Below, piece by piece: positions 1 to 64,000 of a stretch of DNA of 64,000 bases. The notes below the pieces were generated by a model that had not been told where the DNA came from, made no database searches, and saw nothing but the letters and a program-made list of their open reading frames with translations. Source of the stretch: Halostella pelagica (GTDB lineage: Archaea > Halobacteriota > Halobacteria > Halobacteriales > Natronoarchaeaceae). Where the stretch lies: assembly GCA_005954745.1 (NCBI GenBank), contig CP040678.1, positions 2,914,001-2,978,000 on the forward strand, written 5' to 3'. Every line of letters starts with the position of its first letter. Within the stretch, counting starts at the first letter, position 1. Made by a program: the position numbers and the translations under genes.

Positions 1-261
1 CTGTGGTGGCGTACCCGGGAACTGATCTCGCTCGTCTCGCGGTTCGCATCCGAAGAGGTCGTGGCGCGGCTCCGCGACGTGCGTACGTTGACCCGCGAGG
101 ACGACTACGAACGCCTCCGGAACGCCGCCGTCGCACGAGAACGACTCGGCCCCGAGGAACGCGACCGCCTCGCCTCCGGCGACGTCGCCGACGAACTGGC
201 GGACCTGCGCGAGGAGCGCGACGCCCTCGCCGACGCGCTCGGCGAGTATCCGGACCGCTAG
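1..261 (+). CDS. 3' end of a hypothetical protein gene (partial)
   Basis: The reading frame is open from the first base of the window to a TAG at 259-261, giving the last 86 residues of a longer protein. The visible part starts LWWRTRELISLVS and continues with a very acidic and basic helix-rich tail (ELADLREERDALADALG) that looks like a short coiled coil. No domain is recognisable from this fragment. A methionine at base 61 is a possible start, but the open frame upstream continues smoothly with the same codon use, so a longer gene entering from the left is more likely. It ends 124 bases before the end of the convergent mutase gene. Confidence 0.6.
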   Translation: MWWRTRELISLVSRFASEEVVARLRDVRTLTREDDYERLRNAAVARERLGPEERDRLASGDVADELADLREERDALADALGEYPDR

Positions 262-384
262 TCCTCGCTACGCCGGGGCAGTTCAAACGCGCCGCACTCC
301 ACGCCTTTGGCCTCACTCATGCGTCAGCCTTCGCTGTGTCGAGCGCTCTGGCACGCACTCCGCTCCACTACTCGAACACGACGC

Positions 385-1749
385 TCACGCGTCGGTTCTC
401 GCTGCGTCGAGTGCGGCGCGCATCCCCTCTGCCAACTCCTCCGCTCGCGCCTGCTCGCGGGCTTCAGCGTATATCCGGACCAGCGGTTCGGTGCCGCTCG
501 GGCGGGCGAGCACCCAGGCGTCGCCGTAGTCGAGGCGGTATCCGTCGGTCGCGTCGAGCGCCGCTTCGGACCCCTGAGCGCGGGCCTCGGCGGCCGTTAG
601 CATCGCACGGCACTCGTCGTCGGTGTCGTACTCGATGTTCAGCCGGACGTTGTAGTAGTCGTCGTAGGGTGAAACGAGTTCACTCAACGGGCGCTCCGCG
701 ACGAGTTCGAGAAATCGCGCGCCGATGTACGCGCCGTCGCGGGCGAGGCGGTAATCCGGGAAGAAGACGCCGCCGTTGCCCTCCCCCGCGATGGGCACCG
801 TTGCGCCCTCGGCGCGCAGGTCACGGATGCGCGAGATGATGTTCGTCGAACCGATGGGCGTGAGTTCGAGGGTCGCGCCGACCGACTGAACCACGTCGAC
901 GAGGCGCTGGGAGACGTTGACCGCCGACACCGTCGTGTCGTCCTGAGAGAGCTCCGCGGCGGCCAGCGCGGCGAAGGTCGCGTCGCCCTCGACGTACTCG
1001 CCGCGTTCGTCGTAGAAGATGGCGCGGTCCGCGTCGCCGTCGTGAGCGATTCCGATGTCGGCGTCCGTCGACGCGACGAGGCGGCCGAGGTCGTCCAGGT
1101 TCTCCGGCACCGGCTCGGGGTCGCGTCCCGGAAAGTGCCCGTCCGGCTGCGAGTTGACCGTGACGACGCGACAGCCCAGTTCGCGGAAGAACTCCGGGCT
1201 GGTGAGTGCACCTGCACCGTGGCCCGGGTCGAGGGCGACGGTCAGGTCGGCGTCGGCGATCAGGTCGCCGTCGACGGCGGCGTGGAGCTGGTCGATGTAC
1301 TCGCGCTGAGCGCCGTCGACGGACCGCGCTCGGCCGGTCCGGTCCCACGACACCGTCTCGAAGCGCTCGGCGAGGAGATGTTCCTCGACGCGTTCGAGGT
1401 CGGCGACCGATAGCTCGACGCCGTCGGGACCGATCAGTTTCATGCCGTTGAACTCTGGCGGGTTGTGCGAGGCCGTGATCATCAGCGCCGGAACGCCCTC
1501 CCGCTCCGCGTACGCCTGCAGTCCCGGCGTCGGGACGATACCGAGACGGTCGACGTCAGTGCCGACACTCGCCAGGCCGCTGGCGGCGGCGTCTGCGAGC
1601 ATCCGGCCCGTCTTCCGCGTGTCCCGAGCGATAGCGACCCTGTCAGCGTTCCAAACCGTCCCCGCCGCTTTGGCGACCCGAAGGAGGAACTCGGGCCCCA
1701 GCGACTCGTTGACCACGCCCCGCGTTCCGCTCGACCCGAACACTTCCAT
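385..1749 (-). CDS. glmM: phosphoglucosamine / phosphomannomutase family protein
   Basis: This 454-residue enzyme of the alpha-D-phosphohexomutase superfamily moves a phosphate between C6 and C1 of a hexose phosphate, feeding nucleotide-sugar synthesis for glycans. All four family signatures are present: the N-terminal FGSSGTRG at residues 4-11, the phosphoserine loop TASHNP with Ser94, the magnesium loop DGDAD at 237-241, the sugar-binding EGNGG near 323-327, and a C-terminal phosphate-binding RPSGTEP. Length is normal. Mutase sequence alone does not separate glucosamine from mannose or glucose specificity, so the symbol is a family-level guess. It is divergent from the propeller gene starting at 1834. 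Confidence 0.88.
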   Translation of the reverse strand: MEVFGSSGTRGVVNESLGPEFLLRVAKAAGTVWNADRVAIARDTRKTGRMLADAAASGLASVGTDVDRLGIVPTPGLQAYAEREGVPALMITASHNPPEFNGMKLIGPDGVELSVADLERVEEHLLAERFETVSWDRTGRARSVDGAQREYIDQLHAAVDGDLIADADLTVALDPGHGAGALTSPEFFRELGCRVVTVNSQPDGHFPGRDPEPVPENLDDLGRLVASTDADIGIAHDGDADRAIFYDERGEYVEGDATFAALAAAELSQDDTTVSAVNVSQRLVDVVQSVGATLELTPIGSTNIISRIRDLRAEGATVPIAGEGNGGVFFPDYRLARDGAYIGARFLELVAERPLSELVSPYDDYYNVRLNIEYDTDDECRAMLTAAEARAQGSEAALDATDGYRLDYGDAWVLARPSGTEPLVRIYAEAREQARAEELAEGMRAALDAARTDA

Positions 1750-1833
1750 TACCTGTATCTATCTGTATGCGTTCCCAAAGTGGTTCCGAAGAACGCCGGA
1801 ACGCTTTCCGTGGTGGCACGCCACGCCACCCAC

Positions 1834-2643
1834 ATGGTCAGCATCGACGAGAAGCGGGTGTACGGCGACAAGACCGGGCAGACGACGGCCTACGTCGCCG
1901 CCGGCCAGGGGGTCGCCAGCGTGTCCGTCTCCGCCGACCGGGTCGGACAGTACGGCATCGACCACGAGTGTACCGCGCTCGACGTTGCCGCGACGGACGG
2001 CCAACTCGCCGTCGCCACCCCCGGAGACGTACTCGTCAAGGACGAGGAGAGCTACGATCCGGTCGGCTTCGGACCCGCCGTCGCGGTGGGGTTCGACGGC
2101 GACGCGCTGGTCGCGGTCGCGCCGGACTGGTCCGTCGCGCGCGCCACCGAAACGGACGAGTGGACGACCGTCGGGACCGTCGGCAGCCCCGTCCGCGCCG
2201 TCGACGGCGACCTGATCGCCGCGGAGGACGGCGTCTACCGTCTCGCAGACGCCCAACTCGCCCACTCGGGCCTCGACGACGCCCGCGACGTCTCCGCCGC
2301 CGGCACGCCGCTGGCCGGGACGGGCGAAGGCCTGTTCGAACTCGGTGCCGGATGGATGAAGCAGATCCGCGGCGAGTGCGCGCTGGTCGGCGCGGCCCGC
2401 GACACGCCCCCCGGCGAACTGGACCGCGCCCACGCCGCGACGGCGGAGACGGGGTACGCCCACCACGACGGCGAGTGGACTCCGATATCCGTGCCTGCCG
2501 ACGGCGCGGTAGCCGACGTCGGCTACGGTGACGAGGCGGTGTACTTCGTGACCGGCGACGGGACCTTCCTCGCGGACGCCGGCGACGGCTGGCGGTCACA
2601 GCCGCTCGGACTGACGGAGGTCGGCGGCGTCGCGGTCCCGTAA
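1834..2643 (+). CDS. HVO_0234-like beta-propeller protein
   Basis: The product is a 269-residue acidic soluble protein without signal peptide or membrane segment. It has repeated short strand-turn-strand units (for example AVATPGDVLVKDEES, VDGDLIAAEDGVYRL, GTPLAGTGEGLFELG), as in a beta-propeller. The N-terminus MVSIDEKRVYGDKTG matches what I recall of the haloarchaeal HVO_0234 family; its function is not known. The frame is open further upstream, but that extension overlaps the mutase gene on the other strand and has poor codon character, so the ATG at 1834 is preferred. PRPP synthetase follows 66 bases downstream behind its own TATA-like box. Confidence 0.75.
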   Translation: MVSIDEKRVYGDKTGQTTAYVAAGQGVASVSVSADRVGQYGIDHECTALDVAATDGQLAVATPGDVLVKDEESYDPVGFGPAVAVGFDGDALVAVAPDWSVARATETDEWTTVGTVGSPVRAVDGDLIAAEDGVYRLADAQLAHSGLDDARDVSAAGTPLAGTGEGLFELGAGWMKQIRGECALVGAARDTPPGELDRAHAATAETGYAHHDGEWTPISVPADGAVADVGYGDEAVYFVTGDGTFLADAGDGWRSQPLGLTEVGGVAVP

Positions 2644-2709
2644 CGGTCGGGGACCTGACGCCACTCGCATAACGAAAACGGGTTTAAGCAGGCTCGCGGA
2701 TACCCGACC

Positions 2710-3558
2710 ATGATAGTCAGCGGGTCCACGTCGCAGTCGCTCGCGGCCGCACTGGCCGACGAGTTAGACGAACCGCTCGCTCCGGTCGAGTTCGAACGAT
2801 TTCCGGACGGCGAACAGCTCGCCAGCATCGGCGAGGTCTCACCGGACCGGGCGGTGATCGTCGCGTCGACGCCGACCAGCGACGCCCACGTCGAACTGCT
2901 CCAGTTGCAAGACGCCGCGCGCGAGGCCGGGGCACGGGAGGTCGTCACCGTCATCCCGTACATGGGCTACGCACGTCAGGACGACGCGTTCAACCCCGGC
3001 GAGCCTGTCTCGGCGCGGGCGATGGCACGGGCCATCAGCGCCGGGACGGACCGAACGCTGGTCGTCAACCCGCACGAGGACGCAGTGTGTGACTTCTTCG
3101 ACCCGCAGGCGACGGCCGTCGACGCCGCGGCGCGACTCGCGGACCCGCTTCCCGATGCCCTCACGGACCCGCTCTTTCTCTCGCCGGACGAGGGCGCGCT
3201 CGCTATCGCGACGACGGTGCGGGACGCATACGGGACGGGCGAGACGGACTTCTTCGAGAAGACGCGCCACTCCGGGTCCGAGGTCGAGGTTTCGCCCAGC
3301 GACGCCGCGGTCGACGGGCGAGACGTGGTCGTCACCGACGACATCATCGCCACCGGGTCGACGATGAGCGAGGCCGTCGGAATTCTGGACGAACGCGGTG
3401 CGGCGCGGGTGTTCGTCACCTGCGTACACCCGCTCCTTGCTCGAAACGCACCGACGAAACTCGCGCGGGCGGGCGTCGAGGCGGTCTACGGGACGGACAC
3501 GCTCGAACGCGCGTCCAGCGCGGTCAGCGTCGCGCCGGTTGTCGCGGGCGAGTTATAG
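2710..3558 (+). CDS. prs: ribose-phosphate pyrophosphokinase (PRPP synthetase)
   Basis: The enzyme makes 5-phosphoribosyl 1-diphosphate from ribose 5-phosphate and ATP, for purine, pyrimidine and histidine synthesis. At 282 residues it has the compact archaeal form. Visible signatures are the N-terminal FPDGEQLASI loop, the conserved IPYMGYARQDD segment, NPHEDAV, and the PRPP-binding loop VVVTDDIIATGSTM. A TATA-like gggtttaagc at about 2679-2688 lies some 25 bases upstream of the ATG, so the transcript should be nearly leaderless. Confidence 0.95.
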   Translation: MIVSGSTSQSLAAALADELDEPLAPVEFERFPDGEQLASIGEVSPDRAVIVASTPTSDAHVELLQLQDAAREAGAREVVTVIPYMGYARQDDAFNPGEPVSARAMARAISAGTDRTLVVNPHEDAVCDFFDPQATAVDAAARLADPLPDALTDPLFLSPDEGALAIATTVRDAYGTGETDFFEKTRHSGSEVEVSPSDAAVDGRDVVVTDDIIATGSTMSEAVGILDERGAARVFVTCVHPLLARNAPTKLARAGVEAVYGTDTLERASSAVSVAPVVAGEL

Positions 3559-3648
3559 CCGGACGAACCTCTCAGCCGGGGGTTTTAAGAACCGGTCCGC
3601 ATTGGTAAGTGTGTGGACAGTACGCGTGCGTGGGGGGCGAAGTGAGAT

Positions 3649-4185
3649 ATGCACGGGATCATTCACAAGTCGCTGAAAGGGTTCGTCGAAGACCGGATGA
3701 CTGACGGCGCCTGGGAGGTGATCATGGACGAGTCGGGTATCGAACCGAAGCTCTACCTCCCGGTGTCGCATTATCCTGACGAGGAGTTAGACGCCATCTT
3801 CGATACCATCGCCGACCGGACGGACCAAACTGAGGCGTCGCTCCAGCGCACCTTCGGCGAGCATCTCGCACCGGCGCTGCTCGACACGTTCAAGGCCCAC
3901 GTCCGGGACGACTGGACGACGCTCGACCTTCTCAGCAACCTGGAGACGATCTACGAACAGATACGGACCGGCAACGACGAAACGGATCCGCCGGCGGTCG
4001 ACACCGAACGCGTCGACGAGGAGACGGTGACGGTCACGTACCGATCTGACCGCGAGATGTGTCCGCTTGCGAAAGGGATCGTTCTCGGCATCGCCGGCGA
4101 GTACGACGAGACGGTCACCATCGAGGAAGACGCGTGCCTGCTCGACGGCGACGACCGCTGTGACCTGACCGTCGTCCGCGAGTGA
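3649..4185 (+). CDS. H-NOX-like (heme NO-binding) protein with Tyr in place of the proximal His
   Basis: The 178-residue protein has the length and outline of an H-NOX domain: an N-terminal MHGIIHKSLKGFVEDRM as in H-NOX proteins, a helical middle, and the heme-propionate motif YxSxR as Tyr131-Ser133-Arg135, the same numbering as in the Thermoanaerobacter protein. The segment that should hold the proximal heme ligand, normally NLDSLH, reads NLETIY, putting Tyr102 (TAC at 3952-3954) where His is expected. Cys138, Cys163 and Cys171 at the C-terminus resemble the cysteine set of V4R-type domains. The gene stands alone with its own TATA-like ttttaag at 3584-3590. It could be a tyrosine-ligated heme sensor, or a relative that binds another ligand. 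Confidence 0.8.
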   Translation: MHGIIHKSLKGFVEDRMTDGAWEVIMDESGIEPKLYLPVSHYPDEELDAIFDTIADRTDQTEASLQRTFGEHLAPALLDTFKAHVRDDWTTLDLLSNLETIYEQIRTGNDETDPPAVDTERVDEETVTVTYRSDREMCPLAKGIVLGIAGEYDETVTIEEDACLLDGDDRCDLTVVRE

Positions 4186-4248
4186 GTGCCACTTCGGCGA
4201 TCGTCGAGTGACGGCGGGCCGCGCCCAGGTATACGGCCGCACGCCGTT

Positions 4249-6429
4249 CTATCGGACGCTACGGCCGAGTAAGAGCGCAGTCGCGAGTATCGCGAGCGCC
4301 GCGAGCATCGCGCCGAATCCGGGTGTGTCGACGGTGCGTTTCCCCGCGACGTCGACCGTTCGCTCCGCGTCGCCGGCGCTCACTCGCACCTCTCCGGACG
4401 GGAGAGTGACGTTCGCCGTCACGGTATCTTCCTCGTCGACATCGAGCGCGACCGAACGCAGCGCGACCCGTTGACCGTCGACGCGGAAAGCAACGTCCCC
4501 GTCGGCGGGGCGGTCGGCACCGTTCGACACGGTCGCGATCAGTCGGACTGACTCGCCAGCCGTGGGTGACGCAGGGTCGACCCGGATATCGGTGACAGCG
4601 GGCGTCGCCGACTCTCGGACCTCGACGGTCCGTTCGGTACCTTCGACCTCGATACGATACGTTCCAGGTCGGTCGAACACCGTCGCCAGAACGACCGCCG
4701 CGCGCTCACCCGGGTCAAGCGTGACGTGTCTGGCGGCGACGCGCTCCCCGTCGACGGTCATCGCAACGGCGAACTCGCCCGTCCGGCCGCCGTCGTTTTC
4801 GACGGATACGGTCGCGGTGAGGCGCTCGCCGGGGACGAGCGTCGGGGGCGCGGTCACGGTCCGGTTTCGCGACGGGCCGTCGACCCGGAACGAGTCGATA
4901 GACGCCGAGAGGATCGCCGGCGAAGAGTCGAACGTCGCGGCGTGATCCGCTGCGCTCCAGACTGTCGGCACTGTGTCCGTCTCGACGAACTCGCGAGTCC
5001 GCTCTCGAACCGCGGGGCCGCCGGAGGCATTCACCGCGTCGTAGAAGTCGCCGGACGTGACCCGCTCGTACTCGTTGAGTCTGCGAAACACCACGCCGAA
5101 GTTCCGGCGTCGGTCGCTCGCAACGCGAGCGTGGTAATCGACCGCGCCGACCGCGAGCGCCCCCTTCACGTAGTTCGCGTTGGTTCGCTGCCAGGTCGTC
5201 GGGTCCGCGAGCACGGAGCCGGCGTACGGGCTCCGTTCGCCGTTACGCAAGTGGTCGCGGAACGTCCGGAAATCGATGCGGCCCTGCTCGAACGCGTAGA
5301 GCGCGGCGTAGTACTCTGCGCCGCCCTCGATCAGCCACTGCGTCTCCGCCGTTGTCTGGTACGCCTGCCGGGTGTGGACGTACTCGTGGATCCAGACGTT
5401 GTCCGGCGAGGCGAGTCGCGAGTCCGCGAGCACCCAGGCGTCGTCCGGGCCGAACTGGAGGCCGCGGGCCGCCCAGTTCGTAGTCGTCGGAGCCGCGACG
5501 AAAAACGGCACCTCGTCGCGCGCGCCGACGCGGAGGCGGCCGCTGGCGTCGTCGAGCGAGTCGAGAACGGCCCCTGGCGACTCGGCCATCGACGCCGCCT
5601 CGGGAACGATCAGCCGGATCCGCTGACCGTCCACCTCGCGGACGTGCTCCTCGGACGGACCGAGAAAGGCGACTTCTCCGCCGGTCGCGCCGTCGCCGTC
5701 GACGACAGTTCGCCTGTCGAGCGTCACGTCCTCGCCGCGGTAGTTCCAGCCCGTCCGCAGTTGGGGTACCCGCACCACGGCCCAGTCGCCGGTGTCGACG
5801 AACACGTATCCCGCGTCGGCGAGGTCTCCGTCGAGGTGTGTGTGGGTCGCCACGCGCGAGCGGTCGGCGGTGTGTGTCCCTTCGCCTCCCTCGTAGTGGC
5901 CCGACCCGTCCACGTGGTTGCCCCCGCCGTCACCGCCCTCGCTCCCTGTGACGTTTATCGCGCGCCGTGTCTCGCCCGTCTCGTTCGCCGGGTGGTCGAA
6001 GGTGACCGCGGGGCGAGATGTCCTCCCGTCCCACTCGTACTCGTTGCCCTCGGCCCGACTGAATCCGCGGGTCGACGTCACCGTGGCCTCGTCCGGGATC
6101 GCGACCGTGACGCCGCTCACCCGGTCGGGCACTTGAAACCGAACCCTCGCTTCGATGCTCCCTGGGTCCGCCGGCGTGAGGGCGAGCGAGAGCGTCCGAA
6201 CGAGTGGATCGGCGGCCGAGGCGTTCCGCGAATTCGACGCGTTCGACGCGGTACTCGCACTCGCTGGACTCCGAACGTTCCCGGCGGACGACGGGGCAGC
6301 GTCCGCCGTCGCGGCGGGCGGCGCGTCCGCGGCCGGCACGTCCGCACGGGCTGACGGCGCACCCCCTGTGGCGACGGTTGCCGGCAGTGAAACAAGCAAC
6401 AGGAAGACGACAACGCCTCTCAGATACAC
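4249..6429 (-). CDS. secreted surface metalloprotease with PGF-CTERM anchor
   Basis: The predicted 726-residue protein begins with a Sec-type signal peptide (YLRGVVVFLLLVSLPATVA) when the GTG at 6427-6429 is used. The open frame extends far upstream as Arg-rich noise, so this start is chosen for the signal peptide. Residues 348-352 are HEYVH, an HExxH zinc motif, and WLIEGGAEYYAAL follows with Glu368 as the likely third ligand, as in the peptidase MA/gluzincin group. Residues about 505-690 hold two CARDB-like beta domains. The C-terminus is a PGF-CTERM signal: TPGFG at 702-706, a hydrophobic helix and a final Arg. Archaeosortase would cut it and attach it to lipid in the S-layer. It probably trims external proteins; the substrate is unknown. 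Confidence 0.83.
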   Translation of the reverse strand: MYLRGVVVFLLLVSLPATVATGGAPSARADVPAADAPPAATADAAPSSAGNVRSPASASTASNASNSRNASAADPLVRTLSLALTPADPGSIEARVRFQVPDRVSGVTVAIPDEATVTSTRGFSRAEGNEYEWDGRTSRPAVTFDHPANETGETRRAINVTGSEGGDGGGNHVDGSGHYEGGEGTHTADRSRVATHTHLDGDLADAGYVFVDTGDWAVVRVPQLRTGWNYRGEDVTLDRRTVVDGDGATGGEVAFLGPSEEHVREVDGQRIRLIVPEAASMAESPGAVLDSLDDASGRLRVGARDEVPFFVAAPTTTNWAARGLQFGPDDAWVLADSRLASPDNVWIHEYVHTRQAYQTTAETQWLIEGGAEYYAALYAFEQGRIDFRTFRDHLRNGERSPYAGSVLADPTTWQRTNANYVKGALAVGAVDYHARVASDRRRNFGVVFRRLNEYERVTSGDFYDAVNASGGPAVRERTREFVETDTVPTVWSAADHAATFDSSPAILSASIDSFRVDGPSRNRTVTAPPTLVPGERLTATVSVENDGGRTGEFAVAMTVDGERVAARHVTLDPGERAAVVLATVFDRPGTYRIEVEGTERTVEVRESATPAVTDIRVDPASPTAGESVRLIATVSNGADRPADGDVAFRVDGQRVALRSVALDVDEEDTVTANVTLPSGEVRVSAGDAERTVDVAGKRTVDTPGFGAMLAALAILATALLLGRSVR

Positions 6430-6587
6430 GTACGTATACGAAAACGGATAGAACAAGGGCTTTGTGGACGAGCGTTTCCCGCTCGTCCGAGACTCACGGC
6501 GAACTACTCGACCGCAGTGAAAGCCCGGCGACACCGCCGTCCGTTTAATCCGACGCTTCCGCGGTCGCCAGCGGCTCGCGGCTCCCG

Positions 6588-9500
6588 TCAGTCGCCGCTC
6601 GCCCGTTCCGAGGCCTCCTGCTGGTCGGCCTCGTGCGGCTCGATCGCTATCTCCATCTCTACGCCTTCCACGTCCCATTCCTTGCGGTGGCCGTCCTCGA
6701 CGGGACCGAGTTCGTCGGCGCGGACCTCCTCTCGGACGAGGTCCTCGCGGCGTTCGATCAGGTCGGCGACGCGGGCGTCGTCGACGGCAAAGTCGAGGCG
6801 GATGCGCTCCTCGATGTCGAGTTCGAGGTCTTTGCGCATCTCCTGAACCCGGCGGATAACCTCGCGCGCGTAGCCCTCGCTCTCGATGTCCTCGGTGAGC
6901 GCCGTGTCGACGTAGACGACGCCGCGCTCGTCGCCGTCGTCCTCGACCGCCGTTCCGGTGACGCCGTCCGGCGTCTCGGTGACGAACTCGACCATCTCGG
7001 CGGTGAGTTGCTCGCCCTCCAGCACGTCGCTGACGGCGGATTGGAGCGCGTCTAACGAGGGGTCGTCGATGCGGGCCTCGTTGAGCGCGTTCATCACCTC
7101 GCCGGCGCGGTCGCCGAAGGCAGGGCCGAGTTCGCTCATATCGGCGCGGGCGCTGTACTCCAGTTCGTCCCACTCCTCGTCGGCACGGACGAGTTCGACC
7201 GCGCGAGCGTTCAGACGGTCGGCGAGCAGGTCGCGATGGCGGGAAACGGCCTCGGCGAGGCGGTCGTCGTCCGCCGCGACGACGATCCGCTGGACGGGCC
7301 AGCGGAGTTTTCGCTCGGCCTGCTGGCGGGCGTTCGACCCCGCTTCCTCGACGGCGCGCAGGAGACCGACGTCAGTCTCTAACTGTTCGTCGTGCCAGCG
7401 CTCGTCGACCTCGGGCCAGTCGGACATGTGAACGGTGTCGTGGCCGTCGTCGCCCGTGAGCGTGCCGTATATCTCCTCGGCGGCAAAGGGCGCGTACGGC
7501 GCGAGCAGTTTGACCACCGTCGACAGCACCTCGTAGAAGGTGGCGTACGCCGCCTGCTTCGAGGCGCTGTCCTCTTCTTCCCACATCCGTTCGCGGACGA
7601 CCTGGATGTAGAACCGGGAGACGTCGTCGACGACGAACTCCAGGAGCGCGTCGAGCGCCTTGTCCTGCTGGTAGTCCTCCCAGTGGTCGCTCATCTCTGC
7701 GACGACCGACTGGAGGCGAGCGAGCACCCACTCATCGACGAGGTGGAGGTCCTCCCCAACCGAATCGAGCGTGGTCTCCTCGGGGTCGAAGCCGTCGAGG
7801 CGCATGTACGGTAGCGGGAACCGGAACACGTTCCAGAGGATGTTGAGGTCCCGCTGCATGTTCTCGGTCTCGTCCCACGAGAAGCGCATGTCGTCGCCCT
7901 GCGGGTTGACCGACAGGAGGAACAACCGCATCGGGTCCGCGCCGTACTCCTCGATGACCTCGTTCGGTTCGACGGTGATGCCCTTGGACTTGGACATGCC
8001 GCGGCCGTCGGGCATGTTGGCGTACCCGTGCATCAGCACTTCCTTGTACGGGATCTCGCCCATCGCTGCGGTGGCCATCCCGAGTTGCGACCAGAACCAG
8101 CCGCGGGTCTGGTCGTGGGCCTCCATGATAAGGTCGGCGGGCCACAGTTCCTCGAAGTCGTCCTCGTTCGACGGGTAGTCGAGGGTGCCCCACGTCGCCA
8201 CCGAGGAGTCCAGCCACACGTCGAACACGTCGCCGACGCGGGTGTAGGTGGTGCCGTTCTCCGAGATGGTGAGGTCGTCGACGGTACCTTTGTGGAGGTC
8301 CACGTCCTCGGGGTCGACGGACTGGTCGACGCGCTCGGCGAGTTCCTCGCGGTCGCCGACGACGACCACGTCGCTCATGCTGCCGTCCCAGTCCTCGGGC
8401 GTCCAGATCGGGATCGGGATCCCCCAGTAGCGCTGACGGGAGACGTTCCAGTCGGGAGCGTCCTCGACGAAGTCCCGGAAGCGGTTGTCCCGCGCCCACT
8501 GCGGGTGCCACTCGCTGTCCTCTATGTTAGAAAGCAGTTCGTCCTTGATGTCGGTGATCGTGATGAACCACTGGTCGGTGACGATCTGGATGATGCCGGT
8601 GTCACAGCGCCAGCAGTGGCCGTAGCTGTGGTGGGTCGTCCCGGCGTCGAGCATCAGCCCCTTCTCCTGCAGGTCGGCGATGATGTCGTCGTCGGCGTCT
8701 TTGACGAACTGGCCGGCGTAGTCGCCGCCGCTGCCGTCGTACACGCCGTCGCCGTCGACCGGACAGAAGATGTCGAGGCCGAGTTCGCGGCCGCGCTCGA
8801 AGTCCTCCTCACCGTGGCCCGGCGCGGAGTGGACGAGGCCGGTCCGGTCGACCTCGACGTAGTCGGCGGTGTTCACCTGTAGCGCGTCCTCGCCCGATGG
8901 GTGGTCGGGCACCTCGTCGGCGAGCGGGTGGTCGTACTCCCAGCCGACCATCTCCTCGCCGGTGACCTCCTCGACGACCTCGTAGTCGTCGTAACGGCCC
9001 TGACGGAGCACGTCCTCGACGCAGTCCTCGGCCAGATAGAGGACCTCCTCGCTGTCCCCCGCGGCTTCGCCGCTCCGGTTCGCGGACGAGTCCGCGCTCT
9101 TCTGGGCGCGGACGCCCTGGTACGTCACGTCGCCGTCGACCGCGACGAACGTGTTCGCGGGGATGGTCCACGGCGTCGTCGTCCAGATGACGAGCGACCC
9201 GTCGCGGTCTTTCAGCGGGAACTTCACGTAGACGGAGGGGTCCTCGACGTCGTCGTATTCGACCTCGTTGTTGGCGATAGCGGTTTCACAGCGCGGGCAC
9301 TGCGAGATGGAGCGCTGGCCCTGCTCGACGAGACCACGCTCGTGGGCCTGCTTGAACCCCCACCACGCGGCCTCCATGTACTCGGGGTTTACCGTCTTGT
9401 ACGGGTCGTCCCAGTCCATCCAGACGCCGAAGGACTTGAAGTCGTTCTGGAGGCCTTCGAGTTGCTCGTTCGCGTACTCCTTGCACTCCTGGATAAAGTT

Positions 9501-9848
9501 CTCCTCGCCGAACTCCTCGATGTCTTTCTTGTTCTCGAAGCCGAGTCGCTCCTCGACTTTCGTCTCGATGGGGAGGCCGTGCATGTCGTAGCCCGGCCGG
9601 TCCGTCACGTCGTACCCCTGCATCCGCAGGTAGCGGATGTAGGCGTCTTTCAGGGTCTTGTTCCAGGTCGTTCCCATATGCGCCGCCCCGGAGGTGTACG
9701 GCGGGCCGTCGACGAAGAAGAACGGCTCCTCGCCCTCTCGGTGCTCAGTTGTTTGCTCGTACGCGTCGACCTCGTCCCAGTAGTCGAAGACGCGGTCCTC
9801 GACCACGTCGGGGTCGTACTGGTCGTCTACCGCCGCGAACCTGCTCAT
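6588..9848 (-). CDS. ileS: isoleucyl-tRNA synthetase
   Basis: This class I aminoacyl-tRNA synthetase charges tRNA-Ile. At 1086 residues it has the archaeal length. The HIGH-type signature appears as HMGT at residues 57-60 after PPYTSGAA, and the KMSKS-type loop as GRGMSKSKGITVEPNE about residue 620. The editing domain lies between them, and the anticodon-binding and C-terminal domains follow. Residues about 248-266 (KSADSSANRSGEAAGDSEE) form a hydrophilic insert inside the editing region; its DNA consists of two hairpins (see the repeat entry at 9061-9096). The gene is monocistronic with ordinary codon use apart from the insert. Confidence 0.97.
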   Translation of the reverse strand: MSRFAAVDDQYDPDVVEDRVFDYWDEVDAYEQTTEHREGEEPFFFVDGPPYTSGAAHMGTTWNKTLKDAYIRYLRMQGYDVTDRPGYDMHGLPIETKVEERLGFENKKDIEEFGEENFIQECKEYANEQLEGLQNDFKSFGVWMDWDDPYKTVNPEYMEAAWWGFKQAHERGLVEQGQRSISQCPRCETAIANNEVEYDDVEDPSVYVKFPLKDRDGSLVIWTTTPWTIPANTFVAVDGDVTYQGVRAQKSADSSANRSGEAAGDSEEVLYLAEDCVEDVLRQGRYDDYEVVEEVTGEEMVGWEYDHPLADEVPDHPSGEDALQVNTADYVEVDRTGLVHSAPGHGEEDFERGRELGLDIFCPVDGDGVYDGSGGDYAGQFVKDADDDIIADLQEKGLMLDAGTTHHSYGHCWRCDTGIIQIVTDQWFITITDIKDELLSNIEDSEWHPQWARDNRFRDFVEDAPDWNVSRQRYWGIPIPIWTPEDWDGSMSDVVVVGDREELAERVDQSVDPEDVDLHKGTVDDLTISENGTTYTRVGDVFDVWLDSSVATWGTLDYPSNEDDFEELWPADLIMEAHDQTRGWFWSQLGMATAAMGEIPYKEVLMHGYANMPDGRGMSKSKGITVEPNEVIEEYGADPMRLFLLSVNPQGDDMRFSWDETENMQRDLNILWNVFRFPLPYMRLDGFDPEETTLDSVGEDLHLVDEWVLARLQSVVAEMSDHWEDYQQDKALDALLEFVVDDVSRFYIQVVRERMWEEEDSASKQAAYATFYEVLSTVVKLLAPYAPFAAEEIYGTLTGDDGHDTVHMSDWPEVDERWHDEQLETDVGLLRAVEEAGSNARQQAERKLRWPVQRIVVAADDDRLAEAVSRHRDLLADRLNARAVELVRADEEWDELEYSARADMSELGPAFGDRAGEVMNALNEARIDDPSLDALQSAVSDVLEGEQLTAEMVEFVTETPDGVTGTAVEDDGDERGVVYVDTALTEDIESEGYAREVIRRVQEMRKDLELDIEERIRLDFAVDDARVADLIERREDLVREEVRADELGPVEDGHRKEWDVEGVEMEIAIEPHEADQQEASERASGD
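9061..9096 (-). repeat. hairpin-coding in-frame insert in ileS
   Basis: Two perfect hairpins sit side by side inside ileS: arms GCGGC at 9061-9065 and 9069-9073 with a three-base loop (GAA in the gene's sense), and arms CGCGGA at 9081-9086 paired with TCCGCG at 9091-9096 with a four-base loop. They encode part of a Ser/Ala/Asn/Glu-rich patch that does not look like the flanking conserved enzyme sequence. Confidence 0.6.
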
Positions 9849-10122
9849 GGATCAGACGTGCGCCTCCACTGATAAAGGCAAACCGGTTCCACAGAAAGCC
9901 CTTGCTCGACTCTGGCGAGTCTCGCTGCGCCCTTTCAATGACCGCCAGGTCCGCTAGTTTGCGCGGCGCTGACGGTCGTCAGTGCACGCTCCGAGGGCCT
10001 GCCCTCCCCCGTTCGCTGGCGATGGCTCACTGTCGCTCGCCACGCAAGCGTGGCCGTTTCAAGAAATGGAATACAGCGAGAAATCAAACGGACATCGTTC
10101 GAGTCGTCGTATGCGGTCGGTC
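9849..10122. repeat. gap of 274 bases holding a cluster of short hairpins
   Basis: No credible gene is visible between ileS and the small membrane gene. Four perfect inverted repeats follow one another: GACTC at 9908-9912 with 9917-9921; CTGACG at 9969-9974 with 9977-9982; GAGGGC at 9993-9998 with 10001-10006; GCCACGC at 10039-10045 with 10048-10054. Loops are two to four bases. The arrangement is like the hairpin runs found inside several enzymes of this window. The first 40 bases upstream of ileS should contain its promoter. Confidence 0.5.
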
Positions 10123-10335
10123 TTACGCGCCGACGGCTTCTTTCAGCACCTTCTCGTAGCCCAGCAGGTACGTCCCGCCGTACAGCAGGATGAGGCCGAA
10201 CCCGGCGAACCAGAGGCCGAGGATGGGTTCGCCGCCGGTGAGATGCTGGAGACCGCTGTACTCGGCCAGAACGCCGAGAACCGTCAGGACGCTCGCGCCG
10301 AAAACGTACGCGAGCAGTTCGAGGAGTATTTGCAT
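10123..10335 (-). CDS. small two-helix membrane protein
   Basis: The 70-residue product has two hydrophobic segments, about residues 3-25 (LLELLAYVFGASVLTVLGVL) and 36-58 (EPILGLWFAGFGLILLYGG), joined by a short polar turn, and ends in a charged tail. It looks like a small integral membrane protein of a kind common in haloarchaea, without known function. The ATG at 10335 is followed at once by the hydrophobic stretch; longer frames upstream run antisense to the neighbouring gene and are rejected. It is divergent from the membrane gene starting at 10423. Confidence 0.7.
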   Translation of the reverse strand: MQILLELLAYVFGASVLTVLGVLAEYSGLQHLTGGEPILGLWFAGFGLILLYGGTYLLGYEKVLKEAVGA

Positions 10336-10422
10336 GTCTCCCAGAAGACTACTGGTCGTTATGGGCTTTTCGCTCTCGGACGTGACGCAATCCTTTTGTT
10401 CGTTTTCGGCGACAACAGAGTC

Positions 10423-10650
10423 ATGGGACAATACGGAACAACTGACTACCCCCGCTACGCCAAACTCGGATTCTTCGCCGGCGTCGCCATGTTTCTCATC
10501 GGCGGCATCGGGTCGGCCGCCGGGAACGCCTTCTTCGGACCGCTCCCCTCCTGGGAAACGACGCTGCTTTTCGACCTCGAACTGTTCGGGATCCTGACCG
10601 CGCTGTTCAGTCCGCTCGTTTTCGGTATCGTCATGCCGCTCACGGAGTGA
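10423..10650 (+). CDS. small membrane protein
   Basis: The product has 75 residues, starting MGQYGTTDYPRYAKLGFF, with two membrane helices (FFAGVAMFLIGGIGSAAG and LELFGILTALFSPLVFGIV) around a short loop. No function is known. Its TGA overlaps the ATG of the uracil-DNA glycosylase gene (TGATG at 10648-10652), so the two are probably co-translated. Confidence 0.72.
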   Translation: MGQYGTTDYPRYAKLGFFAGVAMFLIGGIGSAAGNAFFGPLPSWETTLLFDLELFGILTALFSPLVFGIVMPLTE

Positions 10651-11267
10651 TGCAGTTCCCCGACTCCCGGAACGTTCTCGAACCGAACTGTGCGCGCTGT
10701 CCCGCGCTCGCTGAGAGTCGCGAGCGTATCTCTTGGGGGACGGGACCGCTCGACGCGACGCTGCTGGTCGTCGGCGAAGCACCGGGTGCGGGCGATCCGG
10801 ACGCCGACGAGTGGCGCGGCGGCAACTGGACGGGCAAAGCGTACACGACGCACCACTCCGGGCGGCGCGTGCGCGAACTGATCGCCGATATCGGCTACGC
10901 GAACGACTGTTACTTCACCAACGCCGTCAAGTGCTTCCCGGCGGGCGAGGACGGAGCCAATCGCGAACCGACGCCCGACGAGCGAGCGAACTGTCGGACC
11001 CACCTCGAAGCGGAGATCGAACAGGTAGACCCCGAGGTCGTTCTCGCGACGGGCAAGCACGCGACCCAGACGATGCTCGCGTTCGACGGCGGCGGCCTCG
11101 ACGGGTTCGTCGACAGCGTGCTCGATCCGATACACTGCGACTCGCTCGGCGTCACTGTCCTCCCGCTTTTGCACCCCTCGTATCAGGACATCTGGATCGC
11201 CAGACTCGGCTACGACCCTGACGAGTACGTCGACGCCGCGGCCGACGCGCTGGACGACGCTGTGTGA
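10650..11267 (+). CDS. family 4 uracil-DNA glycosylase (4Fe-4S)
   Basis: The 205-residue enzyme removes uracil from deaminated DNA in base-excision repair. The iron-sulfur cysteines expected for families 4 and 5 are visible as Cys14-x2-Cys17 near the start and Cys95 and Cys115 in the middle. Active-site motif A reads GEAPG at residues 42-46, and the C-terminal motif is HPS in LLHPSYQ. The ATG at 10650 overlaps the stop of the preceding membrane gene; a GTG three bases earlier is the only close alternative. Confidence 0.92.
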   Translation: MQFPDSRNVLEPNCARCPALAESRERISWGTGPLDATLLVVGEAPGAGDPDADEWRGGNWTGKAYTTHHSGRRVRELIADIGYANDCYFTNAVKCFPAGEDGANREPTPDERANCRTHLEAEIEQVDPEVVLATGKHATQTMLAFDGGGLDGFVDSVLDPIHCDSLGVTVLPLLHPSYQDIWIARLGYDPDEYVDAAADALDDAV

Positions 11268-11274
11268 CGCAGTA

Positions 11275-11916
11275 TCAGGTGCTGGCGAGTTCTCCCACCA
11301 GCGCACCGGCGTAGACGCCCACGAACGATGGGATTATCAGGTACAACAGCGCCAGAAGCCCCACGGCGATGATGACGACGAACGCGCCGGTCGCGATGGC
11401 GACGATGACAGCCGCGATGACGAGGTAGATAGTCGCGGTGATGAGATCGCCGGCAAGTGCGAAGTGGACTGTCGGCCAGAACACCGCAACGAGAACGAGT
11501 AGCGCCATCAGCGCGCCGGTCGGGAGTACGAGTCCGATCGCCATCTCCGATTTGTATCCGTCGTACCGCTCCTTGTTAGACATCGGGTACGCGAGGCCAG
11601 TCGCCAGTCCGACGAGCAGCGTGGTCCCCGAGATGTAGGGTATCGGACCGTACCCGCTGTCCTGGAGGGTGTCGAACAACATCTCCCCGCCCAGCGAGAG
11701 TTCGAACATCGGCGACGGCCCGATGAACAGCAGTCCGACCGCGACGACCGCCAGCGGCACGCCGAACTTGAGGCCGAACGTCTCCGCTGGACCGCTCTCG
11801 TCGTCGTCTTCGACGGAGTCGTCCGCCACAGTACCATCGTCCGCGTCGATGACCTCCTGAAACTCCTCGAGAGTGTCGTCAACCCGATCGTCGGAGGCCC
11901 CGTCGCTAGTTCTCAT
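11275..11916 (-). CDS. multi-pass membrane protein of unknown function
   Basis: The 213-residue protein has an acidic, probably cytoplasmic N-terminal tail of about 45 residues (DDRVDDTLEEFQEVIDADDG). About five hydrophobic segments follow, for example FGVPLAVVAVGLLFIG and ATIYLVIAAVIVAIATGAF. No transporter or enzyme signature is visible. The gene is convergent with the UDG gene, seven bases apart. Upstream, the AT-rich run at 11918-11950 (with a TATA-like ttataac) should contain its promoter and perhaps that of the HIT gene. Confidence 0.7.
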   Translation of the reverse strand: MRTSDGASDDRVDDTLEEFQEVIDADDGTVADDSVEDDDESGPAETFGLKFGVPLAVVAVGLLFIGPSPMFELSLGGEMLFDTLQDSGYGPIPYISGTTLLVGLATGLAYPMSNKERYDGYKSEMAIGLVLPTGALMALLVLVAVFWPTVHFALAGDLITATIYLVIAAVIVAIATGAFVVIIAVGLLALLYLIIPSFVGVYAGALVGELAST

Positions 11917-12063
11917 TAGATATCAGTTATAACACATTCTGATAAATTTATGGGATATGTCAGCGAATCCGGCGTACTGTTTGTCCGTCCAACGGGGTTT
12001 CGGCGGCCGTTCGACGGTCTCGGGCGGGAAACTTTCATGGCCACTGCGGGTGATCGTTCGCCC

Positions 12064-12492
12064 ATGCCCAACGACTGTATCTTCTGTCAGATCGTCTCCG
12101 GGGACATCCCCAGTCGAACCGTCTACGAGGACGACGATATCGTCGCCTTCCTCGACGCGAACCCGCTCGCTCCGGGCCACACGCTCGTCATCCCGAAAAA
12201 CCACTACGAGACGCTGGGCGACCTGCCCGACGACGAAGCCGAGGCCGTCTTCGGGGTGCTCCACGCTCTCACGCCCGTCGTTGAGGACGCCGTCGACGCC
12301 GACGCCTCGAACGTCGCGTTCAACAACGGCGAGGCGGCCGGTCAGGAAGTTCCGCACGTTCACGGCCACGTCATCCCGCGGTTCGAGGACGACGGCGGCA
12401 AACCCATCCACGCCGTCGCCGGTCCCAGACCGGACCTCTCCGACGACGAACTCGACGATATCGCCGATGATATCGCGGCCGGCGCGGAGTAA
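12064..12492 (+). CDS. HIT family nucleotide-binding protein
   Basis: The 142-residue protein has the histidine-triad signature HVHGHVIPR near residue 98 and the N-terminal CIFCQIVSG typical of Hint-like hydrolases, which cleave AMP or GMP from nucleotide phosphoramidates or dinucleotides. FLDANPLAPGHTLVIPK is a conserved core strand. The ATG at 12064 gives the usual short N-terminus; an in-frame ATG upstream at 12037 would add nine residues not expected in the family. Confidence 0.92.
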   Translation: MPNDCIFCQIVSGDIPSRTVYEDDDIVAFLDANPLAPGHTLVIPKNHYETLGDLPDDEAEAVFGVLHALTPVVEDAVDADASNVAFNNGEAAGQEVPHVHGHVIPRFEDDGGKPIHAVAGPRPDLSDDELDDIADDIAAGAE

Positions 12493-12567
12493 GAGAGACT
12501 GCGCCGCCTGCCCGACGCCAGAACTGCACCACGTATTTTTTATACGATACCGGAGGGAATTATTCCC

Positions 12568-13299
12568 ATGCCTACCGAGACGGCCGCACTTGTCGGCGCG
12601 ACTGGCGGCGCAGGGTCGACCCGACTCTCAGTCGAAGTCGCCGCGACGCTCTCCCGCGACGACCGCGACGTCGCGGTGTTCGACGCGGCGTTCGCTACGC
12701 AGGGACTCGCACACTACGTCGACGACCGGGTCGAGCCGGACGTAACGACGCTCGTAACTGACGAAGACACGGCGCTCGACGACGCGCTGGTCGAGATAGA
12801 CACGCCTCAATCCGGTCGGGTCGCCGTCTGTCCGGCCCGTGCCGCGTTCGCCGCCCTGGCCCGAGCGAAAACCGCCGGCGCGGCCGAGCGGTTCGGCGAC
12901 GTAATCGACGCCGCCGCCGAGACGTTCGACCACGTGCTGGTCGACGCGCCGCCGGTGTCGACCAACCCGGCGGTCGCCGCAGTTACCGACGTAAACAACG
13001 TCGGCGTCGTGATCCCCGCCTCGCACCGCGGCGTCGATTCGCTGCAGCGCCTCCGTGGACGACTGGCCGACGTCGGTACCGACGCTGACCTCGTCGTCTC
13101 GAACCGCGGACGCGACCCGGTCGGCGAGGCGGACATCGCAGTACCCGAAAGCGAGGTCGTCCGCGCCGAGAACGCCCCGGCGTGTGCGGATCCCGACCAC
13201 GAGTTCGGCCCCGCAGTCGCCGACATCGCCGAGGAACTGTTCGAGGTGATGCTACATCTCGATTTCCCCGAGGAGTCGATGCTGTCGGACGTACTGTGA
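12568..13299 (+). CDS. MinD/ParA-like protein lacking the Walker A lysines
   Basis: The 243-residue protein has the fold outline of MinD/ParA (SIMIBI) ATPases: an N-terminal strand and loop, AVFDAAFATQGL as the switch I region, DHVLVDAPP as the Walker B-like switch II, and VVIPASHRGVDSLQRL later. The deviant Walker A motif, normally KGGxGKT, reads GATGGAGSTR at residues 10-19, so both lysines are missing. It may bind nucleotide weakly or serve as a non-hydrolysing partner. The context does not name a role: a HIT gene is upstream and an uncharacterised gene is convergent downstream. Confidence 0.75.
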   Translation: MPTETAALVGATGGAGSTRLSVEVAATLSRDDRDVAVFDAAFATQGLAHYVDDRVEPDVTTLVTDEDTALDDALVEIDTPQSGRVAVCPARAAFAALARAKTAGAAERFGDVIDAAAETFDHVLVDAPPVSTNPAVAAVTDVNNVGVVIPASHRGVDSLQRLRGRLADVGTDADLVVSNRGRDPVGEADIAVPESEVVRAENAPACADPDHEFGPAVADIAEELFEVMLHLDFPEESMLSDVL

Positions 13300-13385
13300 G
13301 CCCAGTACTGTCGAACGCGCCGTGATCGCTGTGGGGAAAACTGCTGTGAGCAAGCGACGGCGGCACGGAACGCCTACGAGAACCG

Positions 13386-13889
13386 TTACAGGAGGTCGTC
13401 GACCGAACTCATCGTCTCGTCGAGCGGATCGTCGCCGTACCCGCTGTCCGAGAGAACGCCCACGACCGCGTCAGCGGCCGCCGGTATCGGGTCGTGGGTT
13501 TCGATGTAAGCGGCCAGTGCGAACTCCGTCTCCGACCCTCCAGTGAGCGTCAGCGCGTCCGCGCGGGGTAGCTCTGCGGCGATCCAGTCCCGGACCACGT
13601 CGCGCTGGCGCGGCGTGAGCGGCGACACCCCCTGTACCCCGAGGCGGTGGAGCGCCTTCGCCGCCGTCATCGGCGCGATGCCAGCAGATCGTCCCGCCGA
13701 CCCGACGCTCGCCCCGTCGGCGTACGCTTCGACGACGGCCGCCGCCGCGGCGGGATCACACGGGAGTTCGGCCTCGTAGTCCGACAACTGCGCCGCCAAC
13801 GTGTCTCCGGTGTCGTCGACAGTGGCCACGCCGCGGTCCCGCTGCTCGGCGGTGACCTCTATCCCGGCGGCGATATCCGACAGCGCCAT
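13386..13889 (-). CDS. uncharacterised haloarchaeal protein with possible HTH
   Basis: The 167-residue soluble protein has no recognised enzyme signature. The middle segment GASVGSAGRSAGIAPMTAAK (about residues 59-78) has the spacing of a resolvase-like helix-turn-helix. The surrounding helices (AAAAVVEAYADG and KALHRLGVQG) would fit a small DNA-binding module. The gene is divergent from the TFB gene, and a long palindrome lies midway between the two starts, which would suit a regulator acting on both; this is inference. Confidence 0.6.
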   Translation of the reverse strand: MALSDIAAGIEVTAEQRDRGVATVDDTGDTLAAQLSDYEAELPCDPAAAAAVVEAYADGASVGSAGRSAGIAPMTAAKALHRLGVQGVSPLTPRQRDVVRDWIAAELPRADALTLTGGSETEFALAAYIETHDPIPAAADAVVGVLSDSGYGDDPLDETMSSVDDLL

Positions 13890-13959
13890 AGCCGAACTGC
13901 TCGCTCCAGCTGTTAAAAATCACCGATCAACCTTCCGGAATCTACCGCCCGGCGCACCA

Positions 13960-13984
13960 GAACGTACCGGTAACCGGTACGTTC
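13960..13984. promoter_or_regulatory. perfect 25-base palindrome between divergent genes (operator candidate)
   Basis: The half-site GAACGTACCGGT at 13960-13971 is mirrored exactly by 13973-13984 around a single central A. It lies about 40 bases upstream of the TATA-like box of the TFB gene and about 40 bases from a TATA-like run (minus strand, near 13911-13919) of the divergent gene, the position expected of a shared operator. Confidence 0.6.
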
Positions 13985-14024
13985 AATTCGCCGATATCCG
14001 TGTTCGTTCCCGCGATGGTCGTTC

Positions 14025-14033
14025 TTTAAATAA
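14025..14033 (+). promoter_or_regulatory. TATA box of the TFB gene
   Basis: The sequence tttaaataa lies 27-35 bases upstream of the ATG at 14060, so transcription would begin close to the start codon. Confidence 0.6.
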
Positions 14034-14059
14034 GTCGTCCGGACGAAGTTCCGACTGTA

Positions 14060-14947
14060 ATGAGCACCACAGGTTCGACGCGAGGCTGTCCGGAGTGCGA
14101 CGGGCGGTTGAACGAGAGCGGCGACGAGACGGTGTGTGACGAGTGCGGACTGGTAGTCGCGGCCGACCGGATCGACCGCGGGCCGGAGTGGCGGTCGTTC
14201 AGCGACGACGAGACGAACCGCAAGCGGACGGGCGCGCCGCTGACCCGGTCCAGACACGACCGCGGCCTCTCGACCGAGATCGGCTACGGGACGGGGTCGA
14301 GCACGCGACTGACCGGTCGGAAGCGCCGGCAGGTCGCCCGGATGCGCCGGGAGCACAATCGGGCGCGGATCCCGTCGAAGTCCGACCGCAACCAGGTGTA
14401 CGGATTCACCGAGATCCGACATCTGGTCAGCGCGCTCTCGCTTCCCGACAGCGTCCGCGACCGCGCGTGCACGCTATTCGAATCCGCCCAGTCCGAGGAC
14501 CTACTTCAGGGGCGTTCTATCGAGGGGTTTGCGGCCGCGGCGGTGTACGCGACCTGCCGTGTCGAGGCGGTCTCGCGTACGCTCGCCGAGGTAGTGGCCG
14601 ACGCCCGCGCTGACGAGGACGAACTCAAAGCCGCATACGACGCACTGAACCGCGACTTAGGGCTACCGACTGGACCGATCGACCCCCACGAGTACCTCCC
14701 GCGGTTCGCCAGCGAACTCGGCTGCTCGCGCGCTGTCGAGCGCCGCGCACGGGAGTTCGCGGACGATGCTCGCGACCGCGGCGTCGTCGGCGGGCGCAAT
14801 CCAGGCGGCGTCGCGGCGGCCTGCCTCTACGCCGCCGACCGCGAACGTCACGGTAGTCTGACCCAGGCCGAGGCCGCCGAGGCGGGCGGCGTCTCGCCCG
14901 TGACCCTTCGCTCGGCGTACTACGCTGTGACCGGAAAAGAGAACTAA
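14060..14947 (+). CDS. tfb: transcription initiation factor TFB
   Basis: This archaeal TFIIB homologue recruits RNA polymerase to TBP-bound promoters. Its 295 residues contain an N-terminal zinc ribbon (Cys10, Cys13, Cys26, Cys29), a B-finger/linker region (PEWRSFSDDE, GAPLTRSRHDRGLSTEIG), and two cyclin repeats, the first around SIEGFAAAAVYATCR and the second around NPGGVAAACLYAAD. Haloarchaea usually have several TFB copies with different promoter preferences; this copy is a little shorter than the usual 310-330 residues. The gene is monocistronic behind a clear TATA box, and the palindrome at 13960-13984 may control it. Confidence 0.95.
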   Translation: MSTTGSTRGCPECDGRLNESGDETVCDECGLVVAADRIDRGPEWRSFSDDETNRKRTGAPLTRSRHDRGLSTEIGYGTGSSTRLTGRKRRQVARMRREHNRARIPSKSDRNQVYGFTEIRHLVSALSLPDSVRDRACTLFESAQSEDLLQGRSIEGFAAAAVYATCRVEAVSRTLAEVVADARADEDELKAAYDALNRDLGLPTGPIDPHEYLPRFASELGCSRAVERRAREFADDARDRGVVGGRNPGGVAAACLYAADRERHGSLTQAEAAEAGGVSPVTLRSAYYAVTGKEN

Positions 14948-15373
14948 CTACTTCTCGAATTCCTCGGTTATCGGCTCGCCTTCCTCCGTCGGCGGGGCGA
15001 CGTGGTCGACGTACTCCTCGGGAGTTGGCTGGGTGACGGTGACTCGTACCTCGATGTCGCCGAGTTCGTCCGGGCTACCGACAGAGAAGTTGATGACGCC
15101 CTGGAACGCCGCCTGTTTCTTCAGCGAGAACGAGAAGCTGTCGCCCTGCAAGGTGTCGAAAAACTCCCGCCGCGCCGTGTCGAGTATCTCCTGCCGGTGA
15201 AGCAGTTCGGAGAAGTGCTCCATCGAATGCCCCGTGCCGACGACCTCGCCGGGCCGGGACTCGGTCTCGGCCTCGGGAAAGAGGTTCGTCACCGCGTCCG
15301 TGACGCGGTCGGTGACCTCAGTGTCGTTGACGGGCGCGACGATACGGACGTCGACGCTGTACACCGTGCTCAT
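14948..15373 (-). CDS. RNA-binding domain protein (COG1325)
   Basis: The 141-residue protein resembles the COG1325 family, predicted to be linked to RNA processing or the exosome. N-terminal STVYSVDVRIVAPVNDTEV and the alternating strands and helices that follow fit this small alpha-beta family. The ATG at 15373 overlaps the stop codon of the upstream kinase gene by four bases, so both are read from one transcript. The larger open frame extending upstream is antisense-like noise over the kinase gene. Confidence 0.8.
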   Translation of the reverse strand: MSTVYSVDVRIVAPVNDTEVTDRVTDAVTNLFPEAETESRPGEVVGTGHSMEHFSELLHRQEILDTARREFFDTLQGDSFSFSLKKQAAFQGVINFSVGSPDELGDIEVRVTVTQPTPEEYVDHVAPPTEEGEPITEEFEK

Positions 15374-15939
15374 GCTTCCCCCCGCGTCGCTTCGGCACCG
15401 TCGGTGAGGAGGGACCGTACCTTCCGGTGGAACGACGCCAGCGAGTCCGTGTTCTCGATGAGCACGTCCGCGCGCTCCATCGCCTCGCCCATGCCGAAGC
15501 CGAGTTCGCGCTCGTCGCGCGCTTTGAGGCTCTCGCCGCCCTCGTCCGCGCTCTTGTCGCGGCCGCGCTCCTCGATACGCTCGGCGCGAACGTCGAACGG
15601 GGCCTCGATGCTTACAAGCGTGAAGTCGTCCCCGAACGCCTCCTCGAAGCGGTCGACCTCGACGCCCGACCGGATCCCGTCGACGACCACGGTGTCGCTG
15701 TCGTTCAGAGCCTCCTCGACGACCGGCAGCGACCGTTCGACGATGGCGTCTGGCCCATTTTCCTCGCGTAACGCTTTCGCGACCGCGCCGTGGTGCGTGG
15801 CGGGGTCGAGTCCGCGGTCCCGACACTCCTGACGGATGACATCACCCATCGTGACGACGGGGACGTTTAGCTCTTCGGCGACGGTCGCGGCCTCGTTCTT
15901 GCCGCTTCCGGGCAGGCCGACGGTCCCGATAACTCTCAT
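15370..15939 (-). CDS. UPF0200-type P-loop kinase (dephospho-CoA kinase-like)
   Basis: The 189-residue NTPase has a P-loop GLPGSGKNE at residues 7-15, with Asn after the Lys. A Walker B-like strand DTVVVDGIRSGVEVDRF, and a lid region with ERGRDKSADE, follow. It belongs to the archaeal family related to dephospho-CoA and adenylate kinases, whose true substrate is unsettled. The gene overlaps COG1325 by four bases, an arrangement found in many haloarchaea. The start MRVIGTVGLPGSG places the P-loop at its usual position. Confidence 0.85.
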   Translation of the reverse strand: MRVIGTVGLPGSGKNEAATVAEELNVPVVTMGDVIRQECRDRGLDPATHHGAVAKALREENGPDAIVERSLPVVEEALNDSDTVVVDGIRSGVEVDRFEEAFGDDFTLVSIEAPFDVRAERIEERGRDKSADEGGESLKARDERELGFGMGEAMERADVLIENTDSLASFHRKVRSLLTDGAEATRGEA

Positions 15940-16037
15940 TGTACCGTGATACTCCTGTGGCGCGCTTAAGAGCTTTGAAGCGCGGTATCGACGCGAAACA
16001 CAACATACTTTGAACGCTGTGCCGGAGACGTATCCGA

Positions 16038-16140
16038 GGGCACGTAGCTCAGTCTGGATAGAGCGTCGGACTTCTATCCCCGAGACGACAGTGTCGGGGG
16101 AAGACATCCGACGGTCGTGGGTTCGAATCCCATCGTGCCC
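16038..16140 (+). tRNA. tRNA-Arg (anticodon TCT) with intron
   Basis: The acceptor stem GGGCACG at 16038-16044 pairs with CGTGCCC at 16134-16140. D, anticodon and T arms are complete, including the T loop TTCGAAT. The anticodon loop reads C-T-TCT-A, so the tRNA decodes AGA. A 29-base intron at 16077-16105 sits after position 37, the canonical archaeal place. It can fold with CCCCGA pairing to TCGGGG to form the bulge-helix-bulge structure cut by the tRNA endonuclease. Mature length is 74 without CCA, which is not encoded. Confidence 0.93.
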
Positions 16141-16246
16141 GTTATCTCCGAGCGTAGCGACCGGGTCCATCTTCGCGTCGGACGGACTCGCCTCGGACCA
16201 GCGCACAACAGAAAAGCGCGTTTGCGAAAGCGGCGAAAGGTCGCCG

Positions 16247-17713
16247 TTACCGGGCGCGTTTGACGAGTCGGCGGAGGTCGAGATGGCCCGCGCCGTGGTA
16301 TGTTTCGCCTTCCTCCGGCATGCGTGCGGTCTCCTGGATGAGCGACTCGATTTCGTCGACGCTCGCGTCCGGGCGGAGCGACCGTACGAGCGCGACTGCC
16401 CCGGTGACCTGCGGTGCGGCCATCGACGTGCCGGCTTTCCACCCGTACGACGGTTCGGTATCGACGATTTCGCTGGGTTTGCTCCCTTCGTCGTCGTCGT
16501 CCGGCCCGTCCTCGTAGTGGGTCGTTACGGTCGTCGAGTAGACGAGGTCGTTGTACGCACCGTCGACGCTCCCTATCGCGTCGAGGTCCGCGTTGCCGCC
16601 TGCCGCGCTGACGTCCACGGCGTCGCCGTAGTTCGTGTAGAACGCCGGCTGAGTGGTCGGCTCTTCGAGGCGGTCCCCGGTGAGCCACTTCTCCTCGTTG
16701 TCGGAGTGTTTGTCACCCCAACCGCAGCCGATGGGTCCGGTCGCGGAGACGCCGAAGACGCCTTCGGCCTCCGTCGGGAGGCTGAGAACGTCGTCCGGAC
16801 TCATATCTAGGCTGTCGTTTCCGGCGGAGTTCACGAAGACCATCCCCTTCTCGCGGGCGTACGCGGCGACGCGTTCGTACGACGCCTTGATGTCGAGCAG
16901 CCACGGGAACTGTTCCGGGTCGACGTACGGGAGCGGGTAGCCGACGCTGAAGTTCGCGGCGTCACAGCCCTTGTCCGCGGCGGCGGCGAGCGCGGCGAGC
17001 GAGTCGCCCGTCGCTCCCTCTACGCCGGAGAACACGCGGTGGGCGACGATTTCGGTCTCGGGCGCGGTACCGAGTACGCCGCCGTCTGGCCCGTCGTTGT
17101 CGTTCGTCGCCGCGATAGTGCCGGCCACGTGAGTTCCGTGGTCGCCCGCCCCGTTCGGCCGGAAGTCGTAGGGGTCCGTGGTGAAGTTCTCGGATAGCTC
17201 CGCGTTGACCACGCCTTCGAGGTCGGGGTGTGCGTCGTAGACGCCGGAGTCGACGACCGCGATGCGCGTCCCCTCGCCTTTCGTCGTGTCGTGGACCGTT
17301 TGTCCGTTATCGGGCTGATCGGTCAGGTTTTCGACGTCCTGAACGCGCTTGTCCCACTGGAGTTCGGCGTTCGACGCTGCACCGTCGTGGTTGTGGCTGT
17401 TCGCCCGCGGCCCGGCCTGTTCCACGGCCGGTCCGCTGTCGTCCTGATACACGGCGACATCCGGCGTTGTCGACGATGCTCCCGGCACTGCCTCCGGATC
17501 ACCCCGCGCCGCGAGGATGTCGATCTGCGAGATGTCGTGAATGATCTCTACGTCGCTCGGTACCTCACTGCGTGAGACCTCGCGAAGATCGACGAGGAAT
17601 CGCTCGTTCGTCTTCCCACCCCCACCGGCAGTAGCCGGTCCGCTTACGAGCGCCGCACCGCCGACCACACTCCCTGTCGCTTTGAGGAACGATCGTCTGT
17701 TATGGTTTGACAT
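16247..17713 (-). CDS. secreted subtilisin-family serine protease (halolysin-like)
   Basis: The 488-residue S8 protease carries a twin-arginine signal (NRRSFLKATG at residues 5-14 before a hydrophobic core) and should be exported folded. The catalytic triad is Asp155 in VVDSGVYD, His192 in DHGTHVAG and Ser430 in AGTSMAAP; the oxyanion Asn is Asn299 in NSAGND. Residues about 35-145 form a propeptide region. The protein stops soon after the catalytic domain, so it lacks the C-terminal extension of classical halolysins. The upstream AT-rich stretch 17714-17800 holds TATA-like boxes. Confidence 0.93.
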   Translation of the reverse strand: MSNHNRRSFLKATGSVVGGAALVSGPATAGGGGKTNERFLVDLREVSRSEVPSDVEIIHDISQIDILAARGDPEAVPGASSTTPDVAVYQDDSGPAVEQAGPRANSHNHDGAASNAELQWDKRVQDVENLTDQPDNGQTVHDTTKGEGTRIAVVDSGVYDAHPDLEGVVNAELSENFTTDPYDFRPNGAGDHGTHVAGTIAATNDNDGPDGGVLGTAPETEIVAHRVFSGVEGATGDSLAALAAAADKGCDAANFSVGYPLPYVDPEQFPWLLDIKASYERVAAYAREKGMVFVNSAGNDSLDMSPDDVLSLPTEAEGVFGVSATGPIGCGWGDKHSDNEEKWLTGDRLEEPTTQPAFYTNYGDAVDVSAAGGNADLDAIGSVDGAYNDLVYSTTVTTHYEDGPDDDDEGSKPSEIVDTEPSYGWKAGTSMAAPQVTGAVALVRSLRPDASVDEIESLIQETARMPEEGETYHGAGHLDLRRLVKRAR

Positions 17714-17910
17714 TGCATCCTATTTGTATACAACTTTACTCATAAATATTTCCCAACTTATTGCCGGGTATAGTTGGATTAACTAGGTATATTAACCTAT
17801 AGTTTCAAAAAACCAACTTTTGAGTGGTTGCGAAGGCGCTTCCCACGGACTGATTTACGCCGATGACTACGCTCGGATGATGCGGCAGAAAAAACCCCAC
17901 AGCGACCGCT
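17714..17910. promoter_or_regulatory. AT-rich control region upstream of the protease gene
   Basis: This gap is strikingly AT-rich for the window. On the minus strand it has several TATA-like boxes, including one near 17737-17747 about 25-30 bases before the protease start and another AT run at 17780-17815. The rest, downstream of the small zinc-finger gene, may contain its terminator. No gene is visible. Confidence 0.4.
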
Positions 17911-18063
17911 CTACACCATGTTATCGTTGATATCGTCGAAATCAGCACGGCAGAACGGACAGCGGTAGTTCGTGGCGAATCCGGATGTCTGGGTGACGGT
18001 CCGGGCTTCGATTTCGTGCATGGCGATGTTTTGACCACAATCCGGACATGCAACCTTCGTCAT
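17911..18063 (-). CDS. small zinc-finger protein (50 residues)
   Basis: A short open frame encodes 50 residues with two CxxC knuckles: CPDC at residues 6-9 and CPFC at 35-38, the pattern of a rubredoxin-like or zinc-ribbon finger that binds one zinc. The protein starts MTKVACPDCGQNIAMHE and ends in an acidic tail. A TATA-like run on the minus strand at about 18083-18092 lies 20-30 bases before the ATG, as expected for a leaderless transcript. Many such zinc-finger microproteins exist in haloarchaea, with roles in stress adaptation and biofilm formation shown for a few; the partner of this one is unknown. Confidence 0.8.
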   Translation of the reverse strand: MTKVACPDCGQNIAMHEIEARTVTQTSGFATNYRCPFCRADFDDINDNMV

Positions 18064-18205
18064 ACTTCATGAACAATCAGCCCATATACTTAAGGTATTC
18101 GATGTATGATACCATATATCACAGCAGAAGGGAACGATTATCCTGTACGAATCCGGAAAGAAAATCTGACCGCCTCAGTCGAAACCGAATCAAAAAGCGG
18201 CTAAC

Positions 18206-19300
18206 TCAACCGTCGAACCCGTCTTCGAACCGGAACGTTCCGTTTCGCTGAACTACTTCCCCGTCGACTTCGATGTAGGAGTCTTCGCTCATGTCGACGA
18301 TCATGTCGACGTGAACGGCGCTTTGGTTCTGAACGTTTTCCTCGCCGACGTTGGCCTCGTAGGCGCGGCCGACAGCCATGTGAACGGTGTCGCCCATCTT
18401 CTCGTCGAACAGCATGTTGTAGGTGAACTGGTCGATGTCGCGGTTCATTCCGATGCCGAGTTCGCCGAGGCGGCGCGCTCCCTCGTCAGTGTCGAGTACT
18501 TCCCTGAGAGTGTCCTCGTTCTTGCTCGCCGAGTGGTCGACGACTTGCCCGCCCTCGAATTTGAGGTAGGCGTCGAGCACTTCGCGGCCCTGATGGTAGA
18601 GCGGCTTGTCGAACACTACCTCGCCCTCGACGGTGTCGGGGACGGGCGCGGTGAACACTTCGCCGCCGGGGACGTTGTTGGTGCAGGTGTCGTTGATCGT
18701 GTGGTTACCGGCGATGCTCATCGAGATATCGGTCGTCTCGCCGCTGACGATGCGGACCTCGTCGGCATCGTCTAGGATCTCGACCATCTGCTCTTGGAAC
18801 TCGTGCTGTTCGTCCCAGTCCTTGTTGACCGCGTCCCAGACGAAGTTCTGGTAGGCCTCGGTGCTCATCTCGGCGAGCTGGGCGTTGGCTGGCGCGGGGT
18901 ACTGCGTGAGAGTCCAGTTGTCGGTCAGACGCTCGTTGAGGATGGGCCGCTGGGCCTGCTCGTAGGCGGCGTTCTGTTCGGGATCGACGTCGCTTTTCTC
19001 GGTAACGTTCTCGTTGGCGCGGATGTGAACGTGCGCGTCGGCCGCCTCGACCATCGCCTGTTCGTGGTCGGGCGTCTCGAAATCGCCGTCGTGAGAGCGG
19101 AGATACGCGCGGAGGGCGCGGCCGTCACGGTTGGTGTACTGGGCGAGCGGGTTCGCCCCGACATCGCCGATAACCTCGTGGAGCGCGACGACGAGGTCTT
19201 CGGCGACGGGCGGTGCCTTGATCACCACGTCGTCTCCCTCGTCGAGTTCGAGCGCCTGATGAACGATGAGCGAAGCGTGTTCGCGGATCCGTGGATCCAT
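18206..19300 (-). CDS. M29-family (thermophilic) aminopeptidase
   Basis: This 364-residue metallo-aminopeptidase belongs to the aminopeptidase T/AmpS family. Supporting segments are the N-terminal MDPRIREHASLIV, the central IAGNHTINDTCTNNVPGGEV, EVVFDKPLYHQGR, and the C-terminal metal-site region NQSAVHVDMIVDMSED. It probably trims peptides in the cytoplasm. The frame is open upstream to a Met at 19407, but the family starts at MDPR, so the ATG at 19300 is used. It is divergent from threonine aldolase across a 230-base gap in which I see no other gene. Confidence 0.9.
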   Translation of the reverse strand: MDPRIREHASLIVHQALELDEGDDVVIKAPPVAEDLVVALHEVIGDVGANPLAQYTNRDGRALRAYLRSHDGDFETPDHEQAMVEAADAHVHIRANENVTEKSDVDPEQNAAYEQAQRPILNERLTDNWTLTQYPAPANAQLAEMSTEAYQNFVWDAVNKDWDEQHEFQEQMVEILDDADEVRIVSGETTDISMSIAGNHTINDTCTNNVPGGEVFTAPVPDTVEGEVVFDKPLYHQGREVLDAYLKFEGGQVVDHSASKNEDTLREVLDTDEGARRLGELGIGMNRDIDQFTYNMLFDEKMGDTVHMAVGRAYEANVGEENVQNQSAVHVDMIVDMSEDSYIEVDGEVVQRNGTFRFEDGFDG

Positions 19301-19530
19301 ACCACCGTCTGGTAGCGGTGTGTCCAAAACCGTTTGGTTTCCGAACCGGACGAGCGCCACACGTTCAGTTTCTCGCGGATCGTGGAGACGAACCAGAACA
19401 TCGGCCATCCTACCGGTTCGGGGACTGCTTCGGCGTAGTATCGGCAACGCTTCGAAGAGCAAAGCGAACTCGTGCGGTCCGTTCGCTGCCGACCACGACG
19501 TATTTCCCCACCGGCCTCCAATCTCGCGCC

Positions 19531-20550
19531 GTGATAGATCTTCGCAGCGATACGGTGACGAAACCCGGCGAATCGATGCGGGAGGCCGCGGCGAACGCGG
19601 CGGTCGGCGACGACGTGTACGGCGAGGACCCGACGGTGAACGAACTCGAACGTCGCGCGGCCGAGGCAACGGGAATGGCGGACGCGCTGTACGTCCCGAC
19701 GGGGACGATGGGGAACCAGATCGCCGCTCGCACGCACACCGACCGCGGCGAAGAGGTCCTCGTCGAGCGCGAGAGCCACGTGTACAAGTGGGAGGTCGGC
19801 GGCCTCGCACAGCTATCGTCCCTCCAGGTTCGCACGATAGACGGAGGCGACAGGGGCGTTCCGACGCCCGAGCAGATCCGCGATGGCTTCGTCGAGGAAG
19901 ACCTTCACCGGCCGGGGACGGGACTGCTCACGCTGGAGAACACCCACAACAGCAAGGGCGGCATCGCTATCGATCCCGAGACCATCGACGCCGCGGCCGA
20001 GGCCGCCCACAGTTTAGACGTTCCCGTTCATCTCGACGGCGCGCGACTGTTCAACGCGGCCGTCGCGCTCGACGTACCGGCGTCCCGGATCGTCGACTCT
20101 GTCGACTCCGTCATGTTCTGTCTCTCGAAGGGACTCGGCGCGCCGGTCGGGTCGATGCTGGCGGGGAGCGAGGAGTTCATCGAGCGCGCGCGCCGGAACC
20201 GCAAGCTGTTCGGCGGGGGAATGCGGCAGGCGGGTATCGTTGCGGCCCCCGGGATCGAAGCTCTGGAAAGCGTCGACCGCCTGGCCGACGACCACGAGAA
20301 CGCCCGCCGACTCGCGGAAGGACTGGACGCGCTCGACGGGCTCTCAGTCCAGCCGCCCGAGACGAACATCGTTCTGGTCGACACGTCGGACGCGGAGATG
20401 ACCGCCGAGGAGTTCTGCGGGGCCTGCGAGACGGAGGACGTGCTGGGTTCCGAGTTCGGCGAGACTGTCGCGCGCTTTTGCACGCACCGGAACGTCGACG
20501 GTGAGGACATCGAGGAGACGATAGCGCGGGTCGAGGCGGCGCTCGCGTAG
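19531..20550 (+). CDS. low-specificity L-threonine aldolase family (beta-eliminating lyase fold)
   Basis: The 339-residue PLP enzyme splits threonine or allo-threonine to glycine and acetaldehyde. It starts at a GTG that gives the family N-terminus VIDLRSDTVTKPG. Other signatures are the substrate loop GDDVYGEDPTVNELE, LENTHNSKGG, Asp169 in HLDGARLFNA (PLP ring nitrogen contact), and the Schiff-base Lys200 in SVMFCLSKGLG. Length and motifs are complete. It could also act on related beta-hydroxy amino acids. Confidence 0.93.
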   Translation: MIDLRSDTVTKPGESMREAAANAAVGDDVYGEDPTVNELERRAAEATGMADALYVPTGTMGNQIAARTHTDRGEEVLVERESHVYKWEVGGLAQLSSLQVRTIDGGDRGVPTPEQIRDGFVEEDLHRPGTGLLTLENTHNSKGGIAIDPETIDAAAEAAHSLDVPVHLDGARLFNAAVALDVPASRIVDSVDSVMFCLSKGLGAPVGSMLAGSEEFIERARRNRKLFGGGMRQAGIVAAPGIEALESVDRLADDHENARRLAEGLDALDGLSVQPPETNIVLVDTSDAEMTAEEFCGACETEDVLGSEFGETVARFCTHRNVDGEDIEETIARVEAALA

Positions 20551-20582
20551 TCGAGCGGAAAGCGACCGGGCCCGCGCCGCGC

Positions 20583-20711
20583 TTACTGTCGGCCGTCTTC
20601 CATCCCTTCCTGAAAGCCGTGGAGGGTTCGACGGACCATCAGATAGAGAAAGAAGATGAGCGTCAGCAACGCGCCGACGATGAGGACGATGAAGGGGTCG
20701 ACCGAAGCCAT
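20583..20711 (-). CDS. small single-helix membrane protein (42 residues)
   Basis: A short frame encodes MASVDPFIVLIVGALLTLIF followed by FLYLMVRRTLHGFQEGMEDG. It has one membrane helix, positive residues at its inner side (RR), and a charged tail. Codon character and a sensible membrane topology support it as a real gene. Function is unknown. The larger open frame that includes it upstream is antisense to the next gene. Confidence 0.65.
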   Translation of the reverse strand: MASVDPFIVLIVGALLTLIFFLYLMVRRTLHGFQEGMEDGRQ

Positions 20712-20792
20712 GTCGCGGCCTACTCGCGGGGGGCGCAAATACGTTTCGCCGCCGATTAACTGAGAGATCCCCGCTGCCGAGGGAGAAAGTTC

Positions 20793-21710
20793 ATGCCGAC
20801 CGACAGGGATCAGGGGTATATGGCCGACCTCCTGCCCTCCACCTCGGACGCGACGCCGGCCGAGGACTCCGAACCCAGGGTCGTCGGCGTCGACAGCGAC
20901 GCGGCGGACGACGTCCTCGCCGCGCTCTCCTCGACGACGGCCCGGGAACTGCTCGCCGCCCTCCACGAGGAGCCCGCGACCCCGTCGGAGCTGTCTGACG
21001 CTGTCGACACCTCGCTCCAGAACACCCAGTATCACCTCGGCAACCTCGAAGACGCGGAGGTCATCGAGGTCGCGGATACGATCTACTCCGAGAAGGGTCG
21101 CGAGATGAAAGTGTACGCTCCGGCGGACCAGCCGCTTGTCCTGTTCGCCGGACAGGAAGAGGAGACATCGACGCTGAAGACGGCTCTGTCCAGACTGCTC
21201 GGGGGCGTCGGTATCGTTGGGGCCGCGAGCCTCGCACTCCACAGCATCGTCGGAGAGACAGCCGTTGCACCGCCGACGAGCGGCGGTGGCGAAAGCGACC
21301 AGGGCGGTGGGGCTGTCGCCGGCGATGCAGACGACACTGGTGGCGGTCTAAACGGCAGTGAGGACACCTACACGGTCGAAGGCGGAGACAGCGAGACTTC
21401 CGTGGAGTTCACGACCGAAAACGACGTCTCGATCAACAGCAACGGGGGGAACGAAACGACGGAAACGGTTCAAACCACGACCGATTCGACGACTCCGAAA
21501 ACGACCGATGCAGAATCCGTCCAGGACTCGGTGACCGATGCGGACCTGACCACCACTGTCGCCAACGAGACGGTCGAAGCCGCGAACGACAGCGCGTCCT
21601 CCGCGGTCGACCTGGGGACGAACGCCGGTCTGCCGCCTGGACTCTTGCTGTTCGTCGTGGGAACGATCCTCGTGACAGTGTGGGTCTTCTTCCGCTACGT
21701 CGACCGATGA
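20793..21710 (+). CDS. winged-helix regulator tethered to the membrane
   Basis: The 305-residue protein (or 296 from the ATG at 20820) has an ArsR-like winged helix at about residues 40-110 (SSTTARELLAALHEEPATPSELSDAV as recognition region, in order; DTSLQNTQYHLGNLEDAEVI next). A first hydrophobic segment follows (GVGIVGAASLALHSIVG), then a long Ser/Thr/Asn/Asp-rich linker with potential N-glycosylation sites. The C-terminal membrane helix is PPGLLLFVVGTILVTVWVFF. The DNA-binding part would face the cytoplasm and the linker the outside, a common haloarchaeal layout for a sensor-regulator. Its target is unknown. Confidence 0.75.
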   Translation: MPTDRDQGYMADLLPSTSDATPAEDSEPRVVGVDSDAADDVLAALSSTTARELLAALHEEPATPSELSDAVDTSLQNTQYHLGNLEDAEVIEVADTIYSEKGREMKVYAPADQPLVLFAGQEEETSTLKTALSRLLGGVGIVGAASLALHSIVGETAVAPPTSGGGESDQGGGAVAGDADDTGGGLNGSEDTYTVEGGDSETSVEFTTENDVSINSNGGNETTETVQTTTDSTTPKTTDAESVQDSVTDADLTTTVANETVEAANDSASSAVDLGTNAGLPPGLLLFVVGTILVTVWVFFRYVDR

Positions 21711-22000
21711 CGCGGGCCGCCTCGAACTCTTTTATCCGCGGATAGGTAAAACAGGGATTTGAGTTTACGTTGCGTATATTGGGTGTCCATCCGAAGGTGT
21801 AGATGCGGTATCCGGGATTGCCTCCCTGGCACCCCTACCCGAAGTCCGAGCCCTCCAGCCCTCCACCAGCCTGCTTCGGCCCTCCAGTCGCCTGCCGTTC
21901 ACTGTCGTCAGTGGGGTGTGGCGGCACCGTCATTGTCCGAGACCTATTCAGTCGACTCCAGTCGAGAGACGGATCAGTAGCGTCGAGCCGCGGACAGCGA
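21711..22000. other. 290-base gap without a recognised gene; possible RNA
   Basis: This lies between the ends of two convergent genes. It starts with a palindrome (TATCCGCGGATA at 21733-21744) and continues with a C-rich stretch containing several ccctcca copies and short inverted repeats (CACTG/CAGTG near 21900-21913; TCGACT/AGTCGA near 21952-21965; CCGAAG/CTTCGG). The frame open across it is Pro/Ser-rich noise. It could encode a structured RNA or just hold two terminators; I do not recognise a known RNA family. Confidence 0.3.
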
Positions 22001-22531
22001 TCAGCTGTCGCCCGCGTCCCCGCCCCTTCTGACCTCGAAACGGTCGACGACCGTGCCGCCCGGGTCCAGCAGCCGACCGCGGACGACGTTGTCCTCTGGG
22101 ACGAGTTCCGCGTACCCCGGACGCGCGCCGCGCGGGTCAGCGTGACTTCCTGGGTTCAACAGCGTCACGTCGTCGGCGTGCGTAACGGACGGACGGTGGG
22201 TGTGACCTGAAACGACGAGCGACGCGCCCCGCGAGCGACCGAACATCGCCAGCGCGGTCGCCCCGCCGTGCTGACGATGGGTCAGTGCCGTCGTCACGCC
22301 GCCCACGTCGAATGTCCGGGCCGACGGGAGGTGTTCACGGACCTCTGCGTCGTCAGCGTTGCCGTGAACCGCGAACAGTCGGTCGCTCTCGGCCCGGAAC
22401 GCCGACAGCGCGGCAGTCGTGGTGAAATCGCCGGCGTGGACGACCAGATCGGCCTCGCGGACGGCTTTTAGCATGTGCTCCGACAGTTCGTGTCCCGTCG
22501 GGCTGTGCGTGTCCGAGCAGACGACGATCAT
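22001..22531 (-). CDS. YfcE/MJ0936-type metallophosphoesterase
   Basis: The 176-residue phosphodiesterase has the calcineurin-like metal motifs: CSDTHSPTG (D-x-H) near the start, VVHAGDFTT (GD), AVHGNADD (GN-D), ALTHRQHGG, and SGHTHRPS (GHTH) near residue 116. NPGSHADPRG closes the active site. The family hydrolyses phosphodiesters in vitro; the natural substrate is unclear. The ATG at 22531 gives MIVVCSDTH, as usual; the in-frame Met ten residues earlier is unlikely. Confidence 0.9.
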   Translation of the reverse strand: MIVVCSDTHSPTGHELSEHMLKAVREADLVVHAGDFTTTAALSAFRAESDRLFAVHGNADDAEVREHLPSARTFDVGGVTTALTHRQHGGATALAMFGRSRGASLVVSGHTHRPSVTHADDVTLLNPGSHADPRGARPGYAELVPEDNVVRGRLLDPGGTVVDRFEVRRGGDAGDS

Positions 22532-22609
22532 GGAATCCCGTTCACACTCCCGGGTCACCACTCTTTCGGCAGGGCAACACCCTTCAGGGACCCCTTCCTA
22601 CGGGCGAGC

Positions 22610-23206
22610 ATGAGCGAGGAGGCGAGCGACGACGCCGGCGCGTCCGAAGCGGGAGGCGTCGGCGGTGCGTCCGGGGCCGACAGTGCAGAGAGGAGCGACG
22701 TCACCCCGGAGTCAGTCCGCGACGCGTTCGTGGACGCCGCCCCACGAACGGCGGCGGACGTGGCCACCGCAGTCGGGGCACCTCGGGACGCCGTCACCGA
22801 TGCGCTCACTTCACTCGAAGCGGCGGGCGACCTTCGCCGGAAGGAACTCGGAGACGACGACCCGACGACGCTCTGGTATCTGCCGGCGGCGACGCTTCGC
22901 GACCGGGAGACGGAGGGGATCGCCGAAGCGGACGACGACATCGACAGAGCGCTCGCCAGAATGACCGTTCCCGGAGCCAGCAGAATGATGCGGGACTGGC
23001 GGCGCGACGCCGTCCGCGCCGTCGTCGAACACCTGCGCGAGGGCGGGCCGGCGGTCTCCGACGAGATCACGGAGAACGTCTACCCGTCCCATTCGGCGGG
23101 ATACGACGACCCCGAATCCTGGTGGGGTTGCGTTCGACCCCGCCTGCTCTCGGTGCCTGGCGTCGTCCACGAGGACGGAGCGTGGCGGTGCGAATCTGAC
23201 AGCTGA
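22610..23206 (+). CDS. winged-helix domain protein
   Basis: The 198-residue protein opens with a Ser/Ala/Gly/Asp-rich disordered tail of about 30 residues. Then comes a helix-turn-helix (TAADVATAVGAPRDAVTDAL and SLEAAGDLRRKEL with the wing LWYLPAATLR). A second conserved part follows (AVVEHLREGGPAVSDEITEN; WWGCVRPRLLSVPGVVHEDG), itself reminiscent of a winged helix. It is probably a DNA-binding protein with two modules. The first ATG after the promoter is used. The CDF transporter gene follows 40 bases downstream and may be co-transcribed. Confidence 0.65.
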   Translation: MSEEASDDAGASEAGGVGGASGADSAERSDVTPESVRDAFVDAAPRTAADVATAVGAPRDAVTDALTSLEAAGDLRRKELGDDDPTTLWYLPAATLRDRETEGIAEADDDIDRALARMTVPGASRMMRDWRRDAVRAVVEHLREGGPAVSDEITENVYPSHSAGYDDPESWWGCVRPRLLSVPGVVHEDGAWRCESDS

Positions 23207-23246
23207 TCCCGTACTTCTTTCATAGCCGCGAACGCGGGTGTGTACA

Positions 23247-24200
23247 ATGGCAAGTAGCAAATCGGTCGTCATCGCCGCGCTTATCGCCAATGGCGCTATC
23301 GCGGTGCTGAAGTTCGTCGGCTACCTGCTGACGGGCAGCCCGTCGATGCTCTCAGAAACGTACCACTCCATCTCCGACACCGGGAACCAGGTGTTTCTGC
23401 TCGTCGGGATCCGCTACGGCGGCCGCGAGGCGACCAGAACTCATCCGTTCGGATACGGGAAGGCACAGTTCTTCTACAGTTTCCTCGTCAGCGTGTTGCT
23501 GTTCGGGATCGCCGGATGGGAGAGCGCCACCCACGGTTACAACGCGCTCCAGCACGGCGTTCACCGCGCCAGCGAACCGACCAGTCTGCTCGGTGTCACG
23601 TTCGACCCCATCTACGTCAACTACGCCGTGTTGGTGGGGGCTATCCTCTTCGAGTCGTACGCGTTCAAGAAGGCGTACGAGGCGATCACGAAGCAGATGG
23701 AACAGCACGGCTGGAACAGTTTCCGCGAGGCGTTCCGGAAGACGAGCGACGTGACGACGCTGACGGCGCTGACCGAGGACTTCATCGCCCTCGCCGGGGC
23801 CGGTATCGCGCTGTTCGGCATCTACCTGACGCGGGCGACCGGAAACCACATCTACGACGCCGCGAGCGCGCTGATCATCGGGATAATGCTGATGGGCTTC
23901 GCCCTCGCGCTGGCCTGGGAGAACAAGCGCCTGCTGCTGGGCGAGAGCGTACCGAAAGAAGAAGAGCGCGAACTCCGCGAGATCGTCGAAAACGGCCGGG
24001 ACGTCAAAGATATCGTCGACTTCCGGACGGTGTATTTCGGCACCAATCAGATCCTCGTCACCGCAGACGTCGCCTTCGACGGATCGCTGGACACCGGGGA
24101 GATAGACACGCGGATAACCCAACTGGAGGACGAACTCATCGCGCACAATCCGGGTGTGAAGAAGGTGTACATCGAACCGGAGACGACGGCGTCCGCGTAG
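23247..24200 (+). CDS. cation diffusion facilitator transporter
   Basis: The 317-residue membrane protein belongs to the CDF (ZnT-like) family, which exports Zn, Fe, Mn or related divalent ions against protons. About six membrane helices are visible. The metal site in helix 2 is within ETYHSISDTGNQ, and that in helix 5 within LTEDFIALAGAG. THPFGYGKAQFF is the conserved loop between helices 2 and 3. A soluble C-terminal domain (about 225-317) ends VKKVYIEPE. The ATG at 23247 gives the usual short N-terminus; specificity cannot be read from the sequence by eye. Confidence 0.93.
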   Translation: MASSKSVVIAALIANGAIAVLKFVGYLLTGSPSMLSETYHSISDTGNQVFLLVGIRYGGREATRTHPFGYGKAQFFYSFLVSVLLFGIAGWESATHGYNALQHGVHRASEPTSLLGVTFDPIYVNYAVLVGAILFESYAFKKAYEAITKQMEQHGWNSFREAFRKTSDVTTLTALTEDFIALAGAGIALFGIYLTRATGNHIYDAASALIIGIMLMGFALALAWENKRLLLGESVPKEEERELREIVENGRDVKDIVDFRTVYFGTNQILVTADVAFDGSLDTGEIDTRITQLEDELIAHNPGVKKVYIEPETTASA

Positions 24201-24327
24201 GGACACGCCTGTTCTGCCCGGGGACGCGTTCGAAGGAACTGACGCGCGAAACGCCCGTTCGAGCGGGAACAGCGCCGGAAACTATCGAACGAACGTAACC
24301 GAACAGAGACACCGACGGATATAATAC

Positions 24328-24351
24328 GTGCGATAGAGTCGCACATATAAG
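24328..24351 (+). promoter_or_regulatory. ilvA promoter with overlapping inverted repeat
   Basis: Arms GTGCGA (24328-24333) and TCGCAC (24339-24344) around five bases end exactly where the TATA-like catataag (24344-24351) begins, so a protein bound here would cover the BRE/TATA. The ATG of ilvA is 49 bases downstream. Confidence 0.5.
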
Positions 24352-24399
24352 CAAAGTTTCGCCGGCGCGGTGCGATGAATACACAGACCCAACGGAACC

Positions 24400-25617
24400 A
24401 TGACCATTTCAGTGTCCGACATACGGGAAGCGCGCGATAGATTCGACGACGAGGCGGTCGTTCGGGAAACGCCGATCGAGACGAGCCGATCGCTCGAAGC
24501 GGAGACCGGAGCGACGGTCCGACTCAAGATGGAACACCTGCAGCGGACGGGGTCGTTCAAGACCCGAGGGGCGTACAACAAGTTACAGCAAGTCAAATCC
24601 TCGTCGAACGACGCGACCAGAGCGGTCGCGGCGAGCGCGGGAAACCACGCGCAAGGGGTCGCGCTCGCCGCCTCGAAGACCGGGCTCGAATCGACTATCG
24701 TCATGCCGAAGAACGCGCCGCAGACGAAAATCGACGCGACGGCGGGCTACGGCGCGGACGTGGAACTGCACGGGCACAACTTCCGCGAGGCGATGGCACA
24801 CGCGAAATCGATCGTCGACGACGACAGCGTTTTCGTCCACGCGTACGACGATCCGGAGATCACCGCCGGACAGGGAACGTTAGGGCTCGAAGTCGCCTCG
24901 CAGGTCCCCGACGCGGACACGGTGATCGTCCCGATCGGCGGCGGCGGACTCATCGGCGGCGTCGCAGCGGCGCTCGCCGAGACCTCGCCCGATACCCGGG
25001 TCGTCGGCGTGCAGGCAGAGGACGCTGCAACCGTCCCCCGGAGTCTAGAGAAAGGGGAACCGCACACGATAGATTCGGTGCAGACGATCGCCGACGGGAT
25101 CGCGACCGGCGGGATCTCAGAACTCACTCACGGGCTGATAGAGGAGTACGTGGACGAGGTCATCACGGTTTCGGACACCGAGATCGCCGAGAGCGTCCTG
25201 TTCATGCTGGAACGAACCAAACAGATGGTAGAGGGCGCGGGCGCGACCTCGGTCGCGGCGATGCGAAGCGACCGACTCGACGTCAGCGACGAGGTCGTCG
25301 TCCCGGTCCTGTCCGGCGGCAACCTGAGCATGACTGACCTGCGGACGGTGCTTACACACGGACTCACCCACCGCGGGCAGGTCGTTCGACTGCGGGTTCA
25401 CATCGTCGACCAGCCGGGCGAGATGAACCGCGTTTCGGAGATCATCGCCGACTGCGGCGCGAACATCTACGAGGTGAACCACGAGCGGTCGGTCGAGGAA
25501 CTCGACGTCGGCAACGCGTACCTGCAGTTCCGTATCGAGACGAGCGGGACGGACCAGACGGACCGCATCGTCGAAGCTATCCGCGACGCCGGCTACTCCG
25601 TCACTCGGGTCAGTTGA
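24400..25617 (+). CDS. ilvA: threonine ammonia-lyase with ACT domain
   Basis: This PLP enzyme deaminates threonine to 2-oxobutyrate, the first step of isoleucine synthesis. Its 405 residues hold the lyase domain with Schiff-base Lys54 in GSFKTRGAYNK, the serine-loop SAGNHAQGVAL, and the glycine loop PIGGGGLIGG. From about residue 328 follows an ACT domain (VVRLRVHIVDQPGEMNRVSE) for feedback by an amino acid. Length fits the ACT-containing biosynthetic/catabolic hybrid type. Promoter region: inverted repeat adjoining the TATA box at 24328-24351. Confidence 0.95.
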   Translation: MTISVSDIREARDRFDDEAVVRETPIETSRSLEAETGATVRLKMEHLQRTGSFKTRGAYNKLQQVKSSSNDATRAVAASAGNHAQGVALAASKTGLESTIVMPKNAPQTKIDATAGYGADVELHGHNFREAMAHAKSIVDDDSVFVHAYDDPEITAGQGTLGLEVASQVPDADTVIVPIGGGGLIGGVAAALAETSPDTRVVGVQAEDAATVPRSLEKGEPHTIDSVQTIADGIATGGISELTHGLIEEYVDEVITVSDTEIAESVLFMLERTKQMVEGAGATSVAAMRSDRLDVSDEVVVPVLSGGNLSMTDLRTVLTHGLTHRGQVVRLRVHIVDQPGEMNRVSEIIADCGANIYEVNHERSVEELDVGNAYLQFRIETSGTDQTDRIVEAIRDAGYSVTRVS

Positions 25618-25819
25618 GGCGGGAGGTTATCCTTCTCTCGGAAGCAGAGCTCCGGCCGACGCCGAAACGAGCGGACGAGCGAACGACGCGCCCATGCCGC
25701 CTCATCCCGGAACGTCCCCACGAAACGACTTACAACAGCCCCTATGAAACGGGGACCCCGACAGTCCACTTTCACCGTGGTGGCCGAGACTTTTTGTCGG
25801 GCCGAGCGAAAGAACGGAT

Positions 25820-28039
25820 GTGCCAGAGACGAACGGGTACATGCGGTTCTTCCCGTACGACGAGCCGTACGGCGCACAGCAGGAGGCGATGGACCGCATC
25901 TACAACGGGCTATCGCGCCAGCAGGACGTCCTCTTCGAGGGGGCCTGTGGCACCGGCAAGACGCTGTCGGCGCTCGTCCCGGCGCTGGAGTACGCCCGCG
26001 AGGAGGACAAGACGGTCGTCATCACGACGAACGTCCACCAGCAGATGCGTCAGTTCGTTACCGAGGCGCGCCAGATCACCCGTCAAGAGCCCATTCAGGC
26101 CGTCGTGTTCAAGGGGAAATCGTCGATGTGTCACATCGACGTCGGCTTCGAGGAGTGTCAGGTGCTCCGGGACAACACCTACGAACTCGTCGACGCCGAA
26201 CGCGACATAGAGCAACTGGAGCGCCGCCAGGAGGAACTACTCGAAGAGAGCCAGGAGGGCGACGAACGCGCGACCGAGGCGCGCTCCGCGGTGATGGACG
26301 AACTCGAAAGCGTCGAGGCAGAGGTCGAGGACCTAGAGGAGCAAAACACCTGCGAGCACTACTACAACAACCTCACGCGGGACGACGACGAGTTCTACGG
26401 GTGGCTGTTCGAGGACGTGCGCACCCCCGAGGAGATCTACGAGTACGCCCACGATCGGACGCTCTGCGGCTACGAACTCCTCAAGGACGGCATCGAGGGC
26501 GTCGATCTGGTCGTCTGTAACTACCACCACCTGCTCGACCCGGCCATCCGCGAGCAGTTCTTCCGGTGGCTGGACCGTGACCCGGAGGACGTGATCACCG
26601 TCTTCGACGAGGCGCACAATATCGAAGGGGCCGCGCGCGACCACGCGACGCGCACGCTCACGGAGAACACCCTCGATCAGGCGCTCGACGAACTCGACGA
26701 CTGCGACGACGCACGAGCGCCGGGCGCGGAAAACGTCATCCGGGCGTTCCGGGACGCGCTCGTCGAGACGTACGAGGACTCGTTCGGCTTCGGCAGCGAG
26801 GGGCGAAGCGCCTCGGGCAACGCGAGCGGGCAGGGCCCGCGAGCGCGGGAGCGCGTCGGTGAGGACTGGGAAGACGTCCCCGTCGCCAACGACGAGGGGC
26901 GCGACGATCTCACGCGGGCGTTCCTCCAGCAGTACACCGGCCCGGGCATCGACTCGGACCTGGAGGCCGCCGCGAACCTCGGCCTCGAACTCGACGAGGA
27001 GTACGAGGAGGCATACAAGCGCGGCGAGACGACCACGCGCACTGAGTGCCAGACGCTACAGGCGGCCTCGTTCGTCTCCTCGTGGATCGACGAGGGGACC
27101 GAACTCGGCCAGTTCCCCGTGGTCTCGGTCCGCCGCGACTCGGGGACGGAGGAGGTGTACGGTCGCGCGGAACTGTACACCTGCATCCCGCGGGAGGTGA
27201 CGGGGCAGTTGTTCGACGAGGTGTACGCGAGCGTCCTGATGAGCGCCACGCTTCGCCCGTTCGACGTGAGCGAGGACGTGCTGGGGCTGGAGAGCCCCGT
27301 GAGCCTGGCCTACGGCCTCCAGTTCCCCGAGGAGAACCGCCGGACGTTCGCCGCCGGGACGCCCGCGCTGTTCGCCAGCGAGCGGGACGACCCCGAGACG
27401 CAAGCCACCATCGCGAGCACGCTGTCCGACGCGGTCCGCTTTACGCCGGGCAACACGCTCGCCTTCTTTCCGAGTTACGCCGAGGCCGAGCGGTACGAGG
27501 AGTTACTCGACGTGGACGCGACGGTGCTCCGGGACCGGCCGGGCGACTCCGTAGAGGACCTCAGGAAGCGGTTCACCGACAGCGACGACGCCGTTTTGCT
27601 GACCTCGCTGTGGGGGACGCTCGCCGAGGGCGTGAGCTTCGACGGGGACGACGCACGGACCGTCGCGGTCGTCGGTGTCCCCTACCCGCGCCTCGACGAC
27701 CGCGCGAAGGCAGTCCAGGACGCCTACGGCGCGGCATTCGCCGACCGCGGCGAGAACGCGGGCTGGGAGTACGCCGTCGAGATTCCGACCATCCGAAAGA
27801 CGCGTCAGGCCATCGGCCGAGTCATCCGCTCGCCCGATGACTTCGGCGTCCGCGTGTTGCTCGACAAGCGCTACACCGCCGCTGCGGAGGGGGAAATGGG
27901 CAAGTACAGCGTCCACGGAACGTTCCCGAAGGGGGAGCGCGAGGAGATGGTCGACGTCACCGCCGAGAAACTAAAATTCGCGATGCTGAACTTCTATCAG
28001 GGGCAGGACGCGTACGAGGGCGGGCCGCCGTCTCCGTGA
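25820..28039 (+). CDS. XPD/Rad3-family ATP-dependent DNA helicase
   Basis: The 739-residue superfamily 2 helicase has Walker A GACGTGKT at residues 41-48, DEAH at 263-266, and C-terminal motifs V and VI (SLWGTLAEGVSFDG; QAIGRVIRSPDDFG). Cys104, Cys113, Cys178 and Cys216 are candidates for the 4Fe-4S ligands. An unusual acidic coiled coil (about residues 123-176, with EQLERRQEELLEE) sits inside that domain. It probably acts in nucleotide excision repair. A hydrophilic insert at about residues 326-346 is made of hairpin DNA (repeat entry at 26797-26841). The GTG at 25820 is the first start; ATG at 25841 is an alternative. Confidence 0.9.
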   Translation: MPETNGYMRFFPYDEPYGAQQEAMDRIYNGLSRQQDVLFEGACGTGKTLSALVPALEYAREEDKTVVITTNVHQQMRQFVTEARQITRQEPIQAVVFKGKSSMCHIDVGFEECQVLRDNTYELVDAERDIEQLERRQEELLEESQEGDERATEARSAVMDELESVEAEVEDLEEQNTCEHYYNNLTRDDDEFYGWLFEDVRTPEEIYEYAHDRTLCGYELLKDGIEGVDLVVCNYHHLLDPAIREQFFRWLDRDPEDVITVFDEAHNIEGAARDHATRTLTENTLDQALDELDDCDDARAPGAENVIRAFRDALVETYEDSFGFGSEGRSASGNASGQGPRARERVGEDWEDVPVANDEGRDDLTRAFLQQYTGPGIDSDLEAAANLGLELDEEYEEAYKRGETTTRTECQTLQAASFVSSWIDEGTELGQFPVVSVRRDSGTEEVYGRAELYTCIPREVTGQLFDEVYASVLMSATLRPFDVSEDVLGLESPVSLAYGLQFPEENRRTFAAGTPALFASERDDPETQATIASTLSDAVRFTPGNTLAFFPSYAEAERYEELLDVDATVLRDRPGDSVEDLRKRFTDSDDAVLLTSLWGTLAEGVSFDGDDARTVAVVGVPYPRLDDRAKAVQDAYGAAFADRGENAGWEYAVEIPTIRKTRQAIGRVIRSPDDFGVRVLLDKRYTAAAEGEMGKYSVHGTFPKGEREEMVDVTAEKLKFAMLNFYQGQDAYEGGPPSP
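26797..26841 (+). repeat. hairpin-coding in-frame insert in the XPD gene
   Basis: First hairpin: CGAGGGGC (26797-26804), loop GAA, GCGCCTCG (26808-26815), seven of eight positions paired. Second: GCGGGC (26826-26831), loop AGG, GCCCGC (26835-26840), perfect. They encode the Ser/Gly/Ala-rich patch SEGRSASGNASGQGPRARER. The 18-mer at 26824-26841 differs at only two positions from 39566-39583 in lysK. Confidence 0.6.
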
Positions 28040-28062
28040 TCGGTTGGTGGCCAGCGCGAGAG

Positions 28063-28084
28063 CGCGACGCTCCGACGCGTCGCG
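28063..28084. terminator. hairpin between convergent genes
   Basis: Arms CGCGACGC (28063-28070) and GCGTCGCG (28077-28084) enclose a six-base loop in the 74 bases between the ends of the helicase and 2H phosphoesterase genes. A short A-run follows at 28105. It could serve as a two-way terminator or stabiliser of transcript ends. Confidence 0.4.
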
Positions 28085-28113
28085 TGCGAGCGGCCGGAAG
28101 CGAAAAAAGGTCG

Positions 28114-28611
28114 CTACGGAAGACTGACCGTACTCACGGACTCACCGTACGTTCCGTCCCAGAACTGTAGTTCGGAGACGGTCCATGTCACGGGCTCTAT
28201 CTCGCGTTCCGCGAGGCGTCGAGCGTCCGCCTCGCTGCCGTCGCGGGCAAGCGTCACGTGCGGGGTGTAGTCGTCGCCTTCGAGCATGTCGACTGCGCCG
28301 AATCGCTCGACGAGACGGTCGTGGATCTGGCGGAGACCGGGGCTCTCGACGGTCAGATACACGACCGGAGCCGATCCCTCCGGGGGATCTGAGAAGTAGT
28401 CCACACCGGTCACTGCCACCTCGAACGCGGGGGCGTCGCCCATCGCGCGCCGGGCCTCGTGCTGTAGGGAAGCGACGTGGTCAGGGTCGCCGAAGCGTTT
28501 CACCAGCAGTGAGTGGTGTTCCCGGATGCGGTCGAACCCGACGAGGGAGGGATGCAGGTCGGACGCGATCCGGGCAACTCGCCCGGGGACCGGGGCGTTG
28601 ATGCTGAACAC
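28114..28611 (-). CDS. 2'-5' RNA ligase-like 2H phosphoesterase
   Basis: The 165-residue protein has the two HxT/S motifs of the 2H superfamily: HHSL at residues 32-35 and HVTL at 118-121. They line the active site of enzymes that open cyclic phosphates or join 2'-5' RNA ends (ThpR/CPDase). Length is typical. A role in RNA end processing is likely; the substrate is not settled for most family members. It is convergent with the helicase gene. Confidence 0.88.
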   Translation of the reverse strand: MFSINAPVPGRVARIASDLHPSLVGFDRIREHHSLLVKRFGDPDHVASLQHEARRAMGDAPAFEVAVTGVDYFSDPPEGSAPVVYLTVESPGLRQIHDRLVERFGAVDMLEGDDYTPHVTLARDGSEADARRLAEREIEPVTWTVSELQFWDGTYGESVSTVSLP

Positions 28612-28671
28612 GGCGGTGCTAGGGGGCGGCGTGGCAAGAGGATGGCGGTCGGTCTCGACACCAGTGCCGCG

Positions 28672-28866
28672 TTAGAGTCGGTCGAGCAACCAGAGCACGA
28701 TCAGCGCCAGGATGACCAGACTGACCAGCGGGCGGAGGGGACCGAGGAGAGACATGACACCGTCGACGATGAGCCCCAGAATTTCCATAACGAGCAGCAG
28801 CGCCACTAGAACGAGCACCACCTTCAGAAGCGTCTCCACCCCGAGGTCACCACGGTTGTCGAACAT
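28672..28866 (-). CDS. small membrane protein (64 residues)
   Basis: It begins MFDNRGDLGVETLLK and has two strongly hydrophobic segments (VVLVLVALLLVMEILGLIV and LVSLVILALIVLWLL) joined by MSLLGPLRP. No function is known. The ATG at 28866 follows an AT-rich run (attaaatc, 28872-28879) likely to contain its promoter. It may be read together with the 2H phosphoesterase gene 60 bases downstream. Confidence 0.7.
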   Translation of the reverse strand: MFDNRGDLGVETLLKVVLVLVALLLVMEILGLIVDGVMSLLGPLRPLVSLVILALIVLWLLDRL

Positions 28867-28967
28867 ATTTGATTAAATCAGAGCACGCGCATAAATATCC
28901 TGTGGCTTCTGCGGGGACACGACTCGGTGGTAAGACCTTTCACCCCTAGGAGCCACCGTTCGGCAGA

Positions 28968-30128
28968 ATGCGAGAGAGGACACGAGGGGCACTCGCGGTC
29001 AGTTTCGTTGCCCTGCTGATCACGGTTTCCCTCGCTTCCAGCGCCGGAGCCGCCGGTTCCGCATCGGGTGCCGTCGGGACTGTCGCGGGCGGCGCTGGCT
29101 CCGAGCACCAGTCAGCCAACCCGGACCCGGAGGTTGCCGCCGCCCAGGAGGTCGAAACCGATGAGATACGCCTGCTCGTTTCGGTCGACGAGAACGGGAC
29201 GGCGACGTGGGAGATGCAGTACTGGACGCGCCTCGACGACGATAACACGACGCAGGCGTTCGAGGACCTGCAACGGGACGTGGAGGCGAACCCCGACAAC
29301 TACACCGCGCGCTTTCGCGACCGGATAACGCGCACCGTCCGGTCGGCCGAAAACGAAACCGGTCGCGAAATGGCGGTACGCGACGTGAGAATCGGCACCG
29401 AGACGCGCTCGATCCCGCAGGAGTACGGCGTGATAACGTACACGTTCGACTGGGAGAACTTCGCCGCCGTCGACGGCGACCGGATCCTGGTCGGCGACGC
29501 GATCCGCGGGTTCTTCCTGAGCAGCGAAACCCGTCTGACTGTCGAGTGGCCCGACGGCTACGAGGTCGAGTCCATCTCGCCGGATACCGACAACAGCGGC
29601 GACACCTCGGTCGGCTGGCGCGGGACCCAGACCGACTTCACTTCCGACGAACCGAGCCTGGTTCTCGCGCCCGCGAACGGCGGCGAAGGCGGCAGTGGCG
29701 ACGGGGACGGGTCCGCCGGTTCCGGAAACGGGACCGACCCGCTGCTCGCGGCGCTCGTCGTCGTCGGTGTCGCCGCGATAGCGGGTCTGGCGTATTGGGC
29801 ACGGAGTCGCGGAAGCGGTGCGGCCGGGGCGGCAGAGACGAGCAACAGGTCGACCGAGGAGGCTGGCGCGACGGCCGGTCAGGCCAGCGGCGATGCGGAC
29901 GACGACGGTCCGCCGCCGGAACTGCTGAGCAACGAAGAGCGCGTCCTGCGGCTGCTCGAACAGCGCGACGGACGGATGAAACAGCAGGAGGTGGTCACGG
30001 CGCTCGACTGGACGGAGGCCAAAACCAGCCAGGTGGTCGGCGACCTGCGAGACGAGGGGAAAATAGAGAGCTTCCGCCTCGGCCGGGAGAACGTTCTCTC
30101 GCTCCCCGACGAAACCGACGAAATATGA
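28968..30128 (+). CDS. secreted/membrane sensor with cytoplasmic HTH (DUF7345/DUF7343-like)
   Basis: The 386-residue protein has an N-terminal signal peptide (GALAVSFVALLITVSLASSA) and an extracellular beta domain from about residue 62 (VETDEIRLLVSVDENGTATW...) that matches the DUF7345 type. A Gly/Ser linker and one membrane helix (LLAALVVVGVAAIAGLAYWA) follow. The C-terminal MarR-like winged helix (about residues 322-380, LLSNEERVLRLLEQRDGRMK and TQEVVTALDW-like residues) is the DUF7343 type. The outside domain would sense a signal and the HTH act on DNA at the membrane. The target is not visible. Confidence 0.8.
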   Translation: MRERTRGALAVSFVALLITVSLASSAGAAGSASGAVGTVAGGAGSEHQSANPDPEVAAAQEVETDEIRLLVSVDENGTATWEMQYWTRLDDDNTTQAFEDLQRDVEANPDNYTARFRDRITRTVRSAENETGREMAVRDVRIGTETRSIPQEYGVITYTFDWENFAAVDGDRILVGDAIRGFFLSSETRLTVEWPDGYEVESISPDTDNSGDTSVGWRGTQTDFTSDEPSLVLAPANGGEGGSGDGDGSAGSGNGTDPLLAALVVVGVAAIAGLAYWARSRGSGAAGAAETSNRSTEEAGATAGQASGDADDDGPPPELLSNEERVLRLLEQRDGRMKQQEVVTALDWTEAKTSQVVGDLRDEGKIESFRLGRENVLSLPDETDEI

Positions 30129-30246
30129 CCGGGCAGGGCGGTCACGCGATTCGCATCCGCACCTTCGGCAGAACCGCACGACGTAACCGGGATCGAAACC
30201 GCGTGAATTCGAATTAATCGTCGTTGATCGGGATTGAGAGCCTATC

Positions 30247-30254
30247 GTTTATAT
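30247..30254 (+). promoter_or_regulatory. TATA box that decides a start codon
   Basis: The box tttatatg overlaps the ATG at 30253, so that ATG cannot be the start of a transcript from this promoter. The next in-frame ATG at 30283 lies 29 bases downstream, the expected distance for a leaderless message. Confidence 0.55.
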
Positions 30255-30282
30255 GAGAGTAGAGCGGTACAGTAGTGATACG

Positions 30283-31263
30283 ATGCGTCGCAAGACCCTG
30301 GTTGCACTCGCCCTCCTTGTCCTCGCTCTGGTGGTAGCTCCGGCCGCCGCCACGGCCGGTGGAAGCGCTGGCACACCGGTTCAGAGCAACGAATCGAACG
30401 ATTCGGTCGCACCCGGCGAACGACTCGCCGGCGTCGTCGGCGTTCAGGCCGCCGAAATCGACGGCGAGATGGAAGAGCGGACCTTTCAGCTCCGCGTCAG
30501 CGGTGCTGGGAGCAATACCGCCCGTGCCGCAGTCGTCACCGGGCGGATAACCGACATCGAGACCCGCCTCGAAGAACTCGAAGAACGTCGCTCCGAACTC
30601 CGGAAAGCACGGGCGAACGGATCCATAACCGAAGGCGAATACCGCGCACGGATGGCCCAGATCGTCGCGGAGGCCCGGACCGTCGAGCGGATGGCGAACG
30701 CGAGCGAGAACGCCCGCACTGACGACACCATCGGCGTACTCGATCAGAACGGCGGAGACGCGGTTCAGTCGCTCCGTACCCGAGCCAAGGACCTGAGCGG
30801 CGGCGAGGCGGCCGATATGGCGCGCTCTATCGCCGGCGAGAACGCTGGCAAGCCGATAGCCGCCGACCGCGGTTTTAGCGCAACGAACGGCTCCGATAGC
30901 CGCAGTACCGACGCCGCGAACGGTTCTAACGGACGCGACGCTGACGGGACGAACGACAGTGACCCCGAAGCCATAAATGTGACCGGGAGCGTTGAAACGG
31001 CCGGCGGAGACCACGTGACGGATGCGACGAACAGTTCCGAACAACGAGTCGTTGACGCGGAAAACACCGCTGAGGAACGCGCCGACGGTGCCGCAAACGA
31101 CAGCGACCGCGGAAGCAGTGTAGACGTAAACGGCGACGCTGAGGCGGCTGGCAGCAATGGTGACGCCGCCGCCACGACTACCACCGGAGCCATCGAGAAC
31201 GTGACTCGGAGTGGGTCCACGGACGGCGAACCCTCCGAGGACGACTCGGCCGCCGAATCGTAA
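30283..31263 (+). CDS. secreted protein with coiled coil and disordered acidic tail
   Basis: The 326-residue product starts with a signal peptide (RRKTLVALALLVLALVVAPA). The N-terminal half contains a helical, coiled-coil part (ETRLEELEERRSELRKARAN then ITEGEYRARMAQIVAEARTV). From about residue 195 it becomes a long Asn/Ser/Asp/Ala-rich region with many N-x-S/T sites, without a membrane anchor at the end. Function is unknown; the layout suggests a secreted glycoprotein. The start is taken after the TATA box at 30247-30254. Confidence 0.65.
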   Translation: MRRKTLVALALLVLALVVAPAAATAGGSAGTPVQSNESNDSVAPGERLAGVVGVQAAEIDGEMEERTFQLRVSGAGSNTARAAVVTGRITDIETRLEELEERRSELRKARANGSITEGEYRARMAQIVAEARTVERMANASENARTDDTIGVLDQNGGDAVQSLRTRAKDLSGGEAADMARSIAGENAGKPIAADRGFSATNGSDSRSTDAANGSNGRDADGTNDSDPEAINVTGSVETAGGDHVTDATNSSEQRVVDAENTAEERADGAANDSDRGSSVDVNGDAEAAGSNGDAAATTTTGAIENVTRSGSTDGEPSEDDSAAES

Positions 31264-31283
31264 CTTTTGCCTCGCCGGAAGGG

Positions 31284-31290
31284 TTTAATA
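31284..31290 (+). promoter_or_regulatory. TATA box of the Arg-rich leader frame
   Basis: The box tttaata lies 27-33 bases upstream of the ATG at 31317, correct for a leaderless transcript. Confidence 0.5.
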
Positions 31291-31316
31291 GCCCAGTTCC
31301 ACTACTGACGGGTACG

Positions 31317-31418
31317 ATGGACTGGACTCGCCGCCGTTCCGCGCTCTCGGACGCCGTGAGCGCCGGGTCCGTCTCCTTCTCTCCGCGACTGCGACCGCGA
31401 CGACCGGGCCTCTTCTAG
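31317..31418 (+). CDS. possible Arg-rich leader peptide upstream of argG (33 residues)
   Basis: A short frame starting 27 bases behind a TATA-like box encodes MDWTRRRSALSDAVSAGSVS followed by FSPRLRPRRPGLF. It has seven Arg in 33 residues, three in a row near the start and four clustered at the end, immediately ahead of the arginine gene cluster. Its TAG falls inside a perfect hairpin (31406-31422), and a T-rich run ctttttatt follows at 31498-31506. The order Arg codons, hairpin, T-run is what an attenuator would show. High-GC DNA gives Arg-rich frames easily, and argG also has its own TATA box, so this is only a candidate. Confidence 0.4.
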   Translation: MDWTRRRSALSDAVSAGSVSFSPRLRPRRPGLF

Positions 31419-31422
31419 GCCC
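31406..31422 (+). terminator. hairpin at the end of the Arg-rich leader
   Basis: Arms GGGCCT (31406-31411) and AGGCCC (31417-31422) with loop CTTCT. The leader's stop codon (31416-31418) spans loop and second arm, so a ribosome finishing or stalling there would affect folding. Confidence 0.4.
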
Positions 31423-31525
31423 ATCATTACTCTCCATTCCGACCGGATTCGAACGAAGCCTTGAGAACTCTTTAGCCCGCCTACGGACGCGTCTGTGCTT
31501 TTTATTCACTATCTAAAAGGAAGGA

Positions 31526-31532
31526 TTTAATA
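31526..31532 (+). promoter_or_regulatory. TATA box of argG
   Basis: The sequence tttaata, preceded by the purine-rich aaaaggaagga, lies 28-34 bases before the argG ATG and gives a leaderless or nearly leaderless transcript. Confidence 0.6.
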
Positions 31533-31559
31533 CCCTCAAGCGGGTCTCTTCGGCTACAG

Positions 31560-32798
31560 ATGGAACGCGTGGCACTCGCCTTCTCAGGCGGATTGGACAC
31601 GACAGTATGCGTCGGACTACTCGAAGAGGAGTACGGCTACGACGAGGTCGTCGGCGTCACGGTCGACGTCGGCCAGCCCGACGAGGAGTTCGAAGAAGCG
31701 GAGGAGACCGCCGACGCGCTCGGCGTCGAACAGTACGTCGTGGACGCGCGAGAGGAGTTCGCCACGCTGTGTCTCGACTCGCTGAAAGCGAACGCGACCT
31801 ATCAGGGCTACCCGCTCGGCACCGCGCTGGCGCGCCCCGTCATCGCGAACGCGATCCTCGAGACAGCGAAGGAACACGACTGCGACGCCGTTGCCCACGG
31901 CTGTACCGGAAAGGGCAACGACCAACTGCGGTTCGAGGCCGTCTGGCGCGACTCGGAACTCGACGTCATCGCGCCCGTCCGCGAACTCGAACTCACCCGC
32001 GAGTGGGAGATGGAGTACGCCGAGGAGCGCGGCCTCCCCGTCGAGAGCGGTAACGAGGGCGACTGGTCCATCGACACGAACCTCTGGAGCCGCTCGGTCG
32101 AGGGCGCGAAACTGGAGGACCCGGGATACGTCCCGCCGGAAGAGATCTACGAGTGGACCGACGCGCCCGGAGAGGCCGGCGAGGCCGACCTCGTCGAGAT
32201 AGAGTTCGAGGACGGCGAACCCGTCGCGGTCGACGGCGAGGAGTACGGCCCCGTCGAACTCATCGAGTACCTCAACGATCTGGCGGGCGCGTACGGCGTC
32301 GGTCGCACGGACATGATGGAGGACCGCATGCTCGGCCTCAAGGTCCGCGAGAACTACGAGCACCCCGCCGCGACCGTCCTGCTGAACGCCCACGAGTCGC
32401 TCGAAGGTCTCGTGCTCACCCAGGAAGAGCGCGACTTCAAGACGCAGGTCGACCAGCAGTGGTCGAACAAGGCGTACCAGGGCCTGATCGACGCGCCGCT
32501 CGTCGGCGCGCTCGAAGGGTTCATCGACGAGACGCAGTCCCGCGTCACCGGCACGGTGACGGTCAAACTGGAAGGCGGGAGCGCCCGTCCGGTCGGTCGC
32601 GAGAGCGAGTACGCGGCCTACTCCGAGGACGCCGCCTCGTTCAACACCGAAACCGTCGAGGGCCAGAACATCACCCAGAAGGACGCCACCGGCGTCGCGA
32701 AGTATCACGGCTTCCAGGGTCGCCTGGCGAACAAGGTCATCGACGCGCAGGACAAGAAGACGCTCGCCACGGACGGGAGCGGCGACGGGGACGAGTGA
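31560..32798 (+). CDS. argG: argininosuccinate synthase
   Basis: The enzyme joins citrulline and aspartate with ATP to argininosuccinate, the next-to-last step of arginine synthesis. Its 412 residues start with the PP-loop LAFSGGLDTTVC. The family segments AHGCTGKGNDQLRFE, DTNLWSRSVEG and the C-terminal VTGTVTVKLEGGSARPV are all visible. The short acidic tail is haloarchaeal. The argH ATG follows one base after the stop, so the two are co-translated. Confidence 0.97.
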   Translation: MERVALAFSGGLDTTVCVGLLEEEYGYDEVVGVTVDVGQPDEEFEEAEETADALGVEQYVVDAREEFATLCLDSLKANATYQGYPLGTALARPVIANAILETAKEHDCDAVAHGCTGKGNDQLRFEAVWRDSELDVIAPVRELELTREWEMEYAEERGLPVESGNEGDWSIDTNLWSRSVEGAKLEDPGYVPPEEIYEWTDAPGEAGEADLVEIEFEDGEPVAVDGEEYGPVELIEYLNDLAGAYGVGRTDMMEDRMLGLKVRENYEHPAATVLLNAHESLEGLVLTQEERDFKTQVDQQWSNKAYQGLIDAPLVGALEGFIDETQSRVTGTVTVKLEGGSARPVGRESEYAAYSEDAASFNTETVEGQNITQKDATGVAKYHGFQGRLANKVIDAQDKKTLATDGSGDGDE

Positions 32799-32799
32799 G

Positions 32800-34251
32800 A
32801 TGACCGAGGGGAACTCAGGCGACGTCGTCCGCCGGGACCGCTTCAGCGGCGGCCCCGCCCGCGAGTTCCTCTCCTCGCTCGACGCCGACCGGCGCATCTT
32901 CGACGCCGACCTCGCGGTCGACCGCGCACACGTCGTGATGCTCGCGGAACAGGGGATCGTCGACGACGACACGGCCGGCGAGATCCTCTCCGCGCTGGAC
33001 GACGTGGAGGACGCCGGCCACGGCGCACTCCCCGAGGGCGAGGACGTCCACGCCGCAATCGAGACGGCGGTCATCGACCGCGTCGGCGAGAAAGGCGGTA
33101 AGATGCACACCGCCCGGTCGCGCAACGACGAGGTAGCGGCCTGTATACGCTACCGCCTGCGCGAGGACGCACTGGACGCCGCGGAGGCGACGCTGGGATT
33201 CCGCGAGGCCCTGCTGTCGGCGGCCGAGGCCCACGCGAACGCCGTGATGCCCGGCTTCACGCACCTCCAGCCCGCCCAGCCCACGACCGTCGCGCACTGG
33301 TTGCTGTCGTACGAATCGGCGGTCGCGCGTGACACCGAGCGCTTACTCGACGCCTACGACCGGGTGAACCGGTCGCCGCTCGGCGCGGCGGCGTTCGCGG
33401 GCACGCCGTTCGACATCGACCGCGAACGCACCGCCGAACTGCTCGGGTTCGAGTCGGTCGTCGAGAACTCGATGGACGCGAGTTCCGCCCGCGACTTCCT
33501 GCTGGAGACGACGAGCGCGCTCGCGAACCTGGCGACGACGCTGTCGGGCCTCGCCGAGGACCTGATCGTCTTCGCGAACAAGGGCTATGTCGACCTGAGC
33601 GACGACTACTCGTCGACCTCGTCGATCATGCCCCAGAAGAAAAACCCCGACACGCTGGAACTCGTCCGCGCGACCGCGGGCGACGCGGCGAGCGGGGTGA
33701 ACGGCCTGCTGACGACGCTTTCGGGGCTGCCGCGCGCGTACAACCGCGACCTGCAGCGCGCGACGCCGCACGCCTGGGAGACGGTCGACGCCGTCGTCGA
33801 GGCGGTGGACGTGGCCGCCGGTGCAGTCGCCACCGCCGACTGGGACGAGGCGGCGCTCGCGGACGCCGCGGGCGAGGGCTTCTCGACGGCGACCGGCGTC
33901 GCGGACCTGTTGGCGATGCACGGCCTCCCGTTCCGCACCGCACACGAGATGGTGGCCGTCGCAGCAGAGTCGGGTGCTGATTACGACGCGCTCGACGCCG
34001 CCGCCCGCGAGGTGCTCGGCGATTCCCTCGACGAGTACGTCGAACGCGCGGCCGTGGAGGCCGCTCTGGACCCCGCCGAGAGCGTGGCGAGTCGGGACTC
34101 GACCGGCGGTCCCGCCGCGACCGCGGTGGCCGACGCGCTCGACGCCGCCGAGGCGACGCTTACCGCCGACACCGAGGCCGTCGAGACGGAGCGGTCCGCG
34201 CTCGCCGACGCCGACGACGCCCTCCGCACGGAGGTGAGCGAGTATGCGTGA
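32800..34251 (+). CDS. argH: argininosuccinate lyase
   Basis: This lyase splits argininosuccinate to arginine and fumarate. Its 483 residues carry the fumarase/aspartase-superfamily signature SSIMPQKKNPDTLEL, and the family segments HTARSRNDEVA and GFTHLQPAQPTT. It lies one base behind argG. After the stop come a short overlapping frame and two strong hairpins before lysW, suggesting that argG-argH may end there and a second promoter starts the rest. Confidence 0.97.
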   Translation: MTEGNSGDVVRRDRFSGGPAREFLSSLDADRRIFDADLAVDRAHVVMLAEQGIVDDDTAGEILSALDDVEDAGHGALPEGEDVHAAIETAVIDRVGEKGGKMHTARSRNDEVAACIRYRLREDALDAAEATLGFREALLSAAEAHANAVMPGFTHLQPAQPTTVAHWLLSYESAVARDTERLLDAYDRVNRSPLGAAAFAGTPFDIDRERTAELLGFESVVENSMDASSARDFLLETTSALANLATTLSGLAEDLIVFANKGYVDLSDDYSSTSSIMPQKKNPDTLELVRATAGDAASGVNGLLTTLSGLPRAYNRDLQRATPHAWETVDAVVEAVDVAAGAVATADWDEAALADAAGEGFSTATGVADLLAMHGLPFRTAHEMVAVAAESGADYDALDAAAREVLGDSLDEYVERAAVEAALDPAESVASRDSTGGPAATAVADALDAAEATLTADTEAVETERSALADADDALRTEVSEYA

Positions 34252-34360
34252 TCGATCCGTCGGACCGCGACCACTACCGCCGTCCACGGGTGCACCACCG
34301 GGAACCCGTGGGCGAGCGACGGCGACGCCGTCGCCGCCGTCCCCGCGAGGGGACAGATAA
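34244..34360 (+). CDS. doubtful 38-residue frame overlapping the end of argH
   Basis: An ATG inside the last codons of argH opens a frame of 38 residues rich in Pro, Arg, Gly and Ser (MRDRSVGPRPLPPSTGAPPG at its start). It ends with TAA at 34358-34360, so it covers the two hairpins in this spacer. Translational coupling to argH is possible by position, but the composition is what GC-rich hairpin DNA would give by chance. I list it because it fills the gap; I cannot support a function. Confidence 0.15.
   Translation: MRDRSVGPRPLPPSTGAPPGTRGRATATPSPPSPRGDR
34284..34334. repeat. two strong hairpins downstream of argH
   Basis: Hairpin one: CCACGGGT (34284-34291) with ACCCGTGG (34304-34311), loop of 12. 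Hairpin two: GCGACGGC (34316-34323) with GCCGTCGC (34327-34334), loop GAC. Both are perfect 8-bp stems, five bases apart. They may end or protect the argGH transcript, or belong to the hairpin family found inside genes here. Confidence 0.5.
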
Positions 34361-34463
34361 CACATTCCGAAACTGATACTCGGAACGCGATTTCGGCTTG
34401 AGCGGATTTTTGAAGCGATTAGAGGAGAGTATACTTATTTAATTTATCTGGTAAGTTCGAAGG

Positions 34464-34470
34464 TTTTAAG
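34464..34470 (+). promoter_or_regulatory. TATA box of lysW
   Basis: The box ttttaag lies 28-34 bases before the lysW ATG in an AT-rich stretch (34420-34470), so the lysW-argF run has its own promoter. Confidence 0.6.
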
Positions 34471-34497
34471 GTGTACTGGCGTCGAGTAGAGGGTACA

Positions 34498-34662
34498 ATG
34501 GCAGAATGCGTTGAGTGTGGGGCGGACGTGGCCCTGCACGACGACCTCGAAGTCGGAGAGATCATCGACTGTACGACCTGCGGTGCGGAGCTCGAAGTGA
34601 CCGACACCAACCCGCCAGTCCTCCAGAAGGCCCCCGAGCTGGAGGAGGACTGGGGGGAGTAA
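34498..34662 (+). CDS. lysW: amino-group carrier protein LysW
   Basis: The 54-residue carrier holds the growing intermediate on the side chain or alpha-amino capture site of its C-terminal glutamate, protecting the amino group during arginine (or lysine) synthesis. Cys4, Cys7, Cys25 and Cys28 bind zinc. The protein ends in the diagnostic EDWGE with Glu54 as attachment point. The ATG at 34498 gives MAECVECG. It is followed by the ligase and processing enzymes that work on LysW-bound substrates, so it sits at the head of its pathway. Confidence 0.96.
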   Translation: MAECVECGADVALHDDLEVGEIIDCTTCGAELEVTDTNPPVLQKAPELEEDWGE

Positions 34663-34755
34663 GGTGACGGACGAGACGACTCTCACCGCAACGCGAACGC
34701 GCGGTACGACCCTGACGGCGGCGGATACGAACACGGCAGTTACGGAGGAACACAA

Positions 34756-35628
34756 ATGAACGTCGGAATGCTGTACTCCCGGATCCGCAAGGACGAGAAG
34801 CTCCTGCTGTCGGAGCTGCGTGACCGGGACCACGACATCACCAAGATAGACGTCCGGAAACAGCAGTTCAACATCGAGGACGCCCCGGAGGCGTTCGACG
34901 ACCTGGACATCGTGCTGGACCGCTGTCTGGCGACCAGCAGGAGCCTCTACGTCACGCGGTTCTGCGAGGCGTACGACGTGCCCGTGGTCAACACGCCGGA
35001 CACCGCGGAAGTGTGTGCGGACAAGGTGAAAAACAGCCTGGCGCTGACCCGCGAGGGGATCCCCACGCCGAACACCGACGTGGCATTCACGAAAGACGCC
35101 GCGATGCAGACCATCGAGGAGTTCGGCTACCCCTGCGTCCTGAAGCCGGTCATCGGCTCATGGGGCCGTCTGATGGCGAAGATAGACGGCAAGTCGGCCG
35201 CCGAGGCCATCCTCGAACACAAGGCGACGCTCGGCCACTACGAGCACAAGGTGTTCTACGTCCAGGAGTTCGTCGAGAAGCCCGGCCGCGACATCCGCGT
35301 GCTGGCGACCGACGGCGAGCCCGTCGCCGCGATGGTCCGCTCGTCGGACCACTGGCTCACGAATGCGGCCAAGGGGGCCGAAACCGCCGAGTTCGAACTC
35401 GACGACGAGGCGAGAGACCTCGTCGAGCGTGCGAGCGACGCGGTCGGCGGTGGCCTGCTCGGCGTCGACCTCATGGAGACCGGAGACAGCTACACCGTCC
35501 ACGAGGTCAATCACACGGTCGAGTTCAAGGCGCTGAACGACACGACCGATATCGACGTTCCCGGGGCCGTCGTCGACTGGCTCGAAGCCAAGGTCGAGGC
35601 CGAACAGGGGAAAGAGGTGACCGCCTGA
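34756..35628 (+). CDS. argX: LysW-glutamate ligase ArgX (LysX/RimK-type ATP-grasp)
   Basis: The 290-residue ATP-grasp enzyme attaches glutamate to the C-terminal Glu of LysW with ATP. Visible parts are the N-terminal NVGMLYSRIRKDEKLLL, the ATP-grasp core (YPCVLKPVIGSWGRLMAKI; VFYVQEFVEKPGRDIRVL) and the metal-site HEVNHTVEFK. Haloarchaea make lysine by another route, and argG/argH/argF are in the same cluster, so glutamate (ArgX) rather than aminoadipate (LysX) is the likely substrate. A GGAGG at 34744-34748 is one of the few clear ribosome binding sites here. The stop overlaps the argC start by one base. Confidence 0.92.
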   Translation: MNVGMLYSRIRKDEKLLLSELRDRDHDITKIDVRKQQFNIEDAPEAFDDLDIVLDRCLATSRSLYVTRFCEAYDVPVVNTPDTAEVCADKVKNSLALTREGIPTPNTDVAFTKDAAMQTIEEFGYPCVLKPVIGSWGRLMAKIDGKSAAEAILEHKATLGHYEHKVFYVQEFVEKPGRDIRVLATDGEPVAAMVRSSDHWLTNAAKGAETAEFELDDEARDLVERASDAVGGGLLGVDLMETGDSYTVHEVNHTVEFKALNDTTDIDVPGAVVDWLEAKVEAEQGKEVTA

Positions 35629-36674
35629 TGGCGGACGAGTCGCTCTCGGCGTCGGTCGTCGGCGGCAGCGGTTTCACCGGTGGCGAGCTACTGCGGCTGA
35701 TCGACGCGCACTCCGGCCTCGAAATCCAGCAGGCGACGAGTCGGAGCTACGACGGCAAGAGCGTCGGCTCCGTCCACCCGAACCTCCGCGGCACCGACCT
35801 GCGCTTCTCCGATCCGGAGGACCTAGAGAGCGTGGACGTGCTCTTTACGGCGACGCCCCACGGCGTCTCGATGGAACAGGTCGACACGTTCCGCGAGGTC
35901 GCTGACACCGTCGTCGACCTCTCGGCGGACTTCCGCCTCGACAGCGAGGCGCAGTACGACGAGTGGTACGACGGCCACAGCAGGCCCGAACTGCTCGACG
36001 AGGCGGAGTACGCCCTACCGGAGATCAACCGTGAGAACCTCGCGGGCGCGGACCTGATCGCCTCCGGCGGCTGTAACGCCACGGCGACGATCCTCGGCCT
36101 CTACCCGCTGTTCGAACACGGCGTCCTCTCCGGGTCGGAGCAGGTCGTCGTCGACGTGAAAGTCGGCTCCTCGGAGGGCGGCGCTGGCGGCGGCGAGGCG
36201 TCCAGCCACCCCGAACGCTCGGGCGTCGTCCGCCCGTACGCGCCGAAGGGCCACCGCCACGAGGCCGAAATCGAGCAGTTCCTCGGCACGTCGGTGTCGT
36301 TTACCTGCCACGCCGTGGACATGACCCGCGGCGCGTCGGCGACCTGTCACGTGTTCCCGGACGGCCCCGTCTCGAAGGGCGACCTCTGGGGCGCGTACCG
36401 CGAGACCTACGAGGACGAGCCGTTCATGCGCATGGCCGCGGGCGGGTCCGGCGTCTACCGCTATCCGGAACCGAAGGCGGTCGCCGGGACGAACTACGGC
36501 GAGGTCGGCTTCGAACTGGACCCCTCGAACAAGCGCGTCGTGGTGTTTTCCGCCATCGACAACATGATGAAAGGCTCCGCGGGCCAGGCGGTCCACGCGG
36601 CCAACGTCGCGCTCGGCTTCGAGGAGACGGCGGGCCTGGAGTTCCAGGGACTCCACCCCGTCGGCGCACCCTGA
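35628..36674 (+). CDS. argC: LysW-glutamyl-phosphate reductase (ArgC/LysY)
   Basis: This reductase converts LysW-bound gamma-glutamyl phosphate to the semialdehyde with NADPH. Its 348 residues start with the dinucleotide loop VVGGSGFTGGELLRL. The catalytic Cys is in SGGCNATATILGL, and the C-terminal family segments NYGEVGFELDPSNKRVVVFS and DNMMKGSAGQAVHA are present. The ATG overlaps the argX stop (TGATG). The Gly/Ser-rich VGSSEGGAGGGEASSHPER is part of the normal family active-site loop, not an insert. Confidence 0.95.
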   Translation: MADESLSASVVGGSGFTGGELLRLIDAHSGLEIQQATSRSYDGKSVGSVHPNLRGTDLRFSDPEDLESVDVLFTATPHGVSMEQVDTFREVADTVVDLSADFRLDSEAQYDEWYDGHSRPELLDEAEYALPEINRENLAGADLIASGGCNATATILGLYPLFEHGVLSGSEQVVVDVKVGSSEGGAGGGEASSHPERSGVVRPYAPKGHRHEAEIEQFLGTSVSFTCHAVDMTRGASATCHVFPDGPVSKGDLWGAYRETYEDEPFMRMAAGGSGVYRYPEPKAVAGTNYGEVGFELDPSNKRVVVFSAIDNMMKGSAGQAVHAANVALGFEETAGLEFQGLHPVGAP

Positions 36675-36721
36675 TTCGTTTTCATGATTTCCACAGATAC
36701 GACGGAGGTTTCCGTACCAAC

Positions 36722-37576
36722 ATGACGGTAGTAGTCAAGATCGGCGGCGCTCGCGCCGTCGAACCGGAAGGCGCACTGGCAGACGTCGCTCACCTCACGG
36801 CCAACGGAGAGGACGTCGTCGTCGTCCACGGCGGGTCGACCGCAGTGGACGAGACGTTAGAAGAACTCGGCGAGGAACCCGAGTACGTCGAGACGCCCGG
36901 CGGCGTCGTCGGGCGCTTCACCGACGAGCGGACGATGGAGGTGTTCGAGATGGTGATGCCCGGGAAGTTGAACACGGACCTCGTCGCCTCGCTCCAGAGC
37001 GAAGGGGTCGACGCCGTCGGCCTCTCGGGCGTCGACGGGAAACTGCTCACCGGCCCGCGCAAGTCCGCCGTGCGGGTCGTCGAGGACGGCACGAAGAAGA
37101 TCAAACGCGGGGACCACTCCGGCACGATCGAAGACGTGAACGCCGACCTGCTGGAGACGCTCCTGGCGAGCGGCTACACGCCGGTCGTCACCGTCCCGAT
37201 GCTGTCGAAAGAGGGCACGCCAGTCAACGCCGACGCGGACCGCGCCGCCGCGGCCGTCGCCGGCGCGCTTCAGGCGGACCTGGTCGTCCTGACCGACGTC
37301 GCGGGCATCTACGAGGACCCCGACGACGAGTCGACGGTCATCGACGAGGCCACGACGCCCGCGGCGTTCGAGCGCGTCGAGGACGCGGCCGAGGGGTTCA
37401 TGACGAAGAAGGTAATGGCGGCGACCGAGGCGTTAGAGGGCGGCGCGGCCTCGGTCACCGTCGCCGACGCGAACCTCAACGACCCCATCGTCGGCGCGCT
37501 CGACGGGCAGGGCACGACGATCACGCCAGGTGCGCTGGCTGACGACGGCGACGCGGACGAGGAGGGGGACGCATGA
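36722..37576 (+). CDS. argB: LysW-glutamate kinase (ArgB/LysZ)
   Basis: The 284-residue amino acid kinase phosphorylates the LysW-bound glutamate before reduction. It has the family start VVVKIGGARAVEPEG, the substrate loop VVVHGGSTAVDETL, and the nucleotide region VVLTDVAGIYEDPDD. The C-terminal FMTKKVMAATEALEGGAASV closes the ATP site. Its end overlaps argD by four bases. Gap to argC: 47 bases with no separate promoter seen. Confidence 0.95.
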   Translation: MTVVVKIGGARAVEPEGALADVAHLTANGEDVVVVHGGSTAVDETLEELGEEPEYVETPGGVVGRFTDERTMEVFEMVMPGKLNTDLVASLQSEGVDAVGLSGVDGKLLTGPRKSAVRVVEDGTKKIKRGDHSGTIEDVNADLLETLLASGYTPVVTVPMLSKEGTPVNADADRAAAAVAGALQADLVVLTDVAGIYEDPDDESTVIDEATTPAAFERVEDAAEGFMTKKVMAATEALEGGAASVTVADANLNDPIVGALDGQGTTITPGALADDGDADEEGDA

Positions 37577-38700
37577 CAGGGTTCGTCTTCTCCGAGAAAC
37601 CGATCGGGATCGAACGCGGCGACGGCGCGTACGTCTACGGCGACGACGGCACCGAGTATCTCGACATGGGCGCGTCGTACGCCTGCGTCCCCCTCGGTCA
37701 CGGCCACCCGGCGGTCACCGAGGCCGTCACGGAGCAGTTCGAGAAGCTGACGTTCGTGCAGGCGTCGTACCCCAACGCCGCGCGGACGGCGGCGTACGAG
37801 ACGCTGGCCGAGACCGCGCCGGACCCCATCGACAAGGTGTGGCTCAGTAACTCCGGCACGGAGGCCAACGAGGCGGCGCTGAAGTTCGCGCGGGCGGCGA
37901 CGGGCGATTCGAAACTCGTCGCCACGATGCAGGGTTTTCACGGCCGCACGATGGGGTCGCTGGCGACCACCTGGAAGAACAAATACAAGGACCCGTACGA
38001 ACCGCTGATCGGCGACGTTGAGTTCGTCCCGTACGACGACGCGGAGGCGCTCGACGACGCCGTCGACGAGGACACCGCCGGATTCATCGTCGAACCCGTC
38101 CAGGGCGAGGGCGGGATCAACCCCGCCTCGACCGAGTACCTGCGGGCCGCGCGCGACATCACGGAAGACGCTGGCGCGGCGCTCATCTTCGACGAGGTCC
38201 AGACGGGGATGGGACGGACTGGCGCGCTGTGGAGCGCCCAGCGCGCGGGCGTCACCCCCGACATGATCACCAGCGCAAAGGGCCTCGCCAACGGCTTCCC
38301 GGTCGGTGCGACGCTGTGTCGCGACTGGATCGCCGAGAACTACGGCTCGCACGCCTCGACGTTCTCCGGCGGGCCGGTTATCTCGGCCGCCGCGGGGACC
38401 ACCGTCTCGACTATCGTCGACGAGGGGATCCCGGAACACGCCGCGGCGATGGGCGAGTACCTCCACGCCGAACTCGACGCGGCCGTCGGCGACGAGGTCC
38501 GCGAGATCCGCAGCGAGGGCCTGATGGTCGGCGTCGAGGTCGGCCGCGGTGCGAACCGCGCGCTGAAGGAACTCGCGCTGAACCACGACGTGCTTGCGCT
38601 GCCGGCGGGTCGGACCGTCGTGCGCCTGCTCCCGCCACTGACCATCGGCGAAGCGGAGGTCGACCACGTGGTCGATGCGCTGGCGGAGGTCGTGGAATGA
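37573..38700 (+). CDS. argD: LysW-linked aminotransferase (ArgD/LysJ)
   Basis: This class III PLP aminotransferase turns the LysW-bound glutamate semialdehyde into LysW-ornithine, using glutamate as amino donor. Its 375 residues contain VWLSNSGTEANEAALKFAR, MQGFHGRTMGSLATTW, the PLP-pocket Asp in ALIFDEVQTGMGRTG, and the Schiff-base Lys in MITSAKGLANGFPVG. It overlaps argB by four bases and argE by four, a tight translational chain. Confidence 0.95.
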   Translation: MTGFVFSEKPIGIERGDGAYVYGDDGTEYLDMGASYACVPLGHGHPAVTEAVTEQFEKLTFVQASYPNAARTAAYETLAETAPDPIDKVWLSNSGTEANEAALKFARAATGDSKLVATMQGFHGRTMGSLATTWKNKYKDPYEPLIGDVEFVPYDDAEALDDAVDEDTAGFIVEPVQGEGGINPASTEYLRAARDITEDAGAALIFDEVQTGMGRTGALWSAQRAGVTPDMITSAKGLANGFPVGATLCRDWIAENYGSHASTFSGGPVISAAAGTTVSTIVDEGIPEHAAAMGEYLHAELDAAVGDEVREIRSEGLMVGVEVGRGANRALKELALNHDVLALPAGRTVVRLLPPLTIGEAEVDHVVDALAEVVE

Positions 38701-39893
38701 GCGCGACCGCGACCGTCTCGGACGACGAGGCCCGCGAACTGCTCGTCGACCTCGTGTCGATCCCCTCACCCACAGGCGAGGAGGCGGCGGCGGCCCAGCG
38801 TCTCGCCGACTTCTTCGAGGCCCACGACCGCGAGGTGTGGATCGACGAGGTGGGTAACGTCCGCGCCCCCGCCGACGACGCGGCGTTGCTGACCTCGCAC
38901 ATCGACACCGTGCCCGGAGAGATCCCGGTCGAAGTGGACGACGAGGACCAGTTGTGGGGCCGCGGCTCCGTCGACGCGACCGGCCCGCTCGCGGCGATGG
39001 CCGCCGCGGCGGTGCGTGCCGGCGTCTCGTTCGTCGGCGTCGTCGGCGAGGAGACCGACTCCCGGGGAGCGCGTCACCTGATCGCCGAGCGCGACGCCCC
39101 CGAGGCCGTCGTCAACGGCGAACCCAGCGGCTGGGACGGGATCACGCTTGGCTACCGTGGCTTTCTCGCCGGCACGTATCTCGCGACCAGCGAGTCCGGC
39201 CACACCTCCCGACCCGAACCGAACGCCATTCAGGACGCGATCCGCTGGTGGTCCCGCGTCGAAGACGCGTTCGACCCGAACGAGAGTAGCGTTGCGCCCG
39301 AGGCGCAACGAGATGAAGGCGATCGCGAATCGAAAGATTCGCGAGCCAATCAGAACTCGAAGAGTTCTGATGACGGTGAAACCGCCGAAATACCCGTCTT
39401 CGAGCAGGTGACGACGAAGCCGGTCAGCGTCGAGGGCGGGTTCACCGCGGACGGCCTCTCGGTCGAGGCGACGATGGACGTTCAGTTGCGGATCCCGCCG
39501 AACAGGACCGCGGAGGGTATCAGAGAGATCGCGGAGAGCGAGCTATACGGTCGCTCGAACACGTCGAGCGGACAAGGCCCGCGGGACGGCGAGCTAGAGA
39601 CGGGCACGGTCACGTGGGAGGAGCCCACTCCGCCGGTGATGGAGAACCCCCGGAACGAGGTCGCACGGGCGTTTCGAGCCGCGATCCGAGGCGAGGAGGG
39701 CGACCCCCGCCTCCTGCGGAAAACCGGGACGAGCGACATGAACCTCTACGCGCAAGCCTGGGACTGTCCGATGGCGACGTATGGACCCGGCGACTCCGAC
39801 CTTGACCACGCACCGAACGAACATCTCGACCTCGGCGAGTTCGAGCGCTCGATCGCCGTGCTCGAACGCGTCGCGAACCGCCTGCAAGCATGA
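38697..39893 (+). CDS. argE: LysW-ornithine hydrolase (ArgE/LysK) with two hairpin-coded inserts
   Basis: The M20-family zinc amidohydrolase releases ornithine from LysW. Metal and catalytic motifs are visible: LLTSHIDTVPGEIP near residue 66, GRGSVDATGPLAAM, VVGEETDSRGARHLI, and GTSDMNLYAQ. At 398 residues it is about 40-50 longer than usual. The surplus is at residues about 195-227, a patch with SSVAPEAQRDEGDRES, and about 284-297 (YGRSNTSSGQGPRD). Both fall where the DNA is a chain of hairpins. Despite the inserts the frame is intact and the key motifs are complete, so the enzyme is probably active. Both ends overlap the neighbouring genes by four bases. Confidence 0.93.
   Translation: MSATATVSDDEARELLVDLVSIPSPTGEEAAAAQRLADFFEAHDREVWIDEVGNVRAPADDAALLTSHIDTVPGEIPVEVDDEDQLWGRGSVDATGPLAAMAAAAVRAGVSFVGVVGEETDSRGARHLIAERDAPEAVVNGEPSGWDGITLGYRGFLAGTYLATSESGHTSRPEPNAIQDAIRWWSRVEDAFDPNESSVAPEAQRDEGDRESKDSRANQNSKSSDDGETAEIPVFEQVTTKPVSVEGGFTADGLSVEATMDVQLRIPPNRTAEGIREIAESELYGRSNTSSGQGPRDGELETGTVTWEEPTPPVMENPRNEVARAFRAAIRGEEGDPRLLRKTGTSDMNLYAQAWDCPMATYGPGDSDLDHAPNEHLDLGEFERSIAVLERVANRLQA
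39290..39371 (+). repeat. three consecutive perfect hairpins inside argE/lysK
   Basis: Hairpin one: CGTTGCGCC (39290-39298), loop CGA, mirrored at 39302-39310. Hairpin two: TCGCGAATC (39323-39331), loop GAAA, mirrored at 39336-39344. Hairpin three: ATCAGAACTC (39349-39358), loop GAA, mirrored at 39362-39371. All stems are perfect (9, 9 and 10 bp), 12 and 4 bases apart. The encoded residues are a Ser/Asp/Glu/Arg/Asn/Gln patch unlike M20 enzymes. Stem three is AT-rich compared with the gene around it. Confidence 0.8.
39552..39583 (+). repeat. second hairpin insert inside argE/lysK
   Basis: CGCTCGA (39552-39558) pairs with TCGAGCG (39564-39570) around five bases. Overlapping it, GCGGAC (39568-39573) pairs with GCCCGC (39577-39582) with one mismatch. 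The 18 bases 39566-39583 match the XPD insert 26824-26841 at 16 positions (GAGCGGRCARGGCCCGCG). Encoded patch: RSNTSSGQGPRDGE. Confidence 0.6.
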
Positions 39894-40801
39894 CCAGACA
39901 TTACCTCGACGTCGACGATCTGACGCCCGACGAACTGGAGTCCGTCCTCGACAGGGGGGCGGAGTACAAAGAGCTGCTGAACGCCGGTGAATCCCACCGG
40001 GACCTGCAAGAGCGGACGCTCGGCATGCTGTTCCAGAAACCCTCGACTCGGACTCGCGTCTCGTTCGAGACGGGGATGACACAGCTGGGCGGCCACGCCG
40101 TCTTCCTCGGCGAGAACGACATCCAACTCGGCCGCGGCGAACCGCTCAAGGACACGTCGCGAGCGCTGTCACGGTACGTCGACGTGCTGATGGCCCGCGT
40201 GTTCAAACACGCCAACGCCGAGGTACTCGCCGAGTACTCTGACGTTCCCGTCATCAACGGCCTCACCGACGACGCCCACCCCTGCCAGACGCTCGCCGAC
40301 CTGCTGACGATCCGGGAGACGAAAGACGGGTTCGACGACGTCTCGGCCACCTGGGTCGGCGACGGGAACAACGTCGCCCAGTCGTTCGCTATCGGGTGCG
40401 CGCTGGCAGACGTCGACCTCACCGTCGCCACACCCCCGGGCTACGGCATCGACGACGGCGTAGTCGAACGAGCCCGTGAACTCGGCGGCGACCCGACAGT
40501 CACGCACGACCCGGTCGCAGCCGTCGAGGACGCCGACATCATCTACACGGACGTGTGGATCAGCATGGGACAGGAGGACGAACGCGACGTCCGAATGAAC
40601 GATTTCGAGGGGTTCCAGGTCCGTGCAGACCTGCTGGACCACGCTGCGCCCGACGCGTCAGTGATGCACTGTCTGCCCGCTCACCGCGGCGAGGAGATCA
40701 CCGACGCCGTCATCGAGAGCGACCGTTCGGTCGTGTGGCAACAGGCGGAAAACCGGATGCACGCCCAGAAAGGCCTGCTCGCCTGGTTGCTGGAGAACTG
40801 A
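39890..40801 (+). CDS. argF: ornithine carbamoyltransferase
   Basis: This enzyme makes citrulline from ornithine and carbamoyl phosphate, linking the LysW part of the pathway to argG/argH. Its 303 residues contain the carbamoyl-phosphate loop FQKPSTRTRVSFE, the HPCQTLADLLTI motif, and the ornithine loop VMHCLPAHRGEEIT. It is the last gene of the cluster and overlaps argE by four bases. Confidence 0.97.
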   Translation: MTRHYLDVDDLTPDELESVLDRGAEYKELLNAGESHRDLQERTLGMLFQKPSTRTRVSFETGMTQLGGHAVFLGENDIQLGRGEPLKDTSRALSRYVDVLMARVFKHANAEVLAEYSDVPVINGLTDDAHPCQTLADLLTIRETKDGFDDVSATWVGDGNNVAQSFAIGCALADVDLTVATPPGYGIDDGVVERARELGGDPTVTHDPVAAVEDADIIYTDVWISMGQEDERDVRMNDFEGFQVRADLLDHAAPDASVMHCLPAHRGEEITDAVIESDRSVVWQQAENRMHAQKGLLAWLLEN

Positions 40802-40858
40802 CTGCCGGACGGTCGCGGTCGCGAACGGACTCGCGAGACAGAGTGCGGATACCGCCGC

Positions 40859-41059
40859 TCACTCTTCAGTTCCGCTGACGCGTGAGATCATGTAGGGGCT
40901 CACGAGAGCGATTCCGAGGATAGCGAACAGCACAGGGCTCCCCTGGCCGAACGGAGTCGGCCACGATCCGAGCGTATCTTCGATCACGAACGATAAAACT
41001 GCGACGCCGAACGTCAAACATCCGACGACGAGAGACGTCTTTGGAGATGATCCGACCAT
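40859..41059 (-). CDS. small two-helix membrane protein
   Basis: The 66-residue product (MVGSSPKTSLVVGCLTFGVA start) has two hydrophobic helices (SLVVGCLTFGVAVLSFVI and PVLFAILGIALVSPYMI) and a short polar tail. No function is known. It is convergent with argF, leaving 57 bases for termination. Confidence 0.6.
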   Translation of the reverse strand: MVGSSPKTSLVVGCLTFGVAVLSFVIEDTLGSWPTPFGQGSPVLFAILGIALVSPYMISRVSGTEE

Positions 41060-41087
41060 TACGCTCCCGGATAGGTCACAGCGGTGG

Positions 41088-41597
41088 TTAACCACTACCC
41101 CGAAACAGAGAGGTATGCTCTCTGCGGTCGCCGGTCGTCAGGGTGAACAGTAGCCCCGTCAGACCGCCGTAGATGACGTGACCCAAAAGCGGCATGACGC
41201 CCAGAAACGGGAGTTCCGGCGCGTTGGGGACGCCGACGCTGTTCAGCCACAGCGGCCAGAGGAAGACGATGTTTATCCCCCAGAGAAGGACTCCGAAGGC
41301 GAGACCCTGCCCGGCGTTCGTCAGCGGATTACGACCCCACGACCGGAGCGGTTCGCGGTCGATGACCAGTCCGAACAGACCGCCGAAGAGCGCACTGTGA
41401 AAGACGTGTGCGACCCATCCAGCGGAGAGACTCGGTTCGCCCAGCGTGTACATCGCACCGATCGCGGTCATCCGTTCGAGTCGGAACTGTATCAACAATC
41501 CGAACACGAGACCGGCGATAACGCCGGTAATAGCACCGTATAGTACGTAGGAGTTGTTGCGCTCCGGTTTCGGCATCGTCCGGTCCGTCTTCGACAT
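41088..41597 (-). CDS. four-helix membrane protein, DUF6789-like
   Basis: The 169-residue protein has four predicted membrane helices (YGAITGVIAGLVFGLLIQF; WVAHVFHSALFGGLFGLVI; GLAFGVLLWGINIVFLWPLW; LLGHVIYGGLTGLLFTL). It resembles the next gene upstream (41687-42160) in helix order and in the repeated H-x-x-Y/F-G pattern, so the two are paralogues. I recall such proteins as DUF6789; this assignment is tentative. The ATG at 41597 follows an AT-rich run at 41610-41640. Confidence 0.6.
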   Translation of the reverse strand: MSKTDRTMPKPERNNSYVLYGAITGVIAGLVFGLLIQFRLERMTAIGAMYTLGEPSLSAGWVAHVFHSALFGGLFGLVIDREPLRSWGRNPLTNAGQGLAFGVLLWGINIVFLWPLWLNSVGVPNAPELPFLGVMPLLGHVIYGGLTGLLFTLTTGDRREHTSLFRGSG

Positions 41598-41686
41598 ACG
41601 GGAGGATGTGTCGTGTAGTTTAAATGAGTATCTCGCTAATGTGTCGTATCCGCACAGAAGAAAAACGCATCGGGTACGGCACTCCG

Positions 41687-42160
41687 TCAGCGTAGCAGCG
41701 GGTACACAACCCCCAGAACTACGCCGTACGCGACGTGACCGACGAGGCTCATCGGATTGAAGTTGGGAACGGCCGGAGCCATACCGAAGCTGACAGCGTC
41801 CAGCCAGATCGGCATCACGATTGCGGCGAGGACGACCCACAGGACGACGCCATACGCGATTCCGAGGGCGGCACTCGTCCCGGGGCTGTCGGCGTACTCG
41901 CGGAAAGCGCCGGCGCTAGCGATAGCGGCGAAGACGACGCCGAGGACGGCAGAGTTCGACATGTGTATCACCCACCCTGCGAGTCCGCCGGAGAGCCCCC
42001 ACAGTGCGGGAATGGCGTTTTCGATGACCGGCGTCATCTGCATCGTCAGCATGATACCCATCACGAACCCCCCGGCGATACCGCCGAGGACGCCCGCCTG
42101 CCACGTTTCGAGCCGTGTTCTGGTGTCAGTTCGACGGTCGGTGGAAGTCTCCTGTGCCAT
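41687..42160 (-). CDS. four-helix membrane protein, DUF6789-like (paralogue)
   Basis: The 157-residue product has a charged N-terminal tail (ETSTDRRTDTRTRLE) and four helices (GVLGGIAGGFVMGIMLTMQM; GWVIHMSNSAVLGVVFAAI; AALGIAYGVVLWVVLAAIV; LVGHVAYGVVLGVVYPLL). It matches its neighbour in layout, including IH/GH residues at the start of helices two and four. A TATA-like ctatacgg on the minus strand near 42186-42192 fits the ATG at 42160 rather than the upstream in-frame Met codons. Confidence 0.62.
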   Translation of the reverse strand: MAQETSTDRRTDTRTRLETWQAGVLGGIAGGFVMGIMLTMQMTPVIENAIPALWGLSGGLAGWVIHMSNSAVLGVVFAAIASAGAFREYADSPGTSAALGIAYGVVLWVVLAAIVMPIWLDAVSFGMAPAVPNFNPMSLVGHVAYGVVLGVVYPLLR

Positions 42161-42308
42161 GGTAATTGTTCGCATTGTCGTCCGTATAGAGCTATCTCGG
42201 CGCGGCGTCACGGACGCACAGGTGCGTAGCTCTTATCCATGGTAACGTCTAACTCGGCCGGAGCCGAAAACACTCAATAGCGCCGGGTCGAAACTCGACA
42301 TACCCGAG

Positions 42309-42551
42309 ATGAACGACCCACTGCGTGCCACCGCCGGCGAACTCGACGCCGACGTGATCCTCGATGTGCTGAACGACGGCGGTCGCGTCATCATCGAAAC
42401 GGAGGTGCTCGGCTCGGAGTACGAGGTGACGTTACGTCACGACGGCACGGTGTACTACTGCGACACGCCCACGACGTTGCACAAACACGAAGCGGAAGCT
42501 GAGATGCGCAAGTGCATCAAGAACCAGGGGTACATCAAAACCATAGACTGA
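42309..42551 (+). CDS. small conserved haloarchaeal protein
   Basis: The 80-residue protein (MNDPLRATAGELDADVILDV start) shows alternating beta strands (GRVIIETEVLGSEYEVTLRH; GTVYYCDTPTTLHKH) and a C-terminal helix with MRKCIKNQGYIKTID. Two Cys and three His could bind a metal, but no motif is clear. Function is unknown. Divergent from the membrane paralogue. Confidence 0.65.
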   Translation: MNDPLRATAGELDADVILDVLNDGGRVIIETEVLGSEYEVTLRHDGTVYYCDTPTTLHKHEAEAEMRKCIKNQGYIKTID

Positions 42552-42671
42552 TACTGTCGGATGGAACTGCGAGACGATAGTCGACACTCCAGTGAGTCGA
42601 AAGTCGTCACAGGCCTCCGTCCGGTAGGATGAGTCATCGCTTTTAACCCCTCACCGCTCGAACGTCTGCCC

Positions 42672-43052
42672 ATGGCGGATTCCGAACCGGCCGGGGAGAT
42701 GGGGGAGCTAATGGAGACGGCGGATCCATCGTTCTCCGAGGTGATGACCTGTGTGTTCGGCATCCAGGCCCACGAGACACGGACGTATCTGACACTGCTC
42801 GACCACCCCGGAAGCACCGTCGAGGAACTCGCGACGGAACTGGACCGCGACCGGAGCAACGTCAACCGCTCGCTGACCACGCTAATGGAGAAGGGACTCG
42901 TCGACCGGGAGCGTCGCTTGCTCGACCCCGGCGGATACGTCTACCAGTACACCGCGAAACCGCTCCCCGAGGCCAAGTCGATGCTCCATGCCGCGCTCGA
43001 CGACTGGGCCGAGATCGTCCACGGCGTCATCGACGAGTTCGGGGACGATTGA
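42672..43052 (+). CDS. TrmB/MarR-like transcriptional regulator
   Basis: The 126-residue protein is mostly one winged helix (HETRTYLTLLDHPGSTVEEL then ATELDRDRSNVNRSLTTLME and KGLVDRERRLL as the wing) with a C-terminal helix that may dimerise. It is preceded by a TATA-like cttttaaccc at 42640-42649. Its neighbours do not suggest the regulated genes; the DUF5694 gene starts 77 bases downstream behind another TATA-like box. Confidence 0.78.
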   Translation: MADSEPAGEMGELMETADPSFSEVMTCVFGIQAHETRTYLTLLDHPGSTVEELATELDRDRSNVNRSLTTLMEKGLVDRERRLLDPGGYVYQYTAKPLPEAKSMLHAALDDWAEIVHGVIDEFGDD

Positions 43053-43129
43053 GGTACATCGCAGTCCAGTTGGATTCTTTTCACCAACCTCGAAGCGTTT
43101 TTAACCCTGACGTGTGAGGATGCCGCACG

Positions 43130-43987
43130 ATGGTCGAGATCAGCGAATCGGGGGAGACTGAACCGCCGGCGGGATGGCCGCGCTACGAGAAAGGCCAGGT
43201 TCGGGTTATGCTACTCGGGACGTATCACATGGACACTCCGGGGCTAGACGCGGCGAACGTCGACGCGGACGACGTGCTCGCACCGGAGCGGCAGGGTGAG
43301 CTACAGGACCTGACCGGTCGACTCGGCCGCTGGAACCCGGAGCGAGTCACCGTCGAGCGACCGTACGACCGGGCCGACGAACTGAACGACCTGTTCCACG
43401 CCTACCGGTCCGGCGAGTACGACTACGACCAGGAAGTGGAGATAGATGCGCCACACCCGCGGCGGAACGAGCCAACGACCGAGTGCCGGAGCGAAGTCGT
43501 GCAGGTCGGCTTTCGGCTGGCCGACCAGTTAGGTCACGACCGAGTGTATCCCGTCGACGCCCCGGCCTCGCTCGGTAACGACGGGCTGACAGCGCTCGAA
43601 GAACGCGACTTCGAACCGGAGACGAAGGCGTCGTTCTCGCTCCGGGACCCCGAAACTATCGAGCGCGAACTGAACGAGCGCCTCCGGGAGTCGACGCTCG
43701 TCGAGTACCACCGATATCTGAACGGAGAAGAGAATTTGGCGGTCAACCAGCGCGGTATGTTCGGGACCTACCTGCGCTACGGCGAGGGCGAGAACTTCGG
43801 CGGGCCGCAGGTACTCTCGACCTGGTACGACCGGAACATCCGCATCGCACACAACCTGTGGCGGGCGGTAGAGGCGGGCGACGAACGCGTGCTGCTGATC
43901 ATCGGAAGCGGCCACGTCCGCGTCCTCCGACACCTTCTGGACGAAGCGCCGATGTTCTGCCCGACGAGTCCGCTCCCGTATCTCTGA
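43130..43987 (+). CDS. DUF5694 protein (TraB/EreA-like fold)
   Basis: The 285-residue soluble protein has the DUF5694 outline: VMLLGTYHMDTPGLDA near residue 26, RVTVERPYDRADELN, the central FGTYLRYGEGENFGGPQVLS, and the C-terminal LLIIGSGHVRVLRHLL. The GTYH and GSGH pair corresponds to the two histidine motifs of the TraB/TIKI/EreA superfamily, so it may be a metal hydrolase; its substrate is not known. TATA-like gtttttaaccc lies about 32 bases upstream. Confidence 0.75.
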   Translation: MVEISESGETEPPAGWPRYEKGQVRVMLLGTYHMDTPGLDAANVDADDVLAPERQGELQDLTGRLGRWNPERVTVERPYDRADELNDLFHAYRSGEYDYDQEVEIDAPHPRRNEPTTECRSEVVQVGFRLADQLGHDRVYPVDAPASLGNDGLTALEERDFEPETKASFSLRDPETIERELNERLRESTLVEYHRYLNGEENLAVNQRGMFGTYLRYGEGENFGGPQVLSTWYDRNIRIAHNLWRAVEAGDERVLLIIGSGHVRVLRHLLDEAPMFCPTSPLPYL

Positions 43988-44054
43988 GTCGCGAGCGGGG
44001 CCAGTTTCGCGCAGAGCGGGCAGTTTTTCCCGGCCCGGATCCTTGAAGCCGGTA

Positions 44055-45317
44055 ATGAGCTCCATGACGCTCGCTGCCGAGCAGGACGCCGCCCCCGAAG
44101 ACGCCGAGGACGGCGTCTGGCTGGCGTGTATCGAATGCGGCGCGACGTTCGCGCCGTTCGACGCGGTCCGGTACCGCTGCGACGACTGCGACGGACTCCT
44201 GGAGGCGCGCTACGCCGACCCGCCGACGTTCGAGGACTTCGAGGGCGAAGGAGTATGGCGCTACAGCGCCGCGCTCCCGTTCGACGAGGGCGTGTCCCTG
44301 CCCGAAGGGAACACGCCCCTTCATTACGTCCCGCGGCTGGAGGAATCGGTCGGCGTCAACACCCTCCGTGTCAAGCACGAGGGGATGAACCCGACGGGGA
44401 GTTTCAAGGACCGTGGAATGACCGTCGGCGTCCGCGTCGCCGAGGAACTCGGCGTCGACCGCCTCGCCTGCGCCTCGACCGGGAACACCAGCGCCGCGCT
44501 GGCCGCCTACGGCGCTCGCGCCGGTCTTGAGACCCTCGTCCTCCTACCCGCGGGCAAGGTCGCCGCGGGCAAGGTCGCCCAGGCGAGTCTCCACGGAGCC
44601 CGCATTCTCGAAGTCGACGGCAACTTCGACGCCTGTCTCGACATCGTACAGGACCTCGCCGAGCGCGGCGAGGCGTACCTGCTGAACTCGCTGAACCCGT
44701 TCCGCCTGGAGGGTCAGAAGACGATCGGTCTCGAAATCTTAGAGGAGTTCTACGCTGACGAGGGACGCTACCCCGACCGCATCGTGCTACCGGTCGGCAA
44801 CGCCGGCAACACTGCGGCGCTTTTCAAGTGCTTCCGCGAACTCGTCCGGAGCGGCCAACTCGACGCCGACGAGGTACCAAGGCTCACCGGCGTCCAAGCC
44901 GAGGGCGCGGCCCCGATGGTCGAGGCCGTCGAGAACGGGTGGGACCACACCGAGCGCTGGGACGAGGTCGAAACCCGCGCGACGGCCATCCGCATCGGCA
45001 ATCCCGTCAACGCGCCCAAGGCACTGCCGGGCATCCGCGAGACGGGCGGCACTGCGGTCGCCGTTTCCGACGAGGAGATCACGGACGCCCAGCGCTCGCT
45101 CGCCGCGGAGGGTGTCGGCGTCGAACCCGCCTCCGCCGCCTCCGTCGCCGGGCTACGGAAACTCCGCGACCGGGGCGTCGTCGGCGACGAAGAAGACGTG
45201 GTCTGTCTCACGACCGGCCACCTGCTGAAAGACCCCGACGCCGCGGCAGAGGCAGGCGGCGACCCGGAACCCGTTCCGAACGACACGGACGCAGTTCTCG
45301 AACGCCTCGGCAACTAG
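44055..45317 (+). CDS. thrC: threonine synthase
   Basis: This PLP enzyme makes threonine from O-phosphohomoserine. Its 420 residues start with a zinc knuckle-like region (CIECG and CDDCDG) found in archaeal forms. The core has the Schiff-base Lys in NPTGSFKDRGMTVGV, the loop ACASTGNTSAALAAY, and PVGNAGNTAALFK. The ATG at 44055 is used; a TTG at 44043 or the ATG at 44064 are alternatives. A 15-base direct repeat at about 44551-44580 encodes AGKVAAGKVA, which fits the family sequence. Confidence 0.93.
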   Translation: MSSMTLAAEQDAAPEDAEDGVWLACIECGATFAPFDAVRYRCDDCDGLLEARYADPPTFEDFEGEGVWRYSAALPFDEGVSLPEGNTPLHYVPRLEESVGVNTLRVKHEGMNPTGSFKDRGMTVGVRVAEELGVDRLACASTGNTSAALAAYGARAGLETLVLLPAGKVAAGKVAQASLHGARILEVDGNFDACLDIVQDLAERGEAYLLNSLNPFRLEGQKTIGLEILEEFYADEGRYPDRIVLPVGNAGNTAALFKCFRELVRSGQLDADEVPRLTGVQAEGAAPMVEAVENGWDHTERWDEVETRATAIRIGNPVNAPKALPGIRETGGTAVAVSDEEITDAQRSLAAEGVGVEPASAASVAGLRKLRDRGVVGDEEDVVCLTTGHLLKDPDAAAEAGGDPEPVPNDTDAVLERLGN

Positions 45318-45389
45318 ATCGTCGTCATACGGGCGACAGACGCCCGTCTGCCGGGTTATTTTGGGAGAGCGTCTCGTAGAGATGTGCGC

Positions 45390-45665
45390 ATGGCGACCAA
45401 TCAGTCCACCCCTCCCGAACAGTCTCCCCCGCGCTCGAGCGGCGACTGCGCCGCCGTCGACCACGCCGACGGCGAATCCGCCCGCATCGCCGACTTACGG
45501 GCCGAGATTAACGACCTCGAAGCGGAACTCGAACGCGAGCGGCGGCGACGACAGTCGGTGATACAGCGGTACGAACGTCTCCTCGACGAGCGAGGGTGCG
45601 AGTCGGACGGAGAGCAAGAAGAGACCGGCCGAGCGTTCGGCGAGTTACTCAGCCGCCTGCGCTGA
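45390..45665 (+). CDS. small coiled-coil protein
   Basis: The 91-residue product has a disordered Pro/Ser-rich start (NQSTPPEQSPPRSSGD), then a clear coiled coil (ARIADLRAEINDLEAELERE, followed by RRRRQSVIQRYERLLDER). It ends with GRAFGELLSRLR. It resembles small haloarchaeal proteins of unknown role. The ATG is followed by good codon bias; a GTG two codons earlier is possible. Confidence 0.65.
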   Translation: MATNQSTPPEQSPPRSSGDCAAVDHADGESARIADLRAEINDLEAELERERRRRQSVIQRYERLLDERGCESDGEQEETGRAFGELLSRLR

Positions 45666-46141
45666 GCCGGCTCCACAGACGCTTTCCATCCGGCCGCGGA
45701 CCCCACCGCCGCTTCGGTAGGACGTTACTTCGACCAGTAGTAGACGAACGAACATTCGGACGGCACTGCGTTAAGCGACTGTTTGTGTCTCTCACACTGA
45801 CGACCGACGAGCCACTTAACTGTCAGAACGTCAACTGCCAAGAAGTTGTCGAGAATGTGATTTCTTCGAACCGACTACGTTGATATTCAACAGCAATTAG
45901 CCACCTGTGTTCAGGAATATCTCGCACCCCGTGAGTAGCACTAACTCTGCCCCCTAAGTCAATCAGTATCTCTGGTAATCTGTATTCGAAAGCGAACTAA
46001 TCAGAATTACTCAGACGGTTGGGTACGCTAGTGCGCCGTAAGTAAGACGGTACTTCAGCGGACACCGCTGAAAGTTTCGAAACAAGGTTTTCGCTTTAAT
46101 AACAGCCCTCTTGACCGTGTTTGCGGAGGTTCAGACGATAC
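45666..46141. promoter_or_regulatory. 476-base AT-rich gap with promoter of the DUF7282 protein
   Basis: No gene is visible. The right part is AT-rich and contains a perfect inverted repeat TTCAGCGG (46054-46061), loop ACA, CCGCTGAA (46065-46072), a palindrome GTTTCGAAAC (46075-46084), and a TATA-like ctttaataa (46094-46102) about 40 bases before the ATG. The inverted repeat lies about 22 bases upstream of the TATA box, a plausible activator or repressor site. Confidence 0.45.
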
Positions 46142-47965
46142 ATGACACACCGTACAATAACTGTAGTGTTCGTCGTCGGTCTCGTCGTATTGGGTATGAC
46201 GGGGATCGGCGTCGCCAGCGCAACACCGGCCGAAGACTCTAGTGAGTTGTCTGCCGGAGACGCTGGAGACGGGGTTTTCCTGCAGGAAGATCCTGACAAC
46301 GAATCCGACAACGAAACCGACGGTTCCCTCGACGACCAAGCGGACAACGAGACTGACGATGCCGATGACGAGGACATCGCCGATAACGACACCGAAGATT
46401 CAGTGAACCAGACCACAGCAACGAACGTAATAGTCGCGGACCAGGCCTCGAACGGCTCGTCAATCGTAGTTAGCTCGGTGGACCTGCCGGAGGGTGGTTT
46501 CGTCACAGTCTACAATACGACAATGGCGTCGCCACTCGGTAACTCGTCGTTCATCAACGGCAGCCAAGAGATCGTGAACGTGACGTTCGACCAGCCGCTG
46601 ACCCAGAACCAGACGCTCGCCGTACTCGCATTCAACGACACGAACGGTAATCAGCAGTTCGACCTCGGCACCGACGAGGTCTACGTCTCCGGCGGTCAAC
46701 TGGCCGCCGCCACGGCGATGGTCAACATCACCGGACAGAACGCCACCAACGCCACTAACGCCACCAACGCGACCGGCAACGCCATGCTGGCGAACCAGAG
46801 CGCCTCGGCCAACCTGTCGATGGTGAACCAGACCTCGAACGGCACGTCAGTCATGGTCAACTCGGCGAACCTGTCACAGGGCGGCTTCGTCGCGGTCTAC
46901 AACACGACCCTCGCGTCACCGCTCGGTAACTCGTCGTTCGTCAACGGCAGCCAGCAGAACGTCAGCGTGACGCTGGATCAGTCGCTGACGCAGAACCAGA
47001 CGCTCGCCGCGGTCGCGTTCAACGACACGAACGGCAACCAGCAGTTCGACCTCGGTACCGACCGGATCTACGTGTCCGATGAGCAGCCAGTGACCGCCAC
47101 AGCGATGGTCAACGTCACCGGACAGAACGCGACCAACGCCACCAACGCTACCAACGCTACCAACGCTACCAACGCAACCGCCGCCGCCGCTAACGCCACT
47201 AACGCTACCAACGCCACTAACGCCACTAACGCCACCAACGCTACCAACGCCACCAATGGAACCGCCAACGTATCGATGGCGAATCAGACTTCAAACGGTA
47301 GTTCTGTCGTGGTCAACTCGACGACTCTACCGGAGGGCGGTTTCGTCACGGTTTACAACGCGACGCTCGCATCGCCGCTCGGAAATTCGTCGTTCGTCAA
47401 CGGCAGTCAGCAGAACGTGAACGTAACGCTGAATCAGTCGCTGACGCAGAACCAGACGCTCGCAGCGATCGCGTTCAACGACACGAACGGCAATCAGCAG
47501 TTCGACCTCGGCACCGACGAGGTCTACGTCTCCGGCGGTCAACTGGTCGCTACCACGGCGATGGTCAACGTCACTAACGCGACCGGAAACGCTTCGATGG
47601 CGAACCAGAGCGCCTCGGCCAACCTGTCGATGGTGAACCAGACCTCGAACGGCACGTCAGTCATGGTCAACTCGGCGAACCTGTCACAGGGCGGCTTCGT
47701 CGCGGTCTACAACGCGACAATGGCGTCGCCACTCGGAAATTCGTCGTTCGTCAACGGCAGTCAGCAGAACGTCAGCGTGACGCTGGATCAGTCGCTCACA
47801 GAGAACCAGACGCTCGTCGCGGCCGCGTTCAACGACACGAACGGTAACCAGCAGTTCGACCTCGGCACCGACCAAGTCTACGTGTCCGGTGGTCAGCCAG
47901 TGACCACCACGGCGACGGTGAACGTCACGAGCCAGAACACCACGAACGCGTCCGTAGTCGGGTAA
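46142..47965 (+). CDS. secreted four-repeat DUF7282 glycoprotein with NAT linkers
   Basis: The 607-residue protein has a signal peptide (THRTITVVFVVGLVVLGMTG), an acidic stretch (about residues 45-95), and four DUF7282 units. Each runs from SMVNQTSNGTSVMVNS through GGFVAVYN and ASPLGNSSFVNGS to AFNDTNGNQQFDLGTDEVYV. Linkers between units one/two and two/three are tandem Asn-Ala-Thr triplets, every one an N-glycosylation sequon; the longest has about 20. There is no C-terminal membrane helix or PGF motif, so it is probably released or held by other means. Units two and four share 116 identical bases, showing recent duplication or conversion. Function is unknown. Confidence 0.8.
   Translation: MTHRTITVVFVVGLVVLGMTGIGVASATPAEDSSELSAGDAGDGVFLQEDPDNESDNETDGSLDDQADNETDDADDEDIADNDTEDSVNQTTATNVIVADQASNGSSIVVSSVDLPEGGFVTVYNTTMASPLGNSSFINGSQEIVNVTFDQPLTQNQTLAVLAFNDTNGNQQFDLGTDEVYVSGGQLAAATAMVNITGQNATNATNATNATGNAMLANQSASANLSMVNQTSNGTSVMVNSANLSQGGFVAVYNTTLASPLGNSSFVNGSQQNVSVTLDQSLTQNQTLAAVAFNDTNGNQQFDLGTDRIYVSDEQPVTATAMVNVTGQNATNATNATNATNATNATAAAANATNATNATNATNATNATNATNGTANVSMANQTSNGSSVVVNSTTLPEGGFVTVYNATLASPLGNSSFVNGSQQNVNVTLNQSLTQNQTLAAIAFNDTNGNQQFDLGTDEVYVSGGQLVATTAMVNVTNATGNASMANQSASANLSMVNQTSNGTSVMVNSANLSQGGFVAVYNATMASPLGNSSFVNGSQQNVSVTLDQSLTENQTLVAAAFNDTNGNQQFDLGTDQVYVSGGQPVTTTATVNVTSQNTTNASVVG
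46788..46903 (+). repeat. 116-base exact repeat, copy 1
   Basis: This stretch is identical to 47598-47713. It encodes the end of the linker and the first half of DUF7282 unit two. Identity includes third codon positions, while units one and three differ, which points to recent duplication or gene conversion between units two and four. Confidence 0.85.
47126..47263 (+). repeat. Asn-Ala-Thr triplet minisatellite (9-base unit)
   Basis: Nine-base units of the form aacgcYacY are repeated about 14 times, interrupted once by an Ala run (47179-47190). Third bases vary (gct, gcc, acc, act), so selection keeps the NAT protein sequence while the DNA drifts. A shorter copy lies at about 46739-46775. Confidence 0.8.
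47598..47713 (+). repeat. 116-base exact repeat, copy 2
   Basis: Identical to 46788-46903; it encodes the first half of DUF7282 unit four. Confidence 0.85.
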
Positions 47966-48097
47966 AAACCGGCTCCTTTTTCGTTCCTTTCGGATACTCC
48001 CAGAGAGTCCAAGCGGACGTTGCCGAACCTGATTGGCGCGGGGAAGAAAGCCAAACAGTAGCCGGCAACGCCGAGACCGTAGACGGGAGCTACCGCT

Positions 48098-49687
48098 CTA
48101 CTCTTCGACGCCGTTCAGCGCGATGTAGCGCATTCCGATGATCCGGTCGTCGTCCTCAAGCGTCCGGACCGCCTCGTCGGGAACTGGGCTGTCGACGTTG
48201 TACACGGTCAGAGCCTCTCCACCGATTGTTTCGCGGGCGTTGTACATGCCGGCGATGTTGACGTCGTGGTCGCCCATGACGCTCCCGATGAGTCCGATGA
48301 CGCCGGGTTCGTCCGTGTTTCGCGCGACCATCATGTGACCGCCGGGGATAGCGTCGACGCGGTAGCCGTCGATGCGGACGATACGGGCGTCGCCGTCCGC
48401 AAACAGCGTCCCGTCGACGCTCACTTCGTCCTCGCCGTCAGTGACCGTGACCGTGACGAGACTCTGGAAGTCCTCGGCCTGCCGGGTTTTCGACTCGGTG
48501 ACCTCGATGCCGCGCTCCTCGGCGATCTGGGGGGCGTTGACGGCGTTGACCTGCCACTCCAGGGGTTGGAACACGCCTTTGAGCCCGCTCGCGGTGACGA
48601 GTTCGACGTCTTCCTCGGCGATGTCTCCCTCGTAGCTGACCTCGACGGTGGAGATCCGGCCGTCGAACAGTTGAGCGGCGATCTTGCCGGCGGTTTCGGC
48701 GAGGTCGATGTACGGTTCGACGCGGGGGAACGCGCTCTCGTCGATAGACGGCGCGTTCAGGGCGTTCACGACGGGTTCCTCGTCGAACGCGGCGGCGACC
48801 TGCTCTGCCGTCGAGACGGCGACGTTTTCCTGTGCGGCCTCGGTGGACGCGCCGAGGTGCGGCGTGACGACAACGTTCTCCACGTCGAGCAGGGGGTTGT
48901 CCGGAGAGACGGGTTCGTCGGCGAACACGTCGACCGCCGCCCCGGCGAGAACGCCGTCCTCGACGGCCGCGGCGAGCGCGTCCTCGTCGACGACGCCCCC
49001 GCGGGCGCAGTTGACGAGATAGCCGCCCTCCAGTTTGGCGAGTTCGTCGTCGCTGATCATGTCTTCCGTCTCGGAGGTCAGCGGCGTGTGGACCGTCAGG
49101 AAGTCGGCGCGCGCCAGGCAGTCGTCGAGGTCGACCAGTTCCGCGCCGAGTTGCGAGGCGCGCTCCTCGCTGATGTAGGGGTCGAACGCGACGAGATCCA
49201 TGCCAAGCGAGTCGAGTTTCTTCGCGACTTCCTGGCCGACGCGGCCGAGGCCGACGACGCCCAGCGTCTTGCCGTTTACCTCCGTCCCGAGGTAGTCGCC
49301 TTTCGCCCACTCGCCGGCCTTGAGGCGGACGTGGGCCTGGGGGATAGAGCGCGCGCTGGCGAACGCCATCGCGACGGTGTGTTCGGCCGCCGCGCGGACG
49401 TTGCCCTCCGGCGCGTTCGCGACGATGACGCCGTGTTCGGTCGCCGCGTCGATGTCGATGTTGTCGACGCCGATGCCGGCGCGGCCGACGATGACCAGGT
49501 CAGAGGCGACGTCTAACACCTCTTCGGTCACCTCGGTGCCGGACCGAACGATGAGTCCGTTCGCGTCGGCGACCGCGTCTAACAGTTCGTCGCCCTCCAC
49601 GTCGTAGGCCGTCTCGACCTCGTGGCCCGACTCCCGCAGGCGGGCGAGGCCCGCGTCCGCGATGGGATCGGTTACGAGTACCTTCAT
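48098..49687 (-). CDS. serA: D-3-phosphoglycerate dehydrogenase
   Basis: The first enzyme of serine synthesis oxidises 3-phosphoglycerate with NAD. Its 529 residues hold the 2-hydroxyacid dehydrogenase core: IVGRAGIGVDNIDI, the NAD loop LGVVGLGRVGQEVA, the catalytic Arg in NCARGGVVDEDAL, and the catalytic His in VVTPHLGASTEAAQEN. They continue with the intervening ASB domain (about 320-445) and a C-terminal ACT domain (EPGVIGLIGSVMGDHDVNIA) for serine feedback. The ATG at 49687 gives MKVLVTDPIAD. It is divergent from serB across 148 bases, an arrangement allowing joint control. Confidence 0.96.
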   Translation of the reverse strand: MKVLVTDPIADAGLARLRESGHEVETAYDVEGDELLDAVADANGLIVRSGTEVTEEVLDVASDLVIVGRAGIGVDNIDIDAATEHGVIVANAPEGNVRAAAEHTVAMAFASARSIPQAHVRLKAGEWAKGDYLGTEVNGKTLGVVGLGRVGQEVAKKLDSLGMDLVAFDPYISEERASQLGAELVDLDDCLARADFLTVHTPLTSETEDMISDDELAKLEGGYLVNCARGGVVDEDALAAAVEDGVLAGAAVDVFADEPVSPDNPLLDVENVVVTPHLGASTEAAQENVAVSTAEQVAAAFDEEPVVNALNAPSIDESAFPRVEPYIDLAETAGKIAAQLFDGRISTVEVSYEGDIAEEDVELVTASGLKGVFQPLEWQVNAVNAPQIAEERGIEVTESKTRQAEDFQSLVTVTVTDGEDEVSVDGTLFADGDARIVRIDGYRVDAIPGGHMMVARNTDEPGVIGLIGSVMGDHDVNIAGMYNARETIGGEALTVYNVDSPVPDEAVRTLEDDDRIIGMRYIALNGVEE

Positions 49688-49835
49688 ACGAAGGGGGTTT
49701 CGCCCGGTCGGGTTAACGCTTCCTGTGTCGGCATGTGTGGCGAAAACTGCCGGATCGGGACCCCCGCCGGGCGGCGACCCGGCGAAAAAACGCGGGATCG
49801 CTTTCTTTTCAACACCCCCGGACGAATCCCGCGGC

Positions 49836-50471
49836 ATGACGATCGTCGCGTTCGATTTCGATGGAACGCTCTCGGACTCGGAGATGACCGTCCTGCTCGG
49901 GCAGCGCCGCGGCGTGGCCGACGAGATGGCTGCGATCACCGAGCGGGCGATGAACAACGAGATCGACTACGCCACCAGCCTGCGCGAGCGCGCGGCACTG
50001 CTCGACGGACTCCCGGCGGTCGAGGCCGCCGCGGCGTTCGACGAGGTTCTTTTGCGGCCCGGTGCGGCCGACCTCATCGCGGCGCTTCGCGCTGCCGGCG
50101 TCCACGTCGCTATCCTCACCGGCGGGTTCGAACGCGGCGTCGAGGCCGCACTCGAACGCGAGGGCGTCGGCGTCGACACCATCGTCGCGAACAGGTTGCC
50201 GATGGCCGGCGACGAACTGACCGGCGAGGTCGAGGGACCGCTCATCGAGGGGACGAAAGACGACGCCCTCGAATTGCTGACCGACGACCTCGGTGTTGAG
50301 ATGGGAGACGCCATCGCCGTCGGCGACGGCGCGAACGACCTGCCGATGCTCCAGGTCGCGGGCCAGGCTATCGGCTTCGAGCCGAAAGACGCCGTTCGCC
50401 CCCACTGTGACACGGTCGTCACGACGATGGGCGAGTTGCAGGACCTGCTCGAAAAAGACGACGTGCTGTAA
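49836..50471 (+). CDS. serB: phosphoserine phosphatase (HAD family)
   Basis: This phosphatase completes serine synthesis. Its 211 residues contain the HAD motifs: nucleophile Asp in VAFDFDGTLSDSE (residues 4-16), Thr in VAILTGGFERG, Lys in EGTKDDALELL, and the metal-site Asp pair in AVGDGANDLPML. The position beside serA supports phosphoserine as substrate. The ATG at 49836 is used; open frames upstream do not add family sequence. Confidence 0.93.
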   Translation: MTIVAFDFDGTLSDSEMTVLLGQRRGVADEMAAITERAMNNEIDYATSLRERAALLDGLPAVEAAAAFDEVLLRPGAADLIAALRAAGVHVAILTGGFERGVEAALEREGVGVDTIVANRLPMAGDELTGEVEGPLIEGTKDDALELLTDDLGVEMGDAIAVGDGANDLPMLQVAGQAIGFEPKDAVRPHCDTVVTTMGELQDLLEKDDVL

Positions 50472-50481
50472 CGGGTACCGA

Positions 50482-51258
50482 TCAGGCCTCCGGCGGGCTG
50501 TAGTTCCGCACTACGTAGACTGTCGCCGCGGCGACCGCCCCGACGGCGATGCCGATGAGGACCGCGTTCGTCAGGAGATCGCCGGTCGAGAGGTCAGTGC
50601 CACCGATGAGGATAGCCGACGGAATACCCTCGACTGCGCCGAGTCCGGCCTCGGCCATTCCCGCACTCTGTGACGCCTCGTCAGTCAACTCGGGGGCCGG
50701 GACGGGGTCGATCTGCGTGGAGGCGAGGAACCCGACGAGCGTCACCAGCACGGCGGAGCCGACACCGGCGCTGAGGCCGGCGGTGACGTACGCTTCGCGG
50801 TCTGGTGCGCGGAGACGACTCCCGACGTAGCCACCGGTGACGACACCGAGTACGGCCGCGAGCAGCGGCGCGCCGTTGATCGCCGTCGCCGCCAGACGGT
50901 TCAGGTGCATCTGGGCGAGCATCTCGTCGACGTTGTCGACGTTGCTGTCCAACTGATTCTGCACCGTCGAGTCGAAGTCGGGCGAGAGCGGCGACCCCCC
51001 GAGCGCGCCGACGAGGATAACGCTCAGTCCGACGGCCAGTCCGACGACGGCGAACAGTCCGACGAAGAAAGTGAGATACTCCTTCGTCCGCGGCTTCGTC
51101 GCTACGTCGACGATACCCTCCTGCCTGCTCTGTGCACCGCCGACGGCACCGGGTTGCTGTCCGGCCGCGCCGTCGTTCGGCTGACCCTGAACCTGCCCGC
51201 CCCCCTGTTTTCTCCCCTGTTCGCCACGGTTCTGCTGGTTGCCACCTCTGTCTGCCAT
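50482..51258 (-). CDS. membrane protein with Gln/Gly-rich tail (paralogue A)
   Basis: The 258-residue protein has a Gln/Gly/Asn-rich N-terminal tail (residues 1-45, for example GGNQQNRGEQGRKQGGGQVQ). Four hydrophobic helices follow (FFVGLFAVVGLAVGLSVILV; ATAINGAPLLAAVLGVVTGG; TAGLSAGVGSAVLVTLVGFL; LTNAVLIGIAVGAVAAATVY). The last helix ends VVRNYSPPEA. It is clearly related to the gene at 51507-52244. The start at 51258 fits a TATA-like attataaat on the minus strand at 51281-51289. The tail looks disordered and could drive self-association; function is unknown. Confidence 0.68.
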   Translation of the reverse strand: MADRGGNQQNRGEQGRKQGGGQVQGQPNDGAAGQQPGAVGGAQSRQEGIVDVATKPRTKEYLTFFVGLFAVVGLAVGLSVILVGALGGSPLSPDFDSTVQNQLDSNVDNVDEMLAQMHLNRLAATAINGAPLLAAVLGVVTGGYVGSRLRAPDREAYVTAGLSAGVGSAVLVTLVGFLASTQIDPVPAPELTDEASQSAGMAEAGLGAVEGIPSAILIGGTDLSTGDLLTNAVLIGIAVGAVAAATVYVVRNYSPPEA

Positions 51259-51451
51259 TATCCGTACGTTACACGACAGCGATTTATAATTATCCACCCG
51301 ATTTGATGTTCTGCGGACGTGAAAGGGTTCGATCTCGCGCAGCATCGCGGCGGCGTGACACTCGATCGTCGCGGTCTCGTCGTCGCCTACGACGGACGAT
51401 AGACGCCGACCGCGCCCCTAATTTGGGCGTGATCTGCGTTCTGTAACGGTT

Positions 51452-51479
51452 GAGTCGCTGGCGGAGAACCAGGCGACTC
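51452..51479. terminator. hairpin between the two paralogous membrane genes
   Basis: GAGTCGC (51452-51458) and GCGACTC (51473-51479) pair, extended inward by TGG/CCA past a bulge. It lies just beyond the end of paralogue B on the minus strand and next to a T-rich stretch (tgttttcc in that sense), fitting a terminator. Confidence 0.35.
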
Positions 51480-51506
51480 CGGAAAACATCGATCGCGGAG
51501 AGCAGG

Positions 51507-52244
51507 CTACAGCGAGTCGACGAGGTAGTTGCGGTAGGCGTACGCGGCGGCGACGGCGATGATAGCCGCGACGACACCGGTTCCGACGCTGTTGATCACG
51601 AGGTCGACGGCTTCGACCGTATACTCCTCGGTGAACGAAGTTGCCTGTGTCAGCCCTTCAGTGTCTTCCACTTCGGCGAGGGCCTTGTTGGCCGCCTCGG
51701 CCTCGTCCTGAACGTTTGATACCTGCGAAGCCGCGAGGTAGCCACCTGCGACGACCATCAGGACCGAACCGACCAGCGAACTCACGCCGGCGGCGATGTA
51801 CGACGTCTTGTCGTCGACGTTGAGCGAGCGTGCCGCATAGAGGCCGACGGGAAGCGCCGCCGCGACGGCCAGAAGGGGCAGTATCATGAGCACGATCTGA
51901 CCGGTCTGGTTGACGAATTCGGCGGCCATGTACGTCCCGTACTCCGGGACCTCCGCCGCGGTATCGGCCTGCGTCCCGCTGAGAAGGACGGGCTTGCCGA
52001 CGAAGCCGAGCACCACTACCAGCAGTCCGAGTCCGATACCCGTAATGGCGTACAGCGCGCCGATTCCTTTCGTGAACTCCTGTACGAGCGGGTCTTTGAG
52101 CTTGTCAGTGACGGACTCCTGCGTGGCAGGCGGTGCCTGTCCAGCGGCGGGTTGTCCCTGCGGTTGGCCCTTCGGCTGTCCACCGTCCTGAACAGCGTTC
52201 TGTGCGTCCTGTTGTCCGGAATCGTCTCTTGACCCTGACATCAT
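51507..52244 (-). CDS. membrane protein with Gln/Gly-rich tail (paralogue B)
   Basis: The 245-residue protein has the same plan as its neighbour: a Gln/Gly/Pro-rich tail of about 40 residues (GGQPKGQPQGQPAAGQAPPA), then four helices (GIGALYAITGIGLGLLVVVL; IVLMILPLLAVAAALPVGLY; SYIAAGVSSLVGSVLMVVAG; VVAAIIAVAAAYAYR). It ends in YRNYLVDSL. A TATA-like actataaac on the minus strand at about 52265-52273 supports the start at 52244; a second Met follows at once. Both genes have separate promoters, so they are a tandem duplication and not an operon. Confidence 0.68.
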   Translation of the reverse strand: MMSGSRDDSGQQDAQNAVQDGGQPKGQPQGQPAAGQAPPATQESVTDKLKDPLVQEFTKGIGALYAITGIGLGLLVVVLGFVGKPVLLSGTQADTAAEVPEYGTYMAAEFVNQTGQIVLMILPLLAVAAALPVGLYAARSLNVDDKTSYIAAGVSSLVGSVLMVVAGGYLAASQVSNVQDEAEAANKALAEVEDTEGLTQATSFTEEYTVEAVDLVINSVGTGVVAAIIAVAAAYAYRNYLVDSL

Positions 52245-52436
52245 CGGAACACAGAGACTTCAGGGGTTTATAGTTATCTATTTAACTAACATTGGTTTCG
52301 GGAATAAAATCTGAGCGGAGAGGTCGGACGTGATAGCACGCGATCAGCATCCAGTACGCCAGTTCGCTTTGGTAGTCGGAACTCGATGGATACGTCGCTT
52401 CCCCGAGGAATCGAATGGGTAGTCTGTCGAGGCGAG

Positions 52437-53696
52437 TTACGAGAACAGGCTCGTGTGGACCGGCGCGAAGTCGGAGCCCTCATCCTCGTCTTCGGCGGTG
52501 TCGGTGACGGCGCGGCCCTCGATGCCGTCGGAGAGGAAGTCGGCGACCGGCGGGCCGACGTTCTCGGGTTCGACGAGGAACGCGTCGTGGCCGTGGTCGG
52601 AGTCGATGACGTGGTGTGCGACCGGCACGCTCGCCTCGCGGAAGGCGTCCGCGAGTGACTCCGACTGTTCGCTCGTGAAGTGCCAGTCGCCGGTGAACGA
52701 GATAACCAGCGCCTCGCCCTCGAAGGCGGCGAGCGCGGCGGCGTCGGAGTCGTAGCCGCCAGCGAGGTCGTAGTTGTCCATCGCCCGCGTCAGGTAGAGG
52801 TAGCTGTTGGCGTCGAACCGGTCGACGAACTTGTCAGCCTGATAGTCGAGATACGACTCCACGTCGCGGTACGGGAAAAACCCCGCCGCTGGGTCCGAGG
52901 GAAACACGTCCTGGGCGGCGTCACGGCCGGCCGCGCGGCGGCCGAACTTCTGCTCCATCGACGCCTTCGAGAGGTACATCACGTGACCGAGTTGGCGGGC
53001 GAGGGCGAGGCCGTGGTCCGGATGCTCGCCGCCGTCGGAGTCGTCCGACGAGCCTCCGCCTTCGGCGGAGACGCCGTAGTAGTCCCCGCCGTTCCAGTTC
53101 GGGTCGGTCATGATCGACCGTCGTGCGATGGCGTCGATAGCCAGACACTGGGGGTCGAGGCGGGCGGCGGTGGCTACCGGAACCAGGCGGCGAACGTCGT
53201 CCGGGTACAGCTTTCCCCACTCCAGAACGTTCATCCCGCCGACGCTGCCGCCGACGACGGCGTGGAGGCGGCCGACGCCGAGTTCGTTCAGCACTTCCCG
53301 CTGGGCGCGCGTCCAGTCGGTGACGGTGACGGGCGGGAAGTCGGTGCCGTACGGTTCGCCCGTTTCGGGGTTCTCGCTCGACGGTCCTGTGGTCCCGTAG
53401 CACGACCCGGGAACGTTGGTACAGACGACGTAGTACTCCTTCGTGTCGACGGCCTTGCCCGGGCCGACGATGTCGTCCCACCAGGCGCGTGCCTGTCCGC
53501 CTGTCACGGGCGATTCCCCGTCAGTGAGACGGCGGTTGGCGACGTGGGCACTGCCCGTGAGCGCGTGACAGACCAGCACCGCATTGTCGCCCTCGAACTC
53601 GCCGTACGTCTCGTAGGCGACCTCCAGCGACGGTATCGACTCGCCGTTCTCGAACTCGAACTCGCCGAGGTCGATGGTGCCCGCTGTCGCCTTCAT
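52437..53696 (-). CDS. metX: homoserine O-acetyltransferase
   Basis: This alpha/beta hydrolase-fold enzyme acylates homoserine for methionine synthesis. Its 419 residues show [34 protein letters not shown], the nucleophile elbow [12 protein letters not shown] with Ser151, and the C-terminal catalytic His in [14 protein letters not shown]. Between NWNGGDYYG and [11 protein letters not shown] is a Gly/Ser/Asp patch (about residues 209-224) coded by two hairpins. The ATG overlaps the metY stop by four bases; the two form an operon. Confidence 0.94.
53033..53070 (-). repeat. hairpin-coding in-frame insert in metX
   Basis: CGTCGGA (53033-53039) pairs with TCCGACG (53044-53050) around four bases; CTCCGCC (53054-53060) pairs with GGCGGAG (53064-53070) around three bases (GAA in the gene's sense). 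Both stems are perfect, three bases apart, and encode the Gly/Ser/Asp patch. Confidence 0.6.
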
Positions 53697-55033
53697 GTCG
53701 CTGACTCGATCCCCCGTTCGATGTCCGCGAGGATGTCCGCCGGGTCCTCGATGCCAACTGAGAGGCGGACCAGGTCGGTCGTGACGCCCGCCTGTCGCTG
53801 TTCCTCGGGCGATAGCTGTCCGTGCGTGGTGCTCGCGGGGTGGATGACGAGCGTCTTTGCGTCGCCGATGTTCGCGAGGAAGGAGGCCAGTTCGACGTTC
53901 TCGCAGAACGCCTTGCCGGCCTCGTATCCACCGCGAGAGTCCGAACCGCGATCCGACGGTTCGGCGTCGCCGCCGTCGAGGCCGAACGCGATCATCCCGC
54001 CGTACCCACCGTCTAGATACTCGCTGGCCTCGTCGTGGGTCTCGTGGTCCGCCAGCCCCGGGTACGTGACCCACGCCACGTCGTCGTGGTCGGCGAGATA
54101 CTCCGCGACGATGGCCGCGTTCTCGCAGTGTCGGTCCATCCGCAGCGGGAACGATTCGAGGCCCTGGAGGGTCTGCCAGGCGTCGAACGGCGACTGCTGG
54201 TCGCCGAGGCTTCGCAGCGACCGGTACCGAACTGCAGCGGTGAACGGCGCGTCGGGGAAGTCCCGCGAGAAGTCGGTGTCGTGGTACGCGGGGTTGTCGC
54301 CGGCGACTTCCTCGTAGCCGTGTTCGCCCCACGGGAAGTCGCCGTCCTCGACGAGGACGCCGCCGACCGTCGTGCCGGACCCGTGGAGCCACTTGGTCGT
54401 CGAGTTCCACACCACGTCCGCACCGCGTTCCAGCGGTCGACAGAGGTACGGCGTCGCGAACGTGTTGTCGACAACCAGCGGGACGCCGCGGTCGTGGGCC
54501 ACGTCGGCGACGCGCTCGAAGTCCGGCGTCACCAGCGAGGGGTTGCCGATCGTCTCGACGTGGACGTAGGCGGTGTCGTCATCGATGGCTTCGGCGTACG
54601 CGTCGTAGTCCAGCGTGTCGACGAACCGGGCCTCGATCCCGCGGCGCGCAGCGGTGTTCGAGAGGTACGCCGTCGTCCCACCGTAGGTGTCAGTCGAGCA
54701 GACGACGTTGTCGCCCGTCTCCGCGAGCACGAGCGTCGCCGCGTCGAGCGCCGCCATACCGCTCGCCGTCGCCACCGCGCCCGTGCCGCCTTCCAGACTG
54801 GCGAGACGCTCCTCCAGGGTCTCGACAGTCGGGTTGCTCATGCGGGAGTAGATGTGGTCCTCGGCGTCTAACGCGTAGAGGTCCGCGGCACGGTCCGCGT
54901 CTTCGAACACGTACGACGTGGTCTGGTGCAACGGCGGAGCGCGCGCGCCCGTCGATTCGTCGGGCCGTTCCTGCCCCGCGTGGACGCTCCGGGTGGAGAT
55001 GTCCGTCTCCGTGGACTCGTCCTCGTCAGTCAT
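53693..55033 (-). CDS. metY: O-acetylhomoserine sulfhydrylase (MetY)
   Basis: The PLP enzyme converts O-acetylhomoserine and sulfide to homocysteine. Its 446 residues contain the Cys/Met-metabolism PLP signatures: [51 protein letters not shown], and the Schiff-base Lys in [18 protein letters not shown]. Near the C-terminus, between [13 protein letters not shown] and [15 protein letters not shown], is an extra patch (about residues 356-368) coded by a hairpin. A TATA-like ttatatgg on the minus strand near 55062-55069 serves the metY-metX operon. The ATG at 55033 is preferred to one three codons upstream. Confidence 0.94.
53941..53964 (-). repeat. hairpin-coding in-frame insert in metY
   Basis: CCGAACCG (53941-53948) pairs perfectly with CGGTTCGG (53957-53964) around eight bases. 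It encodes part of an [13 protein letters not shown] patch that interrupts an otherwise conserved region. Confidence 0.5.
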
Positions 55034-55163
55034 GTATCTCACTCATATATCTTCAAATCCATATAACCCATAGTTACGGCAAGATTCGCAGTTCTTGCCA
55101 CTTCTTGCCACGGGAATGGGAGCGACTCGGGGCGTTTTTCATCCGAGAGCGACAATAGCCGCT

Positions 55164-56366
55164 GTGGAACGGATACGACGAGAACGGACACTGCTCGCGG
55201 CAGTCGTCTTCACCGTCCTGCTGGCACAGACACTTCTCTATCCGGGGGTCCCGGACCTGGTGTCCGCACTGGGCGCGACGACTGACCTCGACGCGAGCAT
55301 GTGGTTTCTCGTCGCGGAGTTCGCCGCCTTCGTCGTCTTCGTCGGCGTCTGGGGCGCGGCCAGCGACGCCGCCGGCAAGCGCGTCCCCTTCATCGCCGTC
55401 GGTGCGGTCGGCGGCGCAGTCGGATACGCCGTACTGGCCGTTGCACCCGCAGTGACGGACCTCTCCTTCGAAGCGGTCCTCGTCATCCGCGCGCTCCAGG
55501 GCGCGGCGACCATCGGTGCCTTCTCGCTCGCGATGACGATGCTGATGGACCTCTCGGGGGGCCACGGGAAAAACATGGGCGCGGCGGGCATCGCCATCGG
55601 CCTCGGCACCGCGACCGGCGCGCCCCTCGGCGGCCAGTTGACGGAGATAGACCCGCTCGGGCCCCTGTACCTCGCGAGCGGACTGTTGCTGGTCGCCGGC
55701 CTTCTGGTCTCGCGAGTCGCGGACCGCGCGCCGTCGCGGAACGAAACCCTGCGCACCGTCGCGTCGAACCTCACCGCTACGCCGACGCTGACAGTTCCCT
55801 ACGCCTTCGGCTTCATCGACCGCCTGACGGCCGGGTTTTTCGCGCTGGTCGGCACGCTTTACTTCCGAACCGTCTTCGGCCTCGGCCCCGGCGCGACGGG
55901 GTTGATGCTCGCGCTCTTTTTCGCTCCCTTTGCCCTGCTCCAGTACCCCTTCGGCGCGCTGTCGGACCGAGTCGGCCGCCGTCTCCCCATCGTCGGCGGG
56001 TCCGCACTGTACGGCCTCTGTGTCGTCGCCGTCGGGCGCATGCCGACCGTCGCGCTCGCCGGCGCGGGGATGGTCCTCGTCGGCGTTCTGGGTGCGCTGA
56101 TGGCACCCGCGACGATGGCACTCGTCACCGACCTCGCGCCCGCGAGCGACCGCGGAACCGCAATGGGCGGGTTCAACCTGTTCGGAAGCCTCGGCTTTCT
56201 CACGGGGTTTCTCGTCGGCGGCACCGTCGCCGACGCGTACGGGTTCGGCACCGCCTTTCTGGTCGCCGGGAGCGTCGAGATCGCGCTGGCACTGGTAACG
56301 CTCCCGCTGCTTCTCCGCATCGACGTGGAACGGACGGAGACGTTCGGCGAAACAGAGGAGACGTAG
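55164..56366 (+). CDS. major facilitator superfamily transporter
   Basis: The 400-residue protein has about 12 hydrophobic helices and the MFS loop signatures GAASDAAGKRVPFIAVG (between helices two and three) and GALSDRVGRRLPIVGG (between eight and nine). It also has GMGFNL-like DRGTAMGGFNLFGSLGF in the second half. It may export a drug or metabolite; nothing nearby tells the substrate. The GTG at 55164 gives a normal N-terminus just before helix one; an ATG at 55116 would add 16 residues. Confidence 0.85.
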   Translation: MERIRRERTLLAAVVFTVLLAQTLLYPGVPDLVSALGATTDLDASMWFLVAEFAAFVVFVGVWGAASDAAGKRVPFIAVGAVGGAVGYAVLAVAPAVTDLSFEAVLVIRALQGAATIGAFSLAMTMLMDLSGGHGKNMGAAGIAIGLGTATGAPLGGQLTEIDPLGPLYLASGLLLVAGLLVSRVADRAPSRNETLRTVASNLTATPTLTVPYAFGFIDRLTAGFFALVGTLYFRTVFGLGPGATGLMLALFFAPFALLQYPFGALSDRVGRRLPIVGGSALYGLCVVAVGRMPTVALAGAGMVLVGVLGALMAPATMALVTDLAPASDRGTAMGGFNLFGSLGFLTGFLVGGTVADAYGFGTAFLVAGSVEIALALVTLPLLLRIDVERTETFGETEET

Positions 56367-56666
56367 CGGGGGCTGAAGACGTAGCGTGGGTTGGGGCGAA
56401 CACGGGTTCGCAGAGGAAAGGAATCCCGCCGCTCGACGATGTCGAAAGGGGGTGGGGAAACGCCGGCGAGAGTGGTCAGAAAAGGACCGCCCCGTCGCCG
56501 GACGGTTGCAGCATTGGGGTGCCGCAATTGGTCGTACGGACTCGCCGGATATAGGCCTCCCCCTGTTGGTCGCGCCGCGCTCACAACCGTTGATTTTTCA
56601 TCCTGTTCTACCGAACCCGACAAAAATTCTTAACCGTTCGAGTCGCCGCTAGCGACACGGTTTCGC
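56367..56666. other. 300-base gap without a recognised gene
   Basis: Frames here are short and lack codon bias. The last 50 bases contain a TATA-like attcttaacc (56627-56636), about 31 bases before the next ATG, and a small hairpin GTCGC/GCGAC (56642-56656). A nine-base gacgtagcg is repeated at the left edge. I see nothing else. Confidence 0.4.
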
Positions 56667-57116
56667 ATGAACGAGTCACCGGACGAACCGCTGGGTACGC
56701 TGGAACGGGCACTCGAAGCGTACTTCGCCGCCGACACGGCGAAGGAGATAGTCGAGGCGGTCGACCTCCAGGCGCTGCTCTCCGACGCCGAGATAGAGGA
56801 GGCCGTAGACGTTCAGGAGGCGACCCGGGTCGTCGGCCGCCTCGTTGGGCGAGCGTTCGTCAGAGACGTGGTCGGGCGGTCGCCCGCCGGTCCGATCGTC
56901 GACGACGTGGTCGGGTACGGCGTCGGTGCGACGCTGGGCGAGGCCGTCGCCGAGTGGCTGATAGAGCAGTACGATCCGGCCGCGCTTGTGTCGGCGATCG
57001 AAGCCGAACTCGGACGGAGCCTCGGCGTCGTCGACATCGGTGATCCGGGTGGAGTAACGGACGCGGGCGACCTGGAGAACGGCGTCGACATCGACATCGA
57101 GCGGAACGAGGAGTAG
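56667..57116 (+). CDS. hypothetical acidic protein
   Basis: The 149-residue protein is strongly acidic and helical, starting MNESPDEPLGTLERALEAYF. It has a weakly hydrophobic Gly/Ala/Val stretch (SPAGPIVDDVVGYGVGATLG) that may associate with membrane but is not a clear helix. It ends VDIDIERNEE. I recognise no family. Convergent with trkH. Confidence 0.6.
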   Translation: MNESPDEPLGTLERALEAYFAADTAKEIVEAVDLQALLSDAEIEEAVDVQEATRVVGRLVGRAFVRDVVGRSPAGPIVDDVVGYGVGATLGEAVAEWLIEQYDPAALVSAIEAELGRSLGVVDIGDPGGVTDAGDLENGVDIDIERNEE

Positions 57117-57183
57117 CGGTGTTTCCGACGAGAGCAGGCGATGGCATTTGAAACAGGAGCGTCCGCCAGTCTCGGCCCCCGTT

Positions 57184-58737
57184 TCAACGGTAGAGGTTGA
57201 GACGCTGGAGACCCGAACCGAGCAGAACTGCAACGGGAATGATCTCGAGCCGACCGACCCACATGTTGAGGATCAACATTCCCTTGGCGGTATCGGGCAT
57301 CTCCGGCCCGGTGATACCGGAACTGAGGCCGACGTTGCTCTGTGCGCTCATCACGTCGAAGATCACGTACTCCAGCGGATGAGCCGGTGACAGTGCGTGA
57401 AGGAGGACGGCGACGCCGATCGCGAGGAACGTGATCCAGAGCACGAACACGACTGTCGCTTCAGTGTACTCGCGCTGAGCCTGGTCTTCGCTGAGTCTCC
57501 GTTCGCCGATCCGCAGATACCGGATGGCGGTTTGCGGATGGAAGACGTCTCGTATCTGCCAGACCGTTCCTTTGACCAGCGTGATCACGCGAACGAGTTT
57601 GAGTCCGCTAACCGTCGATCCGGCCGCTGCGCCAGTGAGCATCCCGACGCAGGCAAGCAGTGTCGCGCCGGCGCTCCAGACCTGTTCTGTTCCGCCACCG
57701 ACCGCAGCGCTGCCAAAGCCGGTGTTCGAGGTCGCCGAGACGAACTGGAACAGGCTGATCCTGAACGTTTCTTCGAGGGTTTCGTACTGGCCGTTCGTGT
57801 ACAGGATCCCCGTCAGTGCGAGCGACCCGAGCGTGAACCAAATGAACACCCACCGCGTCTGCAGGTCGGCATAGAGGTTCCGCAGTTCACCCTTGAATAT
57901 CAGGTAATGGACGGGGAACGCGATACTACCGGCGACCATCACGGGGACCGTGGCGTACTCCACTAACGGGCTGTCGTAGTAGCCGATCGACTCCGCGTGG
58001 ACGGAGAATCCGCCTGTTGCTATCCCGGTCATTCCGTGGTTGATCGCGTCCCACAGCGGCATGCCGACGAGGAGAAACAGGACTATCGACCCGACGGTGA
58101 GGCCAACGAATATCTTCCAGATCTCCCGAACCGTCGTCACGATACTCGGATGGATCTTCTCGGACCGGGCCTCGCTCTCGTAGAGGGTGTACGAGCCGCT
58201 GCTACCTCCGCCTCGTCGAAGGATGGCGACGGTCAACACGATCACGCCGACGCCGCCGACCCACTCGATGAACGAGCGCCACCAGTGGAGAGACCGCGGA
58301 AGCTTCTCTTCGACAGCAGCCACCGTGAGTCCGGTGCCGGTGAAGCCGCTCATACTCTCAAACACCGCGTCAAGCGGGTTGAGAAACACCGCGGTCGTCT
58401 CGTCCATCGGCGGTGTGTTCGCCCAGACCGGCAGCGGATCGATCTGGATCGTCCAGGCGATCAGTAGAAACGGCAAGCCGCCGAGGACGCCGATAATAGC
58501 CCATGCAGTAGCCGCGGTGACCATCGCTTCGCGTTTTTCCGGTGGGTCCGCTCCCCGGTATCGCCAAACCAGACCAGTACCGATCCCCGCCAGTATGATC
58601 GCGGAGACGACAAACGCGGGGACAGCGTAGAACTCTCCGTTCACAGTTGCAACGACGACGGAAGCAACTGCCATCAGTGAGATCGCCTGGACGATTCGAC
58701 CGACGTCCCGGCCGACGGTTCGCGTATCTACCATCAT
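57184..58737 (-). CDS. trkH: TrkH-type potassium uptake channel subunit
   Basis: The 517-residue membrane protein carries the four pore-loop repeats of the Trk/Ktr/HKT family. SMSGFTGTGLTV is the first selectivity loop; GMTGIATGGFSV, VSATSNTGFGSA and SAQSNVGLSSG are the second to fourth. It forms the potassium path, gated by TrkA. Haloarchaea keep very high cytoplasmic potassium, so this pair is central to osmotic balance. The ATG at 58737 is used (58734 is also possible). trkA lies directly upstream in the same direction, 37 bases away, as one unit. Confidence 0.93.
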   Translation of the reverse strand: MMVDTRTVGRDVGRIVQAISLMAVASVVVATVNGEFYAVPAFVVSAIILAGIGTGLVWRYRGADPPEKREAMVTAATAWAIIGVLGGLPFLLIAWTIQIDPLPVWANTPPMDETTAVFLNPLDAVFESMSGFTGTGLTVAAVEEKLPRSLHWWRSFIEWVGGVGVIVLTVAILRRGGGSSGSYTLYESEARSEKIHPSIVTTVREIWKIFVGLTVGSIVLFLLVGMPLWDAINHGMTGIATGGFSVHAESIGYYDSPLVEYATVPVMVAGSIAFPVHYLIFKGELRNLYADLQTRWVFIWFTLGSLALTGILYTNGQYETLEETFRISLFQFVSATSNTGFGSAAVGGGTEQVWSAGATLLACVGMLTGAAAGSTVSGLKLVRVITLVKGTVWQIRDVFHPQTAIRYLRIGERRLSEDQAQREYTEATVVFVLWITFLAIGVAVLLHALSPAHPLEYVIFDVMSAQSNVGLSSGITGPEMPDTAKGMLILNMWVGRLEIIPVAVLLGSGLQRLNLYR

Positions 58738-58774
58738 CGCGGATCGTCGCACCTCATCTCAAGGGAATCGTCCA

Positions 58775-59461
58775 TTATACTGTTCGATCTTCGTAATGAC
58801 CGAAGATGTCCGTGAGTTCCGGGTCCGCTCCGATCGCAGAGTAGACCGTCAACAGGTCGTTTAGCTCGATCCGGGTGTCCCCTCGGGGCATCAGCGGCTT
58901 GTCCTCGCCTTCACGTTCGATTGCGACGATCAAGACGTCGTCCGAAAGAATGTTCTCTTTGCCCGCTTCAGTGAGTGTCTTCCCGGCGATCGGTGCGCCC
59001 TCCGTCACCGTGATCTCGAACACCTCCGCCTCGTCGCCGATTCGCATGTAATCGACGATAGCCGGCCTGGCCACCGCTCGGTAGAGATAGCCCGCGATGA
59101 GCTGCTGGGGGTTTTCGATCGTGTTCACTCCGATCTGACGGAAGAGGTTCATGTGCTCGGCGTTGTGGACCACCGACGTGATTGCCGGAATGTCGAACTC
59201 CTTTGCGAGCAGACAGACCATGACGTTCGTCGCGTCCTGTTCTGTCGTCGGGATGATCGCGTCGGCCCGCTCGGCTTCCGCGTCCGCCAGTGTGTCTTTC
59301 GTAGTGGCGTCCGCATTGAGCACCAGACAGTCGTACTCTCTGGCGATATCGTCGGCTTTCTGTTCGTTTTGCTCGATGACGACGACCTCGTTTCCGGATC
59401 GGGTAGCGATGTCGATGAGCGGAGTACCGATGTCGCCCGCTCCAACAATGATGACATACAT
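58775..59461 (-). CDS. trkA: TrkA potassium uptake regulatory protein
   Basis: The 228-residue cytoplasmic subunit has an RCK_N Rossmann domain (MYVIIVGAGDIGTPLIDIAT with GAGDIG at residues 7-12 and the acidic end of strand two in VVVIEQNEQ), and an RCK_C domain from about residue 140 (EVFEITVTEGAPIAGKTLTE). It binds NAD(H) or ATP/ADP and opens the TrkH channel. The short one-RCK form is usual in archaea. It is the first gene of the trkA-trkH pair. Confidence 0.93.
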   Translation of the reverse strand: MYVIIVGAGDIGTPLIDIATRSGNEVVVIEQNEQKADDIAREYDCLVLNADATTKDTLADAEAERADAIIPTTEQDATNVMVCLLAKEFDIPAITSVVHNAEHMNLFRQIGVNTIENPQQLIAGYLYRAVARPAIVDYMRIGDEAEVFEITVTEGAPIAGKTLTEAGKENILSDDVLIVAIEREGEDKPLMPRGDTRIELNDLLTVYSAIGADPELTDIFGHYEDRTV

Positions 59462-59679
59462 GTGTGATATCGATTACTTATAAAGCTCCTGCTCGTACAG
59501 TCGAGGTTCGACCGCAGGCACGCTGTTTTCCCCAGCCGGAACGGTACGGAATCGGGACGACACTGTGTCCGGCCTGGGTGTGGAAGTCACCGCCAGTCAG
59601 AGGTTCCTTCCAGCGGCTCCCGCCGCGAGACGCGAACGCGATTGCGTGACGACTGTGGACCGCATCGACGTCCGGCACC

Positions 59680-60027
59680 CTAGTCACCCCCGGTTGAACC
59701 GTAGACCCGCCCCAGGTAGTGCCACCTGTACTTGCCACCATCGTCGACAGCGGGCTCCCAGTTGACTCTGTAGGCGAAGGGACCGCGTGCCTCGCCCGTC
59801 TCTTCCGGGCGTTCCATTACGACGATCGTGTACGCTCCAGAGTCCTCCATGCGAACAAGGACTTCGCCCTCCCGTGACTCGATTGCGTCCGTGAGCGGCG
59901 GGTGTTCGTGGAGGAGCTGTTGGGCGTAATGGATGATCTCCCTGAGTTGGCTGTCACTGCTACCTTCGAGCGCGTTTGCGACCCGCGTCGGGATCTCCTC
60001 CGGCGGGTCAATATCGGATTGGGTCAT
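59680..60027 (-). CDS. conserved haloarchaeal hypothetical protein
   Basis: The 115-residue protein begins TQSDIDPPEEIPTRVANALE, has a helix (SQLREIIHYAQQLLHEHPPL), and then beta strands (EVLVRMEDSGAYTIVVMERP; FAYRVNWEPAVDDGGKYRW). It ends HYLGRVYGSTGGD. I have seen similar short proteins in haloarchaea but know no function. It is divergent from the Lrp/RCK_C gene across 341 bases. Confidence 0.65.
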   Translation of the reverse strand: MTQSDIDPPEEIPTRVANALEGSSDSQLREIIHYAQQLLHEHPPLTDAIESREGEVLVRMEDSGAYTIVVMERPEETGEARGPFAYRVNWEPAVDDGGKYRWHYLGRVYGSTGGD

Positions 60028-60368
60028 ACTTTGGGTTGGATCACTGCCGTTTCTGTTCCGGGGACGCCTACGACGGTACCCGGCGAGAGAGTGCTTCGGA
60101 CGACGTGTTTGCTGTCACGAAAGCATTCCACCCTCAGCTACATTTCCGTTGAGCCATAAATGTTGGCATCTAATTTTGAATACAAAAAATACACGCCCCA
60201 TCTATTTCTCCTAGAAGGGCTGTTGTCGCCAGTTGAATGTGTTTGAGTGTTGGATATTTGTGAGTGTGGTATCGACGGTCGACGCGTCCGGATCGGTCGA
60301 GTTCGATTCGGGACGGCCAACCGAGACGTACAGATAAGACCTTTGTGAGTTCTAACCGTAGTTCGGGT
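60028..60368. promoter_or_regulatory. 341-base gap between divergent genes
   Basis: No gene is visible. The middle (60150-60220) is very AT-rich for this chromosome (attttgaatacaaaaaatac), and TATA-like elements for either direction can be picked from it. The last 40 bases before the Lrp/RCK_C start contain cagataagac, a weak TATA candidate. Confidence 0.4.
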
Positions 60369-61112
60369 ATGGATCACCGCGTCGATGAAATCGACAAACG
60401 CATTCTCTATTATTTGGCGCTGGACGCCCGGAATACGGCGACATCGGAGATCGCCGACGAAATGGAAGTTACTCCGGCGACGATCCGAAATCGGATCCAA
60501 CAACTCGAAGAGCAGGATATTCTCCGGGGGTATCCCGCCGACATCGACTACAAATCTATCGAAGGGTACGTCACCTACCAGTTCAGCTGTACGGCCCCGA
60601 TCCCGGACCGCGACCGACTCGCTCACTCGGCTCTCGAAATCTCCGGGGTGGTAACGGTTCGGGAGTTGATGACAGGGACATCGAACCTGACTATCACAGC
60701 CGTCGGGTCGGACACGGACGATATCAGTCGGATCGCCGGTGACCTCTCGGACCTCGGGTTAGAGATCGACGATGAGAGCGTTATCGAAGGGGAGTATCAC
60801 ACCCCATACGATCCGTTCGGTCCGGAGAACGTTCCGAAGGGTCCGTCGTTAACGGACTTCATGAACCTCGCCGGGCAAGCGGAAGTCGTCGAATTCACCG
60901 TCTCAGAGGGGGCCGAGATCGCAGAAATGACGATCGAACAGGCGGTCGACGAGGGTCTGATGGCCGACGAAATGCTCGTGGTTGGCATTGAACGGGAGGG
61001 TGACGTACTCACGCCGAAAGGGGAAACTGTCATTCAGACGGGAGACGTGATTTCCCTGTTTTCGACGGGACCGCTGGAAAAAGACGCTCTAGAGGTGTTT
61101 GGGACGCAATGA
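60369..61112 (+). CDS. Lrp-type HTH fused to an RCK_C (TrkA-C) domain
   Basis: The 247-residue protein begins with an Lrp/AsnC winged helix (DEIDKRILYYLALDARNTAT; SEIADEMEVTPATIRNRIQQ). A RAM-like middle follows (about 60-140, FSCTAPIPDRDRLAHSALEI; VRELMTGTSNLTITAVG). The C-terminal RCK_C domain (about 167-245) has EVVEFTVSEGAEIAEMTIEQ and GDVLTPKGETVIQTGDVISL. The last domain is the type found in TrkA and binds small ligands, so the protein probably senses a nucleotide or ion and controls transcription, plausibly of potassium uptake genes such as the neighbouring trkA-trkH. Confidence 0.85.
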   Translation: MDHRVDEIDKRILYYLALDARNTATSEIADEMEVTPATIRNRIQQLEEQDILRGYPADIDYKSIEGYVTYQFSCTAPIPDRDRLAHSALEISGVVTVRELMTGTSNLTITAVGSDTDDISRIAGDLSDLGLEIDDESVIEGEYHTPYDPFGPENVPKGPSLTDFMNLAGQAEVVEFTVSEGAEIAEMTIEQAVDEGLMADEMLVVGIEREGDVLTPKGETVIQTGDVISLFSTGPLEKDALEVFGTQ

Positions 61113-61227
61113 TCGCCCGCTCCGTTTTCCACCCGTAGTTCGGTCCTGAGAGACCGGAACGGTCGCCCCGTTTCGCGCAGCGACGACCGGGGTCCGACCG
61201 TGGCTTCGCTCGCACCTCAGCGCGCGC

Positions 61228-62394
61228 TTACAACTGCTCTCGCGCTGCGGCGACGCCTTCGTCGACATCCACGTCGACGCCGACCTCCTCCATCGCTTCG
61301 CCGACTGTCCTTACCCCGCGGAGGATCTGGTCGGCAGTGAGGTTCCCCATGTTGCTGACGCGGAAGATGTCGCCGCCGAGGTGGGCCTGCCCGCCGCTGA
61401 TCGAGACGTTGCGCTCCTCGACCGCGCCGAAGAACTCCTCGGGAGCCTCCCGCACGGAGTCCGGCAGGGCAATGGCGGTGAGCGTGTTCGAGTACTCGGT
61501 CGGGCCGTCGGCGTCGGCGAACAGTTCGAGGCCCATCGCGGTGAAGCCCTCGCGGAACGCGGCGGCCTGACCGCGGTGTCGCTCGATGCGGTCCGGCATC
61601 CCCTCTTCCTCTATCTGCTCGACGGCGACCGCGAGCGCGCGAAACAGCGGCACCGCGCTCGTGAAGGGGGTCTGGTGGCTCTCGGCCTTGCGGAGGTGCC
61701 AGTCTAAGTCCTCGTAGAACGGCGCGCTCTCGCCGTCGAAATCGTCGACCACGTCGTCGGTGACGTACAGCGCCGAGATCCCCGGCGGGGCCGCGAGCGC
61801 CTTCTGGCCGTCCGTGATGGCGATATCGATGTTCCAGTCGTCGACGCGGAGTACGTCGCCGCCAATGCTGGTGACGCCGTCGACGACGAATCGAGCGTCG
61901 TACTCGTCGGCGATCTCGCCGACGGCCTCGGTCGGGTTCAGGAGGCCGGTGCTGGTTTCGTTGTTGACGAGCGTGACGACGTCCGTCTCGTCGGTGATGG
62001 CCTCGCGGACCGCGTCCATATCGAAGGACTCGCCCCACGTCGCCTCGACGCGGGTGCAGTCACAGTAGCGGTCGGCGATGCGCGCGAAGCGCCGCCCGAA
62101 CTTGCCGTTGACGAGCGAGACGACCTCGCTGTCTTCATCCACGAGGTTGGCGACGGCGGCCTCCATCCCCATCGTCGCCGTCCCGTTCAGGATCAGGCTC
62201 GTCCCGCCGCTGGACGTGGGTTCGCCGTCGAGCGACGAGCGCTCGAACACGTAGTCGAGACCGTTCTGGGCGCGTTCGTAGACCGCCTCGAACTCCGACG
62301 ACCGGTGCGAAACCATCCCTTCGTCCATCGCCGTCCGGACCTCGTCCGTGATGGGCACGGGGCCGGGATTCAAAAGCAGGAACTCCTCGGTCAT
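61228..62394 (-). CDS. class V PLP aminotransferase (serine-pyruvate / alanine-glyoxylate type)
   Basis: The 388-residue enzyme starts with the family segment LLLNPGPVPITDEVRTAMDE. It has LNGTATMGMEAAVANLV, the PLP Asp in ARFVVDGVTSIGGD, and the Schiff-base Lys198 in IAITDGQKALAAPPG. The C-terminus has GDIFRVSNMGNLTADQIL. It transfers amino groups between serine or alanine and pyruvate or glyoxylate; exact substrates cannot be told. The ATG at 62394 gives the correct start; upstream frame is noise. Confidence 0.9.
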   Translation of the reverse strand: MTEEFLLLNPGPVPITDEVRTAMDEGMVSHRSSEFEAVYERAQNGLDYVFERSSLDGEPTSSGGTSLILNGTATMGMEAAVANLVDEDSEVVSLVNGKFGRRFARIADRYCDCTRVEATWGESFDMDAVREAITDETDVVTLVNNETSTGLLNPTEAVGEIADEYDARFVVDGVTSIGGDVLRVDDWNIDIAITDGQKALAAPPGISALYVTDDVVDDFDGESAPFYEDLDWHLRKAESHQTPFTSAVPLFRALAVAVEQIEEEGMPDRIERHRGQAAAFREGFTAMGLELFADADGPTEYSNTLTAIALPDSVREAPEEFFGAVEERNVSISGGQAHLGGDIFRVSNMGNLTADQILRGVRTVGEAMEEVGVDVDVDEGVAAAREQL

Positions 62395-62466
62395 ACTTCC
62401 GGGTTTCGCGTCAGAACGGATAAGCCCCGCGGGACGCGCAAACGTCGCCACATTGCGACGAGTTAG

Positions 62467-64000
<1,534 letters not shown>

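Follow-up and report, generated by a model that had tools for sequence, protein, structure and literature searches.

The window analysed here, a 64,000-nt stretch of the Halostella pelagica genome, contains an open reading frame for a single-domain protein of the H-NOX/HNOB family in which the proximal heme histidine is missing (Table 1). The Pfam HNOB profile (PF07700) matches residues 2-159 over profile positions 1-162 of 163 (E = 1.4e-30; 106.8 bits against a cut-off of 25.5), which places the protein in this family, and no other HNOB gene was found in the H. pelagica genome. A template-free structural model was built from 2 sequences and is of moderate quality (pLDDT 66.8, pTM 0.65). Its best structural match is the H-NOX structure 4u9b (Z 15.4, rmsd 3.0, 170 aligned), and the next fold after H-NOX is Bet3 (Z 9.1). 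With H-NOX structures matching first, the protein has, by this model, the H-NOX fold.

Table 1. Features of the H-NOX-like gene and its surroundings, in window coordinates
Feature	Position	Strand	Remark
HVO_0234-like beta-propeller gene, in conserved locus	1840..2643	+	start not defined
prs, ribose-phosphate diphosphokinase (PRPP synthetase), conserved upstream neighbour	2710..3558	+
TTTAAG, TATA-like box, 59 nt before ATG	3584..3589	+	conserved in 5/5 genus members
H-NOX/HNOB-fold single-domain protein without proximal heme His	3649..4185	+	178 aa ORF
His6, diagnostic of non-His102 clade	3664..3666	+
Phe81, diagnostic of non-His102 clade (Tyr in His clade)	3889..3891	+
Tyr102 at proximal heme-ligand column	3952..3954	+	codon TAC
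Pro115, heme-distorting proline of H-NOX	3991..3993	+
Y131-x-S133-x-R135, heme-propionate motif	4039..4053	+	Y131 4039-4041; S133 4045-4047; R135 4051-4053
Cys138, Zn-ligand column (C139 of S. oneidensis)	4060..4062	+
Glu160, fourth Zn-ligand column (H161 of S. oneidensis; Gln in V. cholerae)	4126..4128	+
Cys163, Zn-ligand column (C164 of S. oneidensis)	4135..4137	+
Cys171, Zn-ligand column (C172 of S. oneidensis)	4159..4161	+
CARDB-domain surface protein, convergent downstream neighbour in many members	4249..6417	-
ileS, in conserved locus	6588..9848	-

Profile searches also touched the V4R family. The V4R profile (PF02830) aligns with residues 121-175 at 23.3 bits (E = 7e-5), below its cut-off of 31, so the protein is not counted as a V4R member, and the sole NCBIfam match, MsvR, is weak (residues 91-174, E = 0.0025). 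V4R proteins were not among the top structural matches listed, an absence that says nothing either way. A search for viral relatives of the protein gave no match.

The sequence-only reading had placed a tyrosine at proximal heme position 102 and a YxSxR motif at residues 131, 133 and 135. Both assignments stand. Tyr102 aligns with the proximal histidine of S. oneidensis H-NOX (2kii/4u99, where it is His103), and haloarchaeal paralogs align through this column without an indel (ANIQQ-FHTSLR in a His protein, SNLET-IYEQIR in a Tyr protein); the motif is confirmed by its codon positions. The window protein therefore has Pro115 and the full YxSxR motif expected of a heme-binding H-NOX, and helix F carries Tyr102 instead of the proximal His. 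As for the rival outcome raised in that reading, an alignment that puts another histidine in the pocket, misalignment was rejected, since no His lies at or beside column 102 in the window protein; His6, specific to the clade described below, is a candidate from elsewhere in the chain. Across 598 homologues, conservation of the proximal His is reported to be absolute (PMC7108781). A structure of the S. oneidensis H-NOX variant H103G has been solved (2kil), so loss of this residue is compatible with the H-NOX fold.

To sample the family, 392 genomes of the order were searched for HNOB, and the matches and further loci were retrieved. A match was found in 91 genomes; most had none. The main sample comes from these genome-wide searches, and a short-peptide scan of genome contigs contributed one relative only. 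The sample holds one genome per species, mostly from one order with few outgroups, and bacterial H-NOX is hardly sampled at column 102. In the first set of 111 different sequences, the commonest residues at column 102 are His (53) and Tyr (37), followed by Ala (6), Thr (6), Val (5), Arg (2), Ser (1) and Phe (1). Genes of the non-His type were found in about 60 haloarchaeal genomes from at least 20 genera, and both types occur together in 23 genomes. Within the window's family, Tyr is the residue in all the non-His members found. The comparison of haloarchaeal HNOB proteins that had been proposed for this column thus returned a non-His state across a whole clade, and a sequencing error or lone mutation was rejected for this reason.

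A first tree, for which columns 102, 138, 163 and 171 were left out, confines the His state to one side of one branch. The same branch was recovered when bacterial outgroups, all His, were added (support 94/95, 94% of bootstrap trees); the non-His clade is then nested among haloarchaeal His-type proteins, by branches that are weak right around it. A tree without long rows and clade-diagnostic columns again gave one change, with branch support dropping to 46. The histidine was lost once, and its absence is a clade trait of single origin. Tyr is the commonest and probably the founding state of this clade. No description of a non-His haloarchaeal H-NOX clade was found in the literature searched, nor anything joining haloarchaea or PRPP synthetase with H-NOX. 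Elsewhere in the sample, tandem pairs of His-type HNOB genes occur in several genomes (L002, L004, L007, L017, L028), and other lineages of the phylum have His-type HNOB genes without the three-cysteine site (L113-L121).

To compare what each group has kept, representatives were chosen at 85% identity, giving 27 His-type, 13 window-side Tyr and 29 other non-His proteins. Two residue sets were scored: the heme anchors (P115-Y131-[ST]133-R135) and a metal quartet (the three Cys plus E, Q or H at 160). Both sets are complete in all 27 His-type proteins. On the window side the quartet is present in 13/13 and the heme-anchor set in only 6/13, significantly fewer than in the His type (Fisher p = 9e-5). 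The window-side Tyr proteins form an early-branching grade rather than a clade in the tree with bacterial outgroups. The other non-His proteins show the reverse: the heme anchors are kept in 27/29, the three Cys in 20/29 and the full quartet in 7/29, and residue 102 is varied. These opposite patterns indicate that the two parts of the non-His clade went different ways, and with the pattern reversed in the derived sister lineages, a single mechanism may not fit all members of the clade.

Selection acts on the window gene. Its dN/dS against the nearest relatives is ∼0.3-0.4, rough values from a simple counting method, and it is under purifying selection; 22 columns are invariant across 25 diverse members.

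The three cysteines, which are the only ones in the protein, fall on the columns of the zinc ligands C139, C164 and C172 of S. oneidensis H-NOX, and their spacing (25/8) is the same. In that protein the zinc is held by C139, H161, C164 and C172 (PMC7108781). All 13 close relatives and all 27 His-type proteins have E, Q or H at column 160, and Glu160 of the window protein may serve as the fourth metal ligand, as a Glu does in DmpR and MopR. The suggestion that Cys138, Cys163 and Cys171 form a metal or redox site has therefore gained ground: they match known zinc ligands and persist in the 13 nearest relatives where the heme anchors erode.

In V. cholerae H-NOX without heme, oxidation of the zinc cysteines acts as the switch (PMC7108781), and Caulobacter H-NOX is switched by cysteine oxidation and is unresponsive to NO (PMC12329717). 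In the archaeal regulator MsvR, the V4R cysteines C206, C232 and C240 (spacing 26/8) form a redox switch. DmpR binds zinc through C151, C177 and C185 (also 26/8) and one Glu. The Zn-Cys site of MopR has been stated to be structural, and such sites can be purely so.

The best explanation is that the protein works without His-ligated heme, as a member of a clade that lost the heme-ligating His once. Cysteine oxidation in V. cholerae and Caulobacter H-NOX, the cysteine spacing of MsvR and DmpR, and the 25/8 spacing with Glu160 in the window protein together favour a zinc-thiol redox sensor, and by analogy with these systems we give this predicted, heme-independent function about an even chance. 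In such a sensor the three Cys and Glu160 would most likely hold a zinc ion, and thiol oxidation would rearrange the metal site. The two subdomains would then move about the conserved glycine hinges G70 and G143, altering how the protein interacts with a partner, in line with a proposal made for heme-free V. cholerae H-NOX. Of the three options in the sequence-only reading, sensing of another signal and loss of heme fit the data best, and ligation of ferric heme by Tyr is weakly supported.

It is unlikely that Tyr102 serves as axial ligand of ferric heme, which would give a heme carrier or a sensor without the usual mode of NO binding. Tyr is the commonest and probably founding residue, it does not vary among the 13 representatives nearest to the window protein, and P115 and the YxSxR motif are intact in the window protein and, as Yx[ST]xR, in 27/29 other members. 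The columns expected from H-NOX structures to line the pocket are still hydrophobic, with summed volumes of 1816 (His), 1808 (window-side) and 1777 (other) cubic angstrom; at the sequence level the cavity is not visibly filled. This unchanged volume and the retained motifs suggest that some ligand, perhaps heme, may still bind. Against Tyr ligation, residue 102 is A, T, V, S, R or F in 18/42 non-His representatives (∼7 changes between Tyr and another residue) while P115 and Yx[ST]xR stay. R135 is replaced by K, L, N or H in 4 of the 13 nearest representatives. Position 106, i+4 from Tyr102, varies, and no conserved Arg, His or Tyr partner lies one turn away.

Also doubtful is a different cavity ligand, whether a small molecule, hydrophobic or aromatic, of the kind bound by the V4R sensors DmpR and MopR, a tetrapyrrole bound otherwise than by its metal, or heme on a relocated ligand such as His6. 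The sub-threshold V4R match is consistent with it, as are the Cys3-Glu zinc site that lies beside an aromatic-binding cavity in DmpR and MopR and the retention of P-Y-[ST]-R in 27/29 other members whatever residue 102 is. His6 points the same way, being present in 40/42 non-His representatives and 0/27 His-type proteins; residues 1-7 of the model, which include it, have pLDDT below 50. Against this reading, some members of the window's group have lost R135. Alongside His6, Phe81 is found in 42/42 non-His representatives and Tyr81 in 27/27 His-type proteins. The two residues stand where the His clade has Leu or Phe6 and Tyr81, and this exchange may reflect a contact pair.

Decay of a former sensor, into a scaffold like the heme-free H-NOX of the sGC alpha subunit or on the way to loss, is highly improbable: the patchy occurrence of HNOB in the order, the many prs genes without an HNOB neighbour, one frame-broken copy and the drift of residue 102 in derived lineages are in its favour, but purifying selection, the invariant quartet (13/13), the 22 invariant columns and a locus kept in at least 20 genera oppose it. 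The broken copy is a non-His HNOB gene at the prs locus of genome G111, spread over three frames (L150:313-1455 (-), L133).

The zinc-thiol reading can be set against known systems. The window protein resembles the zinc-bearing H-NOX proteins of S. oneidensis, V. cholerae and Caulobacter (groups 2 and 3 of PMC7108781) in fold, length, P115, YxSxR and glycine hinges, and in being a stand-alone domain with the three zinc-ligand Cys columns at the same spacing. It differs from them in having Tyr for the proximal His, Glu rather than His or Gln at the fourth ligand column, and prs upstream instead of a histidine kinase or c-di-GMP enzyme. Haloarchaeal His-type proteins belong to the same family (33-41% identity in the examples measured) and share the Cys3 + E/Q/H site, but have His102 (27/27), Leu, Phe, Met or Tyr at 6 and Tyr81, and mostly lie beside methyl-accepting transducer and CheW genes. 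The human sGC alpha "pseudo-H-NOX" (PMC8196705) is likewise a natural H-NOX domain without the heme His; it is eukaryotic, sits within a large enzyme, and has its pocket blocked by an N-terminal extension that is absent here, where the domain begins at residue 1. MsvR shares the three cysteines (26/8 against 25/8) and a weak profile match. The phenol sensors DmpR, MopR and PoxR share three Cys (26/8) and a Glu that hold zinc there, next to a hydrophobic ligand cavity. In these sensors a His/Trp pair binds the phenol. Relative to the second Cys, the Glu of DmpR is at -5 and that of the window protein at -3, and the V4R match of the window protein is below cut-off.

Genomic neighborhood analysis separates the two types. 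Immediately upstream, and on the same strand, prs is present in 65/68 non-His loci (39/41 representatives) and in 0/74 His loci; neighbour gene calling was crude, and prs was therefore confirmed by tblastn. His-type loci contain a methyl-accepting transducer (MCP) gene in 15/18 representatives, often with CheW. In genus g2 of the window's family, the HNOB gene lies ∼10 kb from prs beside a Band-7 gene. The TTTAAG box, conserved in five genus members, points to a probable promoter of the gene's own. Also conserved in the genus is a G-rich leader in the interval that separates prs from the HNOB gene.

A conserved branch without the heme His, beside an essential nucleotide-synthesis gene, suggests a sensor that dispenses with heme and may read redox state through its Cys-metal site. 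PRPP synthetase is the obvious candidate partner. However, the HVO_0234-like - prs - ileS order also occurs in genomes without the HNOB gene, so the linkage may be inherited old synteny, and it was not accepted as proof of partnership. That the clade, freed from His-ligated heme, has become a dedicated zinc-thiol redox sensor and controls PRPP synthetase, coupling redox state to nucleotide-precursor supply in haloarchaea, is decidedly improbable.

The response of H-NOX through cysteines and zinc may be a genuine function or may merely accompany the loss of heme in vitro, and separating heme-free from heme-independent mechanisms in vivo has been called extremely challenging (PMC8738867). A natural clade without the heme ligand, with the metal site kept on the window side and His-type paralogs in some genomes, offers a ready-made test. 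Without a check of column 102, the annotation "heme NO-binding domain-containing protein" cannot be relied on in archaeal genomes.

Two further arrangements were observed. In three genus-level relatives, a Bmp/PnrA-like substrate-binding lipoprotein gene and an MCP gene lie 0.4-3.5 kb downstream (L032:6932-10563 (+), L067, L079); the pair is not present in the window within the stretch examined, and beside prs and a non-His HNOB gene it is a possible nucleoside-taxis module. On a Natrinema salinisoli plasmid, a His-type H-NOX gene shares a few bases with an unusual neighbour, a gene of the pyridoxamine 5'-phosphate oxidase family (L036:3998-4591 / L179:3001-4658).

Follow-up and report, generated by a model that had tools for sequence, protein, structure and literature searches.

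Haloarchaea have several TFB genes, whose products are thought to select which promoters are read, and to our knowledge it is largely unknown how individual haloarchaeal TFBs are switched on. In Halostella pelagica, a long perfect palindrome lies between one such gene and a divergent neighbor, which raises the question of what reads this palindrome and with what effect on the TFB gene. The locus was analysed within a stretch of 64,000 nucleotides (the window), and all positions below are window coordinates.

The palindrome and its flanking genes

The palindrome GAACGTACCGGTAACCGGTACGTTC occupies positions 13960–13984, belongs to neither strand, and consists of GAACGTACCGGT, a central A and ACCGGTACGTTC, forming a perfect 12-bp dyad around one base. 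It sits between a minus-strand gene of the DUF7858 family and the plus-strand TFB gene. The initial annotation had described an exact 25-base palindrome between these genes, about 40 bases from each of two divergent TATA boxes, and both descriptions held: the distance is 40 bases to the TFB TATA box TTTAAATAA (14025–14033, plus strand) and 40 bases to the DUF7858 TATA box TTTTTAAC (13912–13919, minus strand, letters read on that strand). A pattern scan allowing up to 3 mismatches gave 1 match in the window and 0 matches in 100 shuffles. The next-longest odd-centred perfect palindrome of the 64 kb window has an arm of 10 bp, and by our own estimate from base composition a palindrome like that at 13960–13984 is expected about 0.01 times in 64 kb by chance. 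A genome-wide search for the half-site had been proposed in the annotation. At E ≤ 0.02 the site profile matched the genome at 13960–13984 only, and 1 additional place fits the 15-bp core with one mismatch. Judging by position, we rejected an RNA hairpin or terminator, since the palindrome is upstream of the TATA boxes of both divergent genes.

The TFB gene (14060–14947, plus strand) encodes a TFIIB-like general transcription factor of 295 residues. A zinc ribbon (PF08271, 39.4 bits) and PF00382 (123.2 bits in two stretches) identify the protein as a TFB/TFIIB, and it scored 250 bits with the NCBIfam TFB model, under the cut-off of 384 for that model. Several TFB paralogues are found per genome (2–10 matches), and the window TFB forms its own class among those of its genome. 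The gene order HIT, MinD/ParA-like, DUF7858, TFB is common to many relatives; in the window, the MinD/ParA-like ATPase, the usual neighbor of DUF7858, is encoded at 12568–13299 on the plus strand. In Haloferax volcanii, passages of two papers name MinD1 as HVO_0225 (PMC11588486) and a TFB variant as HVO_0226 (PMC13286277), and going by gene order these probably belong to the same cassette as the one in the window.

The neighbor gene (13386–13889, minus strand) encodes a protein of 167 residues belonging to DUF7858 (PF25257; 242.7 bits, cut-off 27), which is the likely ligand of the palindrome. A possible helix-turn-helix (HTH) had been noted in it. In favor of this, the window protein matched HTH_28 over residues 51–96 (17.3 bits, below the cut-off of 25), 13 of 61 DUF7858 members matched the same family at E ≤ 0.05 but under the Pfam cut-off, and an AlphaFold2 model built from 61 sequences (mean pLDDT 84.3; 95 or higher, by block, for residues 31–140) contains helices only, among them two HTH-like three-helix units predicted at 46–82 and 93–131. 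The folds nearest to the model are mostly DNA-binding HTH proteins, with weak Z values of 5.0 or less. The HTH_28 matches, themselves weak, and the model are compatible with a DNA-binding protein. A Foldseek search of the PDB with the model gave nothing at E ≤ 0.001, a sequence search for a solved relative found none, and the Lrp/AsnC, TrmB and similar families gave no Pfam match to the window protein (E ≤ 1) or to the 61 members (E ≤ 0.05). We read DUF7858 as a small HTH regulator, probably acting as a dimer. Its N-terminus (the first ~27–30 residues) and C-terminus are well conserved with low model confidence; our guess is that they may serve as contact arms.

Co-occurrence of the site with DUF7858

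The DUF7858 gene was detected in 153 of 253 Halobacteriales genomes (E ≤ 0.001) and in 24 of 196 genomes drawn across the phylum, all 24 within Halobacteriales. Loci with the DUF7858/TFB gene pair came from named Halobacteriales, in line with a haloarchaeal window. A divergent TFB gene was present at 107 of the 110 DUF7858 loci examined first, a set that includes five recognised pairs representing one genome under two labels, and the palindrome was present at those loci. Its conservation where the gene pair is conserved had been named as a check; the palindrome is kept across the order and tracks DUF7858. The consensus half-site is (G/A)AACnTACCGGT.

Changes in one half-site were mirrored in the other at 10 of 12 positions among 34 diverse sites chosen by hand. 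Across the dyad, 43 cells changed on both sides, compared with 16.0 ± 2.7 after shuffling, and the co-variation score was 0.317, with slid controls reaching at most 0.098. A congener of the window species (L004) carries the symmetric variant CCTATAATAGG, and Halomarina carries the symmetric variant GTGTCGGTNACCGACAC. On both arms of the Halomarina-type sites (L110, which is Halomarina rubra, L202 and L275), the half-site GTGTCGGT stands in place of GTACCGGT, a candidate for a natural change of specificity. Such paired changes are the pattern that would be expected if one protein reads the site twice.

A total of 204 TFB genes of this class were compared for the presence of the site. It was found at 123 of the 125 genes in genomes with DUF7858, vs 0 of the 79 orthologues in genomes lacking DUF7858; the latter were drawn from two samples, one of 14 genomes that includes incomplete assemblies and one of 65. 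One of the two misses has a run of N upstream of the TFB gene, an assembly gap (L181, the MAG of L132), and at the other (L259) the site has decayed next to a DUF7858 gene that is itself degenerate. The same genome sometimes appears under two loci; recognised pairs were removed before the tree and spacing counts, and a few (e.g., L156/L258) may remain. The site profile was built from the first 107 loci and later DUF7858-bearing loci were scored separately: these scored above 17 except L202 (the symmetric variant) and L259, with L315 and L316 at 12–13.

The TFB tree shows 6 changes of DUF7858, and independent pairs number 3 on supported branches and 6 on all branches. In the 3 supported pairs the site follows DUF7858 in nearly all draws, with a sign-test p of 0.25, too few pairs to decide alone. 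Where the site would be expected, at -86, one genome lacking DUF7858 (G195) retains a decayed version that scores 8.4, whereas none of 316 control windows scores above 0.2. In another (G238, locus L224), HIT and MinD are retained beside the TFB gene and both DUF7858 and the palindrome are absent. Two genomes (G140 and G212) have weak DUF7858 matches, no TFB of this class at E ≤ 1e-90 and no site; there the pair seems to decay together. MinD was considered as the factor tied to the site and was rejected: G238 has MinD and neither DUF7858 nor the site, and many site-bearing loci have no MinD in the fetched flank, so MinD is dispensable for the site.

When whole genomes were searched with the profile at E ≤ 0.02, 18 of 20 DUF7858-bearing genomes matched and 0 of 14 genomes lacking DUF7858. 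The 20 genomes had one place in 14 cases, two in 2, 5–8 in 2 and none in 2, the last being G083 and G017, of which G017 has a variant site. A global regulator with many sites was unsupported, as many strong sites were found only in one genus, g2 (5 places in G005 and 8 in G007). Some of the sites of this genus (L172–L174) are inside reading frames encoding PVTV-like peptides and may be a coding coincidence. Others (L166 and L167 in G007) precede genes and are followed by TATA-like stretches at, or close to, the 41-bp spacing described below. Among the extra palindromes L166, L167 and L170 (the last in G005), one has a TATA-like stretch exactly 41 bp on and precedes a gene resembling those of MBL-fold hydrolases; extra palindromes also lie near thiL-like and aroC-like genes, these names coming from translations as read. 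The regulon seems enlarged in this genus.

The two genes are apart in 8 genomes (G017, G055, G069, G196, G237, G253, Halorientalis salina and Halosimplex aquaticum). The site was retained at the TFB promoter in 8/8 of them, and the 300 bases before the separated DUF7858 gene contained no site in 8/8. The 41-bp spacing was kept at the six separated loci that were laid out (L062, L065, L179, L180, L187 and L274), with a T run in L065 that leaves the first base of its TATA box ambiguous. Since separation leaves the site with the TFB gene, DUF7858, if it is the binder, acts in trans; and since the separated DUF7858 gene has no site in front, self-control would be optional and not the core function.

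Residue-level co-evolution gave no support to DUF7858 as the binder, since its columns associated with site letters no more than TFB columns did: mutual information over 114 nonredundant pairs (L007 and L047 were left out for an internal stop in the translation as read) was dominated by relatedness, and mean z was 1.97 for DUF7858 columns vs 2.14 for TFB columns at site letters ±7, and 1.95 vs 1.96 at ±8.

Layout of the TFB promoter

The distance from the palindrome edge to the TFB TATA box is nearly constant. Among 129 loci it was 41 bp in 119, 40 in 4, 42 in 4, 43 in 1 and 26 in 1, which places the site upstream of BRE/TATA, where archaeal upstream activators bind. The spacer in the window (13985–14024, no strand) is 40 bp long, a length found in the window species and one congener. 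The letters of the spacer are unconserved, and the A/T fraction by column ranges from 0.05 to 0.78 in 83 nonredundant spacers, with peaks at 14, 23–24, 33–34 and 43 from the palindrome centre. A 10-bp wave accounts for 65% of the column variance, above all 20,000 column permutations, and the phasing power was 0.619, compared with 0.333 at the 99% level of 3,000 column permutations taken at their best period. The phase of the wave was identical in all eight groups printed, which mix NCBI families with group codes and may overlap. As a control, 55 TATA-aligned TFB promoters of genomes lacking DUF7858 had a phasing power of 0.047. On the other side of the palindrome from the phased spacers, toward the DUF7858 gene, the power was 0.103. 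On that side, distances step by ~10–11 bp (offsets near 30, 41, 53 and 62) and the Rayleigh values are small when the data are collapsed by genus; with clusters treated as single events p was 0.003 (three clusters) or 0.096 (four), so that helical phasing on the DUF7858 side is suggestive only.

The core promoter of the TFB gene is also distinctive. In the literature, the BRE is characterised as A-enriched (PMC7289017). In the window no A-rich BRE precedes the TFB TATA box, and an A at -4 was found in 7% of 68 TFB promoters of the DUF7858 type vs 60% of 55 TFB promoters from genomes lacking DUF7858. A stretch between the TATA box and the start codon (14037–14051, plus strand; consensus about WTCGGGMCSAAGYTY) is kept in the DUF7858-type promoters, whereas TFB promoters from genomes without DUF7858 do not show it; it might be an initiator or act as another operator. 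These features read as a weak core promoter that would be aided by a factor bound upstream, acting over DNA able to flex readily in a single plane.

Proposed role of DUF7858 and the alternatives

Taking the sequence comparisons together, we consider it fairly probable that DUF7858 binds the palindrome, presumably as a dimer, and thereby governs the divergent TFB gene, most probably as its activator. DUF7858 is the likely binder because the site is kept only in species with DUF7858. Activation is preferred because the site is upstream, the spacing is exact and the A-rich BRE is missing, as written of archaeal activators, which according to sections of two papers bind upstream of BRE/TATA (PMC6737238, PMC13286277). 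In the mechanism we infer, a DUF7858 dimer would sit on the palindrome, and its essential target would be the TFB promoter without an A-rich BRE. Because A/T-rich spots recur every 10 bp, the spacer should bend easily toward one face, and the bent or looped spacer, far shorter than the persistence length of DNA, would let the dimer contact TBP, TFB or RNA polymerase. Where the two genes are adjacent, DUF7858 may also control its own gene from the shared site. DUF7858 would then be a dedicated on-switch for one general factor, a reading drawn from the fact that most genomes examined hold one strong site, and the TFB would in turn set its own regulon. A regulator whose single target is a general factor would agree with the suggestion that the neighbor stands high in a regulatory network, a suggestion that has to be tempered, as this TFB is one of several paralogues.

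We also put forward, tentatively and with more doubt than belief, that the palindrome, the 41-bp phased spacer, the TATA box without an A-rich BRE and the conserved pre-start stretch form one pre-bent promoter module of ~80–90 bp. The DUF7858 dimer and TBP-TFB would share the curved DNA, the activator would replace the BRE contact and possibly recruit the encoded TFB, and the outcome would be a self-sustaining on/off switch for the entire regulon that the TFB specifies.

The most serious alternative, which we rate as unlikely, is that DUF7858 is a repressor whose dimer silences the promoters on both sides, or covers the TATA box by spreading or looping, in an autorepressed pair that buffers TFB dosage. 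A shared operator between divergent genes is a common arrangement for repressors, the protein is HTH-like, and the conserved sequence that precedes the start codon could serve as a second operator. Against repression, the site stands clear of TATA, BRE and start, 41 bp before the TATA box; its spacing to the TFB TATA box is held to the base; and the promoter lacks the A-rich BRE of its counterparts in DUF7858-lacking genomes, as if it needed help. Moreover, autorepression is not the conserved function, because separated DUF7858 genes carry no site.

Less probable still is that a third regulator, or the TFB itself, binds the palindrome and that DUF7858 has another role in the same pathway. The co-evolution analysis, which did not point to DUF7858, leaves room for such a binder, the assignment to DUF7858 being indirect. 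The TFB alone is unlikely to be the binder because 79 genomes have the TFB and no site, and a third regulator would have to share the losses of DUF7858 and be limited to one site in the majority of genomes. An architectural role of the site and phased spacer, with the divergent promoters insulated by a nucleoid protein or a histone-like wrap and no specific regulator involved, is very improbable: 10-bp A/T phasing is typical of bendable, wrapped DNA, but the letter-specific 25-bp dyad with compensatory half-site changes, the strict link to DUF7858 and the presence of only about one copy per genome speak for specific recognition. A chance palindrome, for which only the symmetry of the letters in the window speaks, is refuted by order-wide conservation at a fixed distance.

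The regulator that we favor, an activating DUF7858, can be compared with several known systems. Bacterial activators such as CRP at class I promoters need the correct helical phase; they would share with DUF7858 an upstream dimer site and a spacing in helical turns, whereas here the machinery is the archaeal TBP/TFB, the spacing is held to about one base pair and the spacer is phased.

Among archaeal regulators, Tar (TK0271) of Thermococcus kodakarensis likewise has a palindromic site upstream of BRE/TATA, in the portion of the report that describes it (PMC6737238). Tar and DUF7858 are alike in being suspected HTH-type proteins, a likeness of description and not of aligned sequences. Tar controls several biosynthesis operons, whereas DUF7858 would have one target, a general transcription factor, across a fixed 41-bp phased spacer. 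The haloarchaeal CsmR of Haloferax volcanii has a palindromic site by core promoter elements and was inferred to be a positive regulator (PMC13286277); it is Lrp/AsnC-like, with the motif TATCA(N4)TGATA and many targets, whereas DUF7858 matches no such family. The target TFB is one paralogue of the old haloarchaeal TFB expansion (classes TfbA–G), and the section on this expansion in PMC4230888 describes no dedicated regulator of a TFB gene. In the open-licence literature searched, DUF7858 was not found by name, nor was the core of the site in four spellings. Upstream palindromes with archaeal activators are thus already known; what would be new, as far as our searches go, is a regulator dedicated to one TFB, with one site in most genomes and a phased spacer whose length is exact almost to the base.

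Because such a regulator would have one site in most genomes, the control of one TFB regulon becomes testable. The nearly base-exact spacing and the A/T phasing also hint, in precise mechanical terms, at the way an archaeal activator could reach TBP/TFB from upstream. If true, the proposal would supply a function for an uncharacterised Pfam family that is found in more than half of the Halobacteriales genomes searched.
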